A stretch of 64,000 nucleotides of DNA. Source: Streptantibioticus rubrisoli. GTDB taxonomy: Bacteria; Actinomycetota; Actinomycetes; Streptomycetales; Streptomycetaceae. The stretch lies in assembly GCF_024436055.1 (NCBI RefSeq), contig NZ_JANFNH010000008.1, positions 1 to 64,000 of the forward strand. The letters are read 5' to 3'. Made by a program: the position numbers and the translations under genes. The notes beneath the pieces were generated by a model, which saw only the letters and a program-made list of their open reading frames with translations, was not told the DNA's origin and did no database searches. Of this stretch, positions 1-64,000 are shown piece by piece. The first letter of the stretch is position 1, and the number at the start of each line of letters is the position of its first letter.

Positions 1-469
1 TGCCATCCCCGTTGAAGGTCTGCACATAGTCATCGCGCGGGATGGAGAACGCGGTGACCTTGCCGCCGTCCGCGGGTATGTGCATCAAGATCAACGTGTT
101 GGTGTTGTAGTACCCGATGTCACTGGACCCGGCGTGCAGTTGGTCCTGGACGAACTCCTTCGGCAGGTCGTTGCCGTTCATGTCCTTGCGCGAGTCCAGG
201 CCGATCAACAGCAGGTTCACCGAGTTGTCCAGGTGCTTCGGCCCGTGCGCGCCGACCTTGTCCAGCGCGTCGGAGGTGTTCAGACCGCTGGTGATCCAGT
301 GGTACGCGGCCCAGGAGACCCCGCTGGCCGCCAGCACCGCCGCCGAGGACAAGCACACCACGGCCCGCCCGACAACCACCAACGGCGAGCGCCGGGGCGC
401 CTTGCTGCCGCGGCGGGCGGCACGGCCCCCTGCCCCATCGCGTGGTTGGGTACCGCGTTCGTCACGCAC
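1..469 (-). CDS. LytR-CpsA-Psr (LCP) family protein, N-terminal part, truncated by window edge
   Basis: LCP proteins are membrane-anchored phosphotransferases that attach glycopolymers such as teichoic acids to peptidoglycan. About 156 residues are present. A basic, Gly/Arg-rich cytoplasmic N-terminus is followed by one membrane segment (about residues 38-56), then the start of the LCP domain with the typical stretches NLLLIGLDSR and GKVTAFSIPRDDYV near the window edge. The GTG at 467-469 is chosen because GGAGGA lies 7 bases upstream. The start overlaps the stop of the upstream DUF6542 gene by 8 bases, so the two are probably translationally coupled. The remaining catalytic Arg residues lie outside the window. 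Confidence 0.85.
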   Translation of the reverse strand, partial: MRDERGTQPRDGAGGRAARRGSKAPRRSPLVVVGRAVVCLSSAAVLAASGVSWAAYHWITSGLNTSDALDKVGAHGPKHLDNSVNLLLIGLDSRKDMNGNDLPKEFVQDQLHAGSSDIGYYNTNTLILMHIPADGGKVTAFSIPRDDYVQTFNGDG

Positions 470-1016
470 CGCTGCTCCTCCTGTTACGCCTGGACCGGAC
501 AACTCGCCCAGCCAGTACGGCGATCACCGTGACCTCGGCCGCCGCCATGGCCGGGAACGCGTCAACGGCCCAGTGCACGGCCGACGTTGCCAGCTTGCCA
601 TGTGAGGCGGACGGGTTCGCCAACTGCTCGGTGACGACGGTGATCGCCGCCACCACCAGCGGCGGCGCCGACAGCACCAGCCAGGCGCCGTCCCGAGTGC
701 AGTTCATCGCGACCAGCACCGCCGCGAGCACCGCCGCGATCGCGAAGGCCCAGCCCAGCGCTGACCCCAACAGCTCGTCCACGAAGGCACCAGCCACCGG
801 CAGCGCCAACGCCAGCAGGACGATCCCGCTGAGCGGTGCCGCACCTGGTTTGTTCCGTCTGGTCCGGGCGGCGCGGCCGACGGCCTGCCCCGCGCCCGCT
901 CTGGGTGGGCCGCCCGCCGCTCGGCCGCGGGGGCCCGGCACTCGGCGTGACTGCCGTGCCGCCTCTCGCGGCGGACGCATCGACTCGCTCGGGGCTTCGG
1001 CGCTCTGGCCTGTCAT
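462..1016 (-). CDS. DUF6542-type integral membrane protein
   Basis: Predicted protein of 184 residues with a disordered, Arg/Pro-rich first half (about 1-70) and a C-terminal block of about four hydrophobic segments, which is the architecture of the actinobacterial DUF6542 family of unknown function. It ends with a short basic tail. The ATG at 1014-1016 is the first start compatible with this architecture; the frame stays open further upstream but that part has no membrane or domain signal, and no clear ribosome binding site was seen. It is immediately upstream of, and overlaps, the LCP gene, which suggests a link to cell-wall glycopolymer assembly, but that is inference from position only. 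Confidence 0.65.
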   Translation of the reverse strand: MTGQSAEAPSESMRPPREAARQSRRVPGPRGRAAGGPPRAGAGQAVGRAARTRRNKPGAAPLSGIVLLALALPVAGAFVDELLGSALGWAFAIAAVLAAVLVAMNCTRDGAWLVLSAPPLVVAAITVVTEQLANPSASHGKLATSAVHWAVDAFPAMAAAEVTVIAVLAGRVVRSRRNRRSSGA

Positions 1017-1196
1017 TCGCCTTCCTCGTCCGGCCCGCCGACACGTCCGTCCGGCAGCGCAATAGGTCCTGTTTGTGAAGGACGCAGAAACTGGTGCTTC
1101 CGGTTCTGTGGATGACTCGTGTCGACTCCTGGTTGCATTGTTGCGCAATGTAGCAAGTGTGAGGGGCGGGCTGCGAGGGCGCCTCCCCGTGCTGAC

Positions 1197-1440
1197 CGAA
1201 CCCGGAAGCGCGTGACGCGGCTCGCGCGTGCGTCGGCGCCACATCGCGGGCGGTCGGCCAGCACCTGACCCAGCACCTGGCCACGCTGAATCCCGCCGGA
1301 GCCATGCGGAGCCTCAGCCGAGGCCGCTACCACGTTTATCAGGCGATCAGCCCGCGTTTGGGCGCGGTGGCCCGGATGATGCTCGAAAGGGTCATGGCCG
1401 AGCCGGTGGACTACGCCACCGGCCTCCCCGCCCGCACGGG
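1197..1440 (+). pseudogene. Relic of an ArsR-family HTH regulator
   Basis: A frame running from just after a TGA near 1194 encodes a piece that resembles the second half of an ArsR-type winged helix: VGQHLTQHLATL followed by GRYHVYQAISPRLGAVARMM and LERVMAEPVDY. The recognition helix and beta-wing are recognisable, but there is no start codon, no N-terminal half and no ribosome binding site, and the frame runs on into the antisense of the Lrp gene. I read it as a decayed gene fragment occupying most of the otherwise empty 1017-1443 interval. The family assignment is by eye. Confidence 0.45.
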
Positions 1441-1443
1441 TCC

Positions 1444-1965
1444 TCAGTCGCGGGCGCGGCGGCCCGTCGGAGCCGGTCGGGTGGCGGCGGATCTGCGCAG
1501 CAGTTCGGTGAGCCGGTGCGGTACGAGTTCTCGCATGGCCAGGGCCGTGTTGGTGCGTTCGATGCCGGGGCAGTCGAGGATCTTCCCCGCGACCCGGTAG
1601 AGGTCCTCGGTGTCGGCGGCAACCACTCGCACCAGGAGATCCGTTGGGCCGCTGAGACCGAAAACCTCGACGATCTCCGGAATGTCCTTGAGTCGGTCGG
1701 CGACTTCGGCCAGATGATGCTGGTCGGCCTGGGCGGTGACGAACGCGGTGAGCGGATAGCCGAGCGCACCGGGGTCCACCCGGCGCTCGAACGAGCCGAG
1801 CGCGCCGTTCTCGTCCAGCTTGGCCAGCCGGGCCTGCACCGTGTTCCGGGACAGCCGCAGCCGCTCGGCCAGCGCGAGGACCGTGGCCCGCGGATCGTCG
1901 GCCAGCGCGAGCAGTATCCGGGCGTCGGTGGCGTCAACGCGCGGGCCGCTGTTCACTGTGCTCAC
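1444..1965 (-). CDS. Lrp/AsnC family transcriptional regulator
   Basis: Protein of 173 residues. An N-terminal helix-turn-helix (about 12-60, with TDARILLALADDPRATVLALAERL and then SRNTVQARLAKL) is followed by a RAM/ligand-binding ferredoxin-like domain (about 70-155), the standard order and size for Lrp/AsnC regulators, which sense amino acids or related small molecules. The start is GTG at 1963-1965, preceded by AAAGGAGG at 5 bases. It is divergent from an E1/transketolase-like gene, and the intervening DNA holds a perfect 10-bp inverted repeat, so autoregulation and control of the neighbouring enzyme are likely. The effector is unknown; an amino acid or 2-oxo acid is a guess from the neighbour. 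Confidence 0.93.
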   Translation of the reverse strand: MSTVNSGPRVDATDARILLALADDPRATVLALAERLRLSRNTVQARLAKLDENGALGSFERRVDPGALGYPLTAFVTAQADQHHLAEVADRLKDIPEIVEVFGLSGPTDLLVRVVAADTEDLYRVAGKILDCPGIERTNTALAMRELVPHRLTELLRRSAATRPAPTGRRARD

Positions 1966-1987
1966 TCAAGCCTCCTTTCGTCCTGGG

Positions 1988-2010
1988 CAAGTGAGCACAA
2001 TGCTCACTTG
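1988..2010. promoter_or_regulatory. Perfect inverted repeat, candidate Lrp operator
   Basis: CAAGTGAGCA and TGCTCACTTG form a perfect 10-bp inverted repeat separated by 3 bases (CAA). It lies in the 148-bp divergent promoter region, 22 bp upstream of the Lrp/AsnC start and about 100 bp upstream of the ThDP enzyme start. A related partial sequence (CTCACTCAAG) overlaps the Lrp ribosome binding region. A dyad of this length between a divergent Lrp gene and its neighbour is the usual setting of an autoregulatory operator. Confidence 0.7.
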
Positions 2011-2113
2011 AGGCAAGAGACGTTGTGCAAATGGTGAGTCGTGTGTCTACTTACGGAGCATAGAGCGGAGTCAACCCGAGTAACGGTGCTTATGGCACCA
2101 GAGGTGGTGGAGC

Positions 2114-4456
2114 GTGATCACTAGTGCCGCGTCGGCCCAACCGCGGATCGCGGGCGGTGTCGCGGAGGACGAACTGGCCGTGCTCGGCGCTGTCGAGCGC
2201 CGGGTGCTGTGGCTGTCCACGGCGATCATCGACCACGCCAACCGGGTGCGCCCCAACCCCTCCGGGCTGAAGGTCGGCGGACACCAGGCGTCCAGCGCGT
2301 CGATGACCTCGATCATGACGGCACTGTGGTTCCACGAACTCACCGCCCACGACCGGCTTTCCGTCAAGCCGCACGCCTCGCCCGTACTGCACGCGATCAA
2401 CTACCTGCTGGGCGAGTTGGACGCGAAGTACCTGACCACGCTGCGGTCCTTCGGCGGTCTGCAGAGCTACCCCAGCCGCTCCAAGGACCCCGACCCGGTG
2501 GACTACTCCACCGGCTCCGTGGGCATCGGCGCCACCGCCCCCATCTGGGGTGCCATCGCCCGGCGCTACGTCGAGGGGCGGTTCGGCGGAGCGGGGCGCG
2601 GACGGCAGTACTCACTGCTCGGTGACGCCGAACTGGACGAGGGCGCCATCTGGGAGGCCATCCAGGACCCGATGGTCCCCGACCTCGGCGAGATCGTGTG
2701 GATCGTTGACTTCAACCGGCAGTCGCTGGACCGCGTGGTGCCCGGGATCGCCGCCGGTCGGCTGCAGGGCATGTTCGACGCCGCGGGCTGGCAGGTGATC
2801 ACCGTCAAGTACGGGCAGCTGCTGGAGGAACTGTTCACCCGCCCCGGCGGTGAGATGCTGCGCAAGCGGCTGGACACCATGGGCAACCCCGAGTACCAGC
2901 GGCTGCTGCGCTGCACCCCGGAGCAGTTGCGCGAGCGCCTGCCCGGCGCCGGTTCCACGGCCGCGCCCATCGCCCAGCTGGTCGCGGAACTGGACGACGA
3001 CACGCTGCGCGCCGCCGTACGCAACCTCGGCGGGCACGACCTCGGCGCCCTGCTGGAGGCGTACCGCAGCATCGACGACACCCGGCCGACGGTCATCTTC
3101 GGCTACACGGTGAAGGGGTACGGCCTGTCCAGCGAGGGCCACCCGCAGAACCACTCCTCGTTGCTGACCGAAGCCCAGATGCGCGAGCTGGCGGGGCGTT
3201 TGGGCACCGACCTGGACGACCCGTGGCAGGGCTTCGCCGACGGCACCCCGGAGGCTGCGCTGTGCCGTACGGCCGCCGACCGGCTGCGGCGCCCGCAGTT
3301 CCCGCGTACCGCGCCCCCGGCGCTGCCCACCGACATCGGCCGCACCCCGTCGGGCACCGGCAACACCCAGCAGGCACTGGGCCGACTGCTCCTCGACCTG
3401 ACCCGGCAGGCACCGCAGGCCGCCGACCGGATCGTCACCGTCAGCCCCGATGTCAGCTCCTCCACCAACCTCGGCGGCTGGCTCAACAAGGCCGGGGTCT
3501 GGTCGCACACCGAGCGCCCCGACTGGTTCGCCGACGACGCCGAGACCATCCTGCACTGGCGTGAGAAGCCCACCGGCCAGCATCTGGAACTGGGCATCGC
3601 GGAGACCAACCTGGTCGGCCTGCTCGGCGAGTTGGGTGCCACCTGGAGCCGCTGGGGCCAACCCCTGCTGCCCATCGGCGTGGTGTACGACCCGTTCGTC
3701 AACCGTGCCCTGGAGCCATGGTCGTTCGGGATGTACGCGGGCGGCCAGTCCATCCTGGTGGGCACCCCCTCGGGCGTCACCCTCGCCCCGGAAGGCGGTG
3801 CGCACCAGTCGATCACCACGCCGTCGCTGGGCATCGAACAGCCGGACTGCGTCAGCTACGAGCCCGCCTTCGCCATAGACACCGAGTGGTGTCTGCTGGC
3901 GGCGTTGGCCAACCTGGGCAAGCCCGACGGGAGTTCGGCCTATCTGCGGCTGTCCACCCGCCCGGTTGACCAGACGCTGGCCGCGGTGCCGTCCGATCCG
4001 GCCGCCCGCGAGCGCCGCCGCCGCCAGGCCGTGGCCGGTGCCTACGTGCTGCGGCGGGCCGAGCGGCCCGCGGTGACCCTGGCGGTGATGGGCGCGCTGG
4101 TCCCGGAGGCGCTGGCCGCGGCGGACCGGCTGGCCGCGCTCGGCTTCGCCGCCGATGTGATCTGCGTGACCAGCCCGGACCTGGTCTTCCGTGCCGTGCA
4201 GAGCCGTCGTGGGCTGCAGGACGGTACCGGTTGGCTGCTCGACCAGGTCTTCCCCGCTGAGCGGGCGGTGCCGATGGTCACCCTGCTCGACGGCCACCCG
4301 CACACGCTGGCGTTCCTCGCCACCATCAACAACGTGCCGGTGACCACGCTGGGCGTCAGCCGCTTCGGCCAGTCCGGTGCCATCGAGGACGTCTACCGCT
4401 ACCACAGCATCGACACCGACAGCGTGGTTCGGGCGGCGCTTGACCTGGTGGACTGA
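2114..4456 (+). CDS. Pyruvate dehydrogenase E1 / transketolase-like ThDP enzyme
   Basis: Protein of 780 residues resembling the homodimeric AceE-type 2-oxo acid dehydrogenase E1. The N-terminal ThDP-binding half contains GDAELDEGAIWEAI and then IVDFNRQSLD, matching the GD-x-E...N cofactor motif; a transketolase-type pyrimidine-binding domain (around 430-600, with HLELGIAETNLVGLLGELG) and a TK-like C-terminal domain follow. It is shorter than the classical ~890-900 residue AceE. No E2 or E3 gene is adjacent, so it either borrows these from elsewhere or performs a non-oxidative ThDP reaction. Start GTG at 2114 follows GAGGTGGTGGAG. Regulation by the divergent Lrp protein is likely. The substrate (pyruvate, branched-chain 2-oxo acid or other) cannot be read from the sequence. 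Confidence 0.85.
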   Translation: MITSAASAQPRIAGGVAEDELAVLGAVERRVLWLSTAIIDHANRVRPNPSGLKVGGHQASSASMTSIMTALWFHELTAHDRLSVKPHASPVLHAINYLLGELDAKYLTTLRSFGGLQSYPSRSKDPDPVDYSTGSVGIGATAPIWGAIARRYVEGRFGGAGRGRQYSLLGDAELDEGAIWEAIQDPMVPDLGEIVWIVDFNRQSLDRVVPGIAAGRLQGMFDAAGWQVITVKYGQLLEELFTRPGGEMLRKRLDTMGNPEYQRLLRCTPEQLRERLPGAGSTAAPIAQLVAELDDDTLRAAVRNLGGHDLGALLEAYRSIDDTRPTVIFGYTVKGYGLSSEGHPQNHSSLLTEAQMRELAGRLGTDLDDPWQGFADGTPEAALCRTAADRLRRPQFPRTAPPALPTDIGRTPSGTGNTQQALGRLLLDLTRQAPQAADRIVTVSPDVSSSTNLGGWLNKAGVWSHTERPDWFADDAETILHWREKPTGQHLELGIAETNLVGLLGELGATWSRWGQPLLPIGVVYDPFVNRALEPWSFGMYAGGQSILVGTPSGVTLAPEGGAHQSITTPSLGIEQPDCVSYEPAFAIDTEWCLLAALANLGKPDGSSAYLRLSTRPVDQTLAAVPSDPAARERRRRQAVAGAYVLRRAERPAVTLAVMGALVPEALAAADRLAALGFAADVICVTSPDLVFRAVQSRRGLQDGTGWLLDQVFPAERAVPMVTLLDGHPHTLAFLATINNVPVTTLGVSRFGQSGAIEDVYRYHSIDTDSVVRAALDLVD

Positions 4457-4468
4457 GCCGCACGCGCG

Positions 4469-4502
4469 CCGGGGGTGCTGACGGTGCCGTCAGCACCCCC
4501 GG
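4469..4502. terminator. Bidirectional terminator hairpin
   Basis: A perfect 16-bp stem (CCGGGGGTGCTGACGG / complement) with a 2-base centre lies 12 bp past the stop of the ThDP enzyme and directly abuts the stop codon of the convergent ABC exporter gene, so it can serve both transcription units. Confidence 0.85.
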
Positions 4503-4503
4503 A

Positions 4504-6399
4504 TCACCCGACGGTGTCGTCCACCGGGGTCAGCGGCGGAGGCTCGGCCGCATAGCGGTTCTGTTCCGCGAGCAGCCGGGCGAACGGGCCACCGCACGCC
4601 CGTAGTTGCTGGTACGTGCCGCGCTCCGCGATACGGCCCGCCTGCAGGACGACGATCTCGTCCACCTGCCCCAGGGTGCTCAGCCGGTGGGAGATGACGA
4701 TCACGGTACGGCCGCGCGTGAGGTGTTCCAGCGCGCGCATGACCTCCGCCTCGGCCTCCACGTCCAGGTTCGAGGTCGGCTCGTCCAGGATCAGGATGGG
4801 CGCGTCGCGCAGCAGGGCCCGGGCGATGGCGATGCGCTGCCGCTGGCCGCGGGAGAGGTTCTTGCCCAACTCCCGCACTTCGGCCTGGTATCCGCCGGGC
4901 AGCGCGGTGATCGTGTCGTGGATGTGGGCCTGTTGGGCGGCGGCGATCACCTGCCCGTCGGTGGCGCCGGGGCGGCCGATGGCGATGTTGTCGTGCACGG
5001 TCCCCTCGAACAGGATCGCGTCCTCCGGCACCACGGCTATGTTGTCGCGCAGGACCGGCAGCGGGTAGTCGCGCACGTCCACGCCGTCCACGGTGATGGT
5101 GCCCTGCCAGGACTCGTAGAAGCGCGGCAGCAGCCTGGTCAAGGTGGTCTTCCCGCTGCCGGACAGCCCGACGAGGGCGAGCCGGGTGCCCGGGCGGATC
5201 TCCAGGTCCACCCCGTGCAGCACCGGCCGGTCCGGTTCGTAGCCGAACACCACGCCGCGGTAGGCGACTTCACCGCGCAGCCGCGAGGGGCCGATGTAGC
5301 GGGGGGCGGCGGAGCGTTCCTCAGGGGGCTGGTCGAGGATCTCCTCGATGCGTGCGGCCGCGGCTGACGCGGTGGACGCCAGCAGGGTGAGCTTCGACAG
5401 GTCGCGCATCGGCTGGTAGAGCTGCTTGGAGTAGGCGAGGAAGACGGTCAGGGTGCCGATGGTCAAGCTGGTGGCCGGAACGGTGAGGAACCCCAGCGAG
5501 TAGCCGTGGGCATGCCCGGCGGCGATCCAGGCGCCCAAGGTGATGATCACCACGTCGCTCACCGTGATGAAGACCATGACCAGCGGGTTGAACTCGGCCT
5601 GTCGGCGCCCGGCCCGCAGCCCGAAGCGCCGCTGCCGGTCCACATGGCCCGCGAAGGCCCGGGCCGCCCAGCGCTCCAGGGTGAACGCCTTCAGCTCCAC
5701 GATCGCGGTGATGGACGCGTTGGCCACCCGGGCCACCTGCCCGGCCGCGCGGGCCGCTTCCTTGGAGGCCCGTTTGACCCACCGGGTGTAGAGCAGGACG
5801 GTCACGAACAACAGGGGGGCGATGCACATCGCCAGTACGGTGAACTGCCAGTTGATCACCAGCATCACGGTGAGGATCCCGGCGAGGGTCAGCACCCCCG
5901 ACAGCAGGTCGACCAGTCCGTCGGTGACCAGCTTCTCGATGTCGGTGATGTTGCCGCTCACCCGTTGGACGACCTCGCCGACCTGCTGGCGGACATGCCA
6001 GTCGAGGCCGAGGTGCTCGATGTGGGTGAACAGCTGCTTGCGCAGCCTCGCCCCCAGGTCCTGGCCGACGAACGCCGCCACGGAGAGCTGGACGAACGCC
6101 ACCACCGCGCTGATCAGCCCGAGGGCGAGGAACACCAGTCCGGCGAAGAGCAGCACGCCGAGTTGGGTGTGCGACTCCATGGGGTTCAGTCCGCTGCGGT
6201 CACCAAACCGGTCGAAGCCGTCGAGCAGCCAGCCGGTGCCCGGGATGCGGGGATCCCGGTGATTGACGATCTTGTCCAGGATGATCTTGAAGGGGAAGGC
6301 CGCGAGGACATCGCTCGCCACGGCGGTGAAGGTCAGCGCGACCGCGAGGCAGACCAGCAGCCGACGGCCCCGCAGGGCGCGGTAGAGGAAGCGGATCAT
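4504..6399 (-). CDS. ABC exporter, fused permease and ATPase (half transporter)
   Basis: Protein of 631 residues: a type I exporter transmembrane domain (about 1-330, roughly six membrane helices) followed by a nucleotide-binding domain. Walker A GLSGSGKTT is near 411-418, the signature is LSRGQ (near 516) instead of LSGGQ, and Walker B ILILDEP is near 535. The H-loop SHRLS follows. A half transporter of this type works as a homodimer. The ATG at 6397-6399 overlaps the upstream stop as ATGA and has AAGGGGGG in front, so it is the third gene of a tightly coupled operon with two ATP-grasp proteins. Export of the product made by those enzymes is the likely role; the substrate is unknown. Confidence 0.92.
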   Translation of the reverse strand: MIRFLYRALRGRRLLVCLAVALTFTAVASDVLAAFPFKIILDKIVNHRDPRIPGTGWLLDGFDRFGDRSGLNPMESHTQLGVLLFAGLVFLALGLISAVVAFVQLSVAAFVGQDLGARLRKQLFTHIEHLGLDWHVRQQVGEVVQRVSGNITDIEKLVTDGLVDLLSGVLTLAGILTVMLVINWQFTVLAMCIAPLLFVTVLLYTRWVKRASKEAARAAGQVARVANASITAIVELKAFTLERWAARAFAGHVDRQRRFGLRAGRRQAEFNPLVMVFITVSDVVIITLGAWIAAGHAHGYSLGFLTVPATSLTIGTLTVFLAYSKQLYQPMRDLSKLTLLASTASAAAARIEEILDQPPEERSAAPRYIGPSRLRGEVAYRGVVFGYEPDRPVLHGVDLEIRPGTRLALVGLSGSGKTTLTRLLPRFYESWQGTITVDGVDVRDYPLPVLRDNIAVVPEDAILFEGTVHDNIAIGRPGATDGQVIAAAQQAHIHDTITALPGGYQAEVRELGKNLSRGQRQRIAIARALLRDAPILILDEPTSNLDVEAEAEVMRALEHLTRGRTVIVISHRLSTLGQVDEIVVLQAGRIAERGTYQQLRACGGPFARLLAEQNRYAAEPPPLTPVDDTVG

Positions 6400-8552
6400 C
6401 CGTTCCCCCCTTCGGCGAACCGTTCCAGGCACCGCTCGATCTCCGCCGCGACTGCGCGCGGTTCGGCGGGGCGGGGGCTGCTCAGACGGCGCACCCGGCG
6501 CGAAGCGATCTTCAGTTGCAGTGCGGCGTCGAACAGGGCGGCGCGTCGCGGTACCGCCGCGAACCGCCCCGGGTCGGCGCCCCGGTCGGCCAGCGCCGCC
6601 AGATACGCGCCGAGGAAGGCCTCCCTGGCCGCCTCGTACCAGGCGCGGTTGCCGCGTGGCCGCGTCGGTCGCAGATACGCCAGGAAGTACCCCACGTCGA
6701 GCGCCGGATCGCCCTGGCCGGTGCCGTCCAGATCGGTGATGACCGGATGACCGGGCGGGCAGAAGACGAGCTGGCTGGGCTTGAACGCGCCGTGTACGAG
6801 GGCGGTTTGGGCGGTCCCGGTCCGCTCCAGCGCCTCGGCGAGCGGTTGGACGGTCCCGTCCAGCTCGCCGGACAGGGCGTGCGCCCAGGCACGCACCCGG
6901 GCCGCGTAGCGGGGGCCGTCCGGCGCGGTCCGCCCGGACGAGACCGTGCTGGTGTGCAGCCAGGCGAGCGCCGCCGCGCTGGCGGCCAGCGCCGCGTGCG
7001 GTGGACGCACCCCGTCGCGCGCCCGCCGCGGCGGCCGGAGCAGCGCCGTGCCGGGCAGTTGGCCGCCACCGTGGGCGCCGCCCGCCGTCTCGGTGAGCAC
7101 CAGCCCCAACTCCTCGACCAGGCCCAACGTCCTTGGGACGGCGGCCTGTTCACCGCCGACCGCCCACAGCCGCTCGCCGAGTCGGTGGGCGGCCGCCGCG
7201 TCGGCAAGATCGCGGTAGAGCTTGCCGAAGAAGACCAGTTCCTCCCCGCTGGACAGCCGTACCTCGTAGCGCAGTACACAACGGGCCGCGGGCTTGTAGC
7301 GGACCGGGGTCGCCCGCACCTCCTCGACGCGGGCCCGGGGATCCTCCAGCACCGTCCTGGCCGCCGCCGTCAACGCGGTGGCCACGGCGCCGTCCGGCGG
7401 CGCGGTGGCGCAGGCGGCGGGCAACGCGGGCAGCTCGGCGTCGTGCGGGAAGGACTGCAGCGTCAGGCCGATCCGAGGGCAGCGCAGCACGCCGGGCCAG
7501 CGGCCGCGCGGTTCGGCCGGGTCGACGCGGGAAAACAGCTCGCCCGCACGCGGGTTGGCCAGCGCCGACTCATCGAGCCGTACGGTCACCAACGCCCCGG
7601 TGGCGCAGCGGTAGCTCGCGGTAAGCCCACGCCCCGGCTTGCGGCGAAGCGACGAGACCCGCAGCGGAGCGGCGTCACGGTCGAGCGCGCCGACCAGGTC
7701 GCGTACCGCCTCGTGCAGCGCCGCCACCGGCGACGCCGCCGCCTGCCGTGGCGCAGGATTGCGGTGCGGCGTCGCCTGCCGTACGAAGGTGGCGAGTGCC
7801 CGGGGCGCGCCCGGGACTCCGCGGCATCCGGGGAACGGGTTGACGTCGACCACCATCGGCCCGTCGCCGGTGTCGAGGATGTCGACGCCGTAGATCCGCA
7901 GGCCGAACACCTCGCCCACGGTCCGGGTCAGGTCGAGCCAACCCGCTGGCAGCCGCCACGGATCGAGCATGCGGGTCACCTTGGACGCGACGCCGTCCAA
8001 CGGGCTGCCCCGAAGACCGGCGAACACCCGCTCACCGATCACCCACAGCTTGTGGTCCAGACCGTCGTTGGCGACCAACTCCTGGACGACGACGGGCTCG
8101 TCGGCCCAGTCACCCTCCAATGCCCGCACCTGCTCCGGTCGGTCGAGTCGGGCCACCAGGTCCCCGCAGCGGCTGGCGCGGCTCTTGACGATGAGCGGGA
8201 AGCCCGGTGCCGAAGCGTGGGCCAGGTCGGAAAGCCGGGCGAGACGGCGGGTGTTGGGGAACGGCAGGCCGGACCTTCGGGCGAGGTCGGCCATCTGCCC
8301 CCGGTCCAGGCAGCGTTCGGTCGCGTCGGCGCCGTTCACCACCCGGCCGCCGAGGCGCTCCAGCCGCCGGGCGAGCGACACGGCACGCGGCGAATGGGAC
8401 TTGAGCAGATACAGGTCCGCGGTCGGTCCGAGGTCCCCGCAGTCCGGGTCGTCGGCGTCGAAGACCGTGACGCGGTGCCGTCGACCCAGGAGGTGGGGCA
8501 GCGCGGCCAGCAGTGGATGCTCCGCGTGGTGGGTGAGCAGGCAGACCCTCAT
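6396..8552 (-). CDS. ATP-grasp domain fused to APH-like phosphotransferase fold
   Basis: Protein of 718 residues with two parts. Residues 1 to about 300 form an ATP-grasp protein paralogous to the upstream gene, with FPLIVKSRASRCGD, VVVQELVANDG and the metal-binding end VVDVNPFPGCRGVP. Residues from about 320 are an aminoglycoside-phosphotransferase/choline-kinase fold. In its catalytic loop the usual HGDxxxxN is HGAFKPSQ (His near 587): the catalytic Asp is Ala and the Asn is Gln, while the downstream ITDLDG metal-binding Asp is kept. The second half may therefore be a non-canonical or inactive kinase. The start overlaps the upstream stop (ATGA) and the end overlaps the ABC exporter start (ATGA). 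Function unknown; a ligase that tags a carboxylate with an amine or peptide is the general ATP-grasp reaction. Confidence 0.85.
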   Translation of the reverse strand: MRVCLLTHHAEHPLLAALPHLLGRRHRVTVFDADDPDCGDLGPTADLYLLKSHSPRAVSLARRLERLGGRVVNGADATERCLDRGQMADLARRSGLPFPNTRRLARLSDLAHASAPGFPLIVKSRASRCGDLVARLDRPEQVRALEGDWADEPVVVQELVANDGLDHKLWVIGERVFAGLRGSPLDGVASKVTRMLDPWRLPAGWLDLTRTVGEVFGLRIYGVDILDTGDGPMVVDVNPFPGCRGVPGAPRALATFVRQATPHRNPAPRQAAASPVAALHEAVRDLVGALDRDAAPLRVSSLRRKPGRGLTASYRCATGALVTVRLDESALANPRAGELFSRVDPAEPRGRWPGVLRCPRIGLTLQSFPHDAELPALPAACATAPPDGAVATALTAAARTVLEDPRARVEEVRATPVRYKPAARCVLRYEVRLSSGEELVFFGKLYRDLADAAAAHRLGERLWAVGGEQAAVPRTLGLVEELGLVLTETAGGAHGGGQLPGTALLRPPRRARDGVRPPHAALAASAAALAWLHTSTVSSGRTAPDGPRYAARVRAWAHALSGELDGTVQPLAEALERTGTAQTALVHGAFKPSQLVFCPPGHPVITDLDGTGQGDPALDVGYFLAYLRPTRPRGNRAWYEAAREAFLGAYLAALADRGADPGRFAAVPRRAALFDAALQLKIASRRVRRLSSPRPAEPRAVAAEIERCLERFAEGGNG

Positions 8553-9496
8553 GGCAGCACCGCTCCCGTGGATTCGTCGGACACCGGGACCTGCGGCCTG
8601 GGACCGGCCGGGGTGTTGTCCTGGCTTCCAGGGCTGGTCTTCAGCCGGGTGCCCAACAGCGCGGCGCGCTCCTCGCGTTCGGTACGGCCCACGGCGGCCA
8701 GCCGCAGGATCCGGCGGGCCACCCGCTCGATCGCGTCGGGGACACAACGGAAGCTGGGGAAGTCATTGACGTCGACCACGACCCATCCATCCGGACCCTC
8801 CAACAGGTCCACCCCGTACAGGTCAAGCCCGAACACCTCGCCCACGGCGGTGGTCAGCCGCGCCAACTCGGACGTCACCGTCGTACGGTGACCGCGCACC
8901 GCGACGCCCGGGTGCAGCGGTGAGCGGTGGACCGTGGCGTGCAACTCCCCGCCGATGCTGTAGACCTTGACGTCCACACCGGGGTTGACCACGTACGGCT
9001 GGGCCAGCAGGAAGCCCTCACCGGCCAGCGATCCGGCGACGTCGCTCAGCTCGGTGGGCCTGGTCACCAGACGCACCGCGCGGCCCGAGTTTCCACCGGT
9101 GGGCTTGACGACCAGCGGATAGTGCTCATCCGGTATCTGGTCCAGCAGCGTGGGCGCGGCCGCGAAGTACGTCAGGGGGAAGGACAGACCGGCCCGGCGG
9201 GCGACGGCCGCCGCCACCGCCTTGTCCCGCACCAGCCGGATCGCCCGGGCGTCGTTGATGGTGGTCAACCCGCTTGCCGCGACCGCCTCCAGCACGCTCA
9301 GCCCGGGGCCACCGGAGACGGTCTTGAGTATCCAGGCATCGTGCGTGGACTGGTGTGCCAGGTCGGAGACCCTGGCTATGGACCGCCCCGGCTCGAACAC
9401 ATCGATGTGATGGTTCCACGCCGCCAGTTGGCGGGCCACGGCCAGGGGCATGCTGTCGCGGCGGTAGCAATCCTCGACGATGAAACACAGCCTCAT
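8549..9496 (-). CDS. ATP-grasp ligase
   Basis: Protein of 315 residues, the size of RimK/LysX-like or inositol-phosphate-kinase-like ATP-grasp enzymes, which activate a carboxylate (or phosphorylate an inositol) with ATP. Visible features are the central LVVKPTGGNSGRAVRLV loop, FLLAQPYVVNPGVDVKVYSIGG, the conserved GLDLYGVDLL strand and the Mg-binding VVDVNDFPSF near 242. The ATG at 9494-9496 (MRLCFIVEDC) is chosen because this is where homology to the paralogous downstream gene begins and GAGGAGAGGG lies upstream; an ATG further upstream is open but less likely. It is the first gene of the three-gene operon. No precursor peptide gene was recognised next to it, so a RiPP-type role is not supported. 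Confidence 0.85.
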   Translation of the reverse strand: MRLCFIVEDCYRRDSMPLAVARQLAAWNHHIDVFEPGRSIARVSDLAHQSTHDAWILKTVSGGPGLSVLEAVAASGLTTINDARAIRLVRDKAVAAAVARRAGLSFPLTYFAAAPTLLDQIPDEHYPLVVKPTGGNSGRAVRLVTRPTELSDVAGSLAGEGFLLAQPYVVNPGVDVKVYSIGGELHATVHRSPLHPGVAVRGHRTTVTSELARLTTAVGEVFGLDLYGVDLLEGPDGWVVVDVNDFPSFRCVPDAIERVARRILRLAAVGRTEREERAALLGTRLKTSPGSQDNTPAGPRPQVPVSDESTGAVLP

Positions 9497-9866
9497 CGGA
9501 CCGTACCCTCTCCTCGTCGGCACAACACCGTGGATCTTCGTCATGCCGGGGCCTGAACGGCGGTATGCCAGGTAGCTTCCGAGGCAACCATTCGGACGAG
9601 CCGGGCGCCCGCTCAACTAGGCCATTTGGTTAACGCTCCATGGATCAGGTGAATCCAACACATAACGTGGAAGTGAACTAGTGCCCCTCCAGGGCGCCGG
9701 TCCCCGGCCGGGCGAGCCGACCGGGGACCGGACGTACGGGGTGTCGCGCGGGGGCGCGCACCGCTTCACCCGAACGGCGCAGCGGTGCGGGGGCGGCATC
9801 CGCGCGCTGCGCCTTGACCGCCAGTCACGGTCCCGGAGGGGGCTCCCTCTGAGGGCGTCAAGTGGG
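9497..9866 (-). other. Intergenic region with operon promoter
   Basis: This 370-bp stretch separates the ATP-grasp operon from the upstream leftward alpha/beta hydrolase gene. Apart from the hairpin at 9697-9731, and an AT-richer segment (9625-9685) that probably carries the operon promoter on the minus strand, I see no gene. A 60-codon minus-strand frame in it has no convincing ribosome binding site. Confidence 0.5.
9697..9731. terminator. Strong hairpin downstream of the alpha/beta hydrolase gene
   Basis: The arms 9697-9711 and 9717-9731 pair over 15 positions with one mismatch (CCGGTCCCCGG core), leaving a 5-base loop. It lies about 135 bp past the stop of the leftward hydrolase gene and upstream of the ATP-grasp operon, so it probably ends the hydrolase transcript. 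Confidence 0.55.
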
Positions 9867-10796
9867 TCATTGCCTCAGTGACTGCTGGGATGCGGTGTCC
9901 GCGAGTTGGCGGATCTGCGTGGTGATCTCCTCCCACACGGGTTGGGGGAGGTCGTGGCCCACGCCGGGCAGGGTGACCAGACGGGCGCCGGGAATGCGGG
10001 ACGCTGTCGCGCGGGCCGCGGTCGGCTTGATGAGCGGGTCGCCGTCGCCGTGCAGAACCAAAGTGGGCTTGGTGATGGTGCTGATCGCCGGTCCGTGCCA
10101 CTGGGCGCCGATCTGACGGCTCTGCGCCTGCGCGTCCTGGATACCGGTGTCCGCGATGCGCTCGGCGGCCGCGCGGGCGGCCTGCTCGTCGAAGGGGTAG
10201 CCGGGCGAGGCGATCAGTCGGGCGAGGGCGACCCCGGCCTCGACGGTGCCCTCGGGTGTGGCCGGGAACCTCATCCGGGCCAGCTTCGCCAGCGTCCCCG
10301 TGCGCAGATACCGCCAGGTGGCCAGCCCCTTGACGTCTCCCGGGACGGCTGCCATCGAGGTGAGGGTACGGACGCGCTCGGGGTGGCGTATCGCGATGCG
10401 CTGGACTATGGCGCCGCCCAGGGACATCCCGAACAGATGGGCCGACTGCCAGCCGAGGGCGTCCATGACGGCGATGGCGTCGTCGGCCATGTCCTCGGCG
10501 GTGTAGGCCTCGCCGCGTTTGCCGAACAGGGCGGCGAAGGGGTTACGGGTGGCGGTGGGCGCCAGGTGGGTGGACTGGCCGCCGTCGCGTTGGTCGTAGC
10601 GGGCCACCGCGAAGCCCAGCTTGGCGAAGAGGTGGCACAGCCCGTCCGGAACCCACTGCCGTGAGGCGCCAAGTCCGATGACGAGCAGCAGGGGTTCCCC
10701 GTCGCCGCCCGTTGTCAGTTGGTCGTAGGCCAGCCGGACGTCGCCGTTCTCAGCCCAGCGGGTGGGGGTCCAGACCGGTGACGAGGGCACGTTCAT
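9867..10796 (-). CDS. Alpha/beta hydrolase
   Basis: Protein of 309 residues with the alpha/beta hydrolase fold. Visible are the oxyanion region LVIGLGASRQ, the RYDQRDGG strand, the nucleophile elbow GMSLGG (Ser in LFGMSLGGAI), the acid strand LVLHGDGDPLIKP and the catalytic His in LPGVGHDLP. The pattern is that of esterase/peroxidase-like hydrolases of the TAP or aclacinomycin-methylesterase kind; the substrate is unknown. The ATG at 10794-10796 is preceded by AGGAGG at 4 bases. It is divergent from a TetR gene 77 bp away, which is likely its repressor. Confidence 0.9.
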   Translation of the reverse strand: MNVPSSPVWTPTRWAENGDVRLAYDQLTTGGDGEPLLLVIGLGASRQWVPDGLCHLFAKLGFAVARYDQRDGGQSTHLAPTATRNPFAALFGKRGEAYTAEDMADDAIAVMDALGWQSAHLFGMSLGGAIVQRIAIRHPERVRTLTSMAAVPGDVKGLATWRYLRTGTLAKLARMRFPATPEGTVEAGVALARLIASPGYPFDEQAARAAAERIADTGIQDAQAQSRQIGAQWHGPAISTITKPTLVLHGDGDPLIKPTAARATASRIPGARLVTLPGVGHDLPQPVWEEITTQIRQLADTASQQSLRQ

Positions 10797-10873
10797 GACG
10801 CCTCCTATTACTGCGATCGTTGTTCGCCGTTTTAGGATAGGGCACGAGACCATGCGAGGAACAGGGAGGATCG

Positions 10874-11563
10874 GTGGCCGAGGAGCCGGTGACCGTGTGG
10901 GAACGGCCCGAACGCGGAGCGCGCGGCCCGGTGCCCGAGCGCAGCCGCGGCCAGATCACCGCCGCCGCGGTCGAACTCGCTGACGCGGAGGGCCTCGCGG
11001 CGGTGTCCATGCGACAGGTGGCCGCCAGACTGGCCACCGGGCCGGCGTCCTTGTACCGCTACCTCGCCGATCGCGAGGAGCTGCTGGACCTCATGGCCGA
11101 CGCCGTGGCCGGTGAGATCGACCTCACCGTTCCGCTCACCGGGAACCCGGTCGAGGACCTGTTGGCCCTTGCCGCTCAGTCCAAAAAGGTCTGCCTGCGC
11201 CACCCGTGGCTGCTCGACATTCCCACCGAACCGCTACGGCTCGGCCCCAACGGCTTGGACTACCTTGAGCACGCCTTGCGGGCGCTGGCCCCCGCCGCGC
11301 TGTCCGACCAGTCGAAACTGGAGACCATCGGCCTGCTGAACGCACTGGTGACCCAGTTCGCCCGAGCCGAACTGCACGTGCGGCGTTCTCCCACGGACCG
11401 CCAACGGGCCCAGGCCGCCTACCTGATGAAGACTGCCGCCGCGGGACGCCACCCGCTCGTGGCACAGGCATTGGCCCACCAGCCAACCTCGAACGCCGCC
11501 TCCCGACCCCAGTCCCAGTTCGAGCCGCTGCTGCGCCGAGTGCTCGTCGGTCTGACCGGTTGA
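10874..11563 (+). CDS. TetR/AcrR family transcriptional regulator
   Basis: Protein of 229 residues. The N-terminal HTH (about 20-70) has the family pattern: ITAAAVELADAEGLAAVSMR, QVAARL, and GPASLYRYLADREELLDLMAD. The remaining part fits a TetR C-terminal ligand-binding domain (TetR_C, as in tetracycline-repressor-like proteins). The GTG at 10874 follows GGGAGGA closely. It is divergent from the alpha/beta hydrolase gene, so regulation of that gene and of itself through the 77-bp shared promoter is probable; I saw only a weak dyad (GCGA-7 bp-TCGC) there. Confidence 0.9.
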   Translation: MAEEPVTVWERPERGARGPVPERSRGQITAAAVELADAEGLAAVSMRQVAARLATGPASLYRYLADREELLDLMADAVAGEIDLTVPLTGNPVEDLLALAAQSKKVCLRHPWLLDIPTEPLRLGPNGLDYLEHALRALAPAALSDQSKLETIGLLNALVTQFARAELHVRRSPTDRQRAQAAYLMKTAAAGRHPLVAQALAHQPTSNAASRPQSQFEPLLRRVLVGLTG

Positions 11564-11660
11564 ACCAACTCACCAGACACCGCAGCCTGACGGAACAACA
11601 GTCGCTTCCCGGTCGCAGGGCCGAAGTCCCCACCTCCCGGCGGAAGTTGCCGATGGGGCG

Positions 11661-11696
11661 GTTGCAGAGGACTCTGTGCAGAGAGTCCTCTGCAAC
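11661..11696. promoter_or_regulatory. 15-bp perfect inverted repeat over the ArsR/MFS promoter
   Basis: GTTGCAGAGGACTCT and its exact complement are separated by 6 bases (GTGCAG). A -10-like TATGCT at 11699-11704 follows directly, and the ArsR ATG at 11710 would then be at or next to the transcription start. The placement is that of a repressor operator that blocks the promoter of the regulator-exporter operon. Confidence 0.8.
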
Positions 11697-11709
11697 CTAT
11701 GCTGTCGGC

Positions 11710-12303
11710 ATGACCGACGAAGTCGAACGCACACCCCAACCCAGCACAACCCCCCGGCGCATAGACGCCCGCAGTCTGCGGGGGCTGGCTCACCCATTGC
11801 GGATGCGGATCTTCGAGATGCTCAGTCTCGACGGTCCTGCCACCGCCACCCGGCTGTCCGAACGCCTCGGGGAGAACACCGGAACCGTCAGTTGGCATCT
11901 GCGCCATCTCGCCGAGCACGGCTTCATCGAAGAGGAGACCGGGCGCGGTACCAGACGCGAGCGCTGGTGGCGGCGGGTCGCCGTCCCGAACGAGCTGAAC
12001 ACCGCTGACTTCCGCGCTGATCCGGACAGTCGCGGCGCGCTCTCGGTCTACCTCCACGAACTGGTGCAGCTGCACTTCGACCGGGTCATCACTTACGTCA
12101 ACGAAGACTGGGACGACGAGTGGCGCGCGGCGGGCACCCTTTCCGACTGGTGCGACCTACGGCTGACGCCAGCCCAACTGGCATCACTCAACGCCGAACT
12201 GACGGAGACCATCGCCCGCTACTCGGCTGTCCAGGACCCTGACACCGTTCCGGTCGTCGTGCAACTGCAGTCCTTTCCGCGCCGGCAGCGAGACACCGGA
12301 TGA
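11710..12303 (+). CDS. ArsR-like winged-helix regulator (HTH_20 type)
   Basis: Protein of 197 residues. A winged helix at about 20-95 (ARSLRGLAHPLRMRIFEML, LSERLGENTGTVSWHLRHLAEHGFIEEE, then a basic wing GRGTRRERWW) is followed by a 100-residue C-terminal domain found in ArsR/PadR-like regulators of transporters. The ATG at 11710 has no ribosome binding site and lies only 6 bases after TATGCT, so translation is probably leaderless. It overlaps the MFS gene by ATGA. With the 15-bp operator, this looks like a self-regulated repressor-exporter pair. The ligand is not evident; no metal-binding Cys cluster is seen, which argues against a metal sensor. Confidence 0.9.
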   Translation: MTDEVERTPQPSTTPRRIDARSLRGLAHPLRMRIFEMLSLDGPATATRLSERLGENTGTVSWHLRHLAEHGFIEEETGRGTRRERWWRRVAVPNELNTADFRADPDSRGALSVYLHELVQLHFDRVITYVNEDWDDEWRAAGTLSDWCDLRLTPAQLASLNAELTETIARYSAVQDPDTVPVVVQLQSFPRRQRDTG

Positions 12304-13586
12304 GCCAACTGCTGCGGCATCACCGGGACTTCCGGCTGCTGTGGTGCGCAGAGGTCGCGGGCAAGTTCGGCGCGTCCGTCACGGGGGTGGCGATGCCGCT
12401 GGTCGCCGTCTCCGAGCTGCGCGCCAGCACGTTGGACGTCGGTTTGCTGACCGCCGCCAGCTGGGCCCCGTGGCTGGTCATCGGACTTCCGGTGGGCGCA
12501 TGGGTGGACCGGCTGCCCCGGCGGCCGATCATGCTGGTCACCGCGGCGGTCTCGCTGCTGCTCTTCGCGGTCGTCCCCGTCGCCGCCTGGTGCGATCGGC
12601 TGAGCATCGGCCTGCTGATGGCCGTAGCACTGCTCACCGGTACGGCGGCGGTGTTCTTCCAAACCGCCTACAGCGCCTATCTCCCCAGCATCGTGGCGCC
12701 CGCCGACCAGCCGGAAGGCAACGCCAAACTGCAGGGCAGCGCGTCCGCGGCACAGATCGCCGGGCAGGGCTGCGGAGGCCTCATCGCGCAGTGGGCGGGC
12801 GCGGTGAACGGCATGTACGTCAACGCCGCCACGTTCCTGGCCTGCCTGGTGTGCCTGGTGGGCATCCGGCACCGCGAGCCACGGACGACCGGGACCGTAC
12901 GGCGCCCGAACGCGCTATTCGTCGAGGTGAGCGAAGGGCTGCGGCTGATCGGCGCCGACCCCTGGTTCCGCACGCTGGCACTGTTCGCGGCGGCATCCAA
13001 CCTGGCCCTGATGGGGTACCAGTCGATCAGGGTGGTCTTCCTGGTCCGCGGCGTGGGTCTTGCTCCTGGTGTGGTCGGCGCGCTCATCGCCGCCGTAAGT
13101 ACCGGGGGTGTCGCCGGGGCGTTCGTCGCCCGCCGGGTCGCCGACCGGATCGGTACGGCGCGGGCCACGCTGCTGTTCGAACTCGGGCTCGCGACGCTGG
13201 CCCTGCTCATCCCGTTGACTGTCAGCGGGCTCGGGGCCGTTGCCTTCGTTGTCGGTGGTTTCAGTGTCTCCGCGGGCGTCGTGGCCGGGAACGTGATCAA
13301 AGCGAGCTTCCAACAACGCTACTGCCCGCCGGAACTCCTGGGTCGTCTCACCGCGAGCATGGCGTTCCTCAGCTACGGCACCATCCCGCTGGGAGCACTA
13401 CTCGGCGGAGCGCTCGGTACCGCGCTCGGCCTGCGCGCGGCGATGTGGATCGCCACGGCGGGGATTCCGCTCGGGGCACTGGTCCTGTTCTTCTCTCCGA
13501 TCCGGCGCGTCAGGGATCTTCCCGGTCCTCGTGCGGCCACCGGCGGACCGGCTCGGGTCGAGCCCGTGGCAACCGAACCGGCCTAG
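12300..13586 (+). CDS. MFS transporter (EntS-like drug/siderophore exporter)
   Basis: Protein of 428 residues with about 12 hydrophobic segments typical of the major facilitator superfamily, including the loop GAWVDRLPRRPIM between helices 2 and 3. The overall pattern (DFRLLWCAEVAGKFGASVTGVAMPLVA at the N-terminus) is that of the enterobactin-exporter/tetracycline-like subgroup common in actinomycetes. It is translationally coupled to the ArsR-like regulator by an ATGA overlap and probably exports the compound to which the regulator responds. The substrate is unknown. Confidence 0.92.
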   Translation: MSQLLRHHRDFRLLWCAEVAGKFGASVTGVAMPLVAVSELRASTLDVGLLTAASWAPWLVIGLPVGAWVDRLPRRPIMLVTAAVSLLLFAVVPVAAWCDRLSIGLLMAVALLTGTAAVFFQTAYSAYLPSIVAPADQPEGNAKLQGSASAAQIAGQGCGGLIAQWAGAVNGMYVNAATFLACLVCLVGIRHREPRTTGTVRRPNALFVEVSEGLRLIGADPWFRTLALFAAASNLALMGYQSIRVVFLVRGVGLAPGVVGALIAAVSTGGVAGAFVARRVADRIGTARATLLFELGLATLALLIPLTVSGLGAVAFVVGGFSVSAGVVAGNVIKASFQQRYCPPELLGRLTASMAFLSYGTIPLGALLGGALGTALGLRAAMWIATAGIPLGALVLFFSPIRRVRDLPGPRAATGGPARVEPVATEPA

Positions 13587-13660
13587 CCGCCTCACTCGTC
13601 TGCTCGCGCTGACATGCCGAAAGTCGCCGTACCCAACAGGCTGGCGAACGTCACCGGATG

Positions 13661-13688
13661 CGGAGGGGCCGTCCTGCCCGGCCCTCCG
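13661..13688 (+). terminator. Hairpin downstream of the MFS gene
   Basis: CGGAGGGGCCG and CGGCCCTCCG pair with one bulged G around a 7-base loop, about 75 bp past the MFS stop and before the DUF6230 gene. It is a likely intrinsic terminator, without a U-tract as is usual in actinomycetes. Confidence 0.45.
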
Positions 13689-13756
13689 CGCCGGTGAAGT
13701 CCTGTTTCCCAGGCACGCGGCGCGCTGCGGCTGGCCGTTGCAGAGGGAGGAAGGGG

Positions 13757-14383
13757 ATGTCGCACAGCCTCGGCAGAACGCGCTGGAAGCGCTTCGCAGT
13801 CATCATGGTGCCGGGCATGGCGGTGGCCACCACCCTCGGCATCGGCATAGCGAAAGGCGCGCTGGCCGCGTCGTTCTTCGTCTCCGGACAACGGTTCCAG
13901 CTGTCCGTCGACTCGCTGGTCGGGCACGGTATGAGCGCGTACAGCACGATCGACGTGACCAGGAACGGCGTGCGCATCCCGGTCGAGGTCACCGGGCTGA
14001 GGTACGCGCTGATCCGGGGGCTGTGCGAGTCGGTGGTGACTGAGGTGCCGTTCCTCGGCCCCTACACCCTGCGGCTCACCGGTGCGGACCGGGTACGCAG
14101 GGCCGAGGCACGGGACATCTTCATCGACGCGACGTCCATCACGGCCCGCCAGCAGAACAGCCACGGCCTGAACATCGGTGTGGCGGCGGGCGCCCTCACC
14201 AAGGGACCGGTCAACCCGGGCGACCGGCACTCGCGGTTCTTCGACCCCAACGGCGTGGCCCAGCAGGCATCGACCGTCTTCCTGGCCGACGCACGCTGGC
14301 AGGCGGTCGCCGTCACGGCGGTCACCCTCGATGTGCCGGACATCAGGGTACGGCTCAGGGCGGGGCACCATGAGTGCTTCTGA
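13757..14383 (+). CDS. DUF6230 family protein
   Basis: Protein of 208 residues with a basic start and an N-terminal hydrophobic segment (about 10-35, FAVIMVPGMAVATTLGIGIAKGALAASF) that may be an uncleaved signal anchor, followed by a soluble beta-rich domain (FVSGQRFQLSVDSLVGHGM onward). This is the DUF6230 family, conserved in Streptomyces and almost always followed by a DUF6114 gene, as here. The ATG at 13757 follows GGAGGAAGGGG. Its role is unknown. The two genes overlap by 14 bases. Confidence 0.85.
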   Translation: MSHSLGRTRWKRFAVIMVPGMAVATTLGIGIAKGALAASFFVSGQRFQLSVDSLVGHGMSAYSTIDVTRNGVRIPVEVTGLRYALIRGLCESVVTEVPFLGPYTLRLTGADRVRRAEARDIFIDATSITARQQNSHGLNIGVAAGALTKGPVNPGDRHSRFFDPNGVAQQASTVFLADARWQAVAVTAVTLDVPDIRVRLRAGHHECF

Positions 14384-14813
14384 CCTCGCGCAGCTCCTGA
14401 CGGGTTCCGGTGCGCGCCCGGCGATCGGCAACGCCCGCCGGGCCTTCAGGCGTTGGCGCGGTACCCGGCCGTTCTGGGCTGGGGCGTTCACCATGGCGGC
14501 GGGCGTGCCCGTCATCTACGTCCCTTACGCCCAGCTGAGCCTGGCAGGGATCCCGCTGGCACTGTCGACGACGGCCGGAGCCGGATCGCTGGTCATCGGG
14601 GTGCTGCTGATCGTGCTGGGGTTCACCCTCTGGTTCCAGCAGCAGGTACGGGTCTTCGCGGGGATCGCGGCCATGCTGCTGGCGCTGATCTCGCTGCCGC
14701 TCGCCAACTTCGGCGGCTTTCTGCTCGGACTGCTCTGCGGGCTCGTCGGCGGCGCGCTGGCGTGTTCCTGGGCGCCGCCGAGTGGCAACGTGGCTGATGG
14801 CAACGAGGCTTGA
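14370..14813 (+). CDS. DUF6114 family membrane protein
   Basis: Protein of 147 residues with a cytoplasmic N-terminus of about 30 residues (RRWRGTRPFWAG) and four hydrophobic segments between about 35 and 135, the pattern of DUF6114. The family occurs paired with DUF6230 in Streptomyces; the 14-base overlap with that gene indicates co-translation, and the two products probably act together at the membrane. No enzymatic motif is seen. Confidence 0.85.
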   Translation: MSASDLAQLLTGSGARPAIGNARRAFRRWRGTRPFWAGAFTMAAGVPVIYVPYAQLSLAGIPLALSTTAGAGSLVIGVLLIVLGFTLWFQQQVRVFAGIAAMLLALISLPLANFGGFLLGLLCGLVGGALACSWAPPSGNVADGNEA

Positions 14814-15077
14814 TCGGCGGCCAGTTGGCGCCCTCGGGGGATCGCGGCGGGGCGGCGTGGTTGCGCCGCGGGTTCGGTCCGCTCGGCCTGGGTGACCGCG
14901 GCGTAACAACGGCCGCGGAACCTCACGACGCTGCTCGCCGAGGCCAGCGGATCGGGCAGCGCCGCTGGGGTAGGCACCCGCCCCCGGTGTCGGCGGCCCC
15001 CTGGGTGCGGAGCGTGGTGATCCGCGGGATAGTCGGGGTGAGTGGATCGATCCGACAACCCGCGTAGGTGATCACTC

Positions 15078-15716
15078 ATGGGTTCGAAGAACGAAGCCGT
15101 CGTGCGAGCCCTGCTCGACCGGCAGAAGAAGACCTACGCCGCCGAGGCGGGCATCACCGCCAGGAACACCCCGGCCGCGCTGTACCAGATGCTGGTGCTG
15201 TCGATGCTGCTCAGTGCCCGCATCAAGGCGGACATCGCGGTGGCCTCGGCCCGTGCGCTGTTCAAGGCGGGCATGCGCGACGCCCGCAAGATGGCGGACG
15301 CCAGCTGGCAGCAGCGCGTGGACGCGCTGGGCGAAGGCGGCTACCGCCGCTACGACGAGCGGACCTCCACGCAACTCGGCCAGGCCGCCGAGCTGCTGCT
15401 CGACCGCTACAACGGGGACCTGCGCCGACTGCGCGAGGAGTCGGACCCCAAGAAGGCGTTGCGCGACATCCCCGGCATCGGCCCGGTGGGTGTCGACATC
15501 TTCCTGCGCGAAGTCCAGGCGGTCTGGCCGGAGTTCGCACCGTACGTGGACCGCAAGGCGAAGGAGGGAGCCGAGCGGCTCGGACTGCCCACCTCCGCCC
15601 AGAAGTTGGCCGGACTCGTCAAGAAGTCCGAGATACCGCGGCTGACCGACGGTCTGGTGCATGCCGCGATCGACAAGCGGCTGGCCCAGGAGGTACGGGA
15701 GGCGGCCGCCGTCTGA
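15078..15716 (+). CDS. Endonuclease III-like HhH-GPD DNA glycosylase homologue
   Basis: Protein of 212 residues with the endonuclease III helical fold: LVLSMLLSARIKADIAVA in the first half and a helix-hairpin-helix IPGIGPVGVDIFLRE near 134-150, with the conserved Asp just after the hairpin. The Lys of the classical Nth catalytic site is not obvious at the expected HhH position (V in GPVGVD), and the C-terminal four-Cys iron-sulfur cluster is absent (no Cys in the C-terminal third). It is therefore a cluster-less, possibly monofunctional or inactive member. It stands alone, with AGGTGA near the ATG at 15078. Confidence 0.75.
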   Translation: MGSKNEAVVRALLDRQKKTYAAEAGITARNTPAALYQMLVLSMLLSARIKADIAVASARALFKAGMRDARKMADASWQQRVDALGEGGYRRYDERTSTQLGQAAELLLDRYNGDLRRLREESDPKKALRDIPGIGPVGVDIFLREVQAVWPEFAPYVDRKAKEGAERLGLPTSAQKLAGLVKKSEIPRLTDGLVHAAIDKRLAQEVREAAAV

Positions 15717-15734
15717 ACTCGCCCTCCGCGCCGG

Positions 15735-16565
15735 TCAGCTGAACCGCGCCGCCAGTTGCCGGAACAGCGCGGGCGCCGCGCCGTTGAGGCGGGCCGGGAA
15801 GCGCAGCCAGCCGGGCACGAACGCCTCGCTGCGGTCGTGCGCCACGGCGTCCCAGACCGCGTCCGCGACCCGCGCGGGGTCGACGGGGCGTGGCCGGGAG
15901 CGCTGGTACACGGCGCCACGGCGGGCGAAGAACGGGGTCTGCACGGCTCCGGGCAGCACCGTGGAGATCCGCACCCGGCTGCCCAGCAGCTCGTACCGCA
16001 GACTGTCGGCGAACGTGGACAGCGCGGCCTTGGCGGCCGAGTACACGGCCTCCTGCCGGACACCGACGGCCCCGGCGATCGATCCCACCAGCACCAGGTG
16101 CCCGGCGTCACGTCGCAGCATCTGCGGGAGTACCAGCCGGACCAGGTGCACCACGGCGGCCAGATCGACGGCGAGGATCTCGTCGATCGCGGTCGTGGGC
16201 ATCTCGGTGAACGGTCCCGCCCAGCCGATACCGGCCGCGGCGACGAGCAGGTCCACCCGGCCGGCCAGTTCGACCGCGCTGCCGACCAGCCGCCGGCATC
16301 CTTCGAGGTCGCTGAGGTCACCGGCCACCGGGATCCCCCCGATGGCCGCGGCCACCCGGTCCAGCCGGGTGCGGTCACGTCCGTTGAGCACCACCCGCCA
16401 GCGGCCGCCGTCGGCGAACCGGGCCGCGACCGCGGCGCCGATCCCCGAGGACGCACCGGTGATCAATGCCACCGGCGCACTGCTGGGCGCGGCCATGGCC
16501 GGGCGGGCCACCACATGTCCACCGTGCGGCAGCGGACTGCCCGCGGACGCTCGCGCGGCTTCCAT
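15735..16565 (-). CDS. Short-chain dehydrogenase/reductase (SDR)
   Basis: Protein of 276 residues. After an N-terminal extension of about 30 residues the NAD(P)-binding motif TGASSGIG, the LVAAAGIG strand (NAG-like), the catalytic Ser in LVGSIAGAVG and YSAAK (Tyr-x-x-x-Lys) are all present, so it should be an active classical SDR of the DltE/KR-like type. The ATG at 16563-16565 follows GAGGAGGG at a good distance. It is convergent with the endonuclease III-like gene (18-bp gap) and stands between unrelated units; substrate unknown. Confidence 0.92.
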   Translation of the reverse strand: MEAARASAGSPLPHGGHVVARPAMAAPSSAPVALITGASSGIGAAVAARFADGGRWRVVLNGRDRTRLDRVAAAIGGIPVAGDLSDLEGCRRLVGSAVELAGRVDLLVAAAGIGWAGPFTEMPTTAIDEILAVDLAAVVHLVRLVLPQMLRRDAGHLVLVGSIAGAVGVRQEAVYSAAKAALSTFADSLRYELLGSRVRISTVLPGAVQTPFFARRGAVYQRSRPRPVDPARVADAVWDAVAHDRSEAFVPGWLRFPARLNGAAPALFRQLAARFS

Positions 16566-16669
16566 CAGGAGCCCTCCTCTGGAGACGCATCACGGTCATT
16601 CTTCCCCAGACATCCCATAACGGATAGTCGAATGAGCCGTCCGTGCCCGGCCGTTGACACCCGCCTGGC

Positions 16670-17737
16670 TCAGCGCGGTACCCCCTTCAACGCGACGTCG
16701 GCGAGCACGTCGGCGGCATCGGCGGTGAACAGCGCCCGCCCCGCGTCGATCCGTGCCTGCCGTACCGGACCGTCACAGGCCAGCTCACGCAGCGTCCGCA
16801 GCAGGTCCCACGGAGTGCGCGCCAGGACGCACAGCCCGGACTCGGCCATGCGGTGGACGCTGTGCACCCCGTGTCCCGCGATCGGCCGGTAACTGACCAC
16901 CGGCACCCCGGCCGCCAGCGCCTGCGCGGCGGTCAGCCCGGCGGCGTTCATGACCAGCACCGCGACGGACGACATCAGCGCCGGTACGTCCTGCACCCAG
17001 CCCAGCGCGACCGTGCCCGGCACCCGGTCCAGCCGCCGCCGCAGCGCCCGGCGCCGCCCGCACATCACGATAGGCAGCCAGCCGTCGCCGCCCAGCAGTG
17101 CGGCCGTCTCCGCCAACTGCGAACCCACCCCCCACGCACCGGTGGACAGCAGCACGGGGACGCGGCCGGAGGCCCTCCCACGGCCCGCCAGACCGTGGAA
17201 CGCGTCCGCCACCACCGGCCCGACCGCCAGTGCGCCCCGGCCGCCCAGCCGCCGCACGTCCTCGGCGGTCTGCGGGGTCGGGCACAGATGCGTGTCGTTA
17301 CCCGGATGGACCCACTGCCGGTGCACCGCGAAGTCCGTGATCACCACGGCGCTGGGCACCCGCAGCGCCCCTTCGTCGCGCAGCCGCCCGCAGATCTGCG
17401 CGCCCAGATGGAACGTGGACACCAACGCGTCCGGCGGATCGGCAGCCAGCCGCCGCCGCAGCGCCCGGGCCGCGGGCAGCACCACCGGCATGGTGTCGCC
17501 GTCACCGCCCGGTAGGAAGTACGTCCGGTAGATCGCGTCGTAGACCACCGGAACGTGCCGGATCACCGTGGCGTAGCAGGTACGCAGCGGAACGCCCAGG
17601 CGGGCCGGGAGCAGGTCGAGGACGTCGATCGTCTCCGACCTGTGCCCGCGCCGGGCCAGCCGCCGAGCCAGTTCGGCGGCGACCATGTCATGTCCCGCGC
17701 CCATGCGCGCGCTGAGGATCACGAACCGTAGGGCCAC
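16670..17737 (-). CDS. GT28/MurG-like glycosyltransferase (diacylglycerol glucosyl-/galactosyltransferase type)
   Basis: Protein of 355 residues with the opening FVILSARMGAGHDMVAAELARRL, which matches the GxGH donor/acceptor loop of MGDG-synthase and processive diacylglycerol glycosyltransferases. The second half shows VPVLLSTGAWGVG, GWVQDVPALMSSVAVLVMNAAG and the donor-binding LTAAQALAAGVPVVSYRPI, the usual C-terminal nucleotide-sugar site. It likely makes a glycolipid at the cytoplasmic membrane face. The GTG at 17735-17737 follows GGGAAGGG. It is divergent from a polysaccharide deacetylase with a 109-bp shared promoter region. Confidence 0.85.
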   Translation of the reverse strand: MALRFVILSARMGAGHDMVAAELARRLARRGHRSETIDVLDLLPARLGVPLRTCYATVIRHVPVVYDAIYRTYFLPGGDGDTMPVVLPAARALRRRLAADPPDALVSTFHLGAQICGRLRDEGALRVPSAVVITDFAVHRQWVHPGNDTHLCPTPQTAEDVRRLGGRGALAVGPVVADAFHGLAGRGRASGRVPVLLSTGAWGVGSQLAETAALLGGDGWLPIVMCGRRRALRRRLDRVPGTVALGWVQDVPALMSSVAVLVMNAAGLTAAQALAAGVPVVSYRPIAGHGVHSVHRMAESGLCVLARTPWDLLRTLRELACDGPVRQARIDAGRALFTADAADVLADVALKGVPR

Positions 17738-17846
17738 ACCAAGACCCTTCCCGCAGCGGCCGACTTCCGCCAGCGCTGCGGCGTACCGCCTGTCGGGTGA
17801 TGTGCTCCGGTCGCAGGGGTGCGTGGGGGCGCGCGAGACTGGCCAC

Positions 17847-18632
17847 GTGCGTGCCGTCCCCTCACCCACCGCGCCCCTCGCGCTGTCGATGTGCGCGCTC
17901 GCCGGGGTGGCCGGGCACATCGGCCCGGCCGGGACCTGGCTGCCGCCGGTGCGCCGGGCGCTGTTCCCGGCCCTGGACGGGCGCGGCCACCCCCGGCACA
18001 TCGCGCTCACCTTCGACGACGGCCCGGACGGGCGCAGCACGCCGTACTTCCTGGACGCCCTGGACCGGCTGGCGGTGCGCGCCACCTTCTTCGTGCTCGG
18101 CCGCGCCCTGCTGGACGCGCCCGGGACCGGCCGGGAACTGGTCGCCCGAGGTCACGAGGTCGCCGTACACGGCTGGGACCACCGCCACCCGTTGTGGCCC
18201 ACCACGCCGCCGCGCGATCTGCGGGAAATACGGCGCACCGTCGCGGCCGTCAGCGCCGTCTGCGGGGTCCGGCCGCGGTGGTACCGGCCGCCGTACGGCG
18301 TGCTCACCGGCGGCCGGTGGGCCGCGGCGCACCGGATGGGGCTGCGCCCGGTGCTGTGGTCCGCGTGGGGGCGGGAGTGGGTGCCGGGTGCCACGGCGCG
18401 TGGCGTCGCCGACCGCGTGGGCCGGGGGCTGCGCGGTGGCGGCACGGTACTGCTGCACGACACCGACCGGACGTCCGGGGGTGACTCCTGGCGCGTCGCC
18501 CTGCGAGCGCTCCCGGACCTGGTGGAATGCTGCCGTCAACAGGGCTTCACGGTCGGTCCGCTACGTGAGCACGGCATCACCGTGGAGGGCGCCCGCCCCG
18601 GCGGGCAGGAGCAAACGGGACCCTTGTGCTGA
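17847..18632 (+). CDS. Polysaccharide deacetylase (CE4, NodB-like)
   Basis: Protein of 261 residues with an N-terminal hydrophobic stretch that may be a signal anchor. CE4 motifs are intact: motif 1 TFDDGPDG (catalytic base Asp and metal Asp), motif 2 HGWDHRHP (metal-binding His pair), motif 3 RPRWYRPPYG, and motif 5 LLHDTDR. It should remove acetyl groups from an extracytoplasmic amino sugar. The GTG at 17847 was chosen from the position of the hydrophobic segment; no good ribosome binding site was seen. It overlaps the next gene by 7 bases and is divergent from a glycosyltransferase. Confidence 0.88.
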   Translation: MRAVPSPTAPLALSMCALAGVAGHIGPAGTWLPPVRRALFPALDGRGHPRHIALTFDDGPDGRSTPYFLDALDRLAVRATFFVLGRALLDAPGTGRELVARGHEVAVHGWDHRHPLWPTTPPRDLREIRRTVAAVSAVCGVRPRWYRPPYGVLTGGRWAAAHRMGLRPVLWSAWGREWVPGATARGVADRVGRGLRGGGTVLLHDTDRTSGGDSWRVALRALPDLVECCRQQGFTVGPLREHGITVEGARPGGQEQTGPLC

Positions 18633-19534
18633 CTCATGTGTTGGCCATACTCGCCGCCTGCGCCAATGCGGTCTCGTCGGTGCTCCAGCGCAAGGCCAAC
18701 CTGGGCCTGCCCGCCGAGGACAGCCTGAGCCTGCGGCTGATCCAGGCGCTGTTCGGCCGCCCGGTGTGGTACCTCGGGGTGCTCGGTGTCACGGCGGGCT
18801 TCCTGCTCCAGGCCGCCGCGCTGTCGGTGGGCGAACTGTCGGTGGTGGAGCCGATCCTGGTCTTCGAGCTGCCGCTGACGCTGATCCTCGCCTCCTGGGT
18901 GTTCCGCGCCCCGCTGCACCGGCGTGAATGGTCCTCGGTCGCGGGGATGACCGTGGGGCTGGCGGTGATGCTGTTCTGCCTGGCGCCGTCCGGGGGCAAC
19001 GCGCAGTCGGTGGACTGGGTCGTGTGGCTGGTCGGCGTGGGGGTGAACGTGGCGGTGGTGGCGGCCGCGGTGCTGTGGGGGCGTACCGGGAAGGTCGCGG
19101 AGCGGCCGGAGCTCGGCGGGCGGCGGGCGGTGTGCTTCGGGGTGGCGGCGGGCTGCCAGTTCGGGCTGACCGCCGCGTTGATGAAGGGGGCGGTCGCACA
19201 GGGCGGCCGGGGCGTCGCCGCCGTCTGCACGTCCTGGCAGCTGTACGCCATGGTCGTCTCCGGCATCGCCGGGATGTTCTTCCTCCAGTCGGCGATGCAC
19301 GCCGGAAGGCTGCTCGCCGCGCAGCCCGGGCTGACGCTCTCCGACCCGCTGGTCTCCGTGCTGTGGGGTGTGGTCGCCTTCCACGAAGAGGTGCGACAGG
19401 GCTGGTGGTTGCTGCCCGCGATCGCCGGTGCCGCCGCCATCACCATCTGCGTTGCCGTACTGGCCCGTTCACCGCTGCTCGGCGACGAGGAGCGGCTTCC
19501 GCCGCGCGCTCGACGCTCGGCCGTCCGGCGCTGA
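18626..19534 (+). CDS. DMT superfamily (EamA-like) membrane transporter
   Basis: Protein of 302 residues with about nine to ten hydrophobic segments arranged as two similar halves, as in the drug/metabolite transporter superfamily. The GTG at 18626 lies inside the end of the deacetylase gene, so the two are co-translated. With the divergent glycosyltransferase, the trio could form a glycolipid pathway: sugar transfer inside, movement across the membrane by this protein, and deacetylation outside. This scheme is inference; DMT proteins also export metabolites. The last 25 residues are a basic cytoplasmic tail. Confidence 0.85.
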   Translation: MLTHVLAILAACANAVSSVLQRKANLGLPAEDSLSLRLIQALFGRPVWYLGVLGVTAGFLLQAAALSVGELSVVEPILVFELPLTLILASWVFRAPLHRREWSSVAGMTVGLAVMLFCLAPSGGNAQSVDWVVWLVGVGVNVAVVAAAVLWGRTGKVAERPELGGRRAVCFGVAAGCQFGLTAALMKGAVAQGGRGVAAVCTSWQLYAMVVSGIAGMFFLQSAMHAGRLLAAQPGLTLSDPLVSVLWGVVAFHEEVRQGWWLLPAIAGAAAITICVAVLARSPLLGDEERLPPRARRSAVRR

Positions 19535-19666
19535 GGTGTTTCGGGGTAGATCCAGTATCCCTGGCCGGGGCCCGTGTTGTCACCGTGCTCGGGGACGATC
19601 TTCGCGGCGGTGCGCGCGTCTACCGTTACCCGGGACAGCACCCAACTGCCCCTTGGAGCAAGGACA

Positions 19667-20173
19667 GTGACGCACGACCTCGCCGTACTCGCGGCGGAAC
19701 TGATCAGCATGGCGGAGGCCGACCACCACAGCGCCCCCCGCGCCAACAGCCCGGACCCCGTTGACCAGTTGGCCTGGCGGCGGCTTACCGCGCGGCACGG
19801 TGACCGGCTGGGCGAGATCATGGACGAGTACGGTTGGCCGACGGCCGCACTCGTCGGCGAGGAAGCGGCCCGCGCCGCATGGCTGATCGCCCAGCACGCC
19901 GACCGGCAACTCGATGTGCAGCGGCGCGCGCTGCGGCTGATGGAACAGGTGGTGGCCGAAGGCACGGCCGGCCGCCGGGAGCTTGCCTTCCTGCGCGACC
20001 GTGTGCTGGTGAACGACGGGCGCGAGCAGATCTACGGCACACAGATCGCCGGGATCAAGGACGGCTCGCCCGTCCCGTGGCCCTGCCGGGACCCCGAGCG
20101 GATGGATGCGCTGCGGGCCGAAGTGGGCATCGAGCCGTTCGCGGAGTACGTCGCCAAGTTCCCCGCGGCCTGA
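19667..20173 (+). CDS. DUF6624 family protein
   Basis: Soluble protein of 168 residues. The stretch GEIMDEYGWPTAALVGEEAARAAWLIAQHAD, then LAFLRDRVLVNDGREQIYGTQI and DPERMDALRAEVGIEPFAEY, matches the DUF6624 pattern found in many actinomycete proteins of unknown function. The GTG at 19667 follows GGAGCAAGGACA. It sits alone between the DMT gene and a phosphatase gene; nothing in it indicates a signal peptide or catalytic motif. Confidence 0.85.
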   Translation: MTHDLAVLAAELISMAEADHHSAPRANSPDPVDQLAWRRLTARHGDRLGEIMDEYGWPTAALVGEEAARAAWLIAQHADRQLDVQRRALRLMEQVVAEGTAGRRELAFLRDRVLVNDGREQIYGTQIAGIKDGSPVPWPCRDPERMDALRAEVGIEPFAEYVAKFPAA

Positions 20174-20286
20174 GCCCGGGCCGCCCCGACAAAGCCGCAA
20201 AAGCGGCGAACGGTAGAATATGGGGCAACGTGCGGGGACCCCCCGACGTCCAGCGTTTCGCGCCCGCGGCCGTGGCGGAGGCCGAC

Positions 20287-21957
20287 ATGAAACGGCACAA
20301 CATCTCGTACCGGGGGCGGGACCGGACCGTACCGCACACCGCTGCGCCGGGCAACGTCAGGTCCACCCTCGCCCTGAACGGCATGGGCAGCTTCCAGTGG
20401 GATCCGCAGGCCGACACCCTCGCCCTGGACGCCGGTGGGCTCGCCGTGATGGGACTGCGGGCCGGTGAGTACGACGGCCGGGCCCGCAGCCTCGGGCGCC
20501 GGATCGTCTCCGACGACCTGCCGGGCCTGCAGGCACTCATCGCGCGGGCGCTGGCGTCCCGGCCCAGCTACGGCGCCTACTTCCGGGTGCGCCACCCCGA
20601 CGGCACCGTCCGCTGGACGCACATCCAGGGGCGGGTGCTGCGCGATGCCACCGGGCAGGTCCGGCGGGTGGTGGGCATCGTGCGCGACGCGAGCGACGAG
20701 CTCCAGCACTTCGCGGAGCAGACAGCCCTCAGGGTCGACCGGCAGCGGCAGACCGATGTCGTCCAGGGACTCACCTACGCGCTGTCCCAGGCACTCAGTG
20801 TCGAGGACGTCACCACGGCCGTGACCAGCGAGGAGACCCGAAAACGCATCGGCGCCACGTCCATCGCCCTGGGCCTGGTCGAACAGGGCCACACCCGGGT
20901 GGTCGGTGCCGCCGGGCTGCCCGACGCGCTGGTTAGGGACCTGTCGGTCTCCCGGGTGACCGCCGCGATGCCCTTCGCCGAGGCGGTCCGCACCGCCACT
21001 CCGCGCTTCCTCAGCCGACACGAGCTGCGCGACCGCTACCCCAGGATGTGGCCGTATCTGAAGGCGACCGCCTTCACCAGGGCCGCCATACTGCCACTGG
21101 TCGCGCAGGCACAACCGGTCGGCGCCCTGGCGATCGCCTTCCAGGACCGCCCGGGGTTCACCTCCGGCGAACGCAACCTGCTGCTCGCCCTGGGATCCAC
21201 CATCGCCCAGTCCCTCCAGCGCTCGGTGCTCTACGACCACGAACACGAACTGGCCGTCGGCCTGCAGCACGCCATGCTGCCGTCCCGCATCCCCGACTGC
21301 CTGGGTGCCCGGATCGCCGTACGGTACCGGCCCGCGCAGAGCGGCCGGGAGATCGGCGGCGACTGGTACGACGTCATCTCGCTCTTTCCGCACCGGATCG
21401 GCATCGTGGTCGGCGATGTCGAAGGTCATGACGTGCACGCGGCCGGGATCATGGGTCAGTTGCGGATCGCCCTGCGCGCCTACGCCACCGAAGGGCACCC
21501 GCCGTCCACCGTGATCAGCCGCGCCTCGGCGTTCCTGCACGACCTGGACACCGAGCGCTTCGCCACCTGCATCTACGCGGACCTCGATCCGACCACGGGC
21601 TGGGCCAGCATCGTACGGGCCGGACATCTGGGGCCGCTCATCAGACGCGCGGACGGCGGCTGCAGCCGCCCGGTCGTTCCCGGCGGACCGCCGCTCGGCC
21701 TGCTCGACAAGGCGGACGCCTCCCCGTACCCGGCCGTGCAGCTCCAACTGTCCGCCTCCGACGCGTTGTTGATGTGCACCGACGGCCTGGTGGAGTTCCA
21801 CGGCATGGATCTGGACCAGGGCCTCGACCAGCTCGAAACCGTGATGATCGGCGGGCCCACGGCACTGGAGGAACTGGCCGACCACATCATCGGCGCCATC
21901 GAGGCCCGCCACGAGCTGCTGGACGACGCGGCCCTGCTGCTCGCCACGATCGGTTGA
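20287..21957 (+). CDS. PAS-GAF-PP2C (SpoIIE-type) protein serine phosphatase
   Basis: Protein of 556 residues. A PAS domain (about 25-140, with RVRHPDGTVRWTHIQGRV) is followed by a GAF domain (about 160-320) and a SpoIIE/RsbU-type PP2C phosphatase (about 330-556). Metal-binding motifs are visible: REIGGDWYDV near 354, VGDVEGHDVHAAG near 376, MCTDGLVE, and the terminal DDAALLLA. Such enzymes dephosphorylate anti-anti-sigma factors; no anti-sigma, STAS or HATPase gene is adjacent, so its target is elsewhere. The ATG at 20287 follows GGAGG. One point is odd: the second motif reads GDVEGHD where GDVxGHG is usual. Confidence 0.92.
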   Translation: MKRHNISYRGRDRTVPHTAAPGNVRSTLALNGMGSFQWDPQADTLALDAGGLAVMGLRAGEYDGRARSLGRRIVSDDLPGLQALIARALASRPSYGAYFRVRHPDGTVRWTHIQGRVLRDATGQVRRVVGIVRDASDELQHFAEQTALRVDRQRQTDVVQGLTYALSQALSVEDVTTAVTSEETRKRIGATSIALGLVEQGHTRVVGAAGLPDALVRDLSVSRVTAAMPFAEAVRTATPRFLSRHELRDRYPRMWPYLKATAFTRAAILPLVAQAQPVGALAIAFQDRPGFTSGERNLLLALGSTIAQSLQRSVLYDHEHELAVGLQHAMLPSRIPDCLGARIAVRYRPAQSGREIGGDWYDVISLFPHRIGIVVGDVEGHDVHAAGIMGQLRIALRAYATEGHPPSTVISRASAFLHDLDTERFATCIYADLDPTTGWASIVRAGHLGPLIRRADGGCSRPVVPGGPPLGLLDKADASPYPAVQLQLSASDALLMCTDGLVEFHGMDLDQGLDQLETVMIGGPTALEELADHIIGAIEARHELLDDAALLLATIG

Positions 21958-21981
21958 GGCCCGGCGCGGCAGCCCCGGGCC
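21958..21981. terminator. Possible bidirectional terminator
   Basis: GGCCCGG (21958-21964) and CCGGGCC (21975-21981) can pair around a 10-base loop in the 41-bp gap between two convergent genes. It starts right after the phosphatase stop codon. Confidence 0.4.
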
Positions 21982-21998
21982 CCAACCCAGCCCTCACA

Positions 21999-23303
21999 TC
22001 ACGGAGTTGCCAGCAGGTCCGAGGTCCCCGAGGTCTGGGAGCGGGCGCTGGGCATTTCCTGTTGCGCTATGCGCTGGGTGTCCACGGTCTGGCTGCGCCG
22101 CTGGGCGGCGGGGGCGGGCCTGCCGCAGAACACCGGTTCCAGGGCGCGCCGTTCGGCGGCGAAGACATCGGAGTTGTTGGAGGCGTTCGCGGAGACGGTG
22201 ACCTGTCGCGAGCCGTCCTTGGTGCTGTAGGTGTAGGTCTGGTAGCCCTCGATGATGCCGTCGTGGCCGATGACCCTGGTGCCGCAGGACAGGTCGTACT
22301 GGCGAAGCCCGAGGCCGTACTGGGAGGTCGGCGTCACCGTCTGCCAGGTCTCCATCTCGGCCAGTTGCGCGCGCGGCAGCAGGCGTCCGGTGGTCAGCGC
22401 GTGCAGGAAGCGGTTGAGGTCCGAGGTGCTGGAGATGAGGGCACCGGCGGTCCAGATCCACGAAGCGGTCTGGTTGGTCGCGTCGAACAGCGGCTTGGAG
22501 CGGTCGTCGTCGGTGAGGTAGCCGATGGCGTGCGGCCCGTCGATGGTGGTGCGCGGCACCACGAACTCGGTGTGGGTCAGCTTCAGCGGTGCCAGGATGC
22601 GCTGCTTGAGCACCGTCGGGTACGGCTTGCCGGTGATGTGCTCGACCAGCATGCCCAGCACCACGAAGTTGGTGTTGGAGTAGCTGTACTGGCTGCCCGG
22701 CTTGAACTGCTGACCGTGCTTGAGGGCGTCCGCGATCAGGTCCTGCGGCCGGTAGGTCCGGTAGCGGAACTTCTGGTATCCGGTGACGGTGTCACCGGTC
22801 AGCAGGTCGTTGGTGTAGTCGTACAGACCGCTGGTGTGGTTCAGCAGCTGCCGCACGGTGATGGTGGAGTTGGCGGGCAGTACGCCGTGCGGCAGGTAGT
22901 GGGTGGCCGCGGTGTTGAGGTCGACCTTGTGCTGTGCGACCAGTTGCAGGACCAGTACCGAGGTGAAGGTCTTGGTGACACTGCCGACGCGGAAGTCTCC
23001 GCTGGGGTTGACCGGGGTGCGGGTGGCGATGTCGCCGGTGCCCACGCTGACCGTGCCGGAGTGTCCGCTGGTGTCGTCCACCCGGGCGAAGACACCCGGT
23101 GCCCCCGCGGTGATGACACCCTGCAGTGCCTGCTTCAGCGCCGCCATGTCGGGGGCCGGGCTGGACTGCTGGGCGCTGGGCGCGGCGGGCCGGTCGGGAG
23201 CGGCGCTGGCCGGGACCGCGGTGGCCAGCATCGAGCCCAGCGTTCCCACGACGACGGCGCCGGTCATGGCGCGTCTGGTGGAACGGGCTAGGAATCGAGT
23301 CAT
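21999..23303 (-). CDS. Secreted serine hydrolase (DD-carboxypeptidase / class C beta-lactamase family)
   Basis: Protein of 434 residues with a cleavable signal peptide (about 1-35; RSTRRAMTGAVVVGTLGSML then AVPASAA). The penicillin-recognising triad motifs are intact: SVTK near 107, YSN near 206 and HDG near 345, the pattern of D-alanyl-D-alanine carboxypeptidases of Streptomyces R61 type and class C beta-lactamases. It acts outside the cell on peptidoglycan peptides or related amides/esters. The ATG at 23301-23303 follows AAAGGAC at 12 bases; an earlier ATG would destroy the signal peptide. It is a single-gene unit. Confidence 0.92.
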   Translation of the reverse strand: MTRFLARSTRRAMTGAVVVGTLGSMLATAVPASAAPDRPAAPSAQQSSPAPDMAALKQALQGVITAGAPGVFARVDDTSGHSGTVSVGTGDIATRTPVNPSGDFRVGSVTKTFTSVLVLQLVAQHKVDLNTAATHYLPHGVLPANSTITVRQLLNHTSGLYDYTNDLLTGDTVTGYQKFRYRTYRPQDLIADALKHGQQFKPGSQYSYSNTNFVVLGMLVEHITGKPYPTVLKQRILAPLKLTHTEFVVPRTTIDGPHAIGYLTDDDRSKPLFDATNQTASWIWTAGALISSTSDLNRFLHALTTGRLLPRAQLAEMETWQTVTPTSQYGLGLRQYDLSCGTRVIGHDGIIEGYQTYTYSTKDGSRQVTVSANASNNSDVFAAERRALEPVFCGRPAPAAQRRSQTVDTQRIAQQEMPSARSQTSGTSDLLATP

Positions 23304-23554
23304 GAAGTCTTCGATGTCCTTTTCTGATCGTGCACCGCCCACCTCGTCGACGGCCCACGGTCGATCCGACGGCTGGCGGTCGATCGTGCGGTGATGTCAA
23401 CGGGCAGGCGGTGGAACGGCGGTGGAGCCCCGGCGTACTCATGCTGCCCGGATATATGTGCGCGTACGGGTACACACGGAGCCGACGATGGTTCTACCAC
23501 AGTGCCCAACCGCCGCCAATGCCACCGCGGGTGCGGCCGTGAAGCCGCCCTCCG

Positions 23555-25375
23555 TCAGCTCACGGTCAGCGTGAGCGGGCCCGCCAGTGGCGTGTAGCCG
23601 TCGTTGTACAGGTACCAGACGCCGTAGCTGCCCGGTCCGGGCAGAGCGCTGGTGTCGAAGGTCAGGCTGCCGCTGCCGTTCGGTGCGTACTGCCAGCTCA
23701 GCGAGTTCTTCTGGCCGGGTGTCACACCTTGCGGGTAGATGCCGATCCAGTTGGTCGAGCTGGTGGTCGACGGGGGCGTCGCGTACTGGAAGGTGACGCT
23801 CGCCCCGTTCGCGACGCTCGGGGTGCCGGTGGTCAGGGTGCTGGTCGGGGCCGGGGCGGAGTCGGGCGCGAAGGCGTCGTTCAGCGGTGCCGCGTAGGTG
23901 TCGTTGGCGGTGATGCCGGGCAGCCCCAGCGCGGCCTCGATGGTGCGGGCGGTGCTGTAGTGGTCGTAGCGGGAGGCGCTGGTGGTGCCCGCCGGGACGG
24001 TGCCCTGGGAGCCGTCCACGATCGCGGCGACGTGGTTGTCCGGGTCGCTGCTGTCCTCGTCCCAGGTGACGATGAGCAGTGACTTCTGCGTGGTCCAGGC
24101 GGGGGACTGGGTGATCGGCGCCAGTGTCTGCCGCAGCCAGCCGTCCTGGGTCTTCAGGCTGGTGGCGTTGCCGTTGCCGGAGGCTTCGCCGTCGTAGTAG
24201 TCGTCGGCCGCGATCCACGAGAAGTTCGGCGTGCTGGCCGCGCTCTGCAGATCGGTGGTCAGCTGGCTGGTGTCGAACAGGTGGGCCGCGCAGCGGCTCT
24301 GGTTGCCGCTGATGTCCGTGTAGTTGATGAACGGTGCGTCATCCGGCTGGTAGTACGAGTCGTGTGCGGTGGTGGTGTTGCAGGGGGTGCCCATGCCCTG
24401 CTCGTACGCTTTCCAGGACTTGCCCGCGGCGTCGAGTTCGTCGCCCAGGTTGGCCTTGGGATCGTTGATGTTGGGCCAGTAGGTCGCGCCCTTGGCGTAC
24501 GTGTCGCCGCCCGCGACGGCCAGGTAGTTCTCGTCGCTGGGGTGGTAGACCGCGTGGTAGTCGTTCATGGTCGCGCCCTGCGCCATCAGGCTGTGCAGGA
24601 ACGGGGTGTCCGTCGGATCGCCCATCACGGCGGAGTAGTCGGTGTTCTCCATCATGACCATGAAGACATGGTCGTAGCCGGGCACCTTGGACGCCGGGGG
24701 AGTGAGCGAGGCGGCGCTGACCGGGGTGGACAGTGTCAGCGACAGGTTGTCCAGATAGCCGGACTCGCCGGATGACTGCAGGAACCGCACCTCGACCAGT
24801 AGCGAGCGGCTGCCCGCCGGAACCGCGCCGGTGCTGCTGCGGGCCAGGAAGGAAGTGGTGTTGGAGCGGTCGGCGGCCGAGACGGTGGGCAGGTCGACGG
24901 TGGGCCCGAGTTGCTGACCCGAGCCGTCCTGGAAGCGCAGCGAGACCTGTACGTACCCCGCGTAGTTCGTCCAACCGCCAAGCCAGCCGGACAGGTTGTA
25001 GCTGACCCCGCCTGCGTCGATCGCGCTCGCCGCCGAGGACACGTCGACCGTCTGCCGCATCGCGCCGTCGCCCTGGTTGCCCGGGGCGAAGAAGGCACTG
25101 CCCGGCGCGGGGCTGGCGGGGTGGCCGAAGCCGCCCGCCGAGTAGCAGATGACGTCCGGGCTGCCGGACTCCACCGTCCAGCCCGGGATGGTGGTCGCCG
25201 CCGTCCAGTCCGTGGTGCAGTACCCGGCTTCCGCGTCCCCGTTCACGATCAGGTTGCCGCTGCCGCTGCCGCTGCCGCTGCCGCTGCCGCTGGCCGCGTT
25301 CGCGGGCACCACCGCCACCAGGAGCGCACCCATCAGGGTCAGGAAGCCGCCGAGCGCTCGCCACAGAAGTCTCAT
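23555..25375 (-). CDS. Secreted phosphoesterase (phospholipase C / acid phosphatase superfamily) with flanking beta domains
   Basis: Protein of 606 residues. A signal peptide (about 1-27) is followed by a Gly-Ser linker (SGSGSGSGSGSG) and a galactose-binding-like/DUF642-type domain (about 42-225: LIVNGDAEAGYC...). The catalytic phosphoesterase domain (about 235-480) shows HVFMVMMENTDYS, the hallmark of the PF04185 family, and later IVTWDEDSSDPDNHV with metal-binding acids. The C-terminal 90 residues are a beta-sandwich with WIGIYPQG and LYNDGYTPLAGPL, seen also at the ends of secreted calcineurin-like phosphatases. It likely releases phosphate from organic esters outside the cell. The ATG at 25373-25375 follows GCGAGGT. 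Confidence 0.88.
   Translation of the reverse strand: MRLLWRALGGFLTLMGALLVAVVPANAASGSGSGSGSGSGNLIVNGDAEAGYCTTDWTAATTIPGWTVESGSPDVICYSAGGFGHPASPAPGSAFFAPGNQGDGAMRQTVDVSSAASAIDAGGVSYNLSGWLGGWTNYAGYVQVSLRFQDGSGQQLGPTVDLPTVSAADRSNTTSFLARSSTGAVPAGSRSLLVEVRFLQSSGESGYLDNLSLTLSTPVSAASLTPPASKVPGYDHVFMVMMENTDYSAVMGDPTDTPFLHSLMAQGATMNDYHAVYHPSDENYLAVAGGDTYAKGATYWPNINDPKANLGDELDAAGKSWKAYEQGMGTPCNTTTAHDSYYQPDDAPFINYTDISGNQSRCAAHLFDTSQLTTDLQSAASTPNFSWIAADDYYDGEASGNGNATSLKTQDGWLRQTLAPITQSPAWTTQKSLLIVTWDEDSSDPDNHVAAIVDGSQGTVPAGTTSASRYDHYSTARTIEAALGLPGITANDTYAAPLNDAFAPDSAPAPTSTLTTGTPSVANGASVTFQYATPPSTTSSTNWIGIYPQGVTPGQKNSLSWQYAPNGSGSLTFDTSALPGPGSYGVWYLYNDGYTPLAGPLTLTVS
25255..25294. repeat. GCCGCT hexanucleotide repeat inside the phosphoesterase gene
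   Basis: Six tandem GCCGCT-type units (CCGCTG on this strand) encode the Ser-Gly linker right after the signal peptide. Slippage would change the linker by whole dipeptides without a frameshift. Confidence 0.8.
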
Positions 25376-25525
25376 GTCCGGTACCTCGCCCGTGGGGATC
25401 AACAATACCGCCGATGAACGGGACATTGGTAACGTCCCCGGCTGTCGGCACCGGTAACACCGGGCCAATTGATCATGTACGGGACAAGGCTGCGACAGGG
25501 GTGCGCTGCGGCGCGCCCGCTGTGT

Positions 25526-26314
25526 TCAGGCAGCGCCTCGCCACCTGGGCGCGGATCCGCGGCTGACCACGAGTCGCACCGCGCCGTCGAACTCCGGCTG
25601 AGTACGCAGGTGTCCATGGCGCTCGTCCCAGGCGCCGGAGGCCAGGTCGGCGGCGAGCGCCGAGACCGCAGGCTCCTCGACGCCCGGTTCGAGGAAGCTC
25701 CAACCCGACTGCGCCCGGCGCACCGCCGGGTCGAGCAGCGCTTCCGGGCGTGCGTAGAAGGCTTCGCTGAACCCGTCCACGCAGTCGATCGGGATCGGCA
25801 CCGGACGCACTTCGGTGTCCGGGCCGAGAGCGGCGGTGATGGTGCCGATGGCGGGGTAACGGCGGGCTTCGACCGCCCGCAGTTCCGGCACGTAGTCCAT
25901 CAGCCACAGCCGCCCCAACGCCTCGGGGTCGAAGGTGAGCACCACGACCGGACCGCGTGCCACCCGGCGCATCTCCCGCAGTCCTGCGGCGGCGTCGGGC
26001 CACTGGTGGACGGTGAGCAGGGCCATGGCGGCGTCCACCGAGCCGTCGTCGAAGGGCAGCGCCGCAGCGAAGCCGTGGATGGCGGGCGCGAGACGGGCCG
26101 GGCGCTGCGCCCGCATCTCGGCAGACGGTTCGACGGGCAGTACGTGGCGGTCGGACGGCTCATACGATCCGGCGCCCGCACCGACGTTGACGACGGTACG
26201 GGCGTCGCCGAGGGCTGCATGGACCAGTGCGGCGATCCGCGGGTCGGCGCGACGGACCCGGGCGTAGCCCTCGCCGATCCGGCCGTAGTCGGCGTCGCCC
26301 TTGAGCGTGGTCAT
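25526..26314 (-). CDS. Class I SAM-dependent methyltransferase
   Basis: Protein of 262 residues with a SAM-binding core: TVVNVGAGAGSYEP (motif I), HVLPVEPSAEMRAQR (motif II acid), FAAALPFDDGSVDAAMALLTVHQW (motif III) and LREMRRVARGPVVVLTFDP. The C-terminal part is helical and probably binds the acceptor. I place the start at the ATG 26312-26314, which sits 8 bases after GGAGG; a GTG two codons earlier is too close to it. It is a lone gene downstream of two GNAT genes on the same strand but separated from them by 267 bp. Acceptor unknown. Confidence 0.9.
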   Translation of the reverse strand: MTTLKGDADYGRIGEGYARVRRADPRIAALVHAALGDARTVVNVGAGAGSYEPSDRHVLPVEPSAEMRAQRPARLAPAIHGFAAALPFDDGSVDAAMALLTVHQWPDAAAGLREMRRVARGPVVVLTFDPEALGRLWLMDYVPELRAVEARRYPAIGTITAALGPDTEVRPVPIPIDCVDGFSEAFYARPEALLDPAVRRAQSGWSFLEPGVEEPAVSALAADLASGAWDERHGHLRTQPEFDGAVRLVVSRGSAPRWRGAA

Positions 26315-26581
26315 CGTCACGTCCTCCCGGAATGAGGCTTCCCCGTGGTGCCAACGACCGCCTGGCTGCGCGGTTGGAGGCCACCCGGATCCAAAGGTAC
26401 ATCCGCCGACCTATACGGCGGTCGCGGCCCTTGTGGCTGAGGGAGGCGCTGTTGTGGCGGTCATGTCCTTCCTCTTGCGGCAGCCAACTCGCCAGTGCTT
26501 CAGGCAACTTGACGGTGTTGCGCGACGCGCGGCGGACAACAGGGGCGTGGTGGGACGCTCGGCGCGGGTCGCGGGCGTGGT

Positions 26582-27115
26582 TCAGAAGGGAAGGGAGCGT
26601 AGCCGCACCGGTCCGGTCGGCCAGGGCGCGTCGGCGCGAAGTGGCGTCCACATGGTGCGCAGCGGCATGATCACGGGGCCTCTGGGCTGCTCGACCCGTA
26701 CCTGTTCCGGCAGCGTTCGCCACCCGAGCCGCTCATACAGGGCGACGAGCGGTGGTCGGCAGAAGAGCAACCCGTGCCGCGGCCCCATGGTGCGCGCGTG
26801 TTCCAGGGCGGCTGTCACCACCAGCCGGGCCAGCCCCCGTCCGCGCCACTCGGGCGCGACGGCAACTCCGCCGAAGCCCACCACGTCGGTGGTGTGGTCA
26901 CCGACCGAGATCGGCGCCTTCAACAGTCCGGTGTGCGCCAGCAGGCGGCCGTGCCGCCGGATGCCGAAGTGCACTTCCTTCGGCAGCCACGTCAGACCGG
27001 TCGACGCCACGCCGAACGGATCGCTGTCGTCGCCGAATATCTCGCGCAACTCCGCCTCGCCGTACCGCTGGAGACGCGCCACGACAAGTGGGGTGGTGGA
27101 TGGGTCCATGGTCAT
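26582..27115 (-). CDS. GNAT acetyltransferase (AAC(2')-like)
   Basis: Protein of 177 residues with a GNAT core: FGGVAVAPEWRGRGLARLVVTAALEHAR carries the acetyl-CoA pyrophosphate loop (RGRGLA), and the later FCRPPLVALYERLGW strand is the usual last helix-strand unit. The overall order resembles aminoglycoside 2'-N-acetyltransferases, but that resemblance does not establish drug resistance. It starts 21 bp after the stop of another GNAT gene on the same strand, so the two form a small operon. The start has two close ATGs; GAGG lies upstream. Confidence 0.82.
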   Translation of the reverse strand: MTMDPSTTPLVVARLQRYGEAELREIFGDDSDPFGVASTGLTWLPKEVHFGIRRHGRLLAHTGLLKAPISVGDHTTDVVGFGGVAVAPEWRGRGLARLVVTAALEHARTMGPRHGLLFCRPPLVALYERLGWRTLPEQVRVEQPRGPVIMPLRTMWTPLRADAPWPTGPVRLRSLPF

Positions 27116-27136
27116 CTGCCCATGGTGCCTCGTGGG

Positions 27137-27688
27137 CTACTCGCCCGCTCGCCACTCCGGCGCGAGTACCGACCAGACCTCGATGTCCTGCCGCTCGCCC
27201 CGGTACAGGAAGCTCTCCCGCAGCACGCCGTCCCTCGTCATACCGAGGCGCCTGGCCACGGCGATGCTGGCCTCGTTCGCCGCCGAGGCGCGCCACTCCA
27301 CACGGTGGATGCCCAACTGCGTGATGGCCCAGTCGATGATCACGCGCGCGGCCCGGGTGACCAGACCCTTACCCACCGCTGACGGTTCCAGCCAGCAGCC
27401 CGCCTCGGCGGTGCCCTGCCCGACGTCCATCGTCCGGAAGAGGACCCCGCCGACCAGTCGGCCGTCCGTCCAAATGCCGTAGATCCGCCCGGCGTTGGCC
27501 GCCGACTTCTCCTCGTACGCGGTGAGGTAGGCCCGGCTGGACTCCAGATCCGTGACCTTGTCCGGCAGTCCGATATAGCGCCCGATGAACTGCCGCCCCC
27601 GGTCGATGTTGGCCAGCAGTTCGCCCGCATGCCGCGGTTCGAGCGGGCGCAGCTCAGCGCCGTCGTCGCCCAGGGATATCGGGTGCAT
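27137..27688 (-). CDS. GNAT acetyltransferase (RimJ/RimL type)
   Basis: Protein of 183 residues resembling RimJ/RimL acetyltransferases: LRPLEPRHAGELLANIDRGR at the start, AGCWLEPSAVGKGLVTRAARVIIDWA with the acetyl-CoA loop (VGKGLV), and ANEASIAVARRLGMTRDGVLRE, a classical RimL-type ending that packs around the peptide or amine acceptor. The ATG at 27686-27688 follows GGAAGG at 5 bases. It leads a two-gene unit with the next GNAT. Acceptor unknown; N-terminal protein acetylation or small-molecule acetylation are both possible. Confidence 0.88.
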   Translation of the reverse strand: MHPISLGDDGAELRPLEPRHAGELLANIDRGRQFIGRYIGLPDKVTDLESSRAYLTAYEEKSAANAGRIYGIWTDGRLVGGVLFRTMDVGQGTAEAGCWLEPSAVGKGLVTRAARVIIDWAITQLGIHRVEWRASAANEASIAVARRLGMTRDGVLRESFLYRGERQDIEVWSVLAPEWRAGE

Positions 27689-27771
27689 CGTTGCCTTCCG
27701 CGCTCAGAACCAGTGCACAAAGATCTTCGCACGGGTGCGCGACACGGTACAAAAGTCGCCCGCCGCCCCAC

Positions 27772-29157
27772 TCAGGCCGACGCCTGGCACACGCCCCGCG
27801 ACGCGGCAGGAAGCCGCCGGAGGGTGGCGCGCAGGGGAGTGGCTAGCTGCAGGAGCAGGCCGACCTGTGGGGTCGCCTGGGTTGGTGTGATGTCGAGGTG
27901 GAAGTGTTGGGCCAAGGTGGCCAGTACGAGCGCCGCCTCCACCAACGCGAACCGGGCGCCCAGACAGGTGCGTTGGCCGCCGCCGAAGGGAAACCACGCG
28001 TGATCGGGAACCACGTCCGGGGCATCGGGCTCCCAGCGCTCGGGCCGGAACGCCGTGGGGTCGGGGAACCAGCGGGGATCGCGGTGCGTCGTCCACTGGC
28101 TGCACCACACCGTCGTGCCGACCGGGACGGGTGTGCCGCCGAGCGTGGCGCCGTCCCGGGCCACCGCGGGGATCAGCCAGGACGGGGGGTACAGCCGCAG
28201 CGCCTCCTTGATGATCTGCTGGGTCCAGGTCAGCCGTTCGTAGTCGTCGATGGTGGGCGCCCGGCCGCCGAGCACCCGGTGCAGTTCGTCATGCAGCCGG
28301 GCGCGGACGCTGGGCGAGGACGCCAGCAGGTACCAGGTCCAGGTCAGCGTCGTGGAGGTGGTCTCGTGGCCCGCCGCCCACAGCGTGACCGCCTCATCGC
28401 GCACCTCCTTCGCCGACAGTGGTCGGCCCTGGTCGTCCCGGGCGGCCAGCAGCCTGCCCAGCAGGTCGTCACCGGCCTCGGAGCCGCTGGCTCGCCGCTC
28501 ACTGATCAGACGGTGCAACTCGGCGTCCACGGTGGCGACGGCGGTGAGCAGCCGCCGCCGGTTCCGGGTGCGTACCCAGGCGGGCAGGAACAAACTGATG
28601 CCCCGCACCTCGGCCCCGACCACCTCCTGCGCCACGCCCATCGCGTCACCGAGGGCACGGGACTGATCGCCCAGGTCGTTGCCGAACAGGGTGCGCAGCA
28701 CGATGCGTTGGGTGATCAGCGCCATCTCCGCACGTACGTCAATGCGTTCGCCGTCCCGCCAGCGATCGCTCGCCGCCCGTGCGCAGTCGACCATGGTCGC
28801 CGCGTACCCGCGTACCTGGCGGGGGCGGACGGTCGGCTGCACTAGCGCGCGTTTGCGGCGCCAGTCGGCACCCTCACTGAGGATCACGCTCTCCCCGGTC
28901 ACCTGGCGGAACGCCCAGCCGATCTGCAGGATGCCGAAGCCGCGCTCCACCGCCCCCAGCAACTCGGCGATGTGCTGCGGGTGGGAGATGAACAGGCTCC
29001 GCCTCGGCCCTAACGACCACGTCACCGCATCGCCGAACTCGTCCCGCAGCCGTGCCAGGAAGCCCAGCGGATCCCTGCCGAACGCGGGGAGGTTGCCGAC
29101 CAGCGGGAGCCCCCGTGGCCCTGGGGTGGGCACGAGCGGAACTGCGGTCACGGGCAT
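27772..29157 (-). CDS. Cytochrome P450
   Basis: Protein of 461 residues with complete P450 signatures: I-helix AGHETTSTTL, K-helix KEALRLYPP (ExxR), the FRPERW segment, and the haem loop FGGGQRTCLG with the Cys ligand near 397. It opens with PGPRGLPLVGNLPAFGRDPLGFLARL, a pattern of the CYP4/CYP102-like bacterial P450s. The ATG at 29155-29157 follows GAGGAGAGG. No ferredoxin or reductase gene is adjacent, so it depends on electron donors encoded elsewhere. It stands apart from the twin P450s further right and has a normal oxygen-activation motif, unlike them. Confidence 0.93.
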   Translation of the reverse strand: MPVTAVPLVPTPGPRGLPLVGNLPAFGRDPLGFLARLRDEFGDAVTWSLGPRRSLFISHPQHIAELLGAVERGFGILQIGWAFRQVTGESVILSEGADWRRKRALVQPTVRPRQVRGYAATMVDCARAASDRWRDGERIDVRAEMALITQRIVLRTLFGNDLGDQSRALGDAMGVAQEVVGAEVRGISLFLPAWVRTRNRRRLLTAVATVDAELHRLISERRASGSEAGDDLLGRLLAARDDQGRPLSAKEVRDEAVTLWAAGHETTSTTLTWTWYLLASSPSVRARLHDELHRVLGGRAPTIDDYERLTWTQQIIKEALRLYPPSWLIPAVARDGATLGGTPVPVGTTVWCSQWTTHRDPRWFPDPTAFRPERWEPDAPDVVPDHAWFPFGGGQRTCLGARFALVEAALVLATLAQHFHLDITPTQATPQVGLLLQLATPLRATLRRLPAASRGVCQASA

Positions 29158-30476
<1,319 letters not shown>

Positions 30477-30683
30477 GCGCTCCGCTGGGAGTGCGGCCAG
30501 GTGCCGTCGGTCGTCTGCGGCACCAACGTGGCTGGTCGCGCGGTTCCCCGCGCCGCTTCATGGCGCTACCGAACCGCAGCCTCGGGTGCGGCGCGGACCA
30601 CTGCTGTCCTGGCCGTGGGACGCGCCGCACCGGCACAAAAGCGGAAGCCGCCGCCCGCGGGGTGCCGGATCTATGGTGTGACC

Positions 30684-31070
30684 ATGGATGAGGAACGCGC
30701 CAACCGGCTGGTGGCGGCGCTGCGTGCCCGGGGTGTGATGGCGCACCTGGCCGAGGTGGGTGTCTACGAGTTCGGAATCCGGGTCGTCCTCGACGAGGGC
30801 ATCGAGGCGCTGTGGGACACCGACGGCGCGGCGGGCCTGGACGCCGAGGTCGTCAGCGACGGCGTGCTCGTCGGCTTCGTGCCGCACATCCCCGGATCGG
30901 CGAACTTCACCGAACAGCAACTCGTGGACGCCATCGCGCGGACCGACTACTCCACCGAGGGCCTCCACCCGCCCGCGGACGCCCAGGACCCGCCCCAGCC
31001 GCCCCCGGCCACCGCGCCCACCAAGCCACCACTGGCCCGGCGGCACAAGACGCACTGGTGGCGCCACTGA
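30684..31070 (+). CDS. Conserved small protein of unknown function
   Basis: Protein of 128 residues. The first 100 residues look like a compact alpha/beta domain (EERANRLVAALRARGVMAHLAEVGVYEFGIRVVLDEG), and the last 30 are Pro-rich and end in a basic RRHKTHWWRH tail. I do not recognise a characterised family, though similar proteins occur in Streptomyces. The ATG at 30684 lies 6 bases after TATGGT (30672-30677) and has no ribosome binding site, so it may be leaderless. It is followed by another small gene at 82 bp. Confidence 0.7.
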   Translation: MDEERANRLVAALRARGVMAHLAEVGVYEFGIRVVLDEGIEALWDTDGAAGLDAEVVSDGVLVGFVPHIPGSANFTEQQLVDAIARTDYSTEGLHPPADAQDPPQPPPATAPTKPPLARRHKTHWWRH

Positions 31071-31151
31071 GCCGCACGCTGGGTCACCACTTGATTGCCG
31101 TTTCAACCCGGCCCTATGCCGGGCCAGGGGGTGACGGCATACTGCGGGACC

Positions 31152-31541
31152 ATGACCTTGTTGGCTGAAATCATCACCCTCGAACGGCTGGAAGAACTCC
31201 TCTGCGACGAATCCATCGACACCGTGCACCGCGCCCTGTGGCTGTTGCTCTGGGAAGGCGAACTGCCGGTCGTGGACCTGTTGTCGCTCGATGTCTGCGA
31301 TGTCCGTCTTGACCAGGCGGGGGCGGGCACCGTGCTGGGGAAGGGCGAGCAGGAGATGGCGTTGAGCGAGCGCGCGGCCCGGTTGGTGGGCGAGTTGGCG
31401 GGGGAGCGGGAGACAGGGCCGCTGTTCGCCGTCGACGGCCGGGCGTTGACCTGGGAGCAGGCGATGCTGGCCGCGCAGCAGCAGGGCCATGGCATCCACG
31501 CCTTCCGTACGGGTGGCAAACGGCAGCGGCAGTCGGAGTAG
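31152..31541 (+). CDS. Small protein resembling a stripped tyrosine-recombinase catalytic fold
   Basis: Protein of 129 residues. HRALWLLLWEGELPVVDLLSLDVCDVRL, then GTVLGKGEQEMALSERAARLVGELAGE and GIHAFRTGGKRQRQ follow the order of the integrase catalytic domain (first helices, beta sheet, HxxR region), but the catalytic Arg of the first motif and the nucleophile Tyr are absent. It is therefore not expected to recombine DNA; it may be a domesticated DNA-binding protein or the resemblance may be only superficial. The ATG at 31152 has no ribosome binding site and may be leaderless. No att-like repeats were seen around it. Confidence 0.6.
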   Translation: MTLLAEIITLERLEELLCDESIDTVHRALWLLLWEGELPVVDLLSLDVCDVRLDQAGAGTVLGKGEQEMALSERAARLVGELAGERETGPLFAVDGRALTWEQAMLAAQQQGHGIHAFRTGGKRQRQSE

Positions 31542-31666
31542 ACAGCCGCAACAGACCAACACGGCGGCCGCTTGCGGCCGTTGCCGCCCAGGGCGAGTGG
31601 GCAGTGACCAAGCCCACGGCCCCCAGGCGCTGCCGCCCTTGTACCGAAGCCACTACAGTCGGCGCC

Positions 31667-32617
31667 GTGGACTTCCGTACCGACATACTGGGCGAGCCCT
31701 ACCAAGCCGTCGACCTGCCGTTGACCCCCGATGACGAGGGCGAGGTCATGGCGACCCTCGTCCGCCGCCGGGCCCAGCCCGCGGGCACACGGCGGGCCGT
31801 GCTCTATGTCCACGGATACACCGACTACTTCTTCCAGACCCATCTCGCGGACTTCTACGTCGACCGCGGCTTCGACTTCTACGCCCTCGACCTGCGCAAG
31901 TACGGCCGTTCACTGCGCCCCCACCATTCGCCGAACTTCGTCCGCGACCTCGACACCTACGCCGAGGAACTGGACGAGGCCGTCCGCATCATCCGAGACG
32001 TCGACGGCCATGACACCCTGCTCGTCAACGGGCACTCCACCGGCGGGCTGGTCAGCGCGCTGTACGCGGACCGGCGGGTGGGACGGGGGACCATCGACGG
32101 ACTGTTCCTGAACAGCCCGTTCCTGTCGATGCCCGCCTCCTACGCGGTACGCACCCTCGGCGCTCCCCTCCTGGACGTGCTCGGCCGGTTCGCGGCCACC
32201 CGCAAGCTGCCGACGCCGCTCAACCCGCACTACGTGCACAGCCTGCACCGCGACTTCCGGGGCAGTTGGGACTTCGACCTCAAGCTCAAACCCGCCGAGG
32301 GCTTCCCGCTGTACCCCGGCTGGCTGGCCGCGATCCAACAGGGGCAGCGCCGGGTGCGCCGGGGGCTGCGGGTCGACTGCCCGGTCCTGGTGATGGCGTC
32401 CACCGCCAGCACCACCACGCTCAAGTGGGACGACGCGCTGCACCACACCGACGGCGTGCTGCGCGCCGACGACATCGCCGCGCTCGCCCCCCGGCTGGGC
32501 CGGCATGTGGCCACCGTACGCATCAAGGGCGGTGTGCACGATCTGGTGCTCTCCGGAACCGAGGCGCGCGAGCAATTCTTCGCAGAACTGGACCGCTGGC
32601 TGACCACGTATCTGTGA
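31667..32617 (+). CDS. Alpha/beta hydrolase (serine aminopeptidase/monoglyceride lipase type)
   Basis: Protein of 316 residues. The fold is shown by AVLYVHGYTDYFFQ (oxyanion HG), DFYALDLRKYGRS, the nucleophile elbow NGHSTGGL and the His near the C-terminus in KGGVHDLVLS; CPVLVMAS precedes the acid region. It has no signal peptide and should act in the cytoplasm on a lipid or ester. The GTG at 31667 is chosen because similarity to hydrolases starts there; TACAGT at 31654-31659 is 7 bases upstream, so the mRNA may be leaderless. It is followed by an ABC transporter on the same strand. Confidence 0.88.
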   Translation: MDFRTDILGEPYQAVDLPLTPDDEGEVMATLVRRRAQPAGTRRAVLYVHGYTDYFFQTHLADFYVDRGFDFYALDLRKYGRSLRPHHSPNFVRDLDTYAEELDEAVRIIRDVDGHDTLLVNGHSTGGLVSALYADRRVGRGTIDGLFLNSPFLSMPASYAVRTLGAPLLDVLGRFAATRKLPTPLNPHYVHSLHRDFRGSWDFDLKLKPAEGFPLYPGWLAAIQQGQRRVRRGLRVDCPVLVMASTASTTTLKWDDALHHTDGVLRADDIAALAPRLGRHVATVRIKGGVHDLVLSGTEAREQFFAELDRWLTTYL

Positions 32618-32728
32618 CGGTTCTGCCGCACGGGCCACCGCTTCCTCGTGATCCGGCGAAGTCTAGGCTGGTCACACCGGGGGCACGACCAGCCCCCTGT
32701 GGCCATCCGAGGGGAACGAGGAACACCA

Positions 32729-33511
32729 GTGGACCAAGGCAGGGCACCCGCCGTGCGCATCGAAGGGTTGTGGAAGCAGTTCGGCCAGCAGGTGGCGGTC
32801 GCCGGGGTCGATCTGGAACTGCCCGCCGGGCAGTTCATCGGGCTCGTCGGGCCGAACGGGGCGGGCAAGACCACTACCTTGTCGATGGTCACCGGACTGC
32901 TGCGCCCGGACTCGGGGCGGGTGGAGATCGGCGGCCACGACGTGTGGAGCGACCCGGTCGCCGTCAAGTCGCGGATCGGTGTGCTGCCCGAGGGACTGCG
33001 GCTGTTCGAGCGGCTGTCGGGGCGCGAACTGCTGGAGTACACAGGGCGGTTGCGGGGCCTGCCCGGCGACGAGGTGGACCGGCGGGCCACCCAACTCCTC
33101 GACGTGCTCGACCTCGCGGTCGCGCAGCACAAGCTGGTGGTCGACTACTCCACCGGTATGCGCAAGAAGATAGGCCTGGCGGCGGCGCTGCTGCACAACC
33201 CCGAAGTCCTCTTCCTCGACGAGCCGTTCGAGGGCGTGGACCCGGTCTCGGCGCAGACCATTCGCGGAGTGCTGGAGCGCTACACCGCCTCCGGTGCGAC
33301 CGTTGTCTTCTCCAGCCATGTGATGGAGTTGGTGGAGTCCCTGTGCTCCTGGGTGGCGGTGATGGCCGCGGGCCGCATCCGGGCGCAGGGTCCGCTCGCC
33401 GAGGTACGGGGCGCGGCCGCGAGCCTGCAGGCCGCGTTCCTGGAACTCGTCGGTGCCCAGCGCACCGCCTCCGGTGACAACCTGGACTGGCTGGGCGGCG
33501 GGGCCCGATGA
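32729..33511 (+). CDS. ABC transporter ATP-binding protein
   Basis: Protein of 260 residues with an intact nucleotide-binding domain: Walker A GPNGAGKTT, Q-loop region IGVLPEGLRLFERL, signature-like DYSTGMRKKIGLA (STGM replacing LSGGQ, as in many daunorubicin/Na-type exporters), Walker B VLFLDEPFEGVDP and the H-loop SSHVMEL. The GTG at 32729 follows GAACGAGGAAC. It overlaps the permease gene by ATGA and must work with it. Substrate unknown. Confidence 0.92.
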   Translation: MDQGRAPAVRIEGLWKQFGQQVAVAGVDLELPAGQFIGLVGPNGAGKTTTLSMVTGLLRPDSGRVEIGGHDVWSDPVAVKSRIGVLPEGLRLFERLSGRELLEYTGRLRGLPGDEVDRRATQLLDVLDLAVAQHKLVVDYSTGMRKKIGLAAALLHNPEVLFLDEPFEGVDPVSAQTIRGVLERYTASGATVVFSSHVMELVESLCSWVAVMAAGRIRAQGPLAEVRGAAASLQAAFLELVGAQRTASGDNLDWLGGGAR

Positions 33512-35139
33512 ACAGTACGTCCCAGAAGCAGGTGGCGCGCCCCGGTGCCGCGTCGCTGACCCCGGTCTTCGTCCGGCTGAAGCTCTCGCTGCTGCGCAAC
33601 GGGCTACGGCAGTCCTCCGGCCGCAAGGCCGTCTACATCACATCGATCGTCCTCGTCGCACTCTTCACCGCGCTCCAACTGCTCGGTCTGACAGCGCTGC
33701 GCGGCACCGCGCACCTCGCCGCGCTGACCACCCTCCTCGCGGTGGTACTCGCGCTGGGCTGGGCGGTCGTGCCGCTGTTCTTCGCCAGCGGCGACGAGAC
33801 CCTCGACCCGACCCGGCTGGTGATGCTTCCGCTGCGGCCCGTCCCGTTGGTGACGGCGCTGCTGACCGCGTCCCTGATCGGCGTCGGACCGGCGTTCACC
33901 TTCGCCATCATCGTCGGTTCGGTGATCGCCACGGCACACGGCGCGGCGGCCGCGGTCGTCGGGGTGTTCGCCGTGGTGCTGACGCTCCTTGTCTGTCTGG
34001 CGCTGGCCCGGGCGGTGGCGACCGCCAACGTGCGCCTGCTGACCAGCCGCAGGGGCCGCGACCTCGCGGTGCTCAGCGGCCTGATCATCGGCGTCGGCAT
34101 GCAGTTCGTGAGCCTCGGCGTACGGAAACTCGGTGCCGCCGGGGGACTGCACGCCCTGGTGCCGGTCGCCGACGTCCTGCGCTGGGTGCCGCCGGGTTCG
34201 GCGATGGACGCGGTACGGGCGGCGGGCGACGGGTCGTACGGCGCGGCGGTGGCCGAACTCGCCCTGAGCGCAGGGGCGTTGGCGCTGCTGCTGTGGTGGT
34301 GGCAGCGGTCGCTGACCCGGCTGATGACCGCCCCGGACTCCTCAACCCTGCAGGCCGCCACTCAGCCGGACAAGGCGCGTGCGGGCCGCTCGGGCCTCGC
34401 GGGCGCGTTGCCCGCGGGCCGTACCGGCGCGGTGATGCTGCGGTCACTGCGTTACATCTGGCGGGACCCGAAGACGAAGACCGCGTGGATGTCCTCACTG
34501 ACCCTCGGCGTGCTGGTGCCGATGCTCAACGCGGCGCAGGGCCACGGCTCCCTGTACTTCGCCTTCTTCGCCCCCGCACTGCTCGGCATGCAGATGTACA
34601 ACCAGTTCGGCCAGGACACCTCCGCCTTCTGGATGGTCCTGCAGACCATCGCCTCGCCTCGGGACGCCTACGTCGAACTGCGCGCCCGCGCCTACGCGTT
34701 GTCGCTCATCGCGGTCCCGTACGTGCTGATCGCCGTCACCGGCGTGGCCGCGGTCACCGGTGCGTGGCGGTCGCTGCCGGAGGTGTTGGGCATGTCCTTC
34801 GCCATGCTCGGCGCACTCCTCGGTACGGGCGCCATGACTTCGGCGCTGTTCCCGTACTCGATCCCGCAGGGCAGCGGCTTCAAGAACGTCGCACCAAGCC
34901 AGGTCGGAATCGCCTGGCTCTCCCTCTTCGGCGGCCTGATCGCCGGTGCCGTGATCTGTTCGCCGTTGATCGCCCTGACGATCTGGCTGCATGTCTCCGG
35001 CGAGTTCGGCCAGATGTGGATCCTGCTACCGCTCGGCGCGGTCTACGGCTTGGGCGCGGCCTGGGCTGGCCTGCGGCTCGCCGGTCCCCGGGTCGTCGCA
35101 CGGCTGCCGGAGATCCTGCTGGCGGTCAGCAAGGGCTGA
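33508..35139 (+). CDS. ABC transporter permease (ABC-2-like)
   Basis: Protein of 543 residues with about ten to twelve hydrophobic segments split by two hydrophilic regions, typical of the large actinomycete permeases that pair with a single ATPase. Near the middle is the cytoplasmic stretch SLRYIWRDPKTKTAWMSSL. The gene begins within the stop codon of the ATPase gene (ATGA). A strong terminator follows. Nothing in the protein identifies the substrate. Confidence 0.88.
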   Translation: MNSTSQKQVARPGAASLTPVFVRLKLSLLRNGLRQSSGRKAVYITSIVLVALFTALQLLGLTALRGTAHLAALTTLLAVVLALGWAVVPLFFASGDETLDPTRLVMLPLRPVPLVTALLTASLIGVGPAFTFAIIVGSVIATAHGAAAAVVGVFAVVLTLLVCLALARAVATANVRLLTSRRGRDLAVLSGLIIGVGMQFVSLGVRKLGAAGGLHALVPVADVLRWVPPGSAMDAVRAAGDGSYGAAVAELALSAGALALLLWWWQRSLTRLMTAPDSSTLQAATQPDKARAGRSGLAGALPAGRTGAVMLRSLRYIWRDPKTKTAWMSSLTLGVLVPMLNAAQGHGSLYFAFFAPALLGMQMYNQFGQDTSAFWMVLQTIASPRDAYVELRARAYALSLIAVPYVLIAVTGVAAVTGAWRSLPEVLGMSFAMLGALLGTGAMTSALFPYSIPQGSGFKNVAPSQVGIAWLSLFGGLIAGAVICSPLIALTIWLHVSGEFGQMWILLPLGAVYGLGAAWAGLRLAGPRVVARLPEILLAVSKG

Positions 35140-35151
35140 CCCGCACGGTGG

Positions 35152-35188
35152 GACGGCGCCCGGTGCGGTCACCACACCGGGCGCCGTC
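35152..35188. terminator. Bidirectional terminator hairpin
   Basis: GACGGCGCCCGGTG and its exact complement form a 14-bp perfect stem with a 9-base loop between two convergent genes, 13 bp past the permease stop. Confidence 0.85.
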
Positions 35189-35240
35189 GCGTACGGCGGT
35201 CAACGGCTCAGGTCCCGAAGCGGTGCTCGGCCCGGCCCGG

Positions 35241-36524
35241 TCAGAGGTGTCCGCTGACGAACTCGGCCACCTGCGAACCGAGTTGCTGCCCCGAGCGGTT
35301 GTCGATGCTGGTGTGCTGACCGGCCCAGATACGGCTGAGCGCGGCATCGCTGGCGGCGGCCGGGACGCTGTCGAAGGTCCGGGTGGTGCCCTTCGCGGTC
35401 AGCGCGAGATGGTGCTGTGCGCCGAAGAACCCGGTGAGCACCGACTGCGCCACCTGACTGAGCGCGGCGTGCGCGCCCGGGAAGGACGGGTCAGGCGCGG
35501 TCGGCAGCAGCGGCGTCCAGCCGGGGTCGCCCATCACGCGCGGGTTGTAGTGCGTGCCGCCCAGCCGGATGGCGGTGACCGGGCGCCAGACCCGGTAGTG
35601 GTACTTGGCGTCGTACAGCGCGATCACGGTGTCGGCCAGCGACAGGTCGAGGGTGGCGAAGGCTTTCACCGTCTTTTCCAGGCTGGTGTTCTGGGCGGTC
35701 GCCAGGTCCTGTGCGGCCTGGTTCCAGAGGTTCCAGATGGGCGCCGCCGCCCAGAACCTTCCGGACGCGGTCTGGTCGGGGGTGCGGGTGGCGCTGGTGT
35801 CCTGGCCCAGTTTCTCGACCTCGTTCAGCGCTGCCGCGTACGCGGCACTGCTGACCGGCGGTGGCGCGGCGGGCCGGAACTGGCTCGCGCTGGTCAACAC
35901 GAACGGCTTGACCGAGCCCCAGTTGGTGTACACCGGTGCGGGCGAGCCCGGCGTCGGCCGGTACGCGCCCGGCCCGGCCCCGGGGACGAAGCGTGGGGGT
36001 ACGGCCGAGGAGCCGTCGTGGGAGCGCAGTGCGATCAGCCGACGGGCGACCGCGGCGCCGACCCGGATGCCGTTCCGCTTGGCGCCGCCGCCGGGTATCG
36101 CGGCCAGCTGGCCGGTCAGCCGCTGGTCGACCCGGGCCCGCATGGCCGGGTAGAGGGCGACCAGCACGTCGTGTGCCGCCTGGTCCGCCGCCGCGTCCGC
36201 GCGGGCGCCACGCGGCGCGGCCACCGAGAACAGATAGGAGGGGTCCGCCCGGGTGATGGCCACCACCGCGTCGTACTCGGCGGCCTGCAGGATCGCGAAG
36301 CTGCGCGTCGGGTGGACGGTGGCCGGTTGGGCCTTCGGATCGCTCAGGATCGAGATGAGCTCACGGTTCCACTCCACCACCGACGTGCCTGATCCAGCGG
36401 CGGCTGGCCGGTTGACGGCCGGGTGCGCGACGGTGGCGGCGCTGGTCCCGTAGGCCGGTGCGGTGAGTCCGGCGGCCAACGCGGTTCCGGTCAGTACGGC
36501 GAGTGTCTTGCCTATTCCGCCCAT
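35241..36524 (-). CDS. Vanadium-dependent haloperoxidase / PAP2 superfamily secreted protein
   Basis: Protein of 427 residues with a signal peptide (about 1-30). The phosphate/vanadate-binding motifs of the PAP2-haloperoxidase fold are visible in order: KYHYRVWRP (K-x6-RP), PSFPGAHA (in place of the simple PSGH) and SRIWAGQHTSID (SR-x5-H). Similar secreted proteins are common in Streptomyces; only some are true haloperoxidases, the rest may be phosphatases. The ATG at 36522-36524 follows AAGGAA. It is divergent from the PPOX/NRPS-like cluster with 387 bp between them, so it could be a tailoring enzyme of that cluster, but its signal peptide argues for an extracellular role. Confidence 0.87.
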   Translation of the reverse strand: MGGIGKTLAVLTGTALAAGLTAPAYGTSAATVAHPAVNRPAAAGSGTSVVEWNRELISILSDPKAQPATVHPTRSFAILQAAEYDAVVAITRADPSYLFSVAAPRGARADAAADQAAHDVLVALYPAMRARVDQRLTGQLAAIPGGGAKRNGIRVGAAVARRLIALRSHDGSSAVPPRFVPGAGPGAYRPTPGSPAPVYTNWGSVKPFVLTSASQFRPAAPPPVSSAAYAAALNEVEKLGQDTSATRTPDQTASGRFWAAAPIWNLWNQAAQDLATAQNTSLEKTVKAFATLDLSLADTVIALYDAKYHYRVWRPVTAIRLGGTHYNPRVMGDPGWTPLLPTAPDPSFPGAHAALSQVAQSVLTGFFGAQHHLALTAKGTTRTFDSVPAAASDAALSRIWAGQHTSIDNRSGQQLGSQVAEFVSGHL

Positions 36525-36911
36525 GTCCTGTGGCTTCCTTTCGCTGACGACGGATTCTGGAAAACCGTCGGCCATAGCCCCTTGTCGAAAGCTCGACGGG
36601 CAGGGTGTAACAGGCACCCGTCTGCCGGACTGTTGAACTCGGTCGGCCGTCCGCCAAAGGCGGTGCCGCTCACCGATACGGCCGGTGGCCAGATACACAC
36701 TGCGGGCACCCTCGGCACCCCGCAACTCCGGCCGCACGACCCGAGTGGCCCATCCCCGATCGGCGCAATGGCGAGCCGCGAATCCTACATCCCGGGGATT
36801 GGCCCGGCATGTCGGTGTACATGGCGCAGCGCCGGGCACCGAACATGCGAATCTCGTTCTGTCACGCCTCTTTTCAGCAGCCCACCCGCCACCCGAAAGG
36901 CGTAACCGACA
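36525..36911. other. 387-bp divergent promoter region
   Basis: This region separates the leftward haloperoxidase-like gene from the rightward biosynthetic operon and must carry both promoters. I see no gene, no clear dyad and no riboswitch in it. GAAAGG about 10 bases before 36912 serves the PPOX gene. Confidence 0.5.
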
Positions 36912-37364
36912 GTGGATTTGGCGATGTCCGTGGAAGACCGGGAGAAGTTCCTCGCCGACATGCATGTGGGGGTGCTCGGAGTGCACGATCCACGCGGTGT
37001 GCGGGCACCACTGCTGGTGCCGGTCTGGTACGGGTACGAGCCCGGCGGCGAGGTACTGGTGCAGACGGGACGGGAGTCGGTGAAAGCCCGACTGGTCCGC
37101 GAGTCGGGACGGTTCAGCCTGTGCGCACAAAAGGAATCCGCCCCCTACCAGTACGTCAGCGTGGAAGGCCCGGTCGTGGCCGTTGACGATCCGGTGCCAC
37201 CGGCCCAGCGCGAAGCGCTGGCGCACCGCTATCTGGACCCGGAGACCGCCTCGGCGTATCTGAAGGCCAACGAACGCCAACTCAGTGACGACATCCTCTT
37301 CCATATGCGCCCGCAGCGCTGGCGCACCGCCGACTTCTCCGCATTCGCCGCGGAATTCAACTAG
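36912..37364 (+). CDS. Pyridoxamine 5'-phosphate oxidase (PPOX)-fold protein
   Basis: Protein of 150 residues with the split-barrel flavin-binding pattern: FLADMHVGVLGVHDPRGVRAPLLVPVWYGYEPGGEVLVQTG and then KARLVRESGRFSLCAQKESAPYQYVSVEGPVVAV. Proteins of this size bind FMN or F420 (or haem) and catalyse redox steps or simply sequester flavin. It starts at GTG 36912 (an ATG 4 codons later is possible) and ends 23 bp before the NRPS-like gene, in the same operon, which suggests a role in the same pathway or in self-protection. Confidence 0.85.
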   Translation: MDLAMSVEDREKFLADMHVGVLGVHDPRGVRAPLLVPVWYGYEPGGEVLVQTGRESVKARLVRESGRFSLCAQKESAPYQYVSVEGPVVAVDDPVPPAQREALAHRYLDPETASAYLKANERQLSDDILFHMRPQRWRTADFSAFAAEFN

Positions 37365-37387
37365 CAAGGGCGAGGGGCAGGTCTGCG

Positions 37388-40384
37388 ATGACGATCGCTG
37401 GCGCGACGCGGAATGCGGAAGGCCCGCAGGATGGCTGCCTGCACGAGTTGTTCGACGCACAGGCGGCGCTCCGCCCCCGTGCACACGCCGCCGTGCACCA
37501 CGGCCGCGCCCTGGCCTACGGTGAACTCAAGGCAGCCTCCGAGGAGTTGGCCGCCCGCCTGCACCACGCAGGGGTGCGGTACGGCGACACCGTGGGCGTC
37601 CTCGGAAACCGCTCGCTGGAAGCGCTGGTCGCGTTCGTGGGCATCCTCAAGACCGGCGCCGCCTACGTCCCCCTGGACGACACCTCGCCGCCGCACCGCC
37701 TCCAGGCCATGGCCGACGAAGCCGGAGTGCAAACCGTCGTGACGCTGCCCGGCAGCGTCCGCCGACTCCGCCGGGTACGTACCCACATCGACCTGGCCGC
37801 CCCGGCGCCCGCCAGCCCCGACAACGTACCGCGGCCGCGGACCACCCCGGCGGACTGCGCCTACGTGATGTTCACCTCCGGATCGACCGGCCGCCCCAAA
37901 CCGGTGGCCGTTCCGCACCGCGGCGTGGTGCGGCTGGCCGTCTCGGACCTGGTCGCACAGCGACCGCGCCCGGGCGAGCGGGTGCTGCACGCCTACGGGC
38001 TGTCCTCGGACGCCTCCACGATCGAGATCTGGGCCGCCCTGCTGGGCGGTGGCTGCCTGGTCCTGGTCGACCGGGAGGATCTGCTCTCGCCCGCGGTGCT
38101 GGAGGAGCGGCTGGCCGCCGAGCGGGTGGCCATCGCCTATCTGACGACGGGCGTCTTCCACCACGTGGCCCGCGCCCGGCCGCAGGCACTGCGCACCCTG
38201 CGGTTCGCGTCCGCGGGCGGCGAGGCGATGGATCCGGACCTGACCCGCGCCGTACTGGCGGCCTGTCCGGACACCACCGTCGTCAACTTCTACGGGCCGA
38301 CCGAGAACAGCGTGGTCTCCACCGCCTACGTGGTGCGTGAACTCCCAGCGGGCCAGCAGAGCGTGCCGATCGGCCGCCCCCTGGAGCATTCCGTCTGCCA
38401 CGTCCTGCGGGAGGACGGCACGCCCGCCGAGGTGGGGGAGGAGGGTGAACTGTTCGTCGGCGGCGAGGGCCTGGCCCTGGGCTACCTCGGCGACCCCGAA
38501 CTGACCGCCGCCCGCTTCGTGGAGCGCCCGGTCGCCCCCGGCACCCGGCTGTACCGCACCGGGGACCGTGCCGTCCGGCGGGAGGACGGCGAACTGGAGT
38601 ACCGCGGCCGGGCGGACCGCCAGATCAAACTGCGCGGACAACGCATCGAACTGGACGAGATCGAGGCCCGGCTACGGGCGGACGACGCGGTCGGCGAGGC
38701 CGTCGTGGAAGAGGACGGCGACACCCTGACCGGCTACGTCACCCCCGCCCGCGAGGCAGAGGCGGTGCCGCTGGACCGGGTGCGCAAGGAGTTGGCAGCA
38801 TGGCTGCCCCCGGCGGCGGTCCCGGCCCGGCTGGTGGAGGTCGCGCAGTTCCCGGTCACCGCGGCGGGCAAGGTCGACCGACGCCGACTGCGGGAGGTCG
38901 CGGACCGCGTCGCACCGGTCGAAGTCCCGGGCGAGCACGGCCCGTTGGCCGATGTCTGGCAGACCGTGCTGCGCGCCCAACCAGGCGCCGACGATGACTT
39001 CTTCGAACTCGGCGGTGACTCACTGCTGGCCGCCGAGGTCGTCAACCGCACTCTGACCGCGCTGGACATCGACGCCCGGCACGGCAGCACCCTGGTGCAC
39101 AGCCTGCTCCGGCACCCCACGCTGCGCGGCTACACCGCGGCCGTGGACGCCATCCAGCACAGCAAGTCACCGCATACGTCGTCCCCGGTGGACTACCGGG
39201 CCGAAGCCCGGCTCGGCTTCACCCTGCCAACGCCCCGGGCACCCGCCCCCAACTGGCGGCGGCCCCGCGACGTACTGCTCACCGGCGCCTCCGGATTCGT
39301 CGGCGCCTTCCTCCTCGACCGGTTGCTGCGCCGCACCGACGCCCGCATCCACTGCCCGGTGCGCAGCCGGGACCGAACCCACGCCGAACACCGCGTGACG
39401 GCGAACCTGGCCCGCTACGGCCTGCCCCGCCCACCGGCCGACCGCCTCGTCTGCTTCCCGGCCGACCTCGCCGAGGAAGACCTGGGCCTGCCGGTCGGCC
39501 ACACCGACGAACTCGCCGACATCCTCGACCTCGTGGTGCACGCCGCGGCTCAGGTCAACTTCCTCTATCCGTACGACGCTTTGCGCAGAGCCAATGTGAG
39601 CGCCACCAAACAGCTGGTGCGGCTGGCGGCGCAGCGCGCAGTGCCCGTGCACTTCCTGTCCACCATCGCCGTGGTGGCTGGCTTCGGTACCGCGGGCGTA
39701 CGCGAGGTGGCCGAGGATCTTCCCCTGGACCACGCCGACCGGCTCACCATGGGCTACGCCGAGAGCAAGTGGGTCGCGGAACAGTCACTTCAGGAGGCCG
39801 CGCGACAGGGCCTGCCGATCGCGGTCTACCGCCCCTACGAAGTCACCGGCGACCGCGACACCGGTGCCTGCAACACCGAAACCGCCATCTGCTCACTGTT
39901 CAAGACCGTCGCCGAGACCGGCCTCGCCCCCGACATCCCGCTCCCGTTGGACTTCGTACCCGCCGACTACCTCGCCGAAGCCGTCGTCCGTATCGCCACC
40001 GAACAGCCCGCGACCAACCTCACGTACCACCTCACCAACCCCCGCCCGGCGACGCTGCACGCCATGCTCGACCGGATGCGCGCCGCGGGGCACCAGATCC
40101 GCCAACTGCCCTACCGGGAATGGGTCGACGAACTGGTCCGTCATGTCGCACGCAATCCCACCAGCCCCACCGCACCGTTCGTGTCGCTGTGCGTGGACCG
40201 CAGCCACAAGGCGGACATGTCCGTCAAGGAGATGTACTTCGAAGGCACGTTCCCGACGCTGGGACGCACCAACGTCGAGCGCGCCGTCGGCGACCTGCCG
40301 TGCCCGCCCGTGGACGCCGACCTGCTGGACCGCTACCTGGAGTACTTCTACGCGACCGGCTACATCGAACGACCCACGAAGTAG
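37388..40384 (+). CDS. NRPS-like A-T-R protein (adenylation, carrier, thioester reductase)
   Basis: Protein of 998 residues. The adenylation domain (about 20-510) has FTSGSTGRPKP (A3, near 160), SDASTIEIWAALLGGG (A4, keeping the Asp that binds the substrate amino group), NFYGPTEN (A5) and the catalytic Lys in AAGKVDRRR near 493. A carrier domain follows with DDFFELGGDSLL (Ser near 544), then an NAD(P)-dependent reductase domain (about 620-998) with LLTGASGFVG near 629 and GYAESK near 787. It has no condensation domain, so it should load one amino-acid-like substrate and release it as an aldehyde or alcohol. The pocket residues read by eye do not match a specificity I know. Two P450 genes and a tautomerase follow in the operon. 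Confidence 0.93.
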   Translation: MTIAGATRNAEGPQDGCLHELFDAQAALRPRAHAAVHHGRALAYGELKAASEELAARLHHAGVRYGDTVGVLGNRSLEALVAFVGILKTGAAYVPLDDTSPPHRLQAMADEAGVQTVVTLPGSVRRLRRVRTHIDLAAPAPASPDNVPRPRTTPADCAYVMFTSGSTGRPKPVAVPHRGVVRLAVSDLVAQRPRPGERVLHAYGLSSDASTIEIWAALLGGGCLVLVDREDLLSPAVLEERLAAERVAIAYLTTGVFHHVARARPQALRTLRFASAGGEAMDPDLTRAVLAACPDTTVVNFYGPTENSVVSTAYVVRELPAGQQSVPIGRPLEHSVCHVLREDGTPAEVGEEGELFVGGEGLALGYLGDPELTAARFVERPVAPGTRLYRTGDRAVRREDGELEYRGRADRQIKLRGQRIELDEIEARLRADDAVGEAVVEEDGDTLTGYVTPAREAEAVPLDRVRKELAAWLPPAAVPARLVEVAQFPVTAAGKVDRRRLREVADRVAPVEVPGEHGPLADVWQTVLRAQPGADDDFFELGGDSLLAAEVVNRTLTALDIDARHGSTLVHSLLRHPTLRGYTAAVDAIQHSKSPHTSSPVDYRAEARLGFTLPTPRAPAPNWRRPRDVLLTGASGFVGAFLLDRLLRRTDARIHCPVRSRDRTHAEHRVTANLARYGLPRPPADRLVCFPADLAEEDLGLPVGHTDELADILDLVVHAAAQVNFLYPYDALRRANVSATKQLVRLAAQRAVPVHFLSTIAVVAGFGTAGVREVAEDLPLDHADRLTMGYAESKWVAEQSLQEAARQGLPIAVYRPYEVTGDRDTGACNTETAICSLFKTVAETGLAPDIPLPLDFVPADYLAEAVVRIATEQPATNLTYHLTNPRPATLHAMLDRMRAAGHQIRQLPYREWVDELVRHVARNPTSPTAPFVSLCVDRSHKADMSVKEMYFEGTFPTLGRTNVERAVGDLPCPPVDADLLDRYLEYFYATGYIERPTK

Positions 40385-40426
40385 CGGCACTTCCCCCAGA
40401 AACGGCAACCCGGAAGGCCAGCCAGC

Positions 40427-41638
40427 ATGACCGCACCGTCCCCCCAAGCGCCGGACCGCGAACCCGACGTGCTGGACTTCCCGCTCCCGCCACCGGGCAG
40501 CATGGGCCCGCCCGAGCAGTACGCACGGCTGCGCACCGACTGCCCGGTGGCCCGGGTCGGTATGCCGCTGGGCGCCACCGCCTGGTACGTCACCCGTTAC
40601 GACGACGTACGCGAACTCATCGCCGACCCACGGCTGGTCAGACCCACCATCAACGACTGGCCTGCCCGCCGCGACGACCCCGCTCACCACGGCCCCGCCC
40701 TGACCACCATGGCGGAACTGGAGGGCCCACGGCATGCCGCGCTGCGTCGGGCAGTCGGTCCGGCGTTCAGCGCCAGGTCCATCCGGGACCGCATGCCGCG
40801 CATCCGGTGCCTCGCCGAGCGACTGCTGGCGGATTTCCAGGACCGCGGTAGCCCCGGCGACCTGGTCGCCGGATTCACCGAGCCGTTCCCCCTGCTGGTG
40901 CTGTGCGACCTGGTGGGCATCCCGTACGAGGACCGAAACCGCTTCCTGCCCGTACTGGACGACGCGCTCGATGGGATGGTGAGCGCGCGGGAGAGCCGCC
41001 GGGTCACCGATCTGCTGCGCGGGTACGTCGGCGAACTCATCGCACGCAAAAGGCGATCACCCGGTGACGATGTGCTGAGCCAACTCGTCCACCAGTGCGG
41101 CGAGGGGGAGTTGAACGATGAGGACCTGCTCGCCTTCGGGTTGTCCATGCTCACCGTTGGCTTCGGCATCAGCGGCTTCTTCCTGGCCAACGCGGTGCAC
41201 ACACTGCTGGCCCAGCCCGGCCACTACGCCCGGCTGCGCGACGCACGGCATCTGATGTCCGACGCGGTGGAGGAAGTGCTGCGCTACATGCCGGTGATGA
41301 ACGGCACCGTCCTGCTGCTGGCCACCGAGGACGTCGAGGTGAACGGGCAGACGGTCCGCAAGGGCGAAGCCGTGGTGCCCGTGCTCGCCTCCGCCAACCG
41401 CGACGAGAGCGTGTTTACCGACGCCGACCGGCTCGACCTGTGCCGGGCCGCCAACAACCACCTCGCCTTCGGCCGGGGCGTCCACTACTGCCTCGGCTCC
41501 CATCTGGCGCGCGCCGAACTCACCGTGGGACTTGAGGCGTTGTTCGACCACTTCCCACTACTGCGCCTGGCTGGCACACCCACCTGGGACGACGAGTCCC
41601 TGACGAAGTCACCACTGACCCTGCCGGTCAGCTGGTGA
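40427..41638 (+). CDS. Cytochrome P450 (first of a tandem pair), atypical I-helix
   Basis: Protein of 403 residues with P450 signatures: EEVLRYMP (ExxR), ANRDESVFTDADRLDLCR and haem loop FGRGVHYCLGSHLARAEL (Cys near 355). In the I-helix, where AGxD/ET is normal, it reads VGFGIS: the acid is Gly and the Thr is Ile. Oxygen activation may thus differ, as in P450s that couple or rearrange substrates (the C-terminal LPVSW and lengths resemble CYP121-like enzymes). The ATG at 40427 lies 42 bp after the NRPS-like stop with GGAAGG in front. It is clearly paralogous to the next gene over its whole length. Confidence 0.93.
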   Translation: MTAPSPQAPDREPDVLDFPLPPPGSMGPPEQYARLRTDCPVARVGMPLGATAWYVTRYDDVRELIADPRLVRPTINDWPARRDDPAHHGPALTTMAELEGPRHAALRRAVGPAFSARSIRDRMPRIRCLAERLLADFQDRGSPGDLVAGFTEPFPLLVLCDLVGIPYEDRNRFLPVLDDALDGMVSARESRRVTDLLRGYVGELIARKRRSPGDDVLSQLVHQCGEGELNDEDLLAFGLSMLTVGFGISGFFLANAVHTLLAQPGHYARLRDARHLMSDAVEEVLRYMPVMNGTVLLLATEDVEVNGQTVRKGEAVVPVLASANRDESVFTDADRLDLCRAANNHLAFGRGVHYCLGSHLARAELTVGLEALFDHFPLLRLAGTPTWDDESLTKSPLTLPVSW

Positions 41639-41652
41639 GGGAGGACCGAGCC

Positions 41653-42867
41653 GTGACCGGCACACCGCGGACGGCGCCGCCGGCACCCGACATGGATATG
41701 CCCATCCCGCCACCCGGCAGCATGGGACCGCCCACCGAATATCCACGGCTGCGCGAGCAGTGTCCGCTGGCCAGGGTACGGCTGCCGATCGGCGCCACCG
41801 CCTGGTACGTCACCCGCTACGACGATGTGCGCGACCTGATCGCGGATCCCCGCCTCGTCAGACCCACCATCAACGACTGGCCGCCCGGTGCCCGCGGTGC
41901 CAGCGCCGACGACGAGCCGGGCCTGATCACCATGATGGAACTCAACGGCCCACGGCACGCCGCCCTGCGCAGGGCGTTGGCCGAGCCGTTCAGCGTGCGT
42001 TCCATCCGGCGCCGACTGCCGTGCGTCCAGCGCTGCGCCGACCTTCTGCTGGACGAGTTCGCCGAGCGCGGTCGGCCCGGCGACGTGGTCGTGGGGTTCT
42101 GCGAGCCGTTCCCGTTGCTGGTGATGTGTGAGCTGGTGGGCATCCCGTACGCGGACCGTGAGTACTTCCTGCCCATGGCGGACGCCGCCCTCGGCGCGCT
42201 GGTCACCCTGGAGGAGGGCCGCGAAGCCACCCGCCTGCTGCGCGAGTACATCCACACGCTGCTGGACCGCAAGCGGCGCGAGCCCGCCGACGACATGCTC
42301 ACCCAACTCGTGTCCGACTGCGACCGCGGCACCCTGGACGAGGAGGGCGTGCTGAACTTCGGCCTGTCCATGCTCATCGCCGGATACCGCACGAGCACCA
42401 TGTTCCTGAGCAACGCCGTACTGGCCCTGCTCACCGAACCCGGCCAGTACGCCCGGCTGCGTGACGACCGCGGTCTGCTGCCCGGTGCGGTGGAGGAACT
42501 CCTGCGCTACGTACCAGTGATGAACGGGGTCGTCGTCCTGCAGGCGGTGGCGGACATCGAGTTGCACGGCCGCACCATCCGCGCGGGCGACGCGGTGCTT
42601 CCGGTGCTCGCCGCGGCCAACCGCGACGAGCGCGTCTTTCCCGACGCCGACCGGCTCAACCTGTGCCGCGCCGACAACCCCCACCTGGTCTTCGGCCGCG
42701 GCCCGCACAACTGCATCGGATCCCATCTGGCCCGCACCGAACTGTCCGTGGGGCTCGGCGCGTTGCTGGACCGCTTCCCCGAACTGCGCATCGCGGAGGG
42801 CCACCACACGATCTGGGACGACGAGTCCCCCAGCAAGTCACCACTGACCCTGCGGGTCGACTGGTAG
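41653..42867 (+). CDS. Cytochrome P450 (second of a tandem pair), atypical I-helix
   Basis: Protein of 404 residues, a paralogue of the preceding P450 that shares long identical stretches (PPPGSMGPP, GATAWYVTRYDDVR, DPRLVRPTINDW). ExxR is in EELLRYVP, the haem loop is FGRGPHNCIGSHLARTEL (Cys near 353). Its I-helix reads AGYRTS: the Thr is kept but the acid is replaced by Arg. The GTG at 41653 follows GGGAGG at 8 bases; an earlier GTG overlapping the upstream stop is less likely. The tandem arrangement suggests duplication followed by specialisation within one pathway. Confidence 0.93.
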   Translation: MTGTPRTAPPAPDMDMPIPPPGSMGPPTEYPRLREQCPLARVRLPIGATAWYVTRYDDVRDLIADPRLVRPTINDWPPGARGASADDEPGLITMMELNGPRHAALRRALAEPFSVRSIRRRLPCVQRCADLLLDEFAERGRPGDVVVGFCEPFPLLVMCELVGIPYADREYFLPMADAALGALVTLEEGREATRLLREYIHTLLDRKRREPADDMLTQLVSDCDRGTLDEEGVLNFGLSMLIAGYRTSTMFLSNAVLALLTEPGQYARLRDDRGLLPGAVEELLRYVPVMNGVVVLQAVADIELHGRTIRAGDAVLPVLAAANRDERVFPDADRLNLCRADNPHLVFGRGPHNCIGSHLARTELSVGLGALLDRFPELRIAEGHHTIWDDESPSKSPLTLRVDW

Positions 42868-42948
42868 CCAACGCGCCACACACCGGCCGCCCGCGCCGTG
42901 CCCGTCTGGCCCGTCGCGGCGTACCGCGCGCCAACAGCCCGCATGTGT

Positions 42949-42966
42949 GTACCTACTAGTATGTAC
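42949..42966. promoter_or_regulatory. 18-bp near-perfect palindrome upstream of the tautomerase gene
   Basis: GTACCTACTAGTATGTAC is symmetric about ACTAGT with 16 of 18 bases matching its complement. It lies 56 bp before the tautomerase ATG and overlaps a possible -10 (TAGTAT at 42957). It looks like a TetR- or MarR-type operator; whether the TetR encoded at 43482-44123 binds it is untested. Confidence 0.55.
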
Positions 42967-43021
42967 GATCGGATCATCGGAGGCCTGCCGCCCAACGCCA
43001 TCCTGAGAGGAATCCTCTGCC

Positions 43022-43429
43022 ATGCCATTCGTTCGTATCGACGCGTTGCGGATCGACAGCGATCGGCTCGACGCGCTCGGCCGCGCCGTGGGCGATGCCC
43101 TGGTGGAAACGATCCGCGTCCCGCCCGAGGACCGGTTCCAGGTACTGACCAGCCATGACGGCACCAACAGCACACTGCGCTACGGCGATTACCTCGGCGT
43201 GCCCCGTGACGAAGGCATCGTGTACGTCGCGATCACGATGCGTTCCGGCCGCAGCGCGGCGCAGAAGCGGGCGCTGTACCGGCGGATCGCCGAACTCGCC
43301 CACGAATACGCTGGAACCGAGCCCCGGAACGTGTTCGTCACCGTCACCGAGAACGAGTCGATCGACTGGTCCTTGGGCTACGGGCTGGCGCAGTACGCGG
43401 AGTCCACCGAGGCGGTCGGCCAACGGTGA
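43022..43429 (+). CDS. Tautomerase superfamily protein (Pro1)
   Basis: Protein of 135 residues that begins MPFVRIDALR, giving the catalytic N-terminal Pro after Met removal. The fold is a double beta-alpha-beta: DRLDALGRAVGDALVETIRVP, then YVAITMRSGRSAAQKRALYRRIAELAHEYAGTEPRNVFVTVTENESIDWSLGYG, which matches the longer 4-oxalocrotonate-tautomerase/MSAD-like members (~130 aa). It catalyses keto-enol or related isomerisation. AGAGGA lies 10 bases before the ATG within a short dyad (43006-43018). The gene is on the same strand and 154 bp after the P450 pair but has its own palindrome-bearing promoter, so it may be a separate unit of the same cluster. Confidence 0.88.
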   Translation: MPFVRIDALRIDSDRLDALGRAVGDALVETIRVPPEDRFQVLTSHDGTNSTLRYGDYLGVPRDEGIVYVAITMRSGRSAAQKRALYRRIAELAHEYAGTEPRNVFVTVTENESIDWSLGYGLAQYAESTEAVGQR

Positions 43430-43481
43430 CACCCACGCGGCCCGCGGGCGGGCACACCTGATGGGGCGCCGGTGGGCGCGA

Positions 43482-44123
43482 TCACGTCGATTGCTCGGTG
43501 GCCGCCGGTGCCGGTCGTGGCGGCACGCTCGTGGTGAACAGTCTGTCCAGGTATTCGTCGACGGCGGTCAGTACGTCCTGGGGCTCGATCACGTCCAGTT
43601 CGATCAGTGTGGTGAAACCAGTGAGGGCGAGCAGCAGATTGGTCTCGGTCACCGGGTCGCGGTCAGGCTGGATGTATCCGTCGGCCATCGCCTGACGGAC
43701 CAACTGCTCGACGAGGGCGCGCCCTTGAGTGATCCCCTCCCGCGCCCGCGCATGGACGGTGCTGTCATGCAGCGCCTCCAGTACGTAGGCGGCGCTCATC
43801 CGGCTGGTCGCGCGAGCGTCGGCGTGCAGGGGCAGCATCTCCGTAAGCATCACTCGCAGTACGTCGCGCGGGTGCGGCTGATCCCCCAGCTCCTGGAGGC
43901 CCTGGTCGACGCGCAGCGATGTCTGCTCTGCCGCGAAGTCCATGGCGAAGGAGAGCATCGCCTCCCGGGAGGTGAAGTAGTGCTGCAACTGCCCGAGGGA
44001 GATGCCCGCCTCCTGGGCAACCTCGCGCATCGTCAGGTGTGCGACGCCGTGCTGCTCCACCACCCGCCAAAGTGCTCGGGCGATCGCTTCGCGGCGTTCG
44101 CGGTGATCCACCTGTTTCGGCAT
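43482..44123 (-). CDS. TetR/AcrR family transcriptional regulator
   Basis: Protein of 213 residues. HTH at about 8-56 (REAIARALWRVVEQHGVAHLTMREVAQEAGISLGQLQHYFTSREAML) is of the AcrR/BetI-like type and is followed by a helical ligand-binding domain typical of BetI/YxaF-like regulators. The ATG at 44121-44123 has GGAG at 9 bases; an ATG 11 codons upstream lacks a ribosome binding site. It is divergent from a carboxylesterase gene 92 bp away, the usual arrangement for a repressor and its target. It could also regulate the adjacent biosynthetic genes. Confidence 0.92.
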   Translation of the reverse strand: MPKQVDHRERREAIARALWRVVEQHGVAHLTMREVAQEAGISLGQLQHYFTSREAMLSFAMDFAAEQTSLRVDQGLQELGDQPHPRDVLRVMLTEMLPLHADARATSRMSAAYVLEALHDSTVHARAREGITQGRALVEQLVRQAMADGYIQPDRDPVTETNLLLALTGFTTLIELDVIEPQDVLTAVDEYLDRLFTTSVPPRPAPAATEQST

Positions 44124-44215
44124 CGTGGGCTTCTCCGTTGGGGTTCGCGTTCCCATACGATTGACATAATACATCTGACCTATAACCCTGGAGGTCCGCT
44201 GAGGATGGAGGCGAC

Positions 44216-45706
44216 ATGCCCGAACGGCCAAGGGTGCGAACCGCGCAGGGTGTGGTGGAGGGCCGCTGGCGGCAGGGGCACGCGGAGTTCCGCGGCATCC
44301 CCTACGCCCAACCACCGGTGGACGCACTCCGCTTCGCCGCCCCCGTTCCGCCGCGGCGGTGGGAAGGGACAAGAAGGGCGGCCGAGTTCGGCCCCGTGCC
44401 ACCGCAGTCCGGGCCGGTCCCGGCGAGTTCGCCGGAAGGCACCGACTGGTTGACCCTCAATGTCTGCACCCCGGATCCGGGTAGGGCGCGGTTGCCGGTG
44501 CTGGTGTGGATTCCCGGCGGCGGCTACATGGCGGCCGACTCGGGCGACCCGATGTACGATCCGGCGGCGCTGGCCGGGGCGGGACTGGTCGTGGTGAGCG
44601 TCAACTACCGGGTGGGCGCGGAGGGGTTCGCGCTCCTCGACGGTGCGCCCCCCAACCGAGGATTCCTGGACCAGATCGCGGCACTGCACTGGGTTCGGCG
44701 GAACATCGCTGCCTTCGGCGGGGACCCGGACCAGGTCACCGTCGCCGGACAGTCGGCAGGGGCGGGATCGATCGCTGCCCTGCTGACGATGAAGCCGGTG
44801 CGCGGCCTGTTCCGACGGGCCATCACCCACTCGGTACCCGGCCTCCACTGCACCCCCGCGCTGGCGGAACAGGTGGCCGCCGAGCTCGCGCACCGGCTCG
44901 GCGCCACGCCCACCGCGGCGTCCCTCGCCGATGTCAGCCCCCTACGCCTGGCTGAAGAGGTCACCTCCCTCAGCGCCGATCTCCCTGGCTACCGCGGGAG
45001 TTGGGGGCGGCTCTCCCAGACCGGTCTTGCCGTATGCCCCGTCGTCGACGGTGAAGTCCTGCGCGAGACGCCCTGGGCCGCACTGGCCAGTGGCCGGGCG
45101 GACGGAATCGAGCTCCTCGTCGGACATGCCCGGGACGAATTCCGTCTGTTCACCGTCATGAGCGGACGGCTGGGCACGTTCACCGACGAGGATGCCCGTA
45201 CCGCCCTGGACCTGTTCGCCCCGGCACCGGACGGCGCCCACGCCTACCGTGCCGCCCACCCGCACGGCAATGCTGAGCAGTTGGTGGAATCGGTGTACTC
45301 CGACGCTCTCTTCCGGATACCTTCACTGAAGTTGGCCCAGGCGAACGCCGCCGCTGGCGGTAGCTCGTTCCTCTTCGAACTGCGACTGGCCTCCCCGGCC
45401 TTCGGAGGGGCCCTGGGTGCCTGTCACAGCCTGGACGTGCCCCTGGCATTCGGCACGCTGGCCAGCCCGAACGGCAAAGGGCTGCTCGGCGACCCACCCA
45501 GCCCACAGGCCATCGCGGTGTCGCGGGAGCTCCAACAGGCATGGATCGGCTTCGTCACCACTGGCGACCCCGGCTGGGCCGCTTACCGCCCCGACCAGCA
45601 GCTCACTCGGGTCCTGGACGCCGAATCGAAGACGGTTCCCTACCCCGAGCAGACCTCCGGCCAGATCTGGGAAGGGCACCTCCCGGAACCCTTCGATCTG
45701 GTGTAG
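44216..45706 (+). CDS. Type B carboxylesterase / lipase
   Basis: Protein of 496 residues with the carboxylesterase type B pattern: RGIPYAQPPV, WLTLNVCTPDPG, oxyanion GGGYM, the nucleophile VAGQSAGAGS and the catalytic His in GACHSLDVPL. The acid residue lies in the VGHARDEFRLF region. It lacks a signal peptide and is therefore cytoplasmic; hydrolysis of a xenobiotic or of a cluster product ester is likely. The ATG at 44216 follows GATGGAGG. TTGACA at 44161 is a candidate -35 in the region shared with the divergent TetR gene. Confidence 0.92.
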   Translation: MPERPRVRTAQGVVEGRWRQGHAEFRGIPYAQPPVDALRFAAPVPPRRWEGTRRAAEFGPVPPQSGPVPASSPEGTDWLTLNVCTPDPGRARLPVLVWIPGGGYMAADSGDPMYDPAALAGAGLVVVSVNYRVGAEGFALLDGAPPNRGFLDQIAALHWVRRNIAAFGGDPDQVTVAGQSAGAGSIAALLTMKPVRGLFRRAITHSVPGLHCTPALAEQVAAELAHRLGATPTAASLADVSPLRLAEEVTSLSADLPGYRGSWGRLSQTGLAVCPVVDGEVLRETPWAALASGRADGIELLVGHARDEFRLFTVMSGRLGTFTDEDARTALDLFAPAPDGAHAYRAAHPHGNAEQLVESVYSDALFRIPSLKLAQANAAAGGSSFLFELRLASPAFGGALGACHSLDVPLAFGTLASPNGKGLLGDPPSPQAIAVSRELQQAWIGFVTTGDPGWAAYRPDQQLTRVLDAESKTVPYPEQTSGQIWEGHLPEPFDLV

Positions 45707-46008
45707 GAGCGGGCCAACGGCCGCCGGACCCGGTTGTGTTGAAGATCCCGGCATGTCAAACCCACTGGTGGCAGCGTATGAAGGCAGAGCCTCTTGGTGG
45801 CTCGGTGGGCGTTGAAGCCGGTCCGAGCGACCAGGAGGCCCTGATCTCGCTGTCTTCGGTGGGGGAGGGGTTGATCCGTCGCGTCAGTTCGGCGATGTGT
45901 CACCGTGATCGACCCGGCTGATCGCCCTTTGGGCCGCACGGAGTACCTCACGTGCAGTGACAGCGCGAAGGCGCATGTGCCAGTAGACCGCAGCCTACTG
46001 AGAAGTCG
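45707..46008. other. 302-bp gap between convergent genes
   Basis: Lies between the esterase and the convergent lectin gene. Open frames on both strands have no recognisable domain. The base composition is lower in GC and the sequence looks like decayed coding or mobile-element DNA, but I cannot assign it. Confidence 0.35.
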
Positions 46009-46737
46009 TCAGGAGGGCAGATGCCACTGCTGGGCGCCTGAGCCGTTGCAGTCGTAGATTTGGACTGGCGTGCCGTTGTTGGTGCCCGCGTTCCGCACGT
46101 CCAGGCAGCGGCCGGACTGCGGGTTCACTACCGAGCCGTTCGGCTGCGGCTTCCACTGCTGGGCGCCGGAGCCGTTGCAGTCGTAGAGCTGGACTGGTGT
46201 GCTGTTGCCGGTGCCGCCGTTCCGCACGTCCAGGCACTTGCCGAGGGCGTGCAGCGTGCCGTTGGAGGCGACGGTCCACCGCTGGGCGCCGGAGCCGTTG
46301 CAGTCGTAGAGCTGGACCGGTGTGCTGTTGGCCGTTCGCGCGTTCCGCACGTCAAGGCACTTGTTGGCGAGGCCCGTTATCTGGCCTGAGGGCCCGCCGA
46401 CCGGTGGCCCGCTCAGGACGACGGCCGAGATGTACTTCGTCGCGTAGTAGCCGAAGCCGCAGAACCCCGTCGATGTCCCGTTCCCCGTGACCGTGTTCCC
46501 GACCACCCCGAACTCGTGCGGTATGCCATCTCCGTCCAGCCACATGCAGACGACCTGGGCCTGCCAGACCGTGCCCGCGGGCACCGCCGAACAGGTGGCG
46601 ATGCCTTCGGGGCCGTTGGGGTGCGTAGTGCACTGGCCGGGGTCTGCCTGTGCGGTGGTGACCGAGGTGAGGACGCCGAAGAGCGCGAGCACCGCCGTCA
46701 GCACGGCGGCAGCGGTACGTCTAAGTCTCTTGCGCAT
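46009..46737 (-). CDS. Secreted ricin-type beta-trefoil lectin
   Basis: Protein of 242 residues. A signal peptide (about 1-31, RRTAAAVLTAVLALFGVLTSVTTAQA) is followed by a ~75-residue Cys-containing segment of unknown fold, then three ricin B-type repeats (about 115-240) each with CLDVRN, a CNGSGAQ(Q/R)W end and the QxW motif (QRW, QQW, QQW). These bind galactose- or xylose-type sugars. There is no catalytic domain, unlike most Streptomyces proteins where this lectin is a C-terminal module. The ATG at 46735-46737 follows GGAAGGAG. The three repeats are nearly identical to one another, also in DNA. Confidence 0.92.
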   Translation of the reverse strand: MRKRLRRTAAAVLTAVLALFGVLTSVTTAQADPGQCTTHPNGPEGIATCSAVPAGTVWQAQVVCMWLDGDGIPHEFGVVGNTVTGNGTSTGFCGFGYYATKYISAVVLSGPPVGGPSGQITGLANKCLDVRNARTANSTPVQLYDCNGSGAQRWTVASNGTLHALGKCLDVRNGGTGNSTPVQLYDCNGSGAQQWKPQPNGSVVNPQSGRCLDVRNAGTNNGTPVQIYDCNGSGAQQWHLPS

Positions 46738-46978
46738 GGTGGTGCTCCTTCCGTTCGTCGTTGATCGGATGAGTCGCCAAGCGCCTCACAGGCTGATGGA
46801 GACCTTCCAGGGGTGTCAACTCGCCTGTGGGCAGGTCGACTTCGGGTTGGTCGCGCTGGAATCAATCAATCAATCCGGCTACCGACGATGACCTCATCCG
46901 TGCTGGTGGGAGCAGGTGTGCGGCGAGGACGTCGGCCGGTGGGCGGAGCGCCAGCGGATCGTCTGGATGAGCGCGGAT

Positions 46979-47130
46979 ATGCACGGGAACGCGGCTGACA
47001 GCGGTGAACGTCTTCGGTGGTATCCGTCGGACACGGCGGACGCGCGGTGGGCCGCTGTCAGGCCGCTGCTGCCGGTCCCGGCCTGGCTGGAGGGACGGGC
47101 GGGCAGCCGCACAGGTACTCGCGCAGACCG
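46979..47130 (+). pseudogene. IS5-family transposase N-terminal fragment
   Basis: The frame MHGNAADSGERLRWYPSDTADARWAAVRPLLPVPAWLEGRAGS has the DUF4096-type start of IS5-family transposases (YPSDxxDAxWxxxxPLLPxP). After about 50 codons the similarity stops where the continuation HRAMLDAVRYLVDNGI-like sequence would be expected, and no DDE motif follows. No intact terminal inverted repeats were recognised. It is a dead insertion-sequence remnant. Confidence 0.65.
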
Positions 47131-47297
47131 GCACCGGGCCGTAGCGGAATCCGAAGCGGAACGGGTTGGTGATCAACCGGCCGGGGCACACGCCATCACG
47201 ATCGCCACCCCACCCCCACCGGCGCGGATTCCGCTGGCCACACGGCCACAACGGCGCCCAATCGCGGCTCTCGCCGAGCGGGTCGCCGACCTTCCGC

Positions 47298-47320
47298 CCC
47301 CGCCCACATGGTGGGCGGGG
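47298..47320. terminator. 10-bp perfect hairpin upstream of the kinase gene
   Basis: CCCCGCCCAC and GTGGGCGGGG pair perfectly around ATG. It lies 67 bp before the kinase start. It may end transcription coming from the left or act as a regulatory dyad. Confidence 0.4.
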
Positions 47321-47387
47321 ACTCCTGCTGGGACGGCAGTGACTACTGTGGGGCGTCTAAGCGGAATGAAAGCTGGAGGACAGGACG

Positions 47388-48998
47388 GTGTCGGATTCGG
47401 TGGCGGGACCGGAGACGGACATAGGTCGGCTGGTCGCCGGACGGTATCGGCTGCTCGAGCGGATCGGCCGCGGCGGCATGGGTACGGTCTGGCGCGCCGA
47501 GGACGAGCTGCTCGGCCGACAGGTCGCCGTCAAACGCGTACACGCCCCGCTGCAGCTGTCCGACGAGGAGATCGCGACGCTGCACGAGCGCACCCGCCGC
47601 GAGGCGCGCAGCGCGGCCCGTATCACCCATCCCGATGTCGTCACCATCCACGACGTGGTCGAGGACGCCGGTGCGCCGTGCATCGTGATGGAGTACGTGC
47701 CCTCGTCCACCCTCGGCGAACTGCTCAAGCGGAACGGCACCATCGCGCCGACCGAGGCGGTCTGGATCGGCTGCCGCATGATCGCCGCGCTGCGCGCCGC
47801 CCACGCGGCCGGAGTGCTGCACCGCGACATCAAGCCCGCCAACGTCCTGCTGGGCACCGACGGACGCGTGGTGCTCACCGACTTCGGCGTCGCCCAGGCC
47901 GTGGGGACCTCCACGCTGACCAGGACCGGTGAGCTGATCGGCTCCATCGACTACCTCCCGCCCGAGCGGCTCAAGGGCGGCAGCCCGAGCCCCGCCTCGG
48001 ACCTGTGGGCGCTGGGTGCCACCCTCTACCAGGCGGTGGAAGGGCGGCCGCCGTTCCGCAAGGACACGCCCGTCGAGACCGCGTACGCCATCGCCGCGGA
48101 TCCGCTCGAACCTCCCCGGCAGGCTGGCCCGCTGGCCGACCTCATCGCGAAGCTGCTGGTCAAGGAGCCGGAGAACCGGCCAGGAGCCGAGTACGTCGAG
48201 CAGGTCCTGCGCGAGCTGGCGCAGGAGGCGCCGACGGACGGGACGCCCGAACCGCCCACCGAGCCGCAGCCGACCCCGTCGTCGGTGACCGGTACGACCA
48301 AGCCCGCGCCCGCCGGGGTGCCCGAGCCGACCGGAAGGCGTCGCGCCGAAGCCGCGAAGCGCGGCGGCCGTACGTTGCTGCTGGCCGGGGTCGCGGTGGC
48401 CGTCGCCGTGGCGGCGGGCTGCGGATACTTCTTCCTGGCTGGCCATGGGACGGCAGGCGCTACCAACGAGACCACGCCCGCCCCGTCCGACCCCGGCCCC
48501 GGGGTGACGCCGTCCGCACCGGCCACCGAGCGGGGCACGCCCACGCCGCCACCGGTGCCCCACGGATACCACTTGGTCAAGGAGGACCAGCTCGGCGCCT
48601 CGTTCCCGGTACCCGACGGCTGGCGGCGCCAGGTGAAGTCCGGCACCGAGATCCAGTACCTCGATCCCAGCGGTCTCGTTGGCCTGACCGTCGACGTCAT
48701 CGACCCCGCCAGCGCCTCGCCCCTGCAGCACTGGCAGCAAATAGAGCCGCAGGTCAAAGCCAAGCTGCCCGGCTACCAGCGGGTGAGCATGCAGAACACC
48801 AGCTATCTCGGGCAGCCCGCCGCCCTCTGGCAGTTCACCTTCCGGGGGCGGGCCCGCCAGTTCCAGGCCGTCGACCTTGGCTTCGGCCGCGAGGGCGGCG
48901 CCGAGCACGCCATCTACCTCTCGGCTCCCAGCAGCGACTGGAGCCGGTATCGCCCTGTCTTCGACACGGTGCGCGACGGTTTCCGCACGACGAACTAG
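47388..48998 (+). CDS. Serine/threonine protein kinase, membrane anchored
   Basis: Protein of 536 residues. The kinase domain (about 19-275) has the P-loop IGRGGMGTVW, the ATP Lys in VAVKRV, the catalytic loop HRDIKPANV, DFG in LTDFGVA and APE-like LPPERL. A Pro/Thr-rich juxtamembrane part is followed by one membrane helix (about 326-348) and an extracellular Pro/Thr linker plus a ~130-residue globular domain (VKEDQLGASFPVPDGWRR onward) seen in other Streptomyces kinases of PknB-like topology; no PASTA repeats. The outer domain probably senses an unknown ligand. The GTG at 47388 follows GGAGGACAGG. Confidence 0.94.
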   Translation: MSDSVAGPETDIGRLVAGRYRLLERIGRGGMGTVWRAEDELLGRQVAVKRVHAPLQLSDEEIATLHERTRREARSAARITHPDVVTIHDVVEDAGAPCIVMEYVPSSTLGELLKRNGTIAPTEAVWIGCRMIAALRAAHAAGVLHRDIKPANVLLGTDGRVVLTDFGVAQAVGTSTLTRTGELIGSIDYLPPERLKGGSPSPASDLWALGATLYQAVEGRPPFRKDTPVETAYAIAADPLEPPRQAGPLADLIAKLLVKEPENRPGAEYVEQVLRELAQEAPTDGTPEPPTEPQPTPSSVTGTTKPAPAGVPEPTGRRRAEAAKRGGRTLLLAGVAVAVAVAAGCGYFFLAGHGTAGATNETTPAPSDPGPGVTPSAPATERGTPTPPPVPHGYHLVKEDQLGASFPVPDGWRRQVKSGTEIQYLDPSGLVGLTVDVIDPASASPLQHWQQIEPQVKAKLPGYQRVSMQNTSYLGQPAALWQFTFRGRARQFQAVDLGFGREGGAEHAIYLSAPSSDWSRYRPVFDTVRDGFRTTN

Positions 48999-49131
48999 CT
49001 GGACCGGTGACGGGGATGTTTTCCGCGCCGTCGGTCCTGGCGAGAATATGGCCACCCGCTTGATCGTCCTGCCGGGGCCGTACCAACTGCTCGTCGCCGA
49101 CTGATGACCCGTCAACGGAAAGCAGGGCCAG

Positions 49132-50340
49132 ATGACCGCACCAGGCGCGAACCCGCTCAAGGGAATCCGGGTTGTCGACCTCTCCAAGATCCTGGCCGGG
49201 CCGTATGTGACCATGTCGCTGGCCGACCTGGGCGCTGATGTGGTCAAGGTCGAACATCCCGACGGCGGCGACCCGACCCGGCGGTGGGGTCCGCCGTTCA
49301 ACGGCCCCGACGCCGCGTACTACCTGGCCGCCAACCGCAACAAGCGCTCGGTGACCCTGGACCTGAAGTCCGCCGAAGGCCAGGAGGCCGCATACCGGCT
49401 GATCGCCGAAGCGGATGTGGTCGTGGAGAACTTCCGCCCCGGAAGCACACTCCAGGAGGCCTTCAGATACGACCGCCTCAGCGCCGCCTACCCCAGGCTG
49501 GTGGTCCTGCACATATCGGCGTTCGGCGAGACCGGACCGCTGCGCTCGGAACCCGGCTACGACATGGTCGCGCAGGCGGCGGCGGGCCTGATGTCCCTGA
49601 CCGGTGAGCCGGACGGCCCGCCGGTCAAGGCCGGTTACGCCATGGGGGACCTGGGCGCGGCGCTGTTCGGGACCATCGGCATCGTCTCGGCGCTGGTCGA
49701 ACGGGCCCGTACGGGAGTCGGGCAGTACCTCACCACCTCGCTCTACGAGTCGCAGCTCGCGCTGCACGTCAACTGGGCCACGAGCTACTTCACGACCGGG
49801 GAGGCACCACACCGGCTGGGCTCCGGGCATCCCAGTCTCGTTCCGTACCAGGCCTACCCGGCCTCCGACGGACACTTCGTGATCGCGGTCGGCAACGACG
49901 CCCTGTGGCGGCGGCTGTGCGACCTCATCGGTCGTCCCGACCTGGCTGCCGACCCCCGGTTCCACACCAACCGCGACCGCGTCACCCACCGCGCGGAGCT
50001 CAACTCCGAACTGGAGAAGACACTTCGAGATGACACCGTCGAGCACTGGTGTGACGCACTGAGGGCAGGCGGCATCCCCGTCACGCCGATCCGCGGCCTT
50101 GACGAGGTGTACGGGTCGGAGCAGACCGCCGCGCTCGGCATGGTGCAGACCGTGGAACACCCCGTCGTCGGGCCGCTGGAGCAGGTCGGTTTCCCGGTCA
50201 GTTTCAAAGGCGTCCGCCCAACGCCGCGCTCGGCCCCGCCCACCCTCGGTCAACACAACCACGAGGTGCTCAGCGCGCTCGGCTACGGCGACGAGGACAT
50301 TCGGCGGCTCACGGCACACAGGCCACAGCGGGACCGTTAG
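49132..50340 (+). CDS. CaiB/BaiF family (class III) CoA transferase
   Basis: Protein of 402 residues with the family III CoA transferase pattern: IRVVDLSKILAGPYVTMSLADLGADVVKVEHPDGGDPTRRWGPPF at the start, NRNKRSVTLDLK, and the catalytic Asp in AMGDLGAALFG near 172. It moves CoA between carboxylic acids in an interlocked dimer. The ATG at 49132 follows AAAGCAGGG. It is the last gene before a convergent MarR gene with only 2 bp between them. The acyl substrate is unknown. Confidence 0.93.
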   Translation: MTAPGANPLKGIRVVDLSKILAGPYVTMSLADLGADVVKVEHPDGGDPTRRWGPPFNGPDAAYYLAANRNKRSVTLDLKSAEGQEAAYRLIAEADVVVENFRPGSTLQEAFRYDRLSAAYPRLVVLHISAFGETGPLRSEPGYDMVAQAAAGLMSLTGEPDGPPVKAGYAMGDLGAALFGTIGIVSALVERARTGVGQYLTTSLYESQLALHVNWATSYFTTGEAPHRLGSGHPSLVPYQAYPASDGHFVIAVGNDALWRRLCDLIGRPDLAADPRFHTNRDRVTHRAELNSELEKTLRDDTVEHWCDALRAGGIPVTPIRGLDEVYGSEQTAALGMVQTVEHPVVGPLEQVGFPVSFKGVRPTPRSAPPTLGQHNHEVLSALGYGDEDIRRLTAHRPQRDR

Positions 50341-50342
50341 CG

Positions 50343-50810
50343 TCAGGTGTTCTTGACCGCCTGGTCCAGCGCCTCGGTGAGCTCGTTGAGGCTGTCGCGC
50401 AGTGCGATGGCCTTGGCCAGGTTCAACCGGGTGCCCGAGGCGACACCCATCGAGACGTCGCAGGCCCGGCCGCGCAGCGCGTCGCCCGCCTCGGTGGTGC
50501 GTACGAGCACGGAGCGCTCGTCCTCGTTGCTGCGGCGGCGTTCCACGAACCCGGCCGCTTCCAGCCGCTTCAGCAGCGGGGAAAGCGTCCCCGAGTCCAG
50601 CCGCAGCCGCTCGCCGAGGCTCTTGACGGCCACCTCACCGTGCTCCCACAACACCAGCAGCACCAGATACTGCGGGTAGGTCAGGCCTGACTCCCGCAAC
50701 AGCACCCGGTACAGGCTGTCGAACGCCCGCGAAGCGGCGTGCAGCGCGAAACACAGCTGGTCATCGAGGCGTGGTGGCTTCGGCATCCCGGCTGGCGCGC
50801 TGTTCGTCAT
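50343..50810 (-). CDS. MarR family regulator, OhrR-like
   Basis: Protein of 155 residues with the MarR winged helix (YPQYLVLLVLWEHGEVAVKSLGERLRLDSGTLSPLLKRLEAAGFVERRRSNEDERSVLVRTTEAG). The N-terminal LDDQLCFALHAASRAF places a lone Cys at residue 20, the position of the peroxide-sensing Cys of OhrR, and the Tyr in LTYPQY that normally hydrogen-bonds it is also present. OhrR usually represses an adjacent organic hydroperoxide resistance gene, but none is found here. The ATG at 50808-50810 lies 7 bases after TACGAT with no ribosome binding site, so it is probably leaderless. Confidence 0.93.
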   Translation of the reverse strand: MTNSAPAGMPKPPRLDDQLCFALHAASRAFDSLYRVLLRESGLTYPQYLVLLVLWEHGEVAVKSLGERLRLDSGTLSPLLKRLEAAGFVERRRSNEDERSVLVRTTEAGDALRGRACDVSMGVASGTRLNLAKAIALRDSLNELTEALDQAVKNT

Positions 50811-50969
50811 GACATCTATCGTAGCGTCTCGATTGTCCACCGTTCGATTGCCCGCAACCTATTTTTCGGTCTGCCGGGTGCGCCTGCTTCGCAGGCGCGC
50901 CGATCCCCGCTCGGGCGGCGCGCGACAGGATACGGGCGGCACCCTCGGCCCGGCGCGCTGCGCCGCCGC

Positions 50970-51191
50970 TCAGAAGCGGTGTTCCTCAACGTCGATGACG
51001 GGTGCGGCGGGGCTGGGCGGCTGCATCCGCCGCCGCTTGAAGATGCTGACGTAAGTGGCGAGGCCGATGATGCCGACAGCCATCATGATCAGGCCGACCA
51101 GGGCGACGTTGATTCCCTTGACATGCCAGTCGACTGCGAAGGTGAGAATCGCCCCCAAGCCGATGAGACCGATGCATCCTCCGATGCCCAT
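50970..51191 (-). CDS. DUF6458-type small membrane protein
   Basis: Protein of 73 residues: two membrane segments (IGGCIGLIGLGAILTFAV and VALVGLIMMAVGIIGLATYV) separated by DWHVKGIN, then a short basic/Pro-rich cytoplasmic tail ending VEEHRF. This matches the small DUF6458 family of actinomycetes, function unknown. The ATG at 51189-51191 follows GGAGG at 10 bases. It is a single-gene unit. Confidence 0.85.
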   Translation of the reverse strand: MGIGGCIGLIGLGAILTFAVDWHVKGINVALVGLIMMAVGIIGLATYVSIFKRRRMQPPSPAAPVIDVEEHRF

Positions 51192-51430
51192 GGTGATGAC
51201 GCCTCCTTGGGGTTGGGCGGCTGTCACGTGCGTGGGTCTTCGCCTACCCGTAGGCTGCGCCGCCATGCGGGCACCCCGGTGGCGCGCGACCGCCCGCGTC
51301 CCGCCGGATGGGGCGCACCGGGGAAAGCGGTCGACGACCTTGCCCTGGTGCCCAGTTCGCGGTTGCCGTCTACCATGAGGCCTGACCGGCAGTCACCCAG
51401 CCAGGGAAGGCAACCGAAGGGCGGTCTCTC

Positions 51431-51973
51431 GTGTTGTACGCCTTTGGATTTGACCGGATCGGCGTCGTGGTGAGCGACCTGTACTTCATCGACCCGGATC
51501 CCGAACCGGGGCAGGAAGGCGCCGAGCACGGCGTACGCCTTGAGCTGCGCATGCTCGCGGAGGGAGCCTTGAAGGGCTCGATCTACTCCGCCCGCCCGAT
51601 CTCAATCGACCGACCGGTATGGAGAGTTGACCTGCTGGAGTCGGTGGCCGGGCCGACCGGAAGCTTCAACAGGACGCACCATCACCCGAGGTTCGACGGC
51701 TGGGAGCCGGGGCGACGGGTGTTCGTCAGGGAGTTGTCCGCCGATCCGCTGAAATGGCTTGGGCAGAAGCTCTCGGACCTGCCAGGTGTGCTGGCGGACG
51801 CGGGCGTGCCCGAAGCCGAGGTAGCGCCAACGGACGCGGCGCGACTGCGCGACTGCGTACCGCAGATCCTGGAAGTGGTCGAACGACTCCTGAACTCCGT
51901 GTGGTCCGGAGGACTCGGCCAGCCCCCGGCCGACGGCGCCGAACTCACCGAAGCGAGGGTCAGTTGGCTGTAG
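51431..51973 (+). CDS. Conserved protein of unknown function
   Basis: Soluble protein of 180 residues that starts LYAFGFDRIGVVVSDLYFIDPDPEPGQEGAEHGVRLELRML and contains RPVWRVDLLESVAGPTGSFNRTHHHPRF, a His-rich segment. I do not recognise a characterised family. Similar standalone proteins occur in Streptomyces. The GTG at 51431 follows GAAGGGCGG. No membrane or secretion signal is visible. Confidence 0.75.
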   Translation: MLYAFGFDRIGVVVSDLYFIDPDPEPGQEGAEHGVRLELRMLAEGALKGSIYSARPISIDRPVWRVDLLESVAGPTGSFNRTHHHPRFDGWEPGRRVFVRELSADPLKWLGQKLSDLPGVLADAGVPEAEVAPTDAARLRDCVPQILEVVERLLNSVWSGGLGQPPADGAELTEARVSWL

Positions 51974-51986
51974 CGGCGACGCGCTC

Positions 51987-52562
51987 CTAGAACGCCGCCA
52001 GGACCAGCGCCGTCGCACCGGACACGCCGACACACACCATGGCGGCACGCGCGGTGAGCGCAGCCCCACGGGCCAGCCGGGGATACCTGGGAACAGCGGC
52101 CCGCGGGGACTGGCCCGTCCAGACGGCCGGTATCGCGCACGCCAGAAGGAAGGCGCCAGCGAACGTCAGGCAGAGCCACCCGACGGCGTACGCGGGACCT
52201 GCCATGTAGTAGTCACCGGGGTTCGCTCTCGTCACGGGCACTTGATCGCCGAGGTCAGAGCCGTCCACGTCGTTCACCAGCTCCGCCTCGTCGTCGGTGA
52301 CGCGCCGGTCGGTGGACTGGAACGTGCCGTCGCAGACGGTGTTGTTGCCTCTGCCGCTGCGCACCGACGCGCAGTAGAGGACCTTGAAGGTGCCCGGCGT
52401 CCCCGCCAGCCGGGAGGCGTACGCGAAGCCGCAGGGGCCGTAGACGAGGAAGAACAGGGCCATGAGCGACATCAGCGCCCCGACGAAGCGCCTCCTCACG
52501 GACGCCTCCGAACTGTCGGTGCGTACGCCCTGCCTGCGTATGCCCTGCCTGCGAAGTGCCAT
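51987..52562 (-). CDS. Hypothetical membrane protein with four Cys outside the membrane
   Basis: Protein of 191 residues with three hydrophobic segments (about 27-50, 124-148 and 170-190). The loop between the first two carries YCASVRSGRGNNTVCDGTFQSTD and an acidic DDEAELVNDVDGSDLGD patch, so it is probably extracytoplasmic with a disulfide. No family recognised. The ATG at 52562 follows AAAGGGC. It is convergent with the preceding small gene and overlaps nothing. Confidence 0.7.
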   Translation of the reverse strand: MALRRQGIRRQGVRTDSSEASVRRRFVGALMSLMALFFLVYGPCGFAYASRLAGTPGTFKVLYCASVRSGRGNNTVCDGTFQSTDRRVTDDEAELVNDVDGSDLGDQVPVTRANPGDYYMAGPAYAVGWLCLTFAGAFLLACAIPAVWTGQSPRAAVPRYPRLARGAALTARAAMVCVGVSGATALVLAAF

Positions 52563-52680
52563 GCGCCCTTTCTACCGCGCGCCACCGCCCACCCGATCTT
52601 CGGGTCACCACTCCAGGCGCCAGCCCGTGGACGACCTGGACGCTGCCGCCGATGTGGTCGTCGAACTCGTCAAGGTGCGC

Positions 52681-53805
52681 CTATGAGGCATCGAGGCGTG
52701 GATAGACCACTTCTTCGAGGATGAGCCGGATCGCCGCGGCGAGCGGAATTCCGATGAGGGCGCCGGGGATTCCCAGCAGACTGCCGCCGATCAGTACGGC
52801 GACGATCGCGACCATCGCGGGGACCTCGACCTGCTTACCCATGATCCTCGGAGACAGCAGATAGTCCTCGGCGAGCCGGTAGGCGGTGTAAAAGCCCCCG
52901 GTGGCCGCGGCGACGGGCAGGGAGACGGTGAGTGCCACCAACGACACGACCACCCCCGCGATGGTGGAACCCACCATGGGCACGAGATCCAGCAGGGCCA
53001 CGAAGAACGACAGCAGCAGGGCGTACGGCACGCTGAAGATCTCCAGCCAGGCGAGCGTACCCGCCGCCGCGATGAGTGCGAGCATTCCCTGCCCGACCAG
53101 ATACCTTCCGACCTTGGCGAACACCTCGTCAGTGATGAGCTCGACCCGGGTCCGCCGTGAGGCCGGAACCAATCGCAGGAACGTGCCCTTGAGCGTGGGC
53201 AGCCCCAGCAGGAAGTACACCGTGAGGACTGCGGCGACCACCACCGAGGCGAGGGCGCCCAGAACCAGCTTGCCCGCCCCGAACAGTCCGCCCGCCAGTG
53301 ACGCACCGCCACTGGTGAGCAGCTTTTGAAGCGCCTGCTGGATATGGAACTGCCGGTTCAAATGACCCAGGAACGAATTGGCGCGCTGCAGGTCATGCAG
53401 ATAACCGGGGAGTCTGTGCGCGAACTGCTCGGCCTGATCGGCCAACGGAGGGATGGCCAAAGACAGGAAACCGGTCAGCACACCCACTCCGGCGAGCGCG
53501 ATGACCAGCACCGCCGCCCAGCGGGGCAGCCCGCGGCGTCCGAACCAGCGCACCGCCGGATCCAGGCCGACGGCAAGGAAGAGCGCCAGTGCGATCAGCA
53601 CCAGCACCGCGCGGACGGCAAGCACCATCTCCGCCACCGCGACCGTAACCGCCACTCCGGCAGCGGCCCACATGCCGACGAAGAACGGCGACCGCCGGTC
53701 CACCGGCCGCCCTGGATGACCGAACCGCCGGTTCTCAGCGGCGCCCGAGTCCTCACCCGGCTGTTCCACCGACGGATCACCTCCCAGGCGTCGGAGTGTC
53801 ACCAT
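52681..53805 (-). CDS. AI-2E family (UPF0118) transporter
   Basis: Protein of 374 residues with the AI-2E family pattern: two N-terminal helices (VAEMVLAVRAVLVLIALALFLAVGLDPAVRWF), a central amphipathic region, and the conserved PYALLLSFFVALLDLVPMVGSTIAGVVVSLVAL block followed by YRLAEDYLLSPRIMG and GIPGALIGIPLAAAI. Members export quorum signals or move ions. The ATG at 53803-53805 lacks a clear ribosome binding site, so the true start could be somewhat downstream; the first 40 residues are polar and not conserved. Confidence 0.87.
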   Translation of the reverse strand: MVTLRRLGGDPSVEQPGEDSGAAENRRFGHPGRPVDRRSPFFVGMWAAAGVAVTVAVAEMVLAVRAVLVLIALALFLAVGLDPAVRWFGRRGLPRWAAVLVIALAGVGVLTGFLSLAIPPLADQAEQFAHRLPGYLHDLQRANSFLGHLNRQFHIQQALQKLLTSGGASLAGGLFGAGKLVLGALASVVVAAVLTVYFLLGLPTLKGTFLRLVPASRRTRVELITDEVFAKVGRYLVGQGMLALIAAAGTLAWLEIFSVPYALLLSFFVALLDLVPMVGSTIAGVVVSLVALTVSLPVAAATGGFYTAYRLAEDYLLSPRIMGKQVEVPAMVAIVAVLIGGSLLGIPGALIGIPLAAAIRLILEEVVYPRLDAS

Positions 53806-54040
53806 GATCCGTGTCCGCGGCGCACTCCCGCATCACCGCCACTACCCCGGATTGCCCAATCCCACCAGCGAATCTGATGGACGCTCGAGGTGACGGGTCA
53901 GCCACCGGCCGCGATCCGCGTGGGAATATCGAGAGGGTGGATGAAGGGCTTGCGGATATGGCGTTCCAGGGCTCGCCGACTACTAGGAGAGGCGCCATGG
54001 CCACCGACGCTCCACCCTTTGCCGTGCCGGGAGGCACCAG

Positions 54041-54844
54041 GTGATGGCCAGCGCGCGAGAGCGCCTGCACCACATCTGGCGGCTGTCCAGGGCCGAGCAG
54101 TTGTGGCGCGACGGCAAGAGGGTGGAACTCATGCACCGCGCCATGGGCTTCGCCGCCCTGGCCGTGGTCACGCTGGCCCCCCTGCTGATCCTGGTGGCCG
54201 CGGCCAATCCCCTCAAACGGCGGGGGTTCGCCCTGTGGGTGGTCGACGGGATGGGGCTGTCGGGCAGTCCGGCCGACTCGGTGCAGCGCCTGTTCGCCAC
54301 ACCGGCCCGGGTGCTCAGCGCGACCAGCGCGTTCAGCGTTCTGGCGCTGGTGGTCTTCGGCCTGACCTTCGCCGCGAGCGTGCAGACCGGCTACGAGAAG
54401 ATCTGGCTGCTGCCCAGCGGACGGTGGCACAAGGTCTGGCGGCAGGCGGTGTGGCTGGTCGCCATGACCGCCTATCTGTACGGCGAGGTGCAAACGGGTC
54501 TGGTGCTGCAACGCCGTTGGTGGGAGTCGGCGATCCGGGTGACGCTGACCCTGCTGCTCGGTGTGTTGTTCTTCTGGTGGGGGCAGTGGTTCCTGATCGG
54601 CGGCCGGGTGCACTGGCGGGCTCTGCTGCCCGGCGCCGCGGCGACCATGGCGGGCCTGGTGGGGCTGCGCGGCTTCTCGATCCATGTCTTCGCTCCACTG
54701 ATCGTCAGCAACGCGGTCAGCTACGGCGCTCTGGGTACCGTGCTGGTCGTGCAGTCCTGGCTGATCGGTGTGGGCTTCGTGGTGTACGGCGGTGCGTTGT
54801 TGGGCCAGGTGTGGGCACCGGAGGAGGAGAAGCACGGCGGCTGA
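54041..54844 (+). CDS. YihY/BrkB-like inner membrane protein
   Basis: Protein of about 267 residues with five to six hydrophobic segments. The arrangement (MHRAMGFAALAVVTLAPLLILVAAA, later GYEKIWLLPSGRWHKVWRQAVWL and RVTLTLLLGVLFFWWGQWFLIGGRVHWRALLPGA) fits the YihY/BrkB (formerly 'ribonuclease BN') family, although some conserved residues are different. GTG 54041 and ATG 54044 are both possible starts after GGGAGG. Function unknown; the family is linked to membrane lipid organisation and complement resistance. Confidence 0.75.
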   Translation: MMASARERLHHIWRLSRAEQLWRDGKRVELMHRAMGFAALAVVTLAPLLILVAAANPLKRRGFALWVVDGMGLSGSPADSVQRLFATPARVLSATSAFSVLALVVFGLTFAASVQTGYEKIWLLPSGRWHKVWRQAVWLVAMTAYLYGEVQTGLVLQRRWWESAIRVTLTLLLGVLFFWWGQWFLIGGRVHWRALLPGAAATMAGLVGLRGFSIHVFAPLIVSNAVSYGALGTVLVVQSWLIGVGFVVYGGALLGQVWAPEEEKHGG

Positions 54845-54871
54845 GGCGACGGCGACGGGGCCCCAACCGGG

Positions 54872-55561
54872 TCAGCCGCCTTGGCCTTGGTCCGGCCGTT
54901 CCTTGTCTGTCCAGCCGGATCGGTGAGCGTGGCCGCGCTGGTACCCGTGGCTTCCCCGCCCATCGTCTCGACGCAGTTCCCGCCAGGTGTCCGGCCCCAC
55001 CTTGCCGTCGACCACCAGGCCGTGGTCCCGCTGGAAGCGCTCGGTGGCGTTCATGGCCTGCATGTCGTATTCCCCGTCGGGCACGCCGGGATCGTAACCG
55101 TGGTACCGCAGCAGACACTGTGCCTCGATGACCTCCCAGCCCGTGCTGTTGACATCCACGAACACGGTGCTGGTCGTGCTGTACCCGGCACGCAGCTCGC
55201 CTGCCTGGCGCTGCACAAGGCACCGGTGGCACTGCCCGCGCTGGAAGACGAATGCCGGTTGGGCGCTGACGTGGACCGTGCCGGTACCGGTCTCCTCGTA
55301 CTGCCATGGCCGGGTGACCAGCAGCACGGCGACCAGGGCGGCGGCCAGCACCGAAACGCAACCGATCGTCACACAGGTACGCCCGCCGGTCCGCCGATTG
55401 CCCGGTCCGGCGGCACCGTCCGCACCACCGTGATCCTTCGCCTCATCCCGCGCACCAACTCCGGTAGCGGCCTTGAACCTTCGCCGCCGCCCGACGAGTT
55501 GCCGCGCTCGCTGATCCAGCGAGGCGGGCACTTCCTGCCAGCGCCGCATGATGTCCCCCAT
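54872..55561 (-). CDS. Membrane-anchored peptidoglycan-binding domain protein
   Basis: Protein of about 229 residues. A cytoplasmic Arg-rich N-terminus (to about 60) is followed by one membrane helix (about 65-85: GCVSVLAAALVAVLLV), then an extracellular part with CHRCLVQRQAGE (a CxxC pair) and a C-terminal PG_binding_1-like helical repeat (about 150-205: AQCLLRYHGYDPGVPDGEYDMQAMNATERFQRDHGLVVDGKVGPDTWRELR). It probably holds the protein to the cell wall. Start: ATG 55561, or ATG 55549 which has GGGGGAC just upstream. It is convergent with the YihY-like gene. Confidence 0.8.
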   Translation of the reverse strand: MGDIMRRWQEVPASLDQRARQLVGRRRRFKAATGVGARDEAKDHGGADGAAGPGNRRTGGRTCVTIGCVSVLAAALVAVLLVTRPWQYEETGTGTVHVSAQPAFVFQRGQCHRCLVQRQAGELRAGYSTTSTVFVDVNSTGWEVIEAQCLLRYHGYDPGVPDGEYDMQAMNATERFQRDHGLVVDGKVGPDTWRELRRDDGRGSHGYQRGHAHRSGWTDKERPDQGQGG

Positions 55562-55718
55562 ACACGTCCTGGTACCCGATGCTTCGGGACCTTCCCCGAC
55601 GCATATCATGACGACCTACGCATACCGAATCCCCTCGACGCTGCCCTCGACCACGACTTCCGGCCACCTCGGCCGGACCGCTCCAGCCCCCGCGGTCCGC
55701 CTCGCGACAAAACCGCGT

Positions 55719-56381
55719 TCATGCACCGCGCCGACGAGCGGCGGCGAGCCGCTGGAACGCGGTGGGAGCCGGTCGGTGCGGCAGGAAGTCCTTGATCTGC
55801 CGCGCGCAGTCGAGGGGGCTGGCGACACTGGTGTCACACTCGATGTCGTACACCCCGTGGGCGTGCACCTGGTCGATCTGGCGGGCGGCCAGACCCGGCG
55901 GGCGGTCGCCGCGCGCGTGCTCGCGCCGTTCCAGTTCCGGTAGGGGACAGTGCACACCGACGAGGACAACGTCCTCGGGAAAGAACAGATCAAGGCAGTC
56001 ATCAAGGCGCCAGGGCTCGCTGAAGAGATGATCCACCACAACGTTGTTTCCCGCGGCGGCCATTCCGGCCACCGCCCGGTGGAAACCCATCCAGGTGCGT
56101 TTGAGTATCGCCGGTAGCCGCTCGGCCGGAAACTCGCGAGACGTTCGCATGGCATGGAACGCGTCGACCGGCAGGTGGAAGAAGGGTTCGTCAAGGATCG
56201 TGAGCAGTTCCCGGGCGATGCTCGACTTGCCAGAACTCGATGTGCCGTTCAGGAAGACGATCAATCCGTGGGATGTCTGCGTGGATGCCGTTTCGTCGCC
56301 GGAGTGGCACCAGTCGGTCCGGCGGATGGGAAGGGTCACCGTGTGTTCCCCCGTCTCGTGCGCTGTCGATGCTTCGATCAT
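55719..56381 (-). CDS. Chloramphenicol phosphotransferase-like kinase
   Basis: Protein of 220 residues. The P-loop GTSSSGKSS is at about 46-54, and HLPVDAFHAM, VVVDHLFSEPW and VGVHCPLPELERREHARGDRPPGLAARQIDQVHAHGVYDIECDTS follow the order of the CPT family (small-molecule or adenylate-kinase-like kinases; the 'ERREHARGDRxxGLAxxQ' stretch is typical). Chloramphenicol resistance is not implied by family membership. About 40 residues precede the domain, more than usual, and no ribosome binding site is seen, so a downstream start is possible. Confidence 0.82.
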   Translation of the reverse strand: MIEASTAHETGEHTVTLPIRRTDWCHSGDETASTQTSHGLIVFLNGTSSSGKSSIARELLTILDEPFFHLPVDAFHAMRTSREFPAERLPAILKRTWMGFHRAVAGMAAAGNNVVVDHLFSEPWRLDDCLDLFFPEDVVLVGVHCPLPELERREHARGDRPPGLAARQIDQVHAHGVYDIECDTSVASPLDCARQIKDFLPHRPAPTAFQRLAAARRRGA

Positions 56382-56511
56382 GATGACTGTTGCGCCAGGG
56401 CGGGAAGGCGCACGGGGGCGTGAGCCGCCACCCCTCGCCGCCGTCACCGGGCTCGCGGTACGCACCGTCCCCTGTCCGGCAAGGAGATGCTCCGCGTCGA
56501 TGCGGCTTGCT

Positions 56512-56528
56512 CCTCACGTGGCGTGAGG
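56512..56528. promoter_or_regulatory. 7-bp perfect inverted repeat in the DUF2268 gene promoter
   Basis: CCTCACG and CGTGAGG flank TGG directly upstream of a possible -10 (TACCGT at 56532-56537). The ATG at 56546 follows 8 bases later without a ribosome binding site, so this dyad is probably an operator of a leaderless transcript. Confidence 0.45.
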
Positions 56529-56545
56529 TCCTACCGTTCCGAGCC

Positions 56546-57436
56546 ATGAAGATTGTTGTTCACGACACGGCGTCCGCCATGATCGACCTGCTGCAACGGC
56601 CGTTGGTGGAACGGCCCGAAGCGCTACGGGAGATGCTCCAGCCGCTCCAGAACATGATGGCCGCCATGGGCAATGTCGACCCGGTCGAGATGCACCAGCG
56701 CCTGGGCAGTGGCTTCCGAGTCGATCGTGAGGACCCGCGGTACCTGCCCGCTGTGCGGCAGATGCGGGACGCGGGCGTGTGGAACCAGATCGAAGACTCC
56801 CTCGCCGCCGCGTGGGAGCGGATCAGCGGTGCGGTTCCCGGCGTCAAGCACGCCGAGACCGTGCACGTCGTCGTGGTGCTCGGCAACCCCGATGACGACC
56901 ACCTGATGGTCCGCAGCGCCGGATACTTCGGCATGGGTGGGATCCCGGGTGCGATCCAACTCGTGGTGTGGCCCAACGACATGAGCTTGCGGAACATCGG
57001 CCACGCCGCCGCGCACGAGCTCCACCACAATGTGCGCTACGCCAATGTGGTCTGGAACCCGATGACCGTGACGCTCGGTGAGTGGGTCGTCTCCGAGGGG
57101 CTGGCCGAGGCGTTCGTACGGGAACTGGCGGGCGAGCAGGCGATGGGACCGTGGACGAAGAAGCTGACCGGTTCCGAACTGGACAGCGCCTACGAAAGGA
57201 TCACCGCCGATATCGACATTGCCGGAATGCAGAACCTGACCGCGTACGTCCTCGGCGACGCCGTCGCGCAGCGCATGGGGCAGCAGCCCGTGGGATTGCC
57301 GGAACTCGCCGGTTACGCCGTGGGACTGCGTGTGGTGGACGCGCACCTGGCGGCCTCCGGCCTCACCGCCGCGGAGAGCGTCGCCCTGCCGGCACGCGAG
57401 ATCCTGACGAACGCGGGCGTGGCGACCAGCGCGTGA
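56546..57436 (+). CDS. DUF2268-type zinc metallopeptidase
   Basis: Protein of 296 residues. The zinc-binding HExxH-type motif is HAAAHELHHNVRY at about 153-165 (HELHH), followed by a downstream glutamate in VVSEGLAEAFVRELAG, which matches the DUF2268 family of predicted Zn-dependent proteases. The C-terminal part with LTAYVLGDAVAQRMG is helical. It has no signal peptide. The ATG at 56546 has no clear ribosome binding site and probably starts a leaderless mRNA. Confidence 0.82.
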   Translation: MKIVVHDTASAMIDLLQRPLVERPEALREMLQPLQNMMAAMGNVDPVEMHQRLGSGFRVDREDPRYLPAVRQMRDAGVWNQIEDSLAAAWERISGAVPGVKHAETVHVVVVLGNPDDDHLMVRSAGYFGMGGIPGAIQLVVWPNDMSLRNIGHAAAHELHHNVRYANVVWNPMTVTLGEWVVSEGLAEAFVRELAGEQAMGPWTKKLTGSELDSAYERITADIDIAGMQNLTAYVLGDAVAQRMGQQPVGLPELAGYAVGLRVVDAHLAASGLTAAESVALPAREILTNAGVATSA

Positions 57437-57607
57437 AGGCCGCGGGGTGGTGCCAGACGCGGTGTTCGGGCCACGGCACCCCACGGCTCGGCCGCCGACC
57501 ACGTACGCAGTGGTACGCATCGCCTTGCGAGCAACGGGAGTTCAAGGGTGCCGAAACCAGGACACGCGGCCGCGCGGGACGTCATACGACCTGGCAAGAT
57601 CGGGTCC

Positions 57608-58396
57608 ATGCCGGTGTACAACGACCAGGACTTCATCGCCCATGTCACCAGTCGCCTCGCGGCACTGCCTTGTGTGCGGGCAGTGGCGTTGGGCGGTTCG
57701 CGAGCCACGGGTACCCACGGACCGGACAGCGACTGGGACTTCGCCGTCTACTACCACGGAGGGTTCTCCCCGGAGAGCCTGCGCGCTCTCGGATGGCCAG
57801 GGGAGATCTCCGACATCGGTGGGTGGGGCGGAGGTGTGTTCAACGGCGGAGCATGGCTGAGCGTTGACGACCGGCACATCGATGTGCACTACCGCGACCT
57901 TGACGATGTCGAGCACCAACTCGCTGAGGCGCGTGAGGGCCGATTCGGCGTCGAGAGACTGCTGTTCCACCTGGCTGGCATCCCCACCTACATCGTCGTC
58001 GCCGAACTCGCGGTCAACCAGGTCCTGCACGGTGACCTACCGCGCCCCGAGTACCCCGAAGCGCTGCGGCGCGCCGCACCCCAACGTTGGTGGGGCGACG
58101 CCCGGCACACCCTCGCCTACGCCCGCGCCGCCCACGCGGCACGCGGCCACCTCGCGGACTGCGCCGGTGCGATCGCCACCGCCGCCTGCCAGGCGGCCCA
58201 CGCGGTGCTGGCGGCCCGGGGCCAGTGGGTGACCAACGAGAAGACGCTGTTGGACCGTGCGGGCATCCGGGACATCGATGGCCTGCTGAGCGGGTTGGCG
58301 CCCCGCCCGGAAGCCCTGACCGCTGCCATCGACGAGGCGACGGCGTTGCTGGAAAGCGCGGTCAGCACCGCCTGCGCCACTCAGCCCAGTTCGTAG
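57608..58396 (+). CDS. Nucleotidyltransferase (KNTase-like, DUF4111-type)
   Basis: Protein of 262 residues. The polymerase beta-type motif GGSRATGTHGPDSDWDFAVYY (GS and DxD metal-binding pair) near 29-49 and the later third acid in RHIDVHYRDLDD show an active nucleotidyltransferase core, followed by a helical C-terminal domain. Members adenylate aminoglycosides or other small molecules; the substrate is not evident. The ATG at 57608 lacks a clear ribosome binding site. Its last 16 bases overlap the convergent DUF3224 gene. Confidence 0.85.
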   Translation: MPVYNDQDFIAHVTSRLAALPCVRAVALGGSRATGTHGPDSDWDFAVYYHGGFSPESLRALGWPGEISDIGGWGGGVFNGGAWLSVDDRHIDVHYRDLDDVEHQLAEAREGRFGVERLLFHLAGIPTYIVVAELAVNQVLHGDLPRPEYPEALRRAAPQRWWGDARHTLAYARAAHAARGHLADCAGAIATAACQAAHAVLAARGQWVTNEKTLLDRAGIRDIDGLLSGLAPRPEALTAAIDEATALLESAVSTACATQPSS

Positions 58397-58788
58397 TCGA
58401 ACCACACGCGATGCGTGCCGTCGGGTTCCACCGATATCCCGCCGGTGCCGGTGATCCCGGTCAGTTCTCCGGTGCCGCTGGAAGGGACGATGGTGAAGAA
58501 CTCGGCGCTGCGGTCGGTGCCGGAAGTCGTAGCCGAGTGCGCGAAGTTGAAGGCTCCGTCGCGGCCTCGTAGCGAGCCCTGGAAGGACTCCATGGCCACA
58601 TAGGTGCCGATGCCGGTGGTCTGGTCGAAGGCCGCGGTGAACAGGGTCGCCGAGCGGCCGACGAGATCTCCCTCGTACCGCTTGTCCATGGTCGCGACGC
58701 CGACGGGAACTCCAGTCGGCGTGGCGGGCGTTGGGACCAGCTCGGTCGGGGAGAAGGCTTTGACGGTGAACGTTCCTGTGGCTCTCAT
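58381..58788 (-). CDS. DUF3224 family protein
   Basis: Protein of 135 residues with an all-beta pattern (GTFTVKAFSPTEL, MDKRYEGDLVGRSATLF, ESFQGSLRGRDGAFNFAHSAT, GTGELTGITGTGGI, HRVWFDYEL) matching DUF3224, a small calycin/allene-oxide-cyclase-like barrel of unknown function. The ATG at 58786-58788 lies 7 bases after TACGAT with no ribosome binding site, so it is probably leaderless. It overlaps the nucleotidyltransferase gene tail-to-tail. Confidence 0.87.
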   Translation of the reverse strand: MRATGTFTVKAFSPTELVPTPATPTGVPVGVATMDKRYEGDLVGRSATLFTAAFDQTTGIGTYVAMESFQGSLRGRDGAFNFAHSATTSGTDRSAEFFTIVPSSGTGELTGITGTGGISVEPDGTHRVWFDYELG

Positions 58789-58987
58789 GGTGCTGATCGT
58801 ATGGGCGGGGTCTGACAATCGGCTTCGGCCGGAGTCCTCGGCGCTACCGCCCGGCCGGAGGCGGCCGACGCCAGCGCGTGCGACCGCCTCCGCCGTGACG
58901 GCCTGACACCAACCGCGGTGTCGCCAATGCCGTACCGCCCCATGCCGCGGCTACCCCGATGCCGTGGCTACCGCCCCAACGCCACCG

Positions 58988-60330
58988 CTACAGCCCCACA
59001 TCCCGGCTGCGGATGTCGGCGAAGGACTCGCGGCGGACCAGTAGCCGGGCCCGGCCCTCGGTGACGGCGACCACCGGTGGGCGGCCGACCATGTTGTAGC
59101 CGGAGGCCATCGACAGGTGGTACGCGCCCGCCACCGGAATGGCGATCAGGTCACCCGGCCTGGTGTCGCCGGGGAGTTGGACATCGGAGGCCAGGATGTC
59201 ACCCGCCTCGCAGTGCCGTCCGACGACCGTGGCGGTCTGGCGGTCGGCGGGGGAGTGGCGGCCCAGCAGCCGTGGGGCGTAGCGGGCTCCGTACAGTGCG
59301 GGCCGGGGGTTGTCGCTCATGCCGCCGTCGACGGCGACGAAGGTGCGCTCTCCGGTGCGTTTGACGGACAGCACCCGGTACAGGGCGATGCCTGCTGGCC
59401 CGGCGATGGCGCGGCCGGGTTCGATGGTCAGTCGGGGCACCGGCAGGCCAGCGGCGGCGCAACTGGCGTCGAGTTCGGTGCGGATGCGGGTGCCGAGTGC
59501 TTCGATGTCGAGGAGGCTTTCGCCGGGTCGGTAGGCGACCGCGTGTCCACCGCCGATGTCCAGCTCGGGGAGGGTGATGCCGTGTTGCTGGCGGATGCGG
59601 GAGAGCAGTCCCACCAGTCGGCGCACCGCCAGCAGATACGGCTTCACGGTGGCGATCTGCGAGCCCAGGTGGCAGTGCAGACCGGTGAGTTGGAGTCCTG
59701 GTTGGTCCAGGATTCGGGCGATGGCGTGTTGGGCGGAGCCGTCGACCAGCGACAGTCCGAACTTCTGGTCCTCGGTGCCGGTGCGGATCGCGGTGTGGCC
59801 GCCGGCGGCGATGCCGGGGACGACGCGGACCAGGACCTTCTGCCGGGTGCCGGAAGGGACTTCGGCGGCCAGCCGGGCGATCTCGCTGGTGCTGTCGATG
59901 ACGATGCGTCCCACACCGAGTCGGATGGCCGCGCGCAGGTCGTGCGGGCTTTTGGCGTTGCCGTGCATGACCATGTGTTCGGGTGGGAAGCCGGTGGTGA
60001 CGGCGAGTTCCAGTTCTCCGGCGGAACTGACGTCCAGGCCGAGGCCCTCATGGTGGATCCAGGTGGCCATGGCTCGGCACAGGAAGGCTTTGGCGGCGTA
60101 GAGGATGTCGGTGTCGGGGAAGGCGTCCTTGTAGGCGCGGCAGCGGCTGCGTACCTCGTCCTCGTCCAGGACGTAGACGGGGTGCCGAAGCGTTCGGCGA
60201 TCTCGGTGAGCGCGACCCCGCCCACGGTCAGCTCCTCGTGCGCCGCACGACGGGTCGAGGCGGGCCAGACGGACAACTCATCGGATCCCGAAGGGAGTTC
60301 GGCCCGGCTGGGTACGACGGTCAGTGTCAT
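58988..60330 (-). pseudogene. lysA: Diaminopimelate decarboxylase (LysA-type), single-base frameshift
   Basis: The intact frame would encode a PLP-dependent DAP decarboxylase of about 447 residues, the last step of lysine synthesis: ERFGTP...DEDEV start, catalytic Lys in YAAKAF, HCHLGSQI, LDIGGG, IEPGRA, HCEAGD and the terminal SMASGYNMVGRP. The first 50 residues and the rest are in different frames: near 60176-60183 the run GACGGGGTG is one base short (codons for TP-VYVLDEDE become TP-STSW). The ATG at 60328-60330 follows GAGGAG, and SAV_915 protein is 13 bp upstream. It may be a true pseudogene, a paralogue of an intact lysA elsewhere, or a sequencing error. Confidence 0.85.
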
Positions 60331-60343
60331 CTCGAAGGACTCC

Positions 60344-60745
60344 TCAACCGATCCACATGCTGACGGCATCGACCAGGGCCACCGCCCCCGTCACCCGCAG
60401 AACGCCGATGGTCTGCGGATCCCACTCCCGCCACAGCGAACCGCGGGAGGTGTGGGTGGTGGCGGGGGCGGCGAGCTGGGGGTCCATGGTGAGGGTCGTG
60501 GCCCCCAGCGGCTCGGTGAGGGCGCGCAGCGCGGGTTCGGAAAGCCTGATCCATGCCTGCTCGGCGCCGAGGGTGTCGCTCAGCCGCCGCTGAGTGGAGA
60601 ATCCGACGGCCGTGCGGCCGCCCAAGGGCGTACGGAAGAGGCGGGTCGCACACCCTGCGGGACCCGACCGGACGGGAACGTAGAGCAGTCCGGTCGGGAG
60701 GCGATCTGGAGGTTCGTGATCGTCCCCGCGTACGAATTCAGCCAT
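60344..60745 (-). CDS. SAV_915-family (SseB-like) protein
   Basis: Protein of 133 residues with the stretch GPAGCATRLFRTPLGGRTAVGFSTQRRLSDTLGAEQAWIRLSEPALRALTEPLG, which is typical of the SAV_915 group of SseB-like proteins in Streptomyces, function unknown. The ATG at 60743-60745 follows GAGGAG. The gene ends 13 bp before lysA on the same strand, so the two form an operon. Confidence 0.85.
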   Translation of the reverse strand: MAEFVRGDDHEPPDRLPTGLLYVPVRSGPAGCATRLFRTPLGGRTAVGFSTQRRLSDTLGAEQAWIRLSEPALRALTEPLGATTLTMDPQLAAPATTHTSRGSLWREWDPQTIGVLRVTGAVALVDAVSMWIG

Positions 60746-61123
60746 GGGGTGTACTCCTCACGGAACGACGGTGGGCCCCGGGTCCTTGGGCGTGCTCCGA
60801 GGCGCACCAACGACGCTATTGCTGCCGCTCCTGGGCGCGCCCGGCCCTGACGCGGTGTTGACGGCATCCGCCCGACGATTGATGTGCCGTTCACGTGGAG
60901 CGGCTCGGCCAGGGCCGGACGAGCGTTCGGGCCCACCGTGCCGCAAAGACGCGACCGGAAACACCTCTTGAAGTCATGTACGACCCCTTGACGCGGTCCG
61001 ACCACCACAGGGAGCCTCATTCTGCACGTCAGAGCCGCGAAGACGGGCAAGTCGGCTTCACAGGGTGAACGTTCGTGGTGATCCGACGCCCGATTGACGA
61101 CAATGGGTTTACTGGAGGTCACG
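60746..61123. other. 378-bp divergent promoter region
   Basis: Separates the leftward SAV_915-lysA unit from the rightward glucoamylase gene. It must hold both promoters; I see no gene and no clear dyad. GGAGG just before 61124 is the glucoamylase ribosome binding site. Confidence 0.5.
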
Positions 61124-63340
61124 GTGGTAAGAAACTCCTCCCGACGGGACTTCGTGCGCGCGGCGCTCGTCGGCGCCTCGGTGCTCGCGGCACCCGTACC
61201 GCTCGCCGGGACCGCCCAGGCCGCCGACCGGTCCGGCGCGCGGGCGGACAACGCCACCGGGGGCGCGCCGGGCGGCCCGGGCGCCCCGTCCGCCTTCACC
61301 CCGGCCGACAAGCTCGGTTTCGGTACGGCCCGCGGCGGGCGCAGTCCGGTGTGGTTCACCCTGGAGGGCGGCCGGATGAGCGAGACGTACTACCCGGACC
61401 TGAGCACTCCAGCCAGCCGCGAAACCCAACTGGTGGTCACCGACGGCAGGACCTTCGTGGAGCGGGCCAGTGACGTGCCGACCCGCACCGAACTGCCGGA
61501 ACCCGGAGTCCCTGGCTACCGTCAGATCAGCACCGGACACGGCTGGCAGGCCGTCACCCGCTATGTGACCGATCCCCAACGCGCCGCCGTCCTACTGGAC
61601 TTCGAGGTCCGCTCCACCAGCGGTGCCCCACTCCAGGTCTACGTCCTGCACGACCCGGCGCTGTCCGCGAACGGCGACGACGACCGGGCCTTCCCGCAAG
61701 GCGGCGCACTGGTCGCGCAGGACGCGCGCTCGGCGAGTGCGTTGGTCGCCGCTGCCGGATTCGCCGAGTCCACGGTCGGCTACTTCGGCGTCAACGACGG
61801 CTGGACCGAACTACTGGCGTACAAGGGCCGGTTGACGCACCGCTACTCAACCGCCGGGCCCGGCAACGTCGTCCAACTCGGCCGACTACGGCTGGACGGC
61901 CTCGCGCACACCCGGCAGACCGTGGTGCTGGGCTACGGCTCCGACGCCAACGAGGCGCTCGGCACCGCCCGTCGGGCGCTGCGGACCGGGTTCACGCAGG
62001 CGGCGCACGACTACGCCACCGGCTGGCGCTCCTACCTCGCCGCCCTGCCCAAACCACCCGCGAGCCTGCGTACGGCCCGCGAGAAGCGGTTGTACACCGC
62101 GTCGGTGATGACGCTGACTGCCAGCGAGGACAAGAACAACCCCGGTGCCTTCATCGCCTCCCCGACCATGCCATGGGCCTTCGGCACCGACCGCAAGGTC
62201 GCCCCGGTGAGTGGCTCCTACCACCTGGTGTGGCCGCGCGACCTCTACCACATCGCTACCGGACTGCTCGCCGCGGGCGACCGCGAGGCCGCCGAGCGGG
62301 CACTTGACTACCTGTTGCGGATCCAGCAACCGGACGGCCACTGGGCGCAGAACACCACCGTGGACGGCAAACCCTTCTGGACCGGTGTCCAGTTGGACGA
62401 GACGGCCGCACCGATGCTGCTCGCCTGGCTGCTGGACCGCCACGACACCAGCACGCTCGACCGGCTGGCGCGCGGTGCCGACTTCATCCTCGGCTACTCC
62501 GCCGACGGCCACCGCGCGCCGTACACCCAGCAGGAGCGGTGGGAGGAGCAGAGCGGCTACTCACCCTCGACCATCGCCTCCGTGATCGCGGGCCTGGTCT
62601 GCCTGGCCGACCTGCTGCGCAGGGGCGGACGCGGCGAGCAGGCGGCCAAGTACCTGGCAGCAGCCGACACTTGGCGTGACGCGGTGGACGGCTGGACGGT
62701 GACCAGGACCGGCCCCTACTCACCCAAGCCGTACTACCTGCGGCTGACGAAGGACGGCAAACCCGACACCGGCACGGCCTACGACCTCGGGAACAACAAC
62801 CCCGCCGCGGTCGACCAGCGCGCGGTGGTGGACGCCGGGTTCCTCGAACTCGTCCGCCTCGGCATCAAGAACGCGGCGGATCCGGTGGTCCGCAACTCGC
62901 TCGCCGTCGTCGACAAGCACATTTCGGTGCTGACGCCTTCCGGTCGGCACTGGCACCGCTACAGCCACGACGGATACGGCGAGCAGGCGGACGGCGCGCC
63001 GTGGGACGTCAACCGGCCTGACGTACAGCACACTTACGGTCGCCTGTGGCCGATCTTCTCCGGGGAGCGCGCGGAGTACGAACTGCTCGACGGCAACCGC
63101 CGTGCGGCGGCAGGCAGGTTGCGGGACATGGCGGCCACCGCCGGGGAAACGCTGCTGCTGCCCGAACAGGTCTGGGACGACCAGCCTCCGGCTCCTCGGG
63201 TCCGCCCCGGCACCCCAACCACCTCCGCCACGCCGCTGGCCTGGACCCATGCGCAGTACCTGCGCCTGGCCTGGTCGGTACAGCGCGGCAGGCCGGTGGA
63301 GTACCCCACGGTGGTGGCGGAACGCTACGTGCGCGGCTGA
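61124..63340 (+). CDS. Secreted glycoside hydrolase family 15 glucoamylase (glucan 1,4-alpha-glucosidase)
   Basis: Protein of 738 residues. A Tat signal peptide (SRRDFVRAALVGASVLAAP, ending near AQAAD) is followed by an N-terminal beta-sandwich domain (about 70-330) and a GH15 (alpha/alpha)6 catalytic domain. LVWPRDLYHIATGLLAAGD, the acid Glu in RWEEQSGYSPST near 475 and the second Glu in LLLPEQVWDD near 682 match bacterial glucoamylases, which release glucose from the non-reducing ends of starch outside the cell. The GTG at 61124 follows GGAGG at 5 bases. It overlaps the convergent next gene by 16 bases. Confidence 0.94.
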   Translation: MVRNSSRRDFVRAALVGASVLAAPVPLAGTAQAADRSGARADNATGGAPGGPGAPSAFTPADKLGFGTARGGRSPVWFTLEGGRMSETYYPDLSTPASRETQLVVTDGRTFVERASDVPTRTELPEPGVPGYRQISTGHGWQAVTRYVTDPQRAAVLLDFEVRSTSGAPLQVYVLHDPALSANGDDDRAFPQGGALVAQDARSASALVAAAGFAESTVGYFGVNDGWTELLAYKGRLTHRYSTAGPGNVVQLGRLRLDGLAHTRQTVVLGYGSDANEALGTARRALRTGFTQAAHDYATGWRSYLAALPKPPASLRTAREKRLYTASVMTLTASEDKNNPGAFIASPTMPWAFGTDRKVAPVSGSYHLVWPRDLYHIATGLLAAGDREAAERALDYLLRIQQPDGHWAQNTTVDGKPFWTGVQLDETAAPMLLAWLLDRHDTSTLDRLARGADFILGYSADGHRAPYTQQERWEEQSGYSPSTIASVIAGLVCLADLLRRGGRGEQAAKYLAAADTWRDAVDGWTVTRTGPYSPKPYYLRLTKDGKPDTGTAYDLGNNNPAAVDQRAVVDAGFLELVRLGIKNAADPVVRNSLAVVDKHISVLTPSGRHWHRYSHDGYGEQADGAPWDVNRPDVQHTYGRLWPIFSGERAEYELLDGNRRAAAGRLRDMAATAGETLLLPEQVWDDQPPAPRVRPGTPTTSATPLAWTHAQYLRLAWSVQRGRPVEYPTVVAERYVRG

Positions 63341-63657
63341 TGCCTGGGCGCGGTGGTGGGCTGGGCGGCGGGTTTGACGGCCGCCGCCTTGCAGGCGCGC
63401 GGGTACAGGCCCTCGTCCTCCACGTGCATGTCGGCGCGGTGGAGCGTGCGTACACAGGCTTCCTCGTCGCCCCCCGCCCCCGCGCTGCACGCCTGCGCGA
63501 TGTATCCATCGTGGTCCCAGATGTTCACGCCCCCGGCCGCCAGCGTGTCGATGCAGGCGCTGTACGTCGCGTGGGCCGATCCCGAGGTGACGAGGACTCC
63601 ACCCGCAGCAAGCGCGACCGCCATCACACCGCTGCCGAGCGCTCTACCAACTCGCAT
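63325..63657 (-). CDS. Small secreted Cys-rich protein of unknown function
   Basis: Protein of 110 residues with a signal peptide (about 1-30, SGVMAVALAAGGVLVTSGSAHA) and a mature part of about 80 residues carrying four Cys (ACIDTLAAGGVNIWDHDGYIAQACSAG and ACVRTLHRADMHVEDEGLYPRACKAA), which form two similar units of about 30 residues each (probable internal repeat). The C-terminus is Pro/Ala-rich. The ATG at 63655-63657 follows GGAGAG. Its end overlaps the glucoamylase gene by 16 bases. Confidence 0.8.
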   Translation of the reverse strand: MRVGRALGSGVMAVALAAGGVLVTSGSAHATYSACIDTLAAGGVNIWDHDGYIAQACSAGAGGDEEACVRTLHRADMHVEDEGLYPRACKAAAVKPAAQPTTAPRHQPRT

Positions 63658-63769
63658 CCGTATCTCTCCGTCGTAGCTGAATGCCTGGCGCTGACCTCCT
63701 ATGCGTTTCCCCACCGTCCCGCGAAGATGCCTGCCGTCACGCCGATGGCGCAGGCCGCGACACCGGGGC

Positions 63770-64000
63770 TCAACGTGCGGTCACCATGGTCCACGGGCTG
63801 GGAGCGGCAAGCGCCTGCCGCGGCTTGCGGCGCGCCCAGTACCGTACGGACACCTCGACGACCCGCGCGGGATCCGCGACGAGCCGGGTGGGGGTGAACG
63901 GCTCGGACATGCTGGTGTAGCTCTGGAACATCGCCAGCAACCGGACCGCCTGCCGCTGCACGGGCGACAGCCACTGCTCGGCCAGCGGCAGGAAGAACCG
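63770..64000 (-). CDS. C-terminal end of an unidentified gene, truncated by window edge
   Basis: The last 76 residues (FFLPLAEQWLSPVQRQAVRLL, AMFQSYTSMSEPFTPTRLV, ADPARVVEVSVRYWARR...) end at a stop near 63770 and run off the window. The segment is helical with conserved-looking aromatic and Arg residues, but I cannot name the family from this end alone. Confidence 0.6.
   Translation of the reverse strand, partial: RFFLPLAEQWLSPVQRQAVRLLAMFQSYTSMSEPFTPTRLVADPARVVEVSVRYWARRKPRQALAAPSPWTMVTAR

Follow-up and report, generated by a model that had tools for sequence, protein, structure and literature searches.

In Xenorhabdus indica, the enzyme ATRed has one A, one T and one R domain and no condensation domain, as does the enzyme described here, and it alone makes a pyrazine derived from phenylalanine; release of the amino aldehyde, its dimerisation and oxidation were proposed (PMC7586950). 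The same release and dimerisation are predicted for the locus considered here, which differs in carrying two P450s, a term with no occurrence in the main text of that report, and a dedicated PPOX-like oxidoreductase, whereas the available text of the report names no enzyme for ring oxidation (PMC7586950). Since single-module A-T-R pyrazine makers are thus already described, the likeliest mechanism here is known in kind, and the lack of a named ring-oxidation enzyme in the Xenorhabdus text suggests that a PPOX may be dispensable for pyrazine formation. The herquline pathway of Penicillium also uses an A-T-R-type enzyme, followed by P450 chemistry, with one P450, on an amino-aldehyde dimer; that pathway is fungal whereas the present operon is bacterial, and the two are likened by description. 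Chloramphenicol is a linear product with partner genes unlike those of this operon, and is likewise compared by description. Its A-T-R enzyme in Streptomyces is an actinomycete enzyme that acts on a single amino acid (PMC7586950). In Lentzea, also an actinomycete, a monomodular NRPS-like enzyme was considered as the source of pyrazines, the lentzeacins, from amino aldehydes, a link that the authors left open; it differs in sharing 50% identity with a carboxylic acid reductase from Nocardia and in adjoining an aroF homologue (PMC8658869). The mycocyclosin synthase CYP121A1 offers a likeness, by description, for a P450 that links a pair of aromatic side chains within an amino-acid dimer, although its substrate is a cyclodipeptide; its proton relay consists of Ser237, Arg386 and Ser279 (PMC11084333). 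The combination of an A-T-R enzyme, a dedicated PPOX and two P450s, which an earlier sequence-only reading did not recognise from any described pathway, was not found in the open-licence literature either, an absence that is weak evidence, whereas the underlying chemistry is already known in kind.

The locus lies in Streptantibioticus rubrisoli, within a stretch of 64,000 nucleotides (contig NZ_JANFNH010000008.1, positions 1 to 64,000) that we refer to as the window. Its conserved unit, PPOX – A-T-R – P450 – P450 (36912-42867), is tentatively predicted from gene order and sequence, at somewhat less than even odds, to be a four-gene biosynthetic operon. The genes are tightly spaced, with 23 bases between PPOX and A-T-R, 42 bases between A-T-R and the first P450 (P450a), and an overlap of 4 bases between P450a and the second P450 (P450b). 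Compared with one relative, the nearest locus L010, the four genes have dN/dS values of 0.11 (PPOX), 0.21 (A-T-R), 0.31 (P450a) and 0.19 (P450b). An open reading frame immediately upstream (36423-36905) was rejected as a gene, having no Pfam or NCBIfam match and a dN/dS of 0.97 over 105 codons. A promoter scan restricted to its own promoter types gave no match, terminator-like sites were as frequent as expected (2 observed, 2.1 expected), and neither an inverted-repeat search nor alignment with the upstream region of L010 gave a clear operator ahead of PPOX. No redox partner for the P450s was identified within the cluster.

The A-T-R enzyme (37388-40384, forward strand, 998 aa) matches Pfam AMP-binding, PP-binding and NAD_binding_4, and scores above cut-off against NCBIfam AA-adenyl-dom (391.6 bits) and Thioester-redct (281.3 bits). 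No condensation domain family is among its seven Pfam hits (E 0.001), so that the earlier description of a single-module enzyme without such a domain holds. What we take to be the catalytic motifs of the carrier and reductase domains are all kept, namely the carrier serine (GGDS), the reductase Y...K (GYAESK) and the glycine motif (TGASGFVG). The pocket code of the A domain, with positions presumed from GrsA numbering, reads DAIGAAFVVK; we know of no code that matches it, and prediction of the substrate from the code failed. The earlier proposal that such an enzyme yields an amino aldehyde able to dimerise is consistent with these domains and, by analogy, with the precedents as far as the cited texts describe them (PMC7586950; PMC8658869). 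The best-scoring solved chain for the R domain alone is MxaA (4u7w), a four-electron reductase. The R domain here could reduce twice and give an alcohol, which counts against an amino-aldehyde pathway.

The gene upstream encodes a PPOX-like split-barrel oxidoreductase (36912-37364, forward strand, 150 aa; Pfam Pyridox_ox_2, 31.1 bits against a cut-off of 27) that is probably F420- or flavin-dependent. With 60.4 bits against NCBIfam Rv1155_F420 (TIGR03618), under the curated cut-off of 79.05, it is by sequence a relative of that family and is not filed as a member. A PDB sequence search gave no significant match, whereas a fold search with a structure model (pLDDT 88.7) did, and places the modelled barrel nearest to F420 enzymes: the MSMEG_3380 F420 reductase (3f7e; Z 15.8, rmsd 2.2 over 126) and Rv1155 with F420 (4qvb; Z 15.2, rmsd 2.7 over 134), where rows with Z differing by at most 1 count as tied. 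When 396 genomes from across the phylum were searched with this PPOX at E 1e-40, the sole genome to give a match was that of the window. Members of the next-nearest PPOX clade have genes for a TPP enzyme and a glutathione peroxidase close by in 6 of 16 stretches, with neighbours assigned by Pfam in one stretch (L128) and by clustering in the others.

P450a (40427-41638, forward strand, 403 aa; Pfam p450) and P450b (41635-42867, forward strand, 410 aa; Pfam p450 and PDB alignments) both keep the haem-thiolate cysteine loop and the ExxR motif. Both lack the canonical acid-alcohol pair (E/D-T) of the I-helix, which 17 of 20 further P450 sequences parsed from this genome possess: P450a reads VGFGIS, with neither residue at its usual position, and in P450b (AGYRTS) an arginine replaces the acid. 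The accessible text of PMC9023744 contains nothing on this pair. CYP158A2 (biflaviolin synthase) is among the matches of P450a, at about E 2e-59 compared with 3e-77 for the best match. With the standard oxygen-activation pair absent, plain hydroxylation is no more plausible than coupling.

Comparison of related loci bears out PPOX, A-T-R and P450s as a conserved unit, adjacent to one another in many species. We fetched 26 loci whose A-T-R is closely related to this one (57-88% identity). A PPOX of the same kind lies directly upstream of A-T-R in 24; L024 has another PPOX-family gene in that place, and L019 is cut by a contig end. In 20 loci, two same-strand P450s follow. The adjacent same-strand pair is missing in the other six, where L018 and L023 have just one P450, encoded on the opposite strand, and L017, L024, L025 and L026 have none adjacent. 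In one of the twin-P450 loci, from S. hindustanus (L035), A-T-R is separated from the P450s by an O-methyltransferase-type gene, whose presence would be consistent with a hydroxylated or phenolic product. The operon occurs in two types and in several actinomycete families, and is common to many soil actinomycetes. In type I, seven P450a and seven P450b sequences form two groups with identical internal branching (one tree). The A-T-R tree places L012 with L011 and L031 (SH-aLRT 97, quick method) and the P450 tree places it with L013 and L037, a conflict that indicates imperfect co-inheritance. Matches were obtained in 221 plasmid records, each of them below 60% identity. Neighbourhoods were fetched for three of them: in Streptomyces sp. 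SAT1 (43%) the gene table, which is incomplete, contains no PPOX, and in S. microflavus the match is a larger NRPS. The match in S. clavuligerus lies in a stretch without annotation.

The PAP2, ABC ATPase and 543-aa genes that flank the unit are also present in L010, and were rejected as cluster members: in the other close loci only the ABC ATPase is matched, in some of them, at 27-41% identity. An ABC ATPase diverges from and adjoins PPOX in L011, L012, L031 and L037, making an exporter possible there; in L012 the divergent pair consists of an ABC-2 type ATPase and a membrane protein. A TetR gene (43482-44402) has no match in L010 and was likewise set aside.

The sequence-only reading had proposed a unit of five genes, ending in a tautomerase. 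Pfam confirms all five genes, including one for a malonate-semialdehyde-decarboxylase-like protein of tautomerase fold (43022-43429, forward strand; Tautomerase_2), and that this gene isomerises the pathway product could be argued from its position, on the same strand, 154 bases beyond P450b, and downstream in L010 as well. However, when the flanks of the 26 close loci were searched, up to 10 kb and in some cases less, L010 alone gave a match to it (tblastn E 1e-8, 40% of length). Its best solved relative is the FG41 malonate semialdehyde decarboxylase (PDB 3mjz, E 4.5e-19), an enzyme that we take to be catabolic. In addition, an operator-like 18-base palindrome, GTACCTACTAGTATGTAC, lies between P450b and the gene (42949-42966); allowing up to two mismatches, it has no second match in the window; it is letter-for-letter identical in L010 (15587-15604), and may be a sign of separate regulation. 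A pathway role for the tautomerase was therefore rejected; the gene is probably outside the pathway, a five-gene pathway is very improbable, and the unit is better read as the four genes at 36912-42867.

The best explanation for these four genes, to which we assign a probability of roughly 45%, is a dimerising amino-aldehyde pathway with ring redox by PPOX and tailoring by the P450s. The A domain would activate a single alpha-amino acid, which is probably bulky or aromatic and would be held by the carrier domain before the R domain releases it as an alpha-amino aldehyde. Two such aldehydes would condense to a dihydropyrazine, and PPOX would fix the ring, either by oxidation to a pyrazine or by imine reduction of the F420H2 type. 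PhzG-type flavoenzymes, which aromatise dihydrophenazines, are a model for the oxidation. Last, the two P450s would act on the side chains, by coupling or oxidising them.

It is rather unlikely that the P450s instead act on the carrier-bound amino acid, for example by beta-hydroxylation, with the R domain freeing a monomeric aldehyde or alcohol and no dimer forming, as in a chloramphenicol-like route. Hydroxylation of carrier-bound amino acids by P450s is well known, and the MxaA match of the R domain would suit a release of this kind. The A-T-R architecture does serve chloramphenicol biosynthesis in Streptomyces (PMC7586950). However, no carrier-bound amino-acid hydroxylase was recognised among the best 60 solved relatives listed for each P450, the lack of the acid-alcohol pair in both enzymes speaks against this route, and PPOX would be left without an obvious role. 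PPOX as the sole constant partner, forming with A-T-R a simple pyrazine or, by F420H2-dependent imine reduction, a piperazine, would make the P450 pair interchangeable decoration. The steadier adjacency of PPOX (24 of 26, against 20 of 26 for twin P450s) and the F420-dependent enzymes nearest to its modelled fold agree with this, but we consider it unlikely: twin P450s occur in most of the relatives, and in type I their histories run parallel, so that they are no casual additions there. This alternative is partly compatible with the dimerising amino-aldehyde pathway.

A more specific version, which we regard as doubtful, is that the operon is a separately evolved bacterial counterpart of the herquline route, in which A-T-R and a dedicated F420 or flavin enzyme would build a six-membered diaza ring out of two amino aldehydes and paired P450s would cross-link it through C-C or C-N bonds. 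If so, duplicated P450s with dismantled oxygen-activation helices, one for each half, would generate a class of rigid bridged alkaloids. With a length of about 6 kb, the operon is small enough for expression of the entire pathway and direct identification of what it makes. It could serve to test whether a ring formed by aldehyde dimerisation has its oxidation state controlled by a PPOX, and how paired P450s function without the usual oxygen-activation residues.

The window has a G+C content of about 70% and was placed on contig 93 of an assembly totaling 7.26 Mb; scoring of G+C by codon position puts the genes described here on the + strand. Pfam assigns the genes at the coordinates given in a sequence-only reading: a PPOX-family protein (36912-37364), a 998-aa A-T-R protein combining an adenylation, a carrier, and a thioester-reductase domain (37388-40384), P450a (40427-41638), P450b (41635-42867), and a tautomerase-fold protein (43022-43429), all on the + strand. 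The first four are spaced by a 23-base gap, a 42-base gap, and one 4-base overlap. Elsewhere in the window, at 4504-8552, an ABC transporter neighbors a protein of 718 aa that matches RimK ATP-grasp, perhaps marking an independent locus for a small-peptide or amino-acid ligase.

Judged by gene neighborhoods, the conserved unit is four genes. The A-T-R protein was scanned against 84,980 species genomes and the best 80 loci of a longer list were taken; 26 of these (L010-L031, L034, L035, L037, L041) form a close set, with A-T-R proteins 57-88% identical to the query. In 24/26, the gene immediately before A-T-R encodes the same kind of PPOX (found by gene calling, and by tblastn for L010 and L025); a contig end cuts off this position in L019, and a PNPOx_N-family gene occupies it in L024. 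A P450 pair follows downstream on the same strand in 20/26, with a methyltransferase gene inserted ahead of it in L035; in L018 and L023 a single P450 lies on the opposite strand, and L017, L024, L025, and L026 have no adjacent P450. PPOX was not detected at the more distant A-T-R relatives L032 (41% identity) and L033 (45%). The proposed five-gene cluster thus holds for PPOX, A-T-R, and the P450 pair, but probably not for the tautomerase, whose gene was detected among the 26 loci only in L010, the window's nearest relative. Two Nocardiopsidaceae loci carry 6-pyruvoyl-tetrahydropterin-synthase-like and GTP-cyclohydrolase-I-like genes after the operon (L022 15559-17378, by Pfam, with a radical SAM gene between them; L030 15853-17036, by shared clusters), a 7-deazapurine-like set. 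Streptoalloteichus hindustanus has two A-T-R loci (L024, L035), each near an O-methyltransferase-type gene.

The best solved match of the tautomerase is FG41 malonate semialdehyde decarboxylase. Before its gene lies an 18-base palindrome, GTACCTACTAGTATGTAC (42949-42966), identical at L010 15587-15604, whereas by eye the two loci differ over much of the intergenic sequence around it; it is perhaps an operator for a regulator of this gene. Its weight rests on this conservation, since the shuffle control was run only after the pattern had been noticed. Against L010, dN/dS was 0.11 for PPOX, 0.21 for A-T-R, 0.31 for P450a, 0.19 for P450b, and 0.33 for the tautomerase, versus 0.97 for a spurious upstream ORF.

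Close relatives fall into two types. Type I comprises the window, L010, L011, L012, L013, L031, and L037, with pocket code DAIGAAFVVK; type II comprises 13 clusters with a P450 pair and DAISVAFVVK. Codes were read by hand at what we take to be the GrsA positions. An alpha-amino-acid substrate calls for an aspartate and a lysine in the code, and both are present here. In a 44-row P450 tree, type I P450a and P450b fall into two groups that mirror each other, each with seven members and identical internal branching, most forks being well supported and one in each weaker (84/68 and 90/80); both stem from one duplication. The first type II P450 is a relative of this pair and the second is more distant. 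L035, with code DAIGVAFVVK and two additional methyltransferase genes, adjoins type I, and a 29-row A-T-R tree made by a quick method likewise recovers type I with L035 beside it. The two P450s of L035 cluster together (94/87, one of the branches being long) and so may have a separate history. L012 groups with L011 and L031 in the A-T-R tree (97) but with L013 and L037 in the P450 tree; the operon genes have thus traveled together largely but imperfectly, or one tree is wrong there.

Both P450a and P450b retain the heme cysteine loop and ExxR and lack the I-helix acid-alcohol pair, reading VGFGIS and AGYRTS, respectively, in 7/7 type I clusters. Type II first P450s read AGY[KR]TN, and second P450s GYED, keeping the acid and losing the threonine. 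As a control, 22 distinct P450s were parsed by heme-loop pattern, which will miss some, from 33 own-genome family matches (some being fragments of one gene); leaving aside the operon's own two, 17/20 carry both acid and threonine and 19/20 the acid, while L151 (SGMNSV) has neither.

The PPOX model, built from a 20-row alignment and of good quality (pLDDT 88.7), lies nearest in fold to F420-dependent enzymes, with MSMEG_3380 (3f7e) first (Z 15.8, rmsd 2.2 over 126 residues) and F420-bound Rv1155 second (Z 15.2, rmsd 2.7 over 134), followed at Z 13-15 by an uncharacterized protein, another F420 enzyme, and heme- and flavin-binding relatives. Foldseek also ranks 3f7e first; PPOX scored under the cut-off of the NCBIfam model of the Rv1155 family. 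Matches at E 1e-30 occur in 33/200 genomes of the same family. Nine of 16 stretches fetched around the better matches, spread over 8 genomes, also hold an A-T-R gene (in L132 adjoining on the opposite strand), giving, for these better matches, at least 10/200 genomes with both, own genome and sister G002 included. A phylum-wide search of 396 genomes at E 1e-40 matched only the own genome. The next-nearest PPOX clade (54-60% identity; L128-L131, L133, L134), from other Streptomycetaceae, has TPP-enzyme and glutathione-peroxidase genes nearby (Pfam on L128, clustering for the others).

These comparisons demonstrate the unit's domain content, conserved neighborhood, and largely parallel history. 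By precedent, the A-T-R protein would release an amino aldehyde that dimerizes to a dihydropyrazine, along the lines proposed for Xenorhabdus ATRed (PMC7586950) and considered for lentzeacins (PMC8658869). More tentatively, PPOX may act as the ring redox enzyme and the P450s as coupling or oxidizing enzymes. The odds of this explanation are unchanged by the L012 conflict, because its main argument is gene adjacency. The PPOX-A-T-R-P450-P450 combination, unfamiliar to the sequence-only reading, was likewise not found in searches of an open-licence library, which misses most subscription papers; the amino-aldehyde chemistry itself is of an already known kind. CYP121A1 couples two tyrosine rings with a proton relay through Ser237, Arg386, and Ser279 (PMC11084333), a precedent that makes coupling chemistry plausible for the P450 pair.
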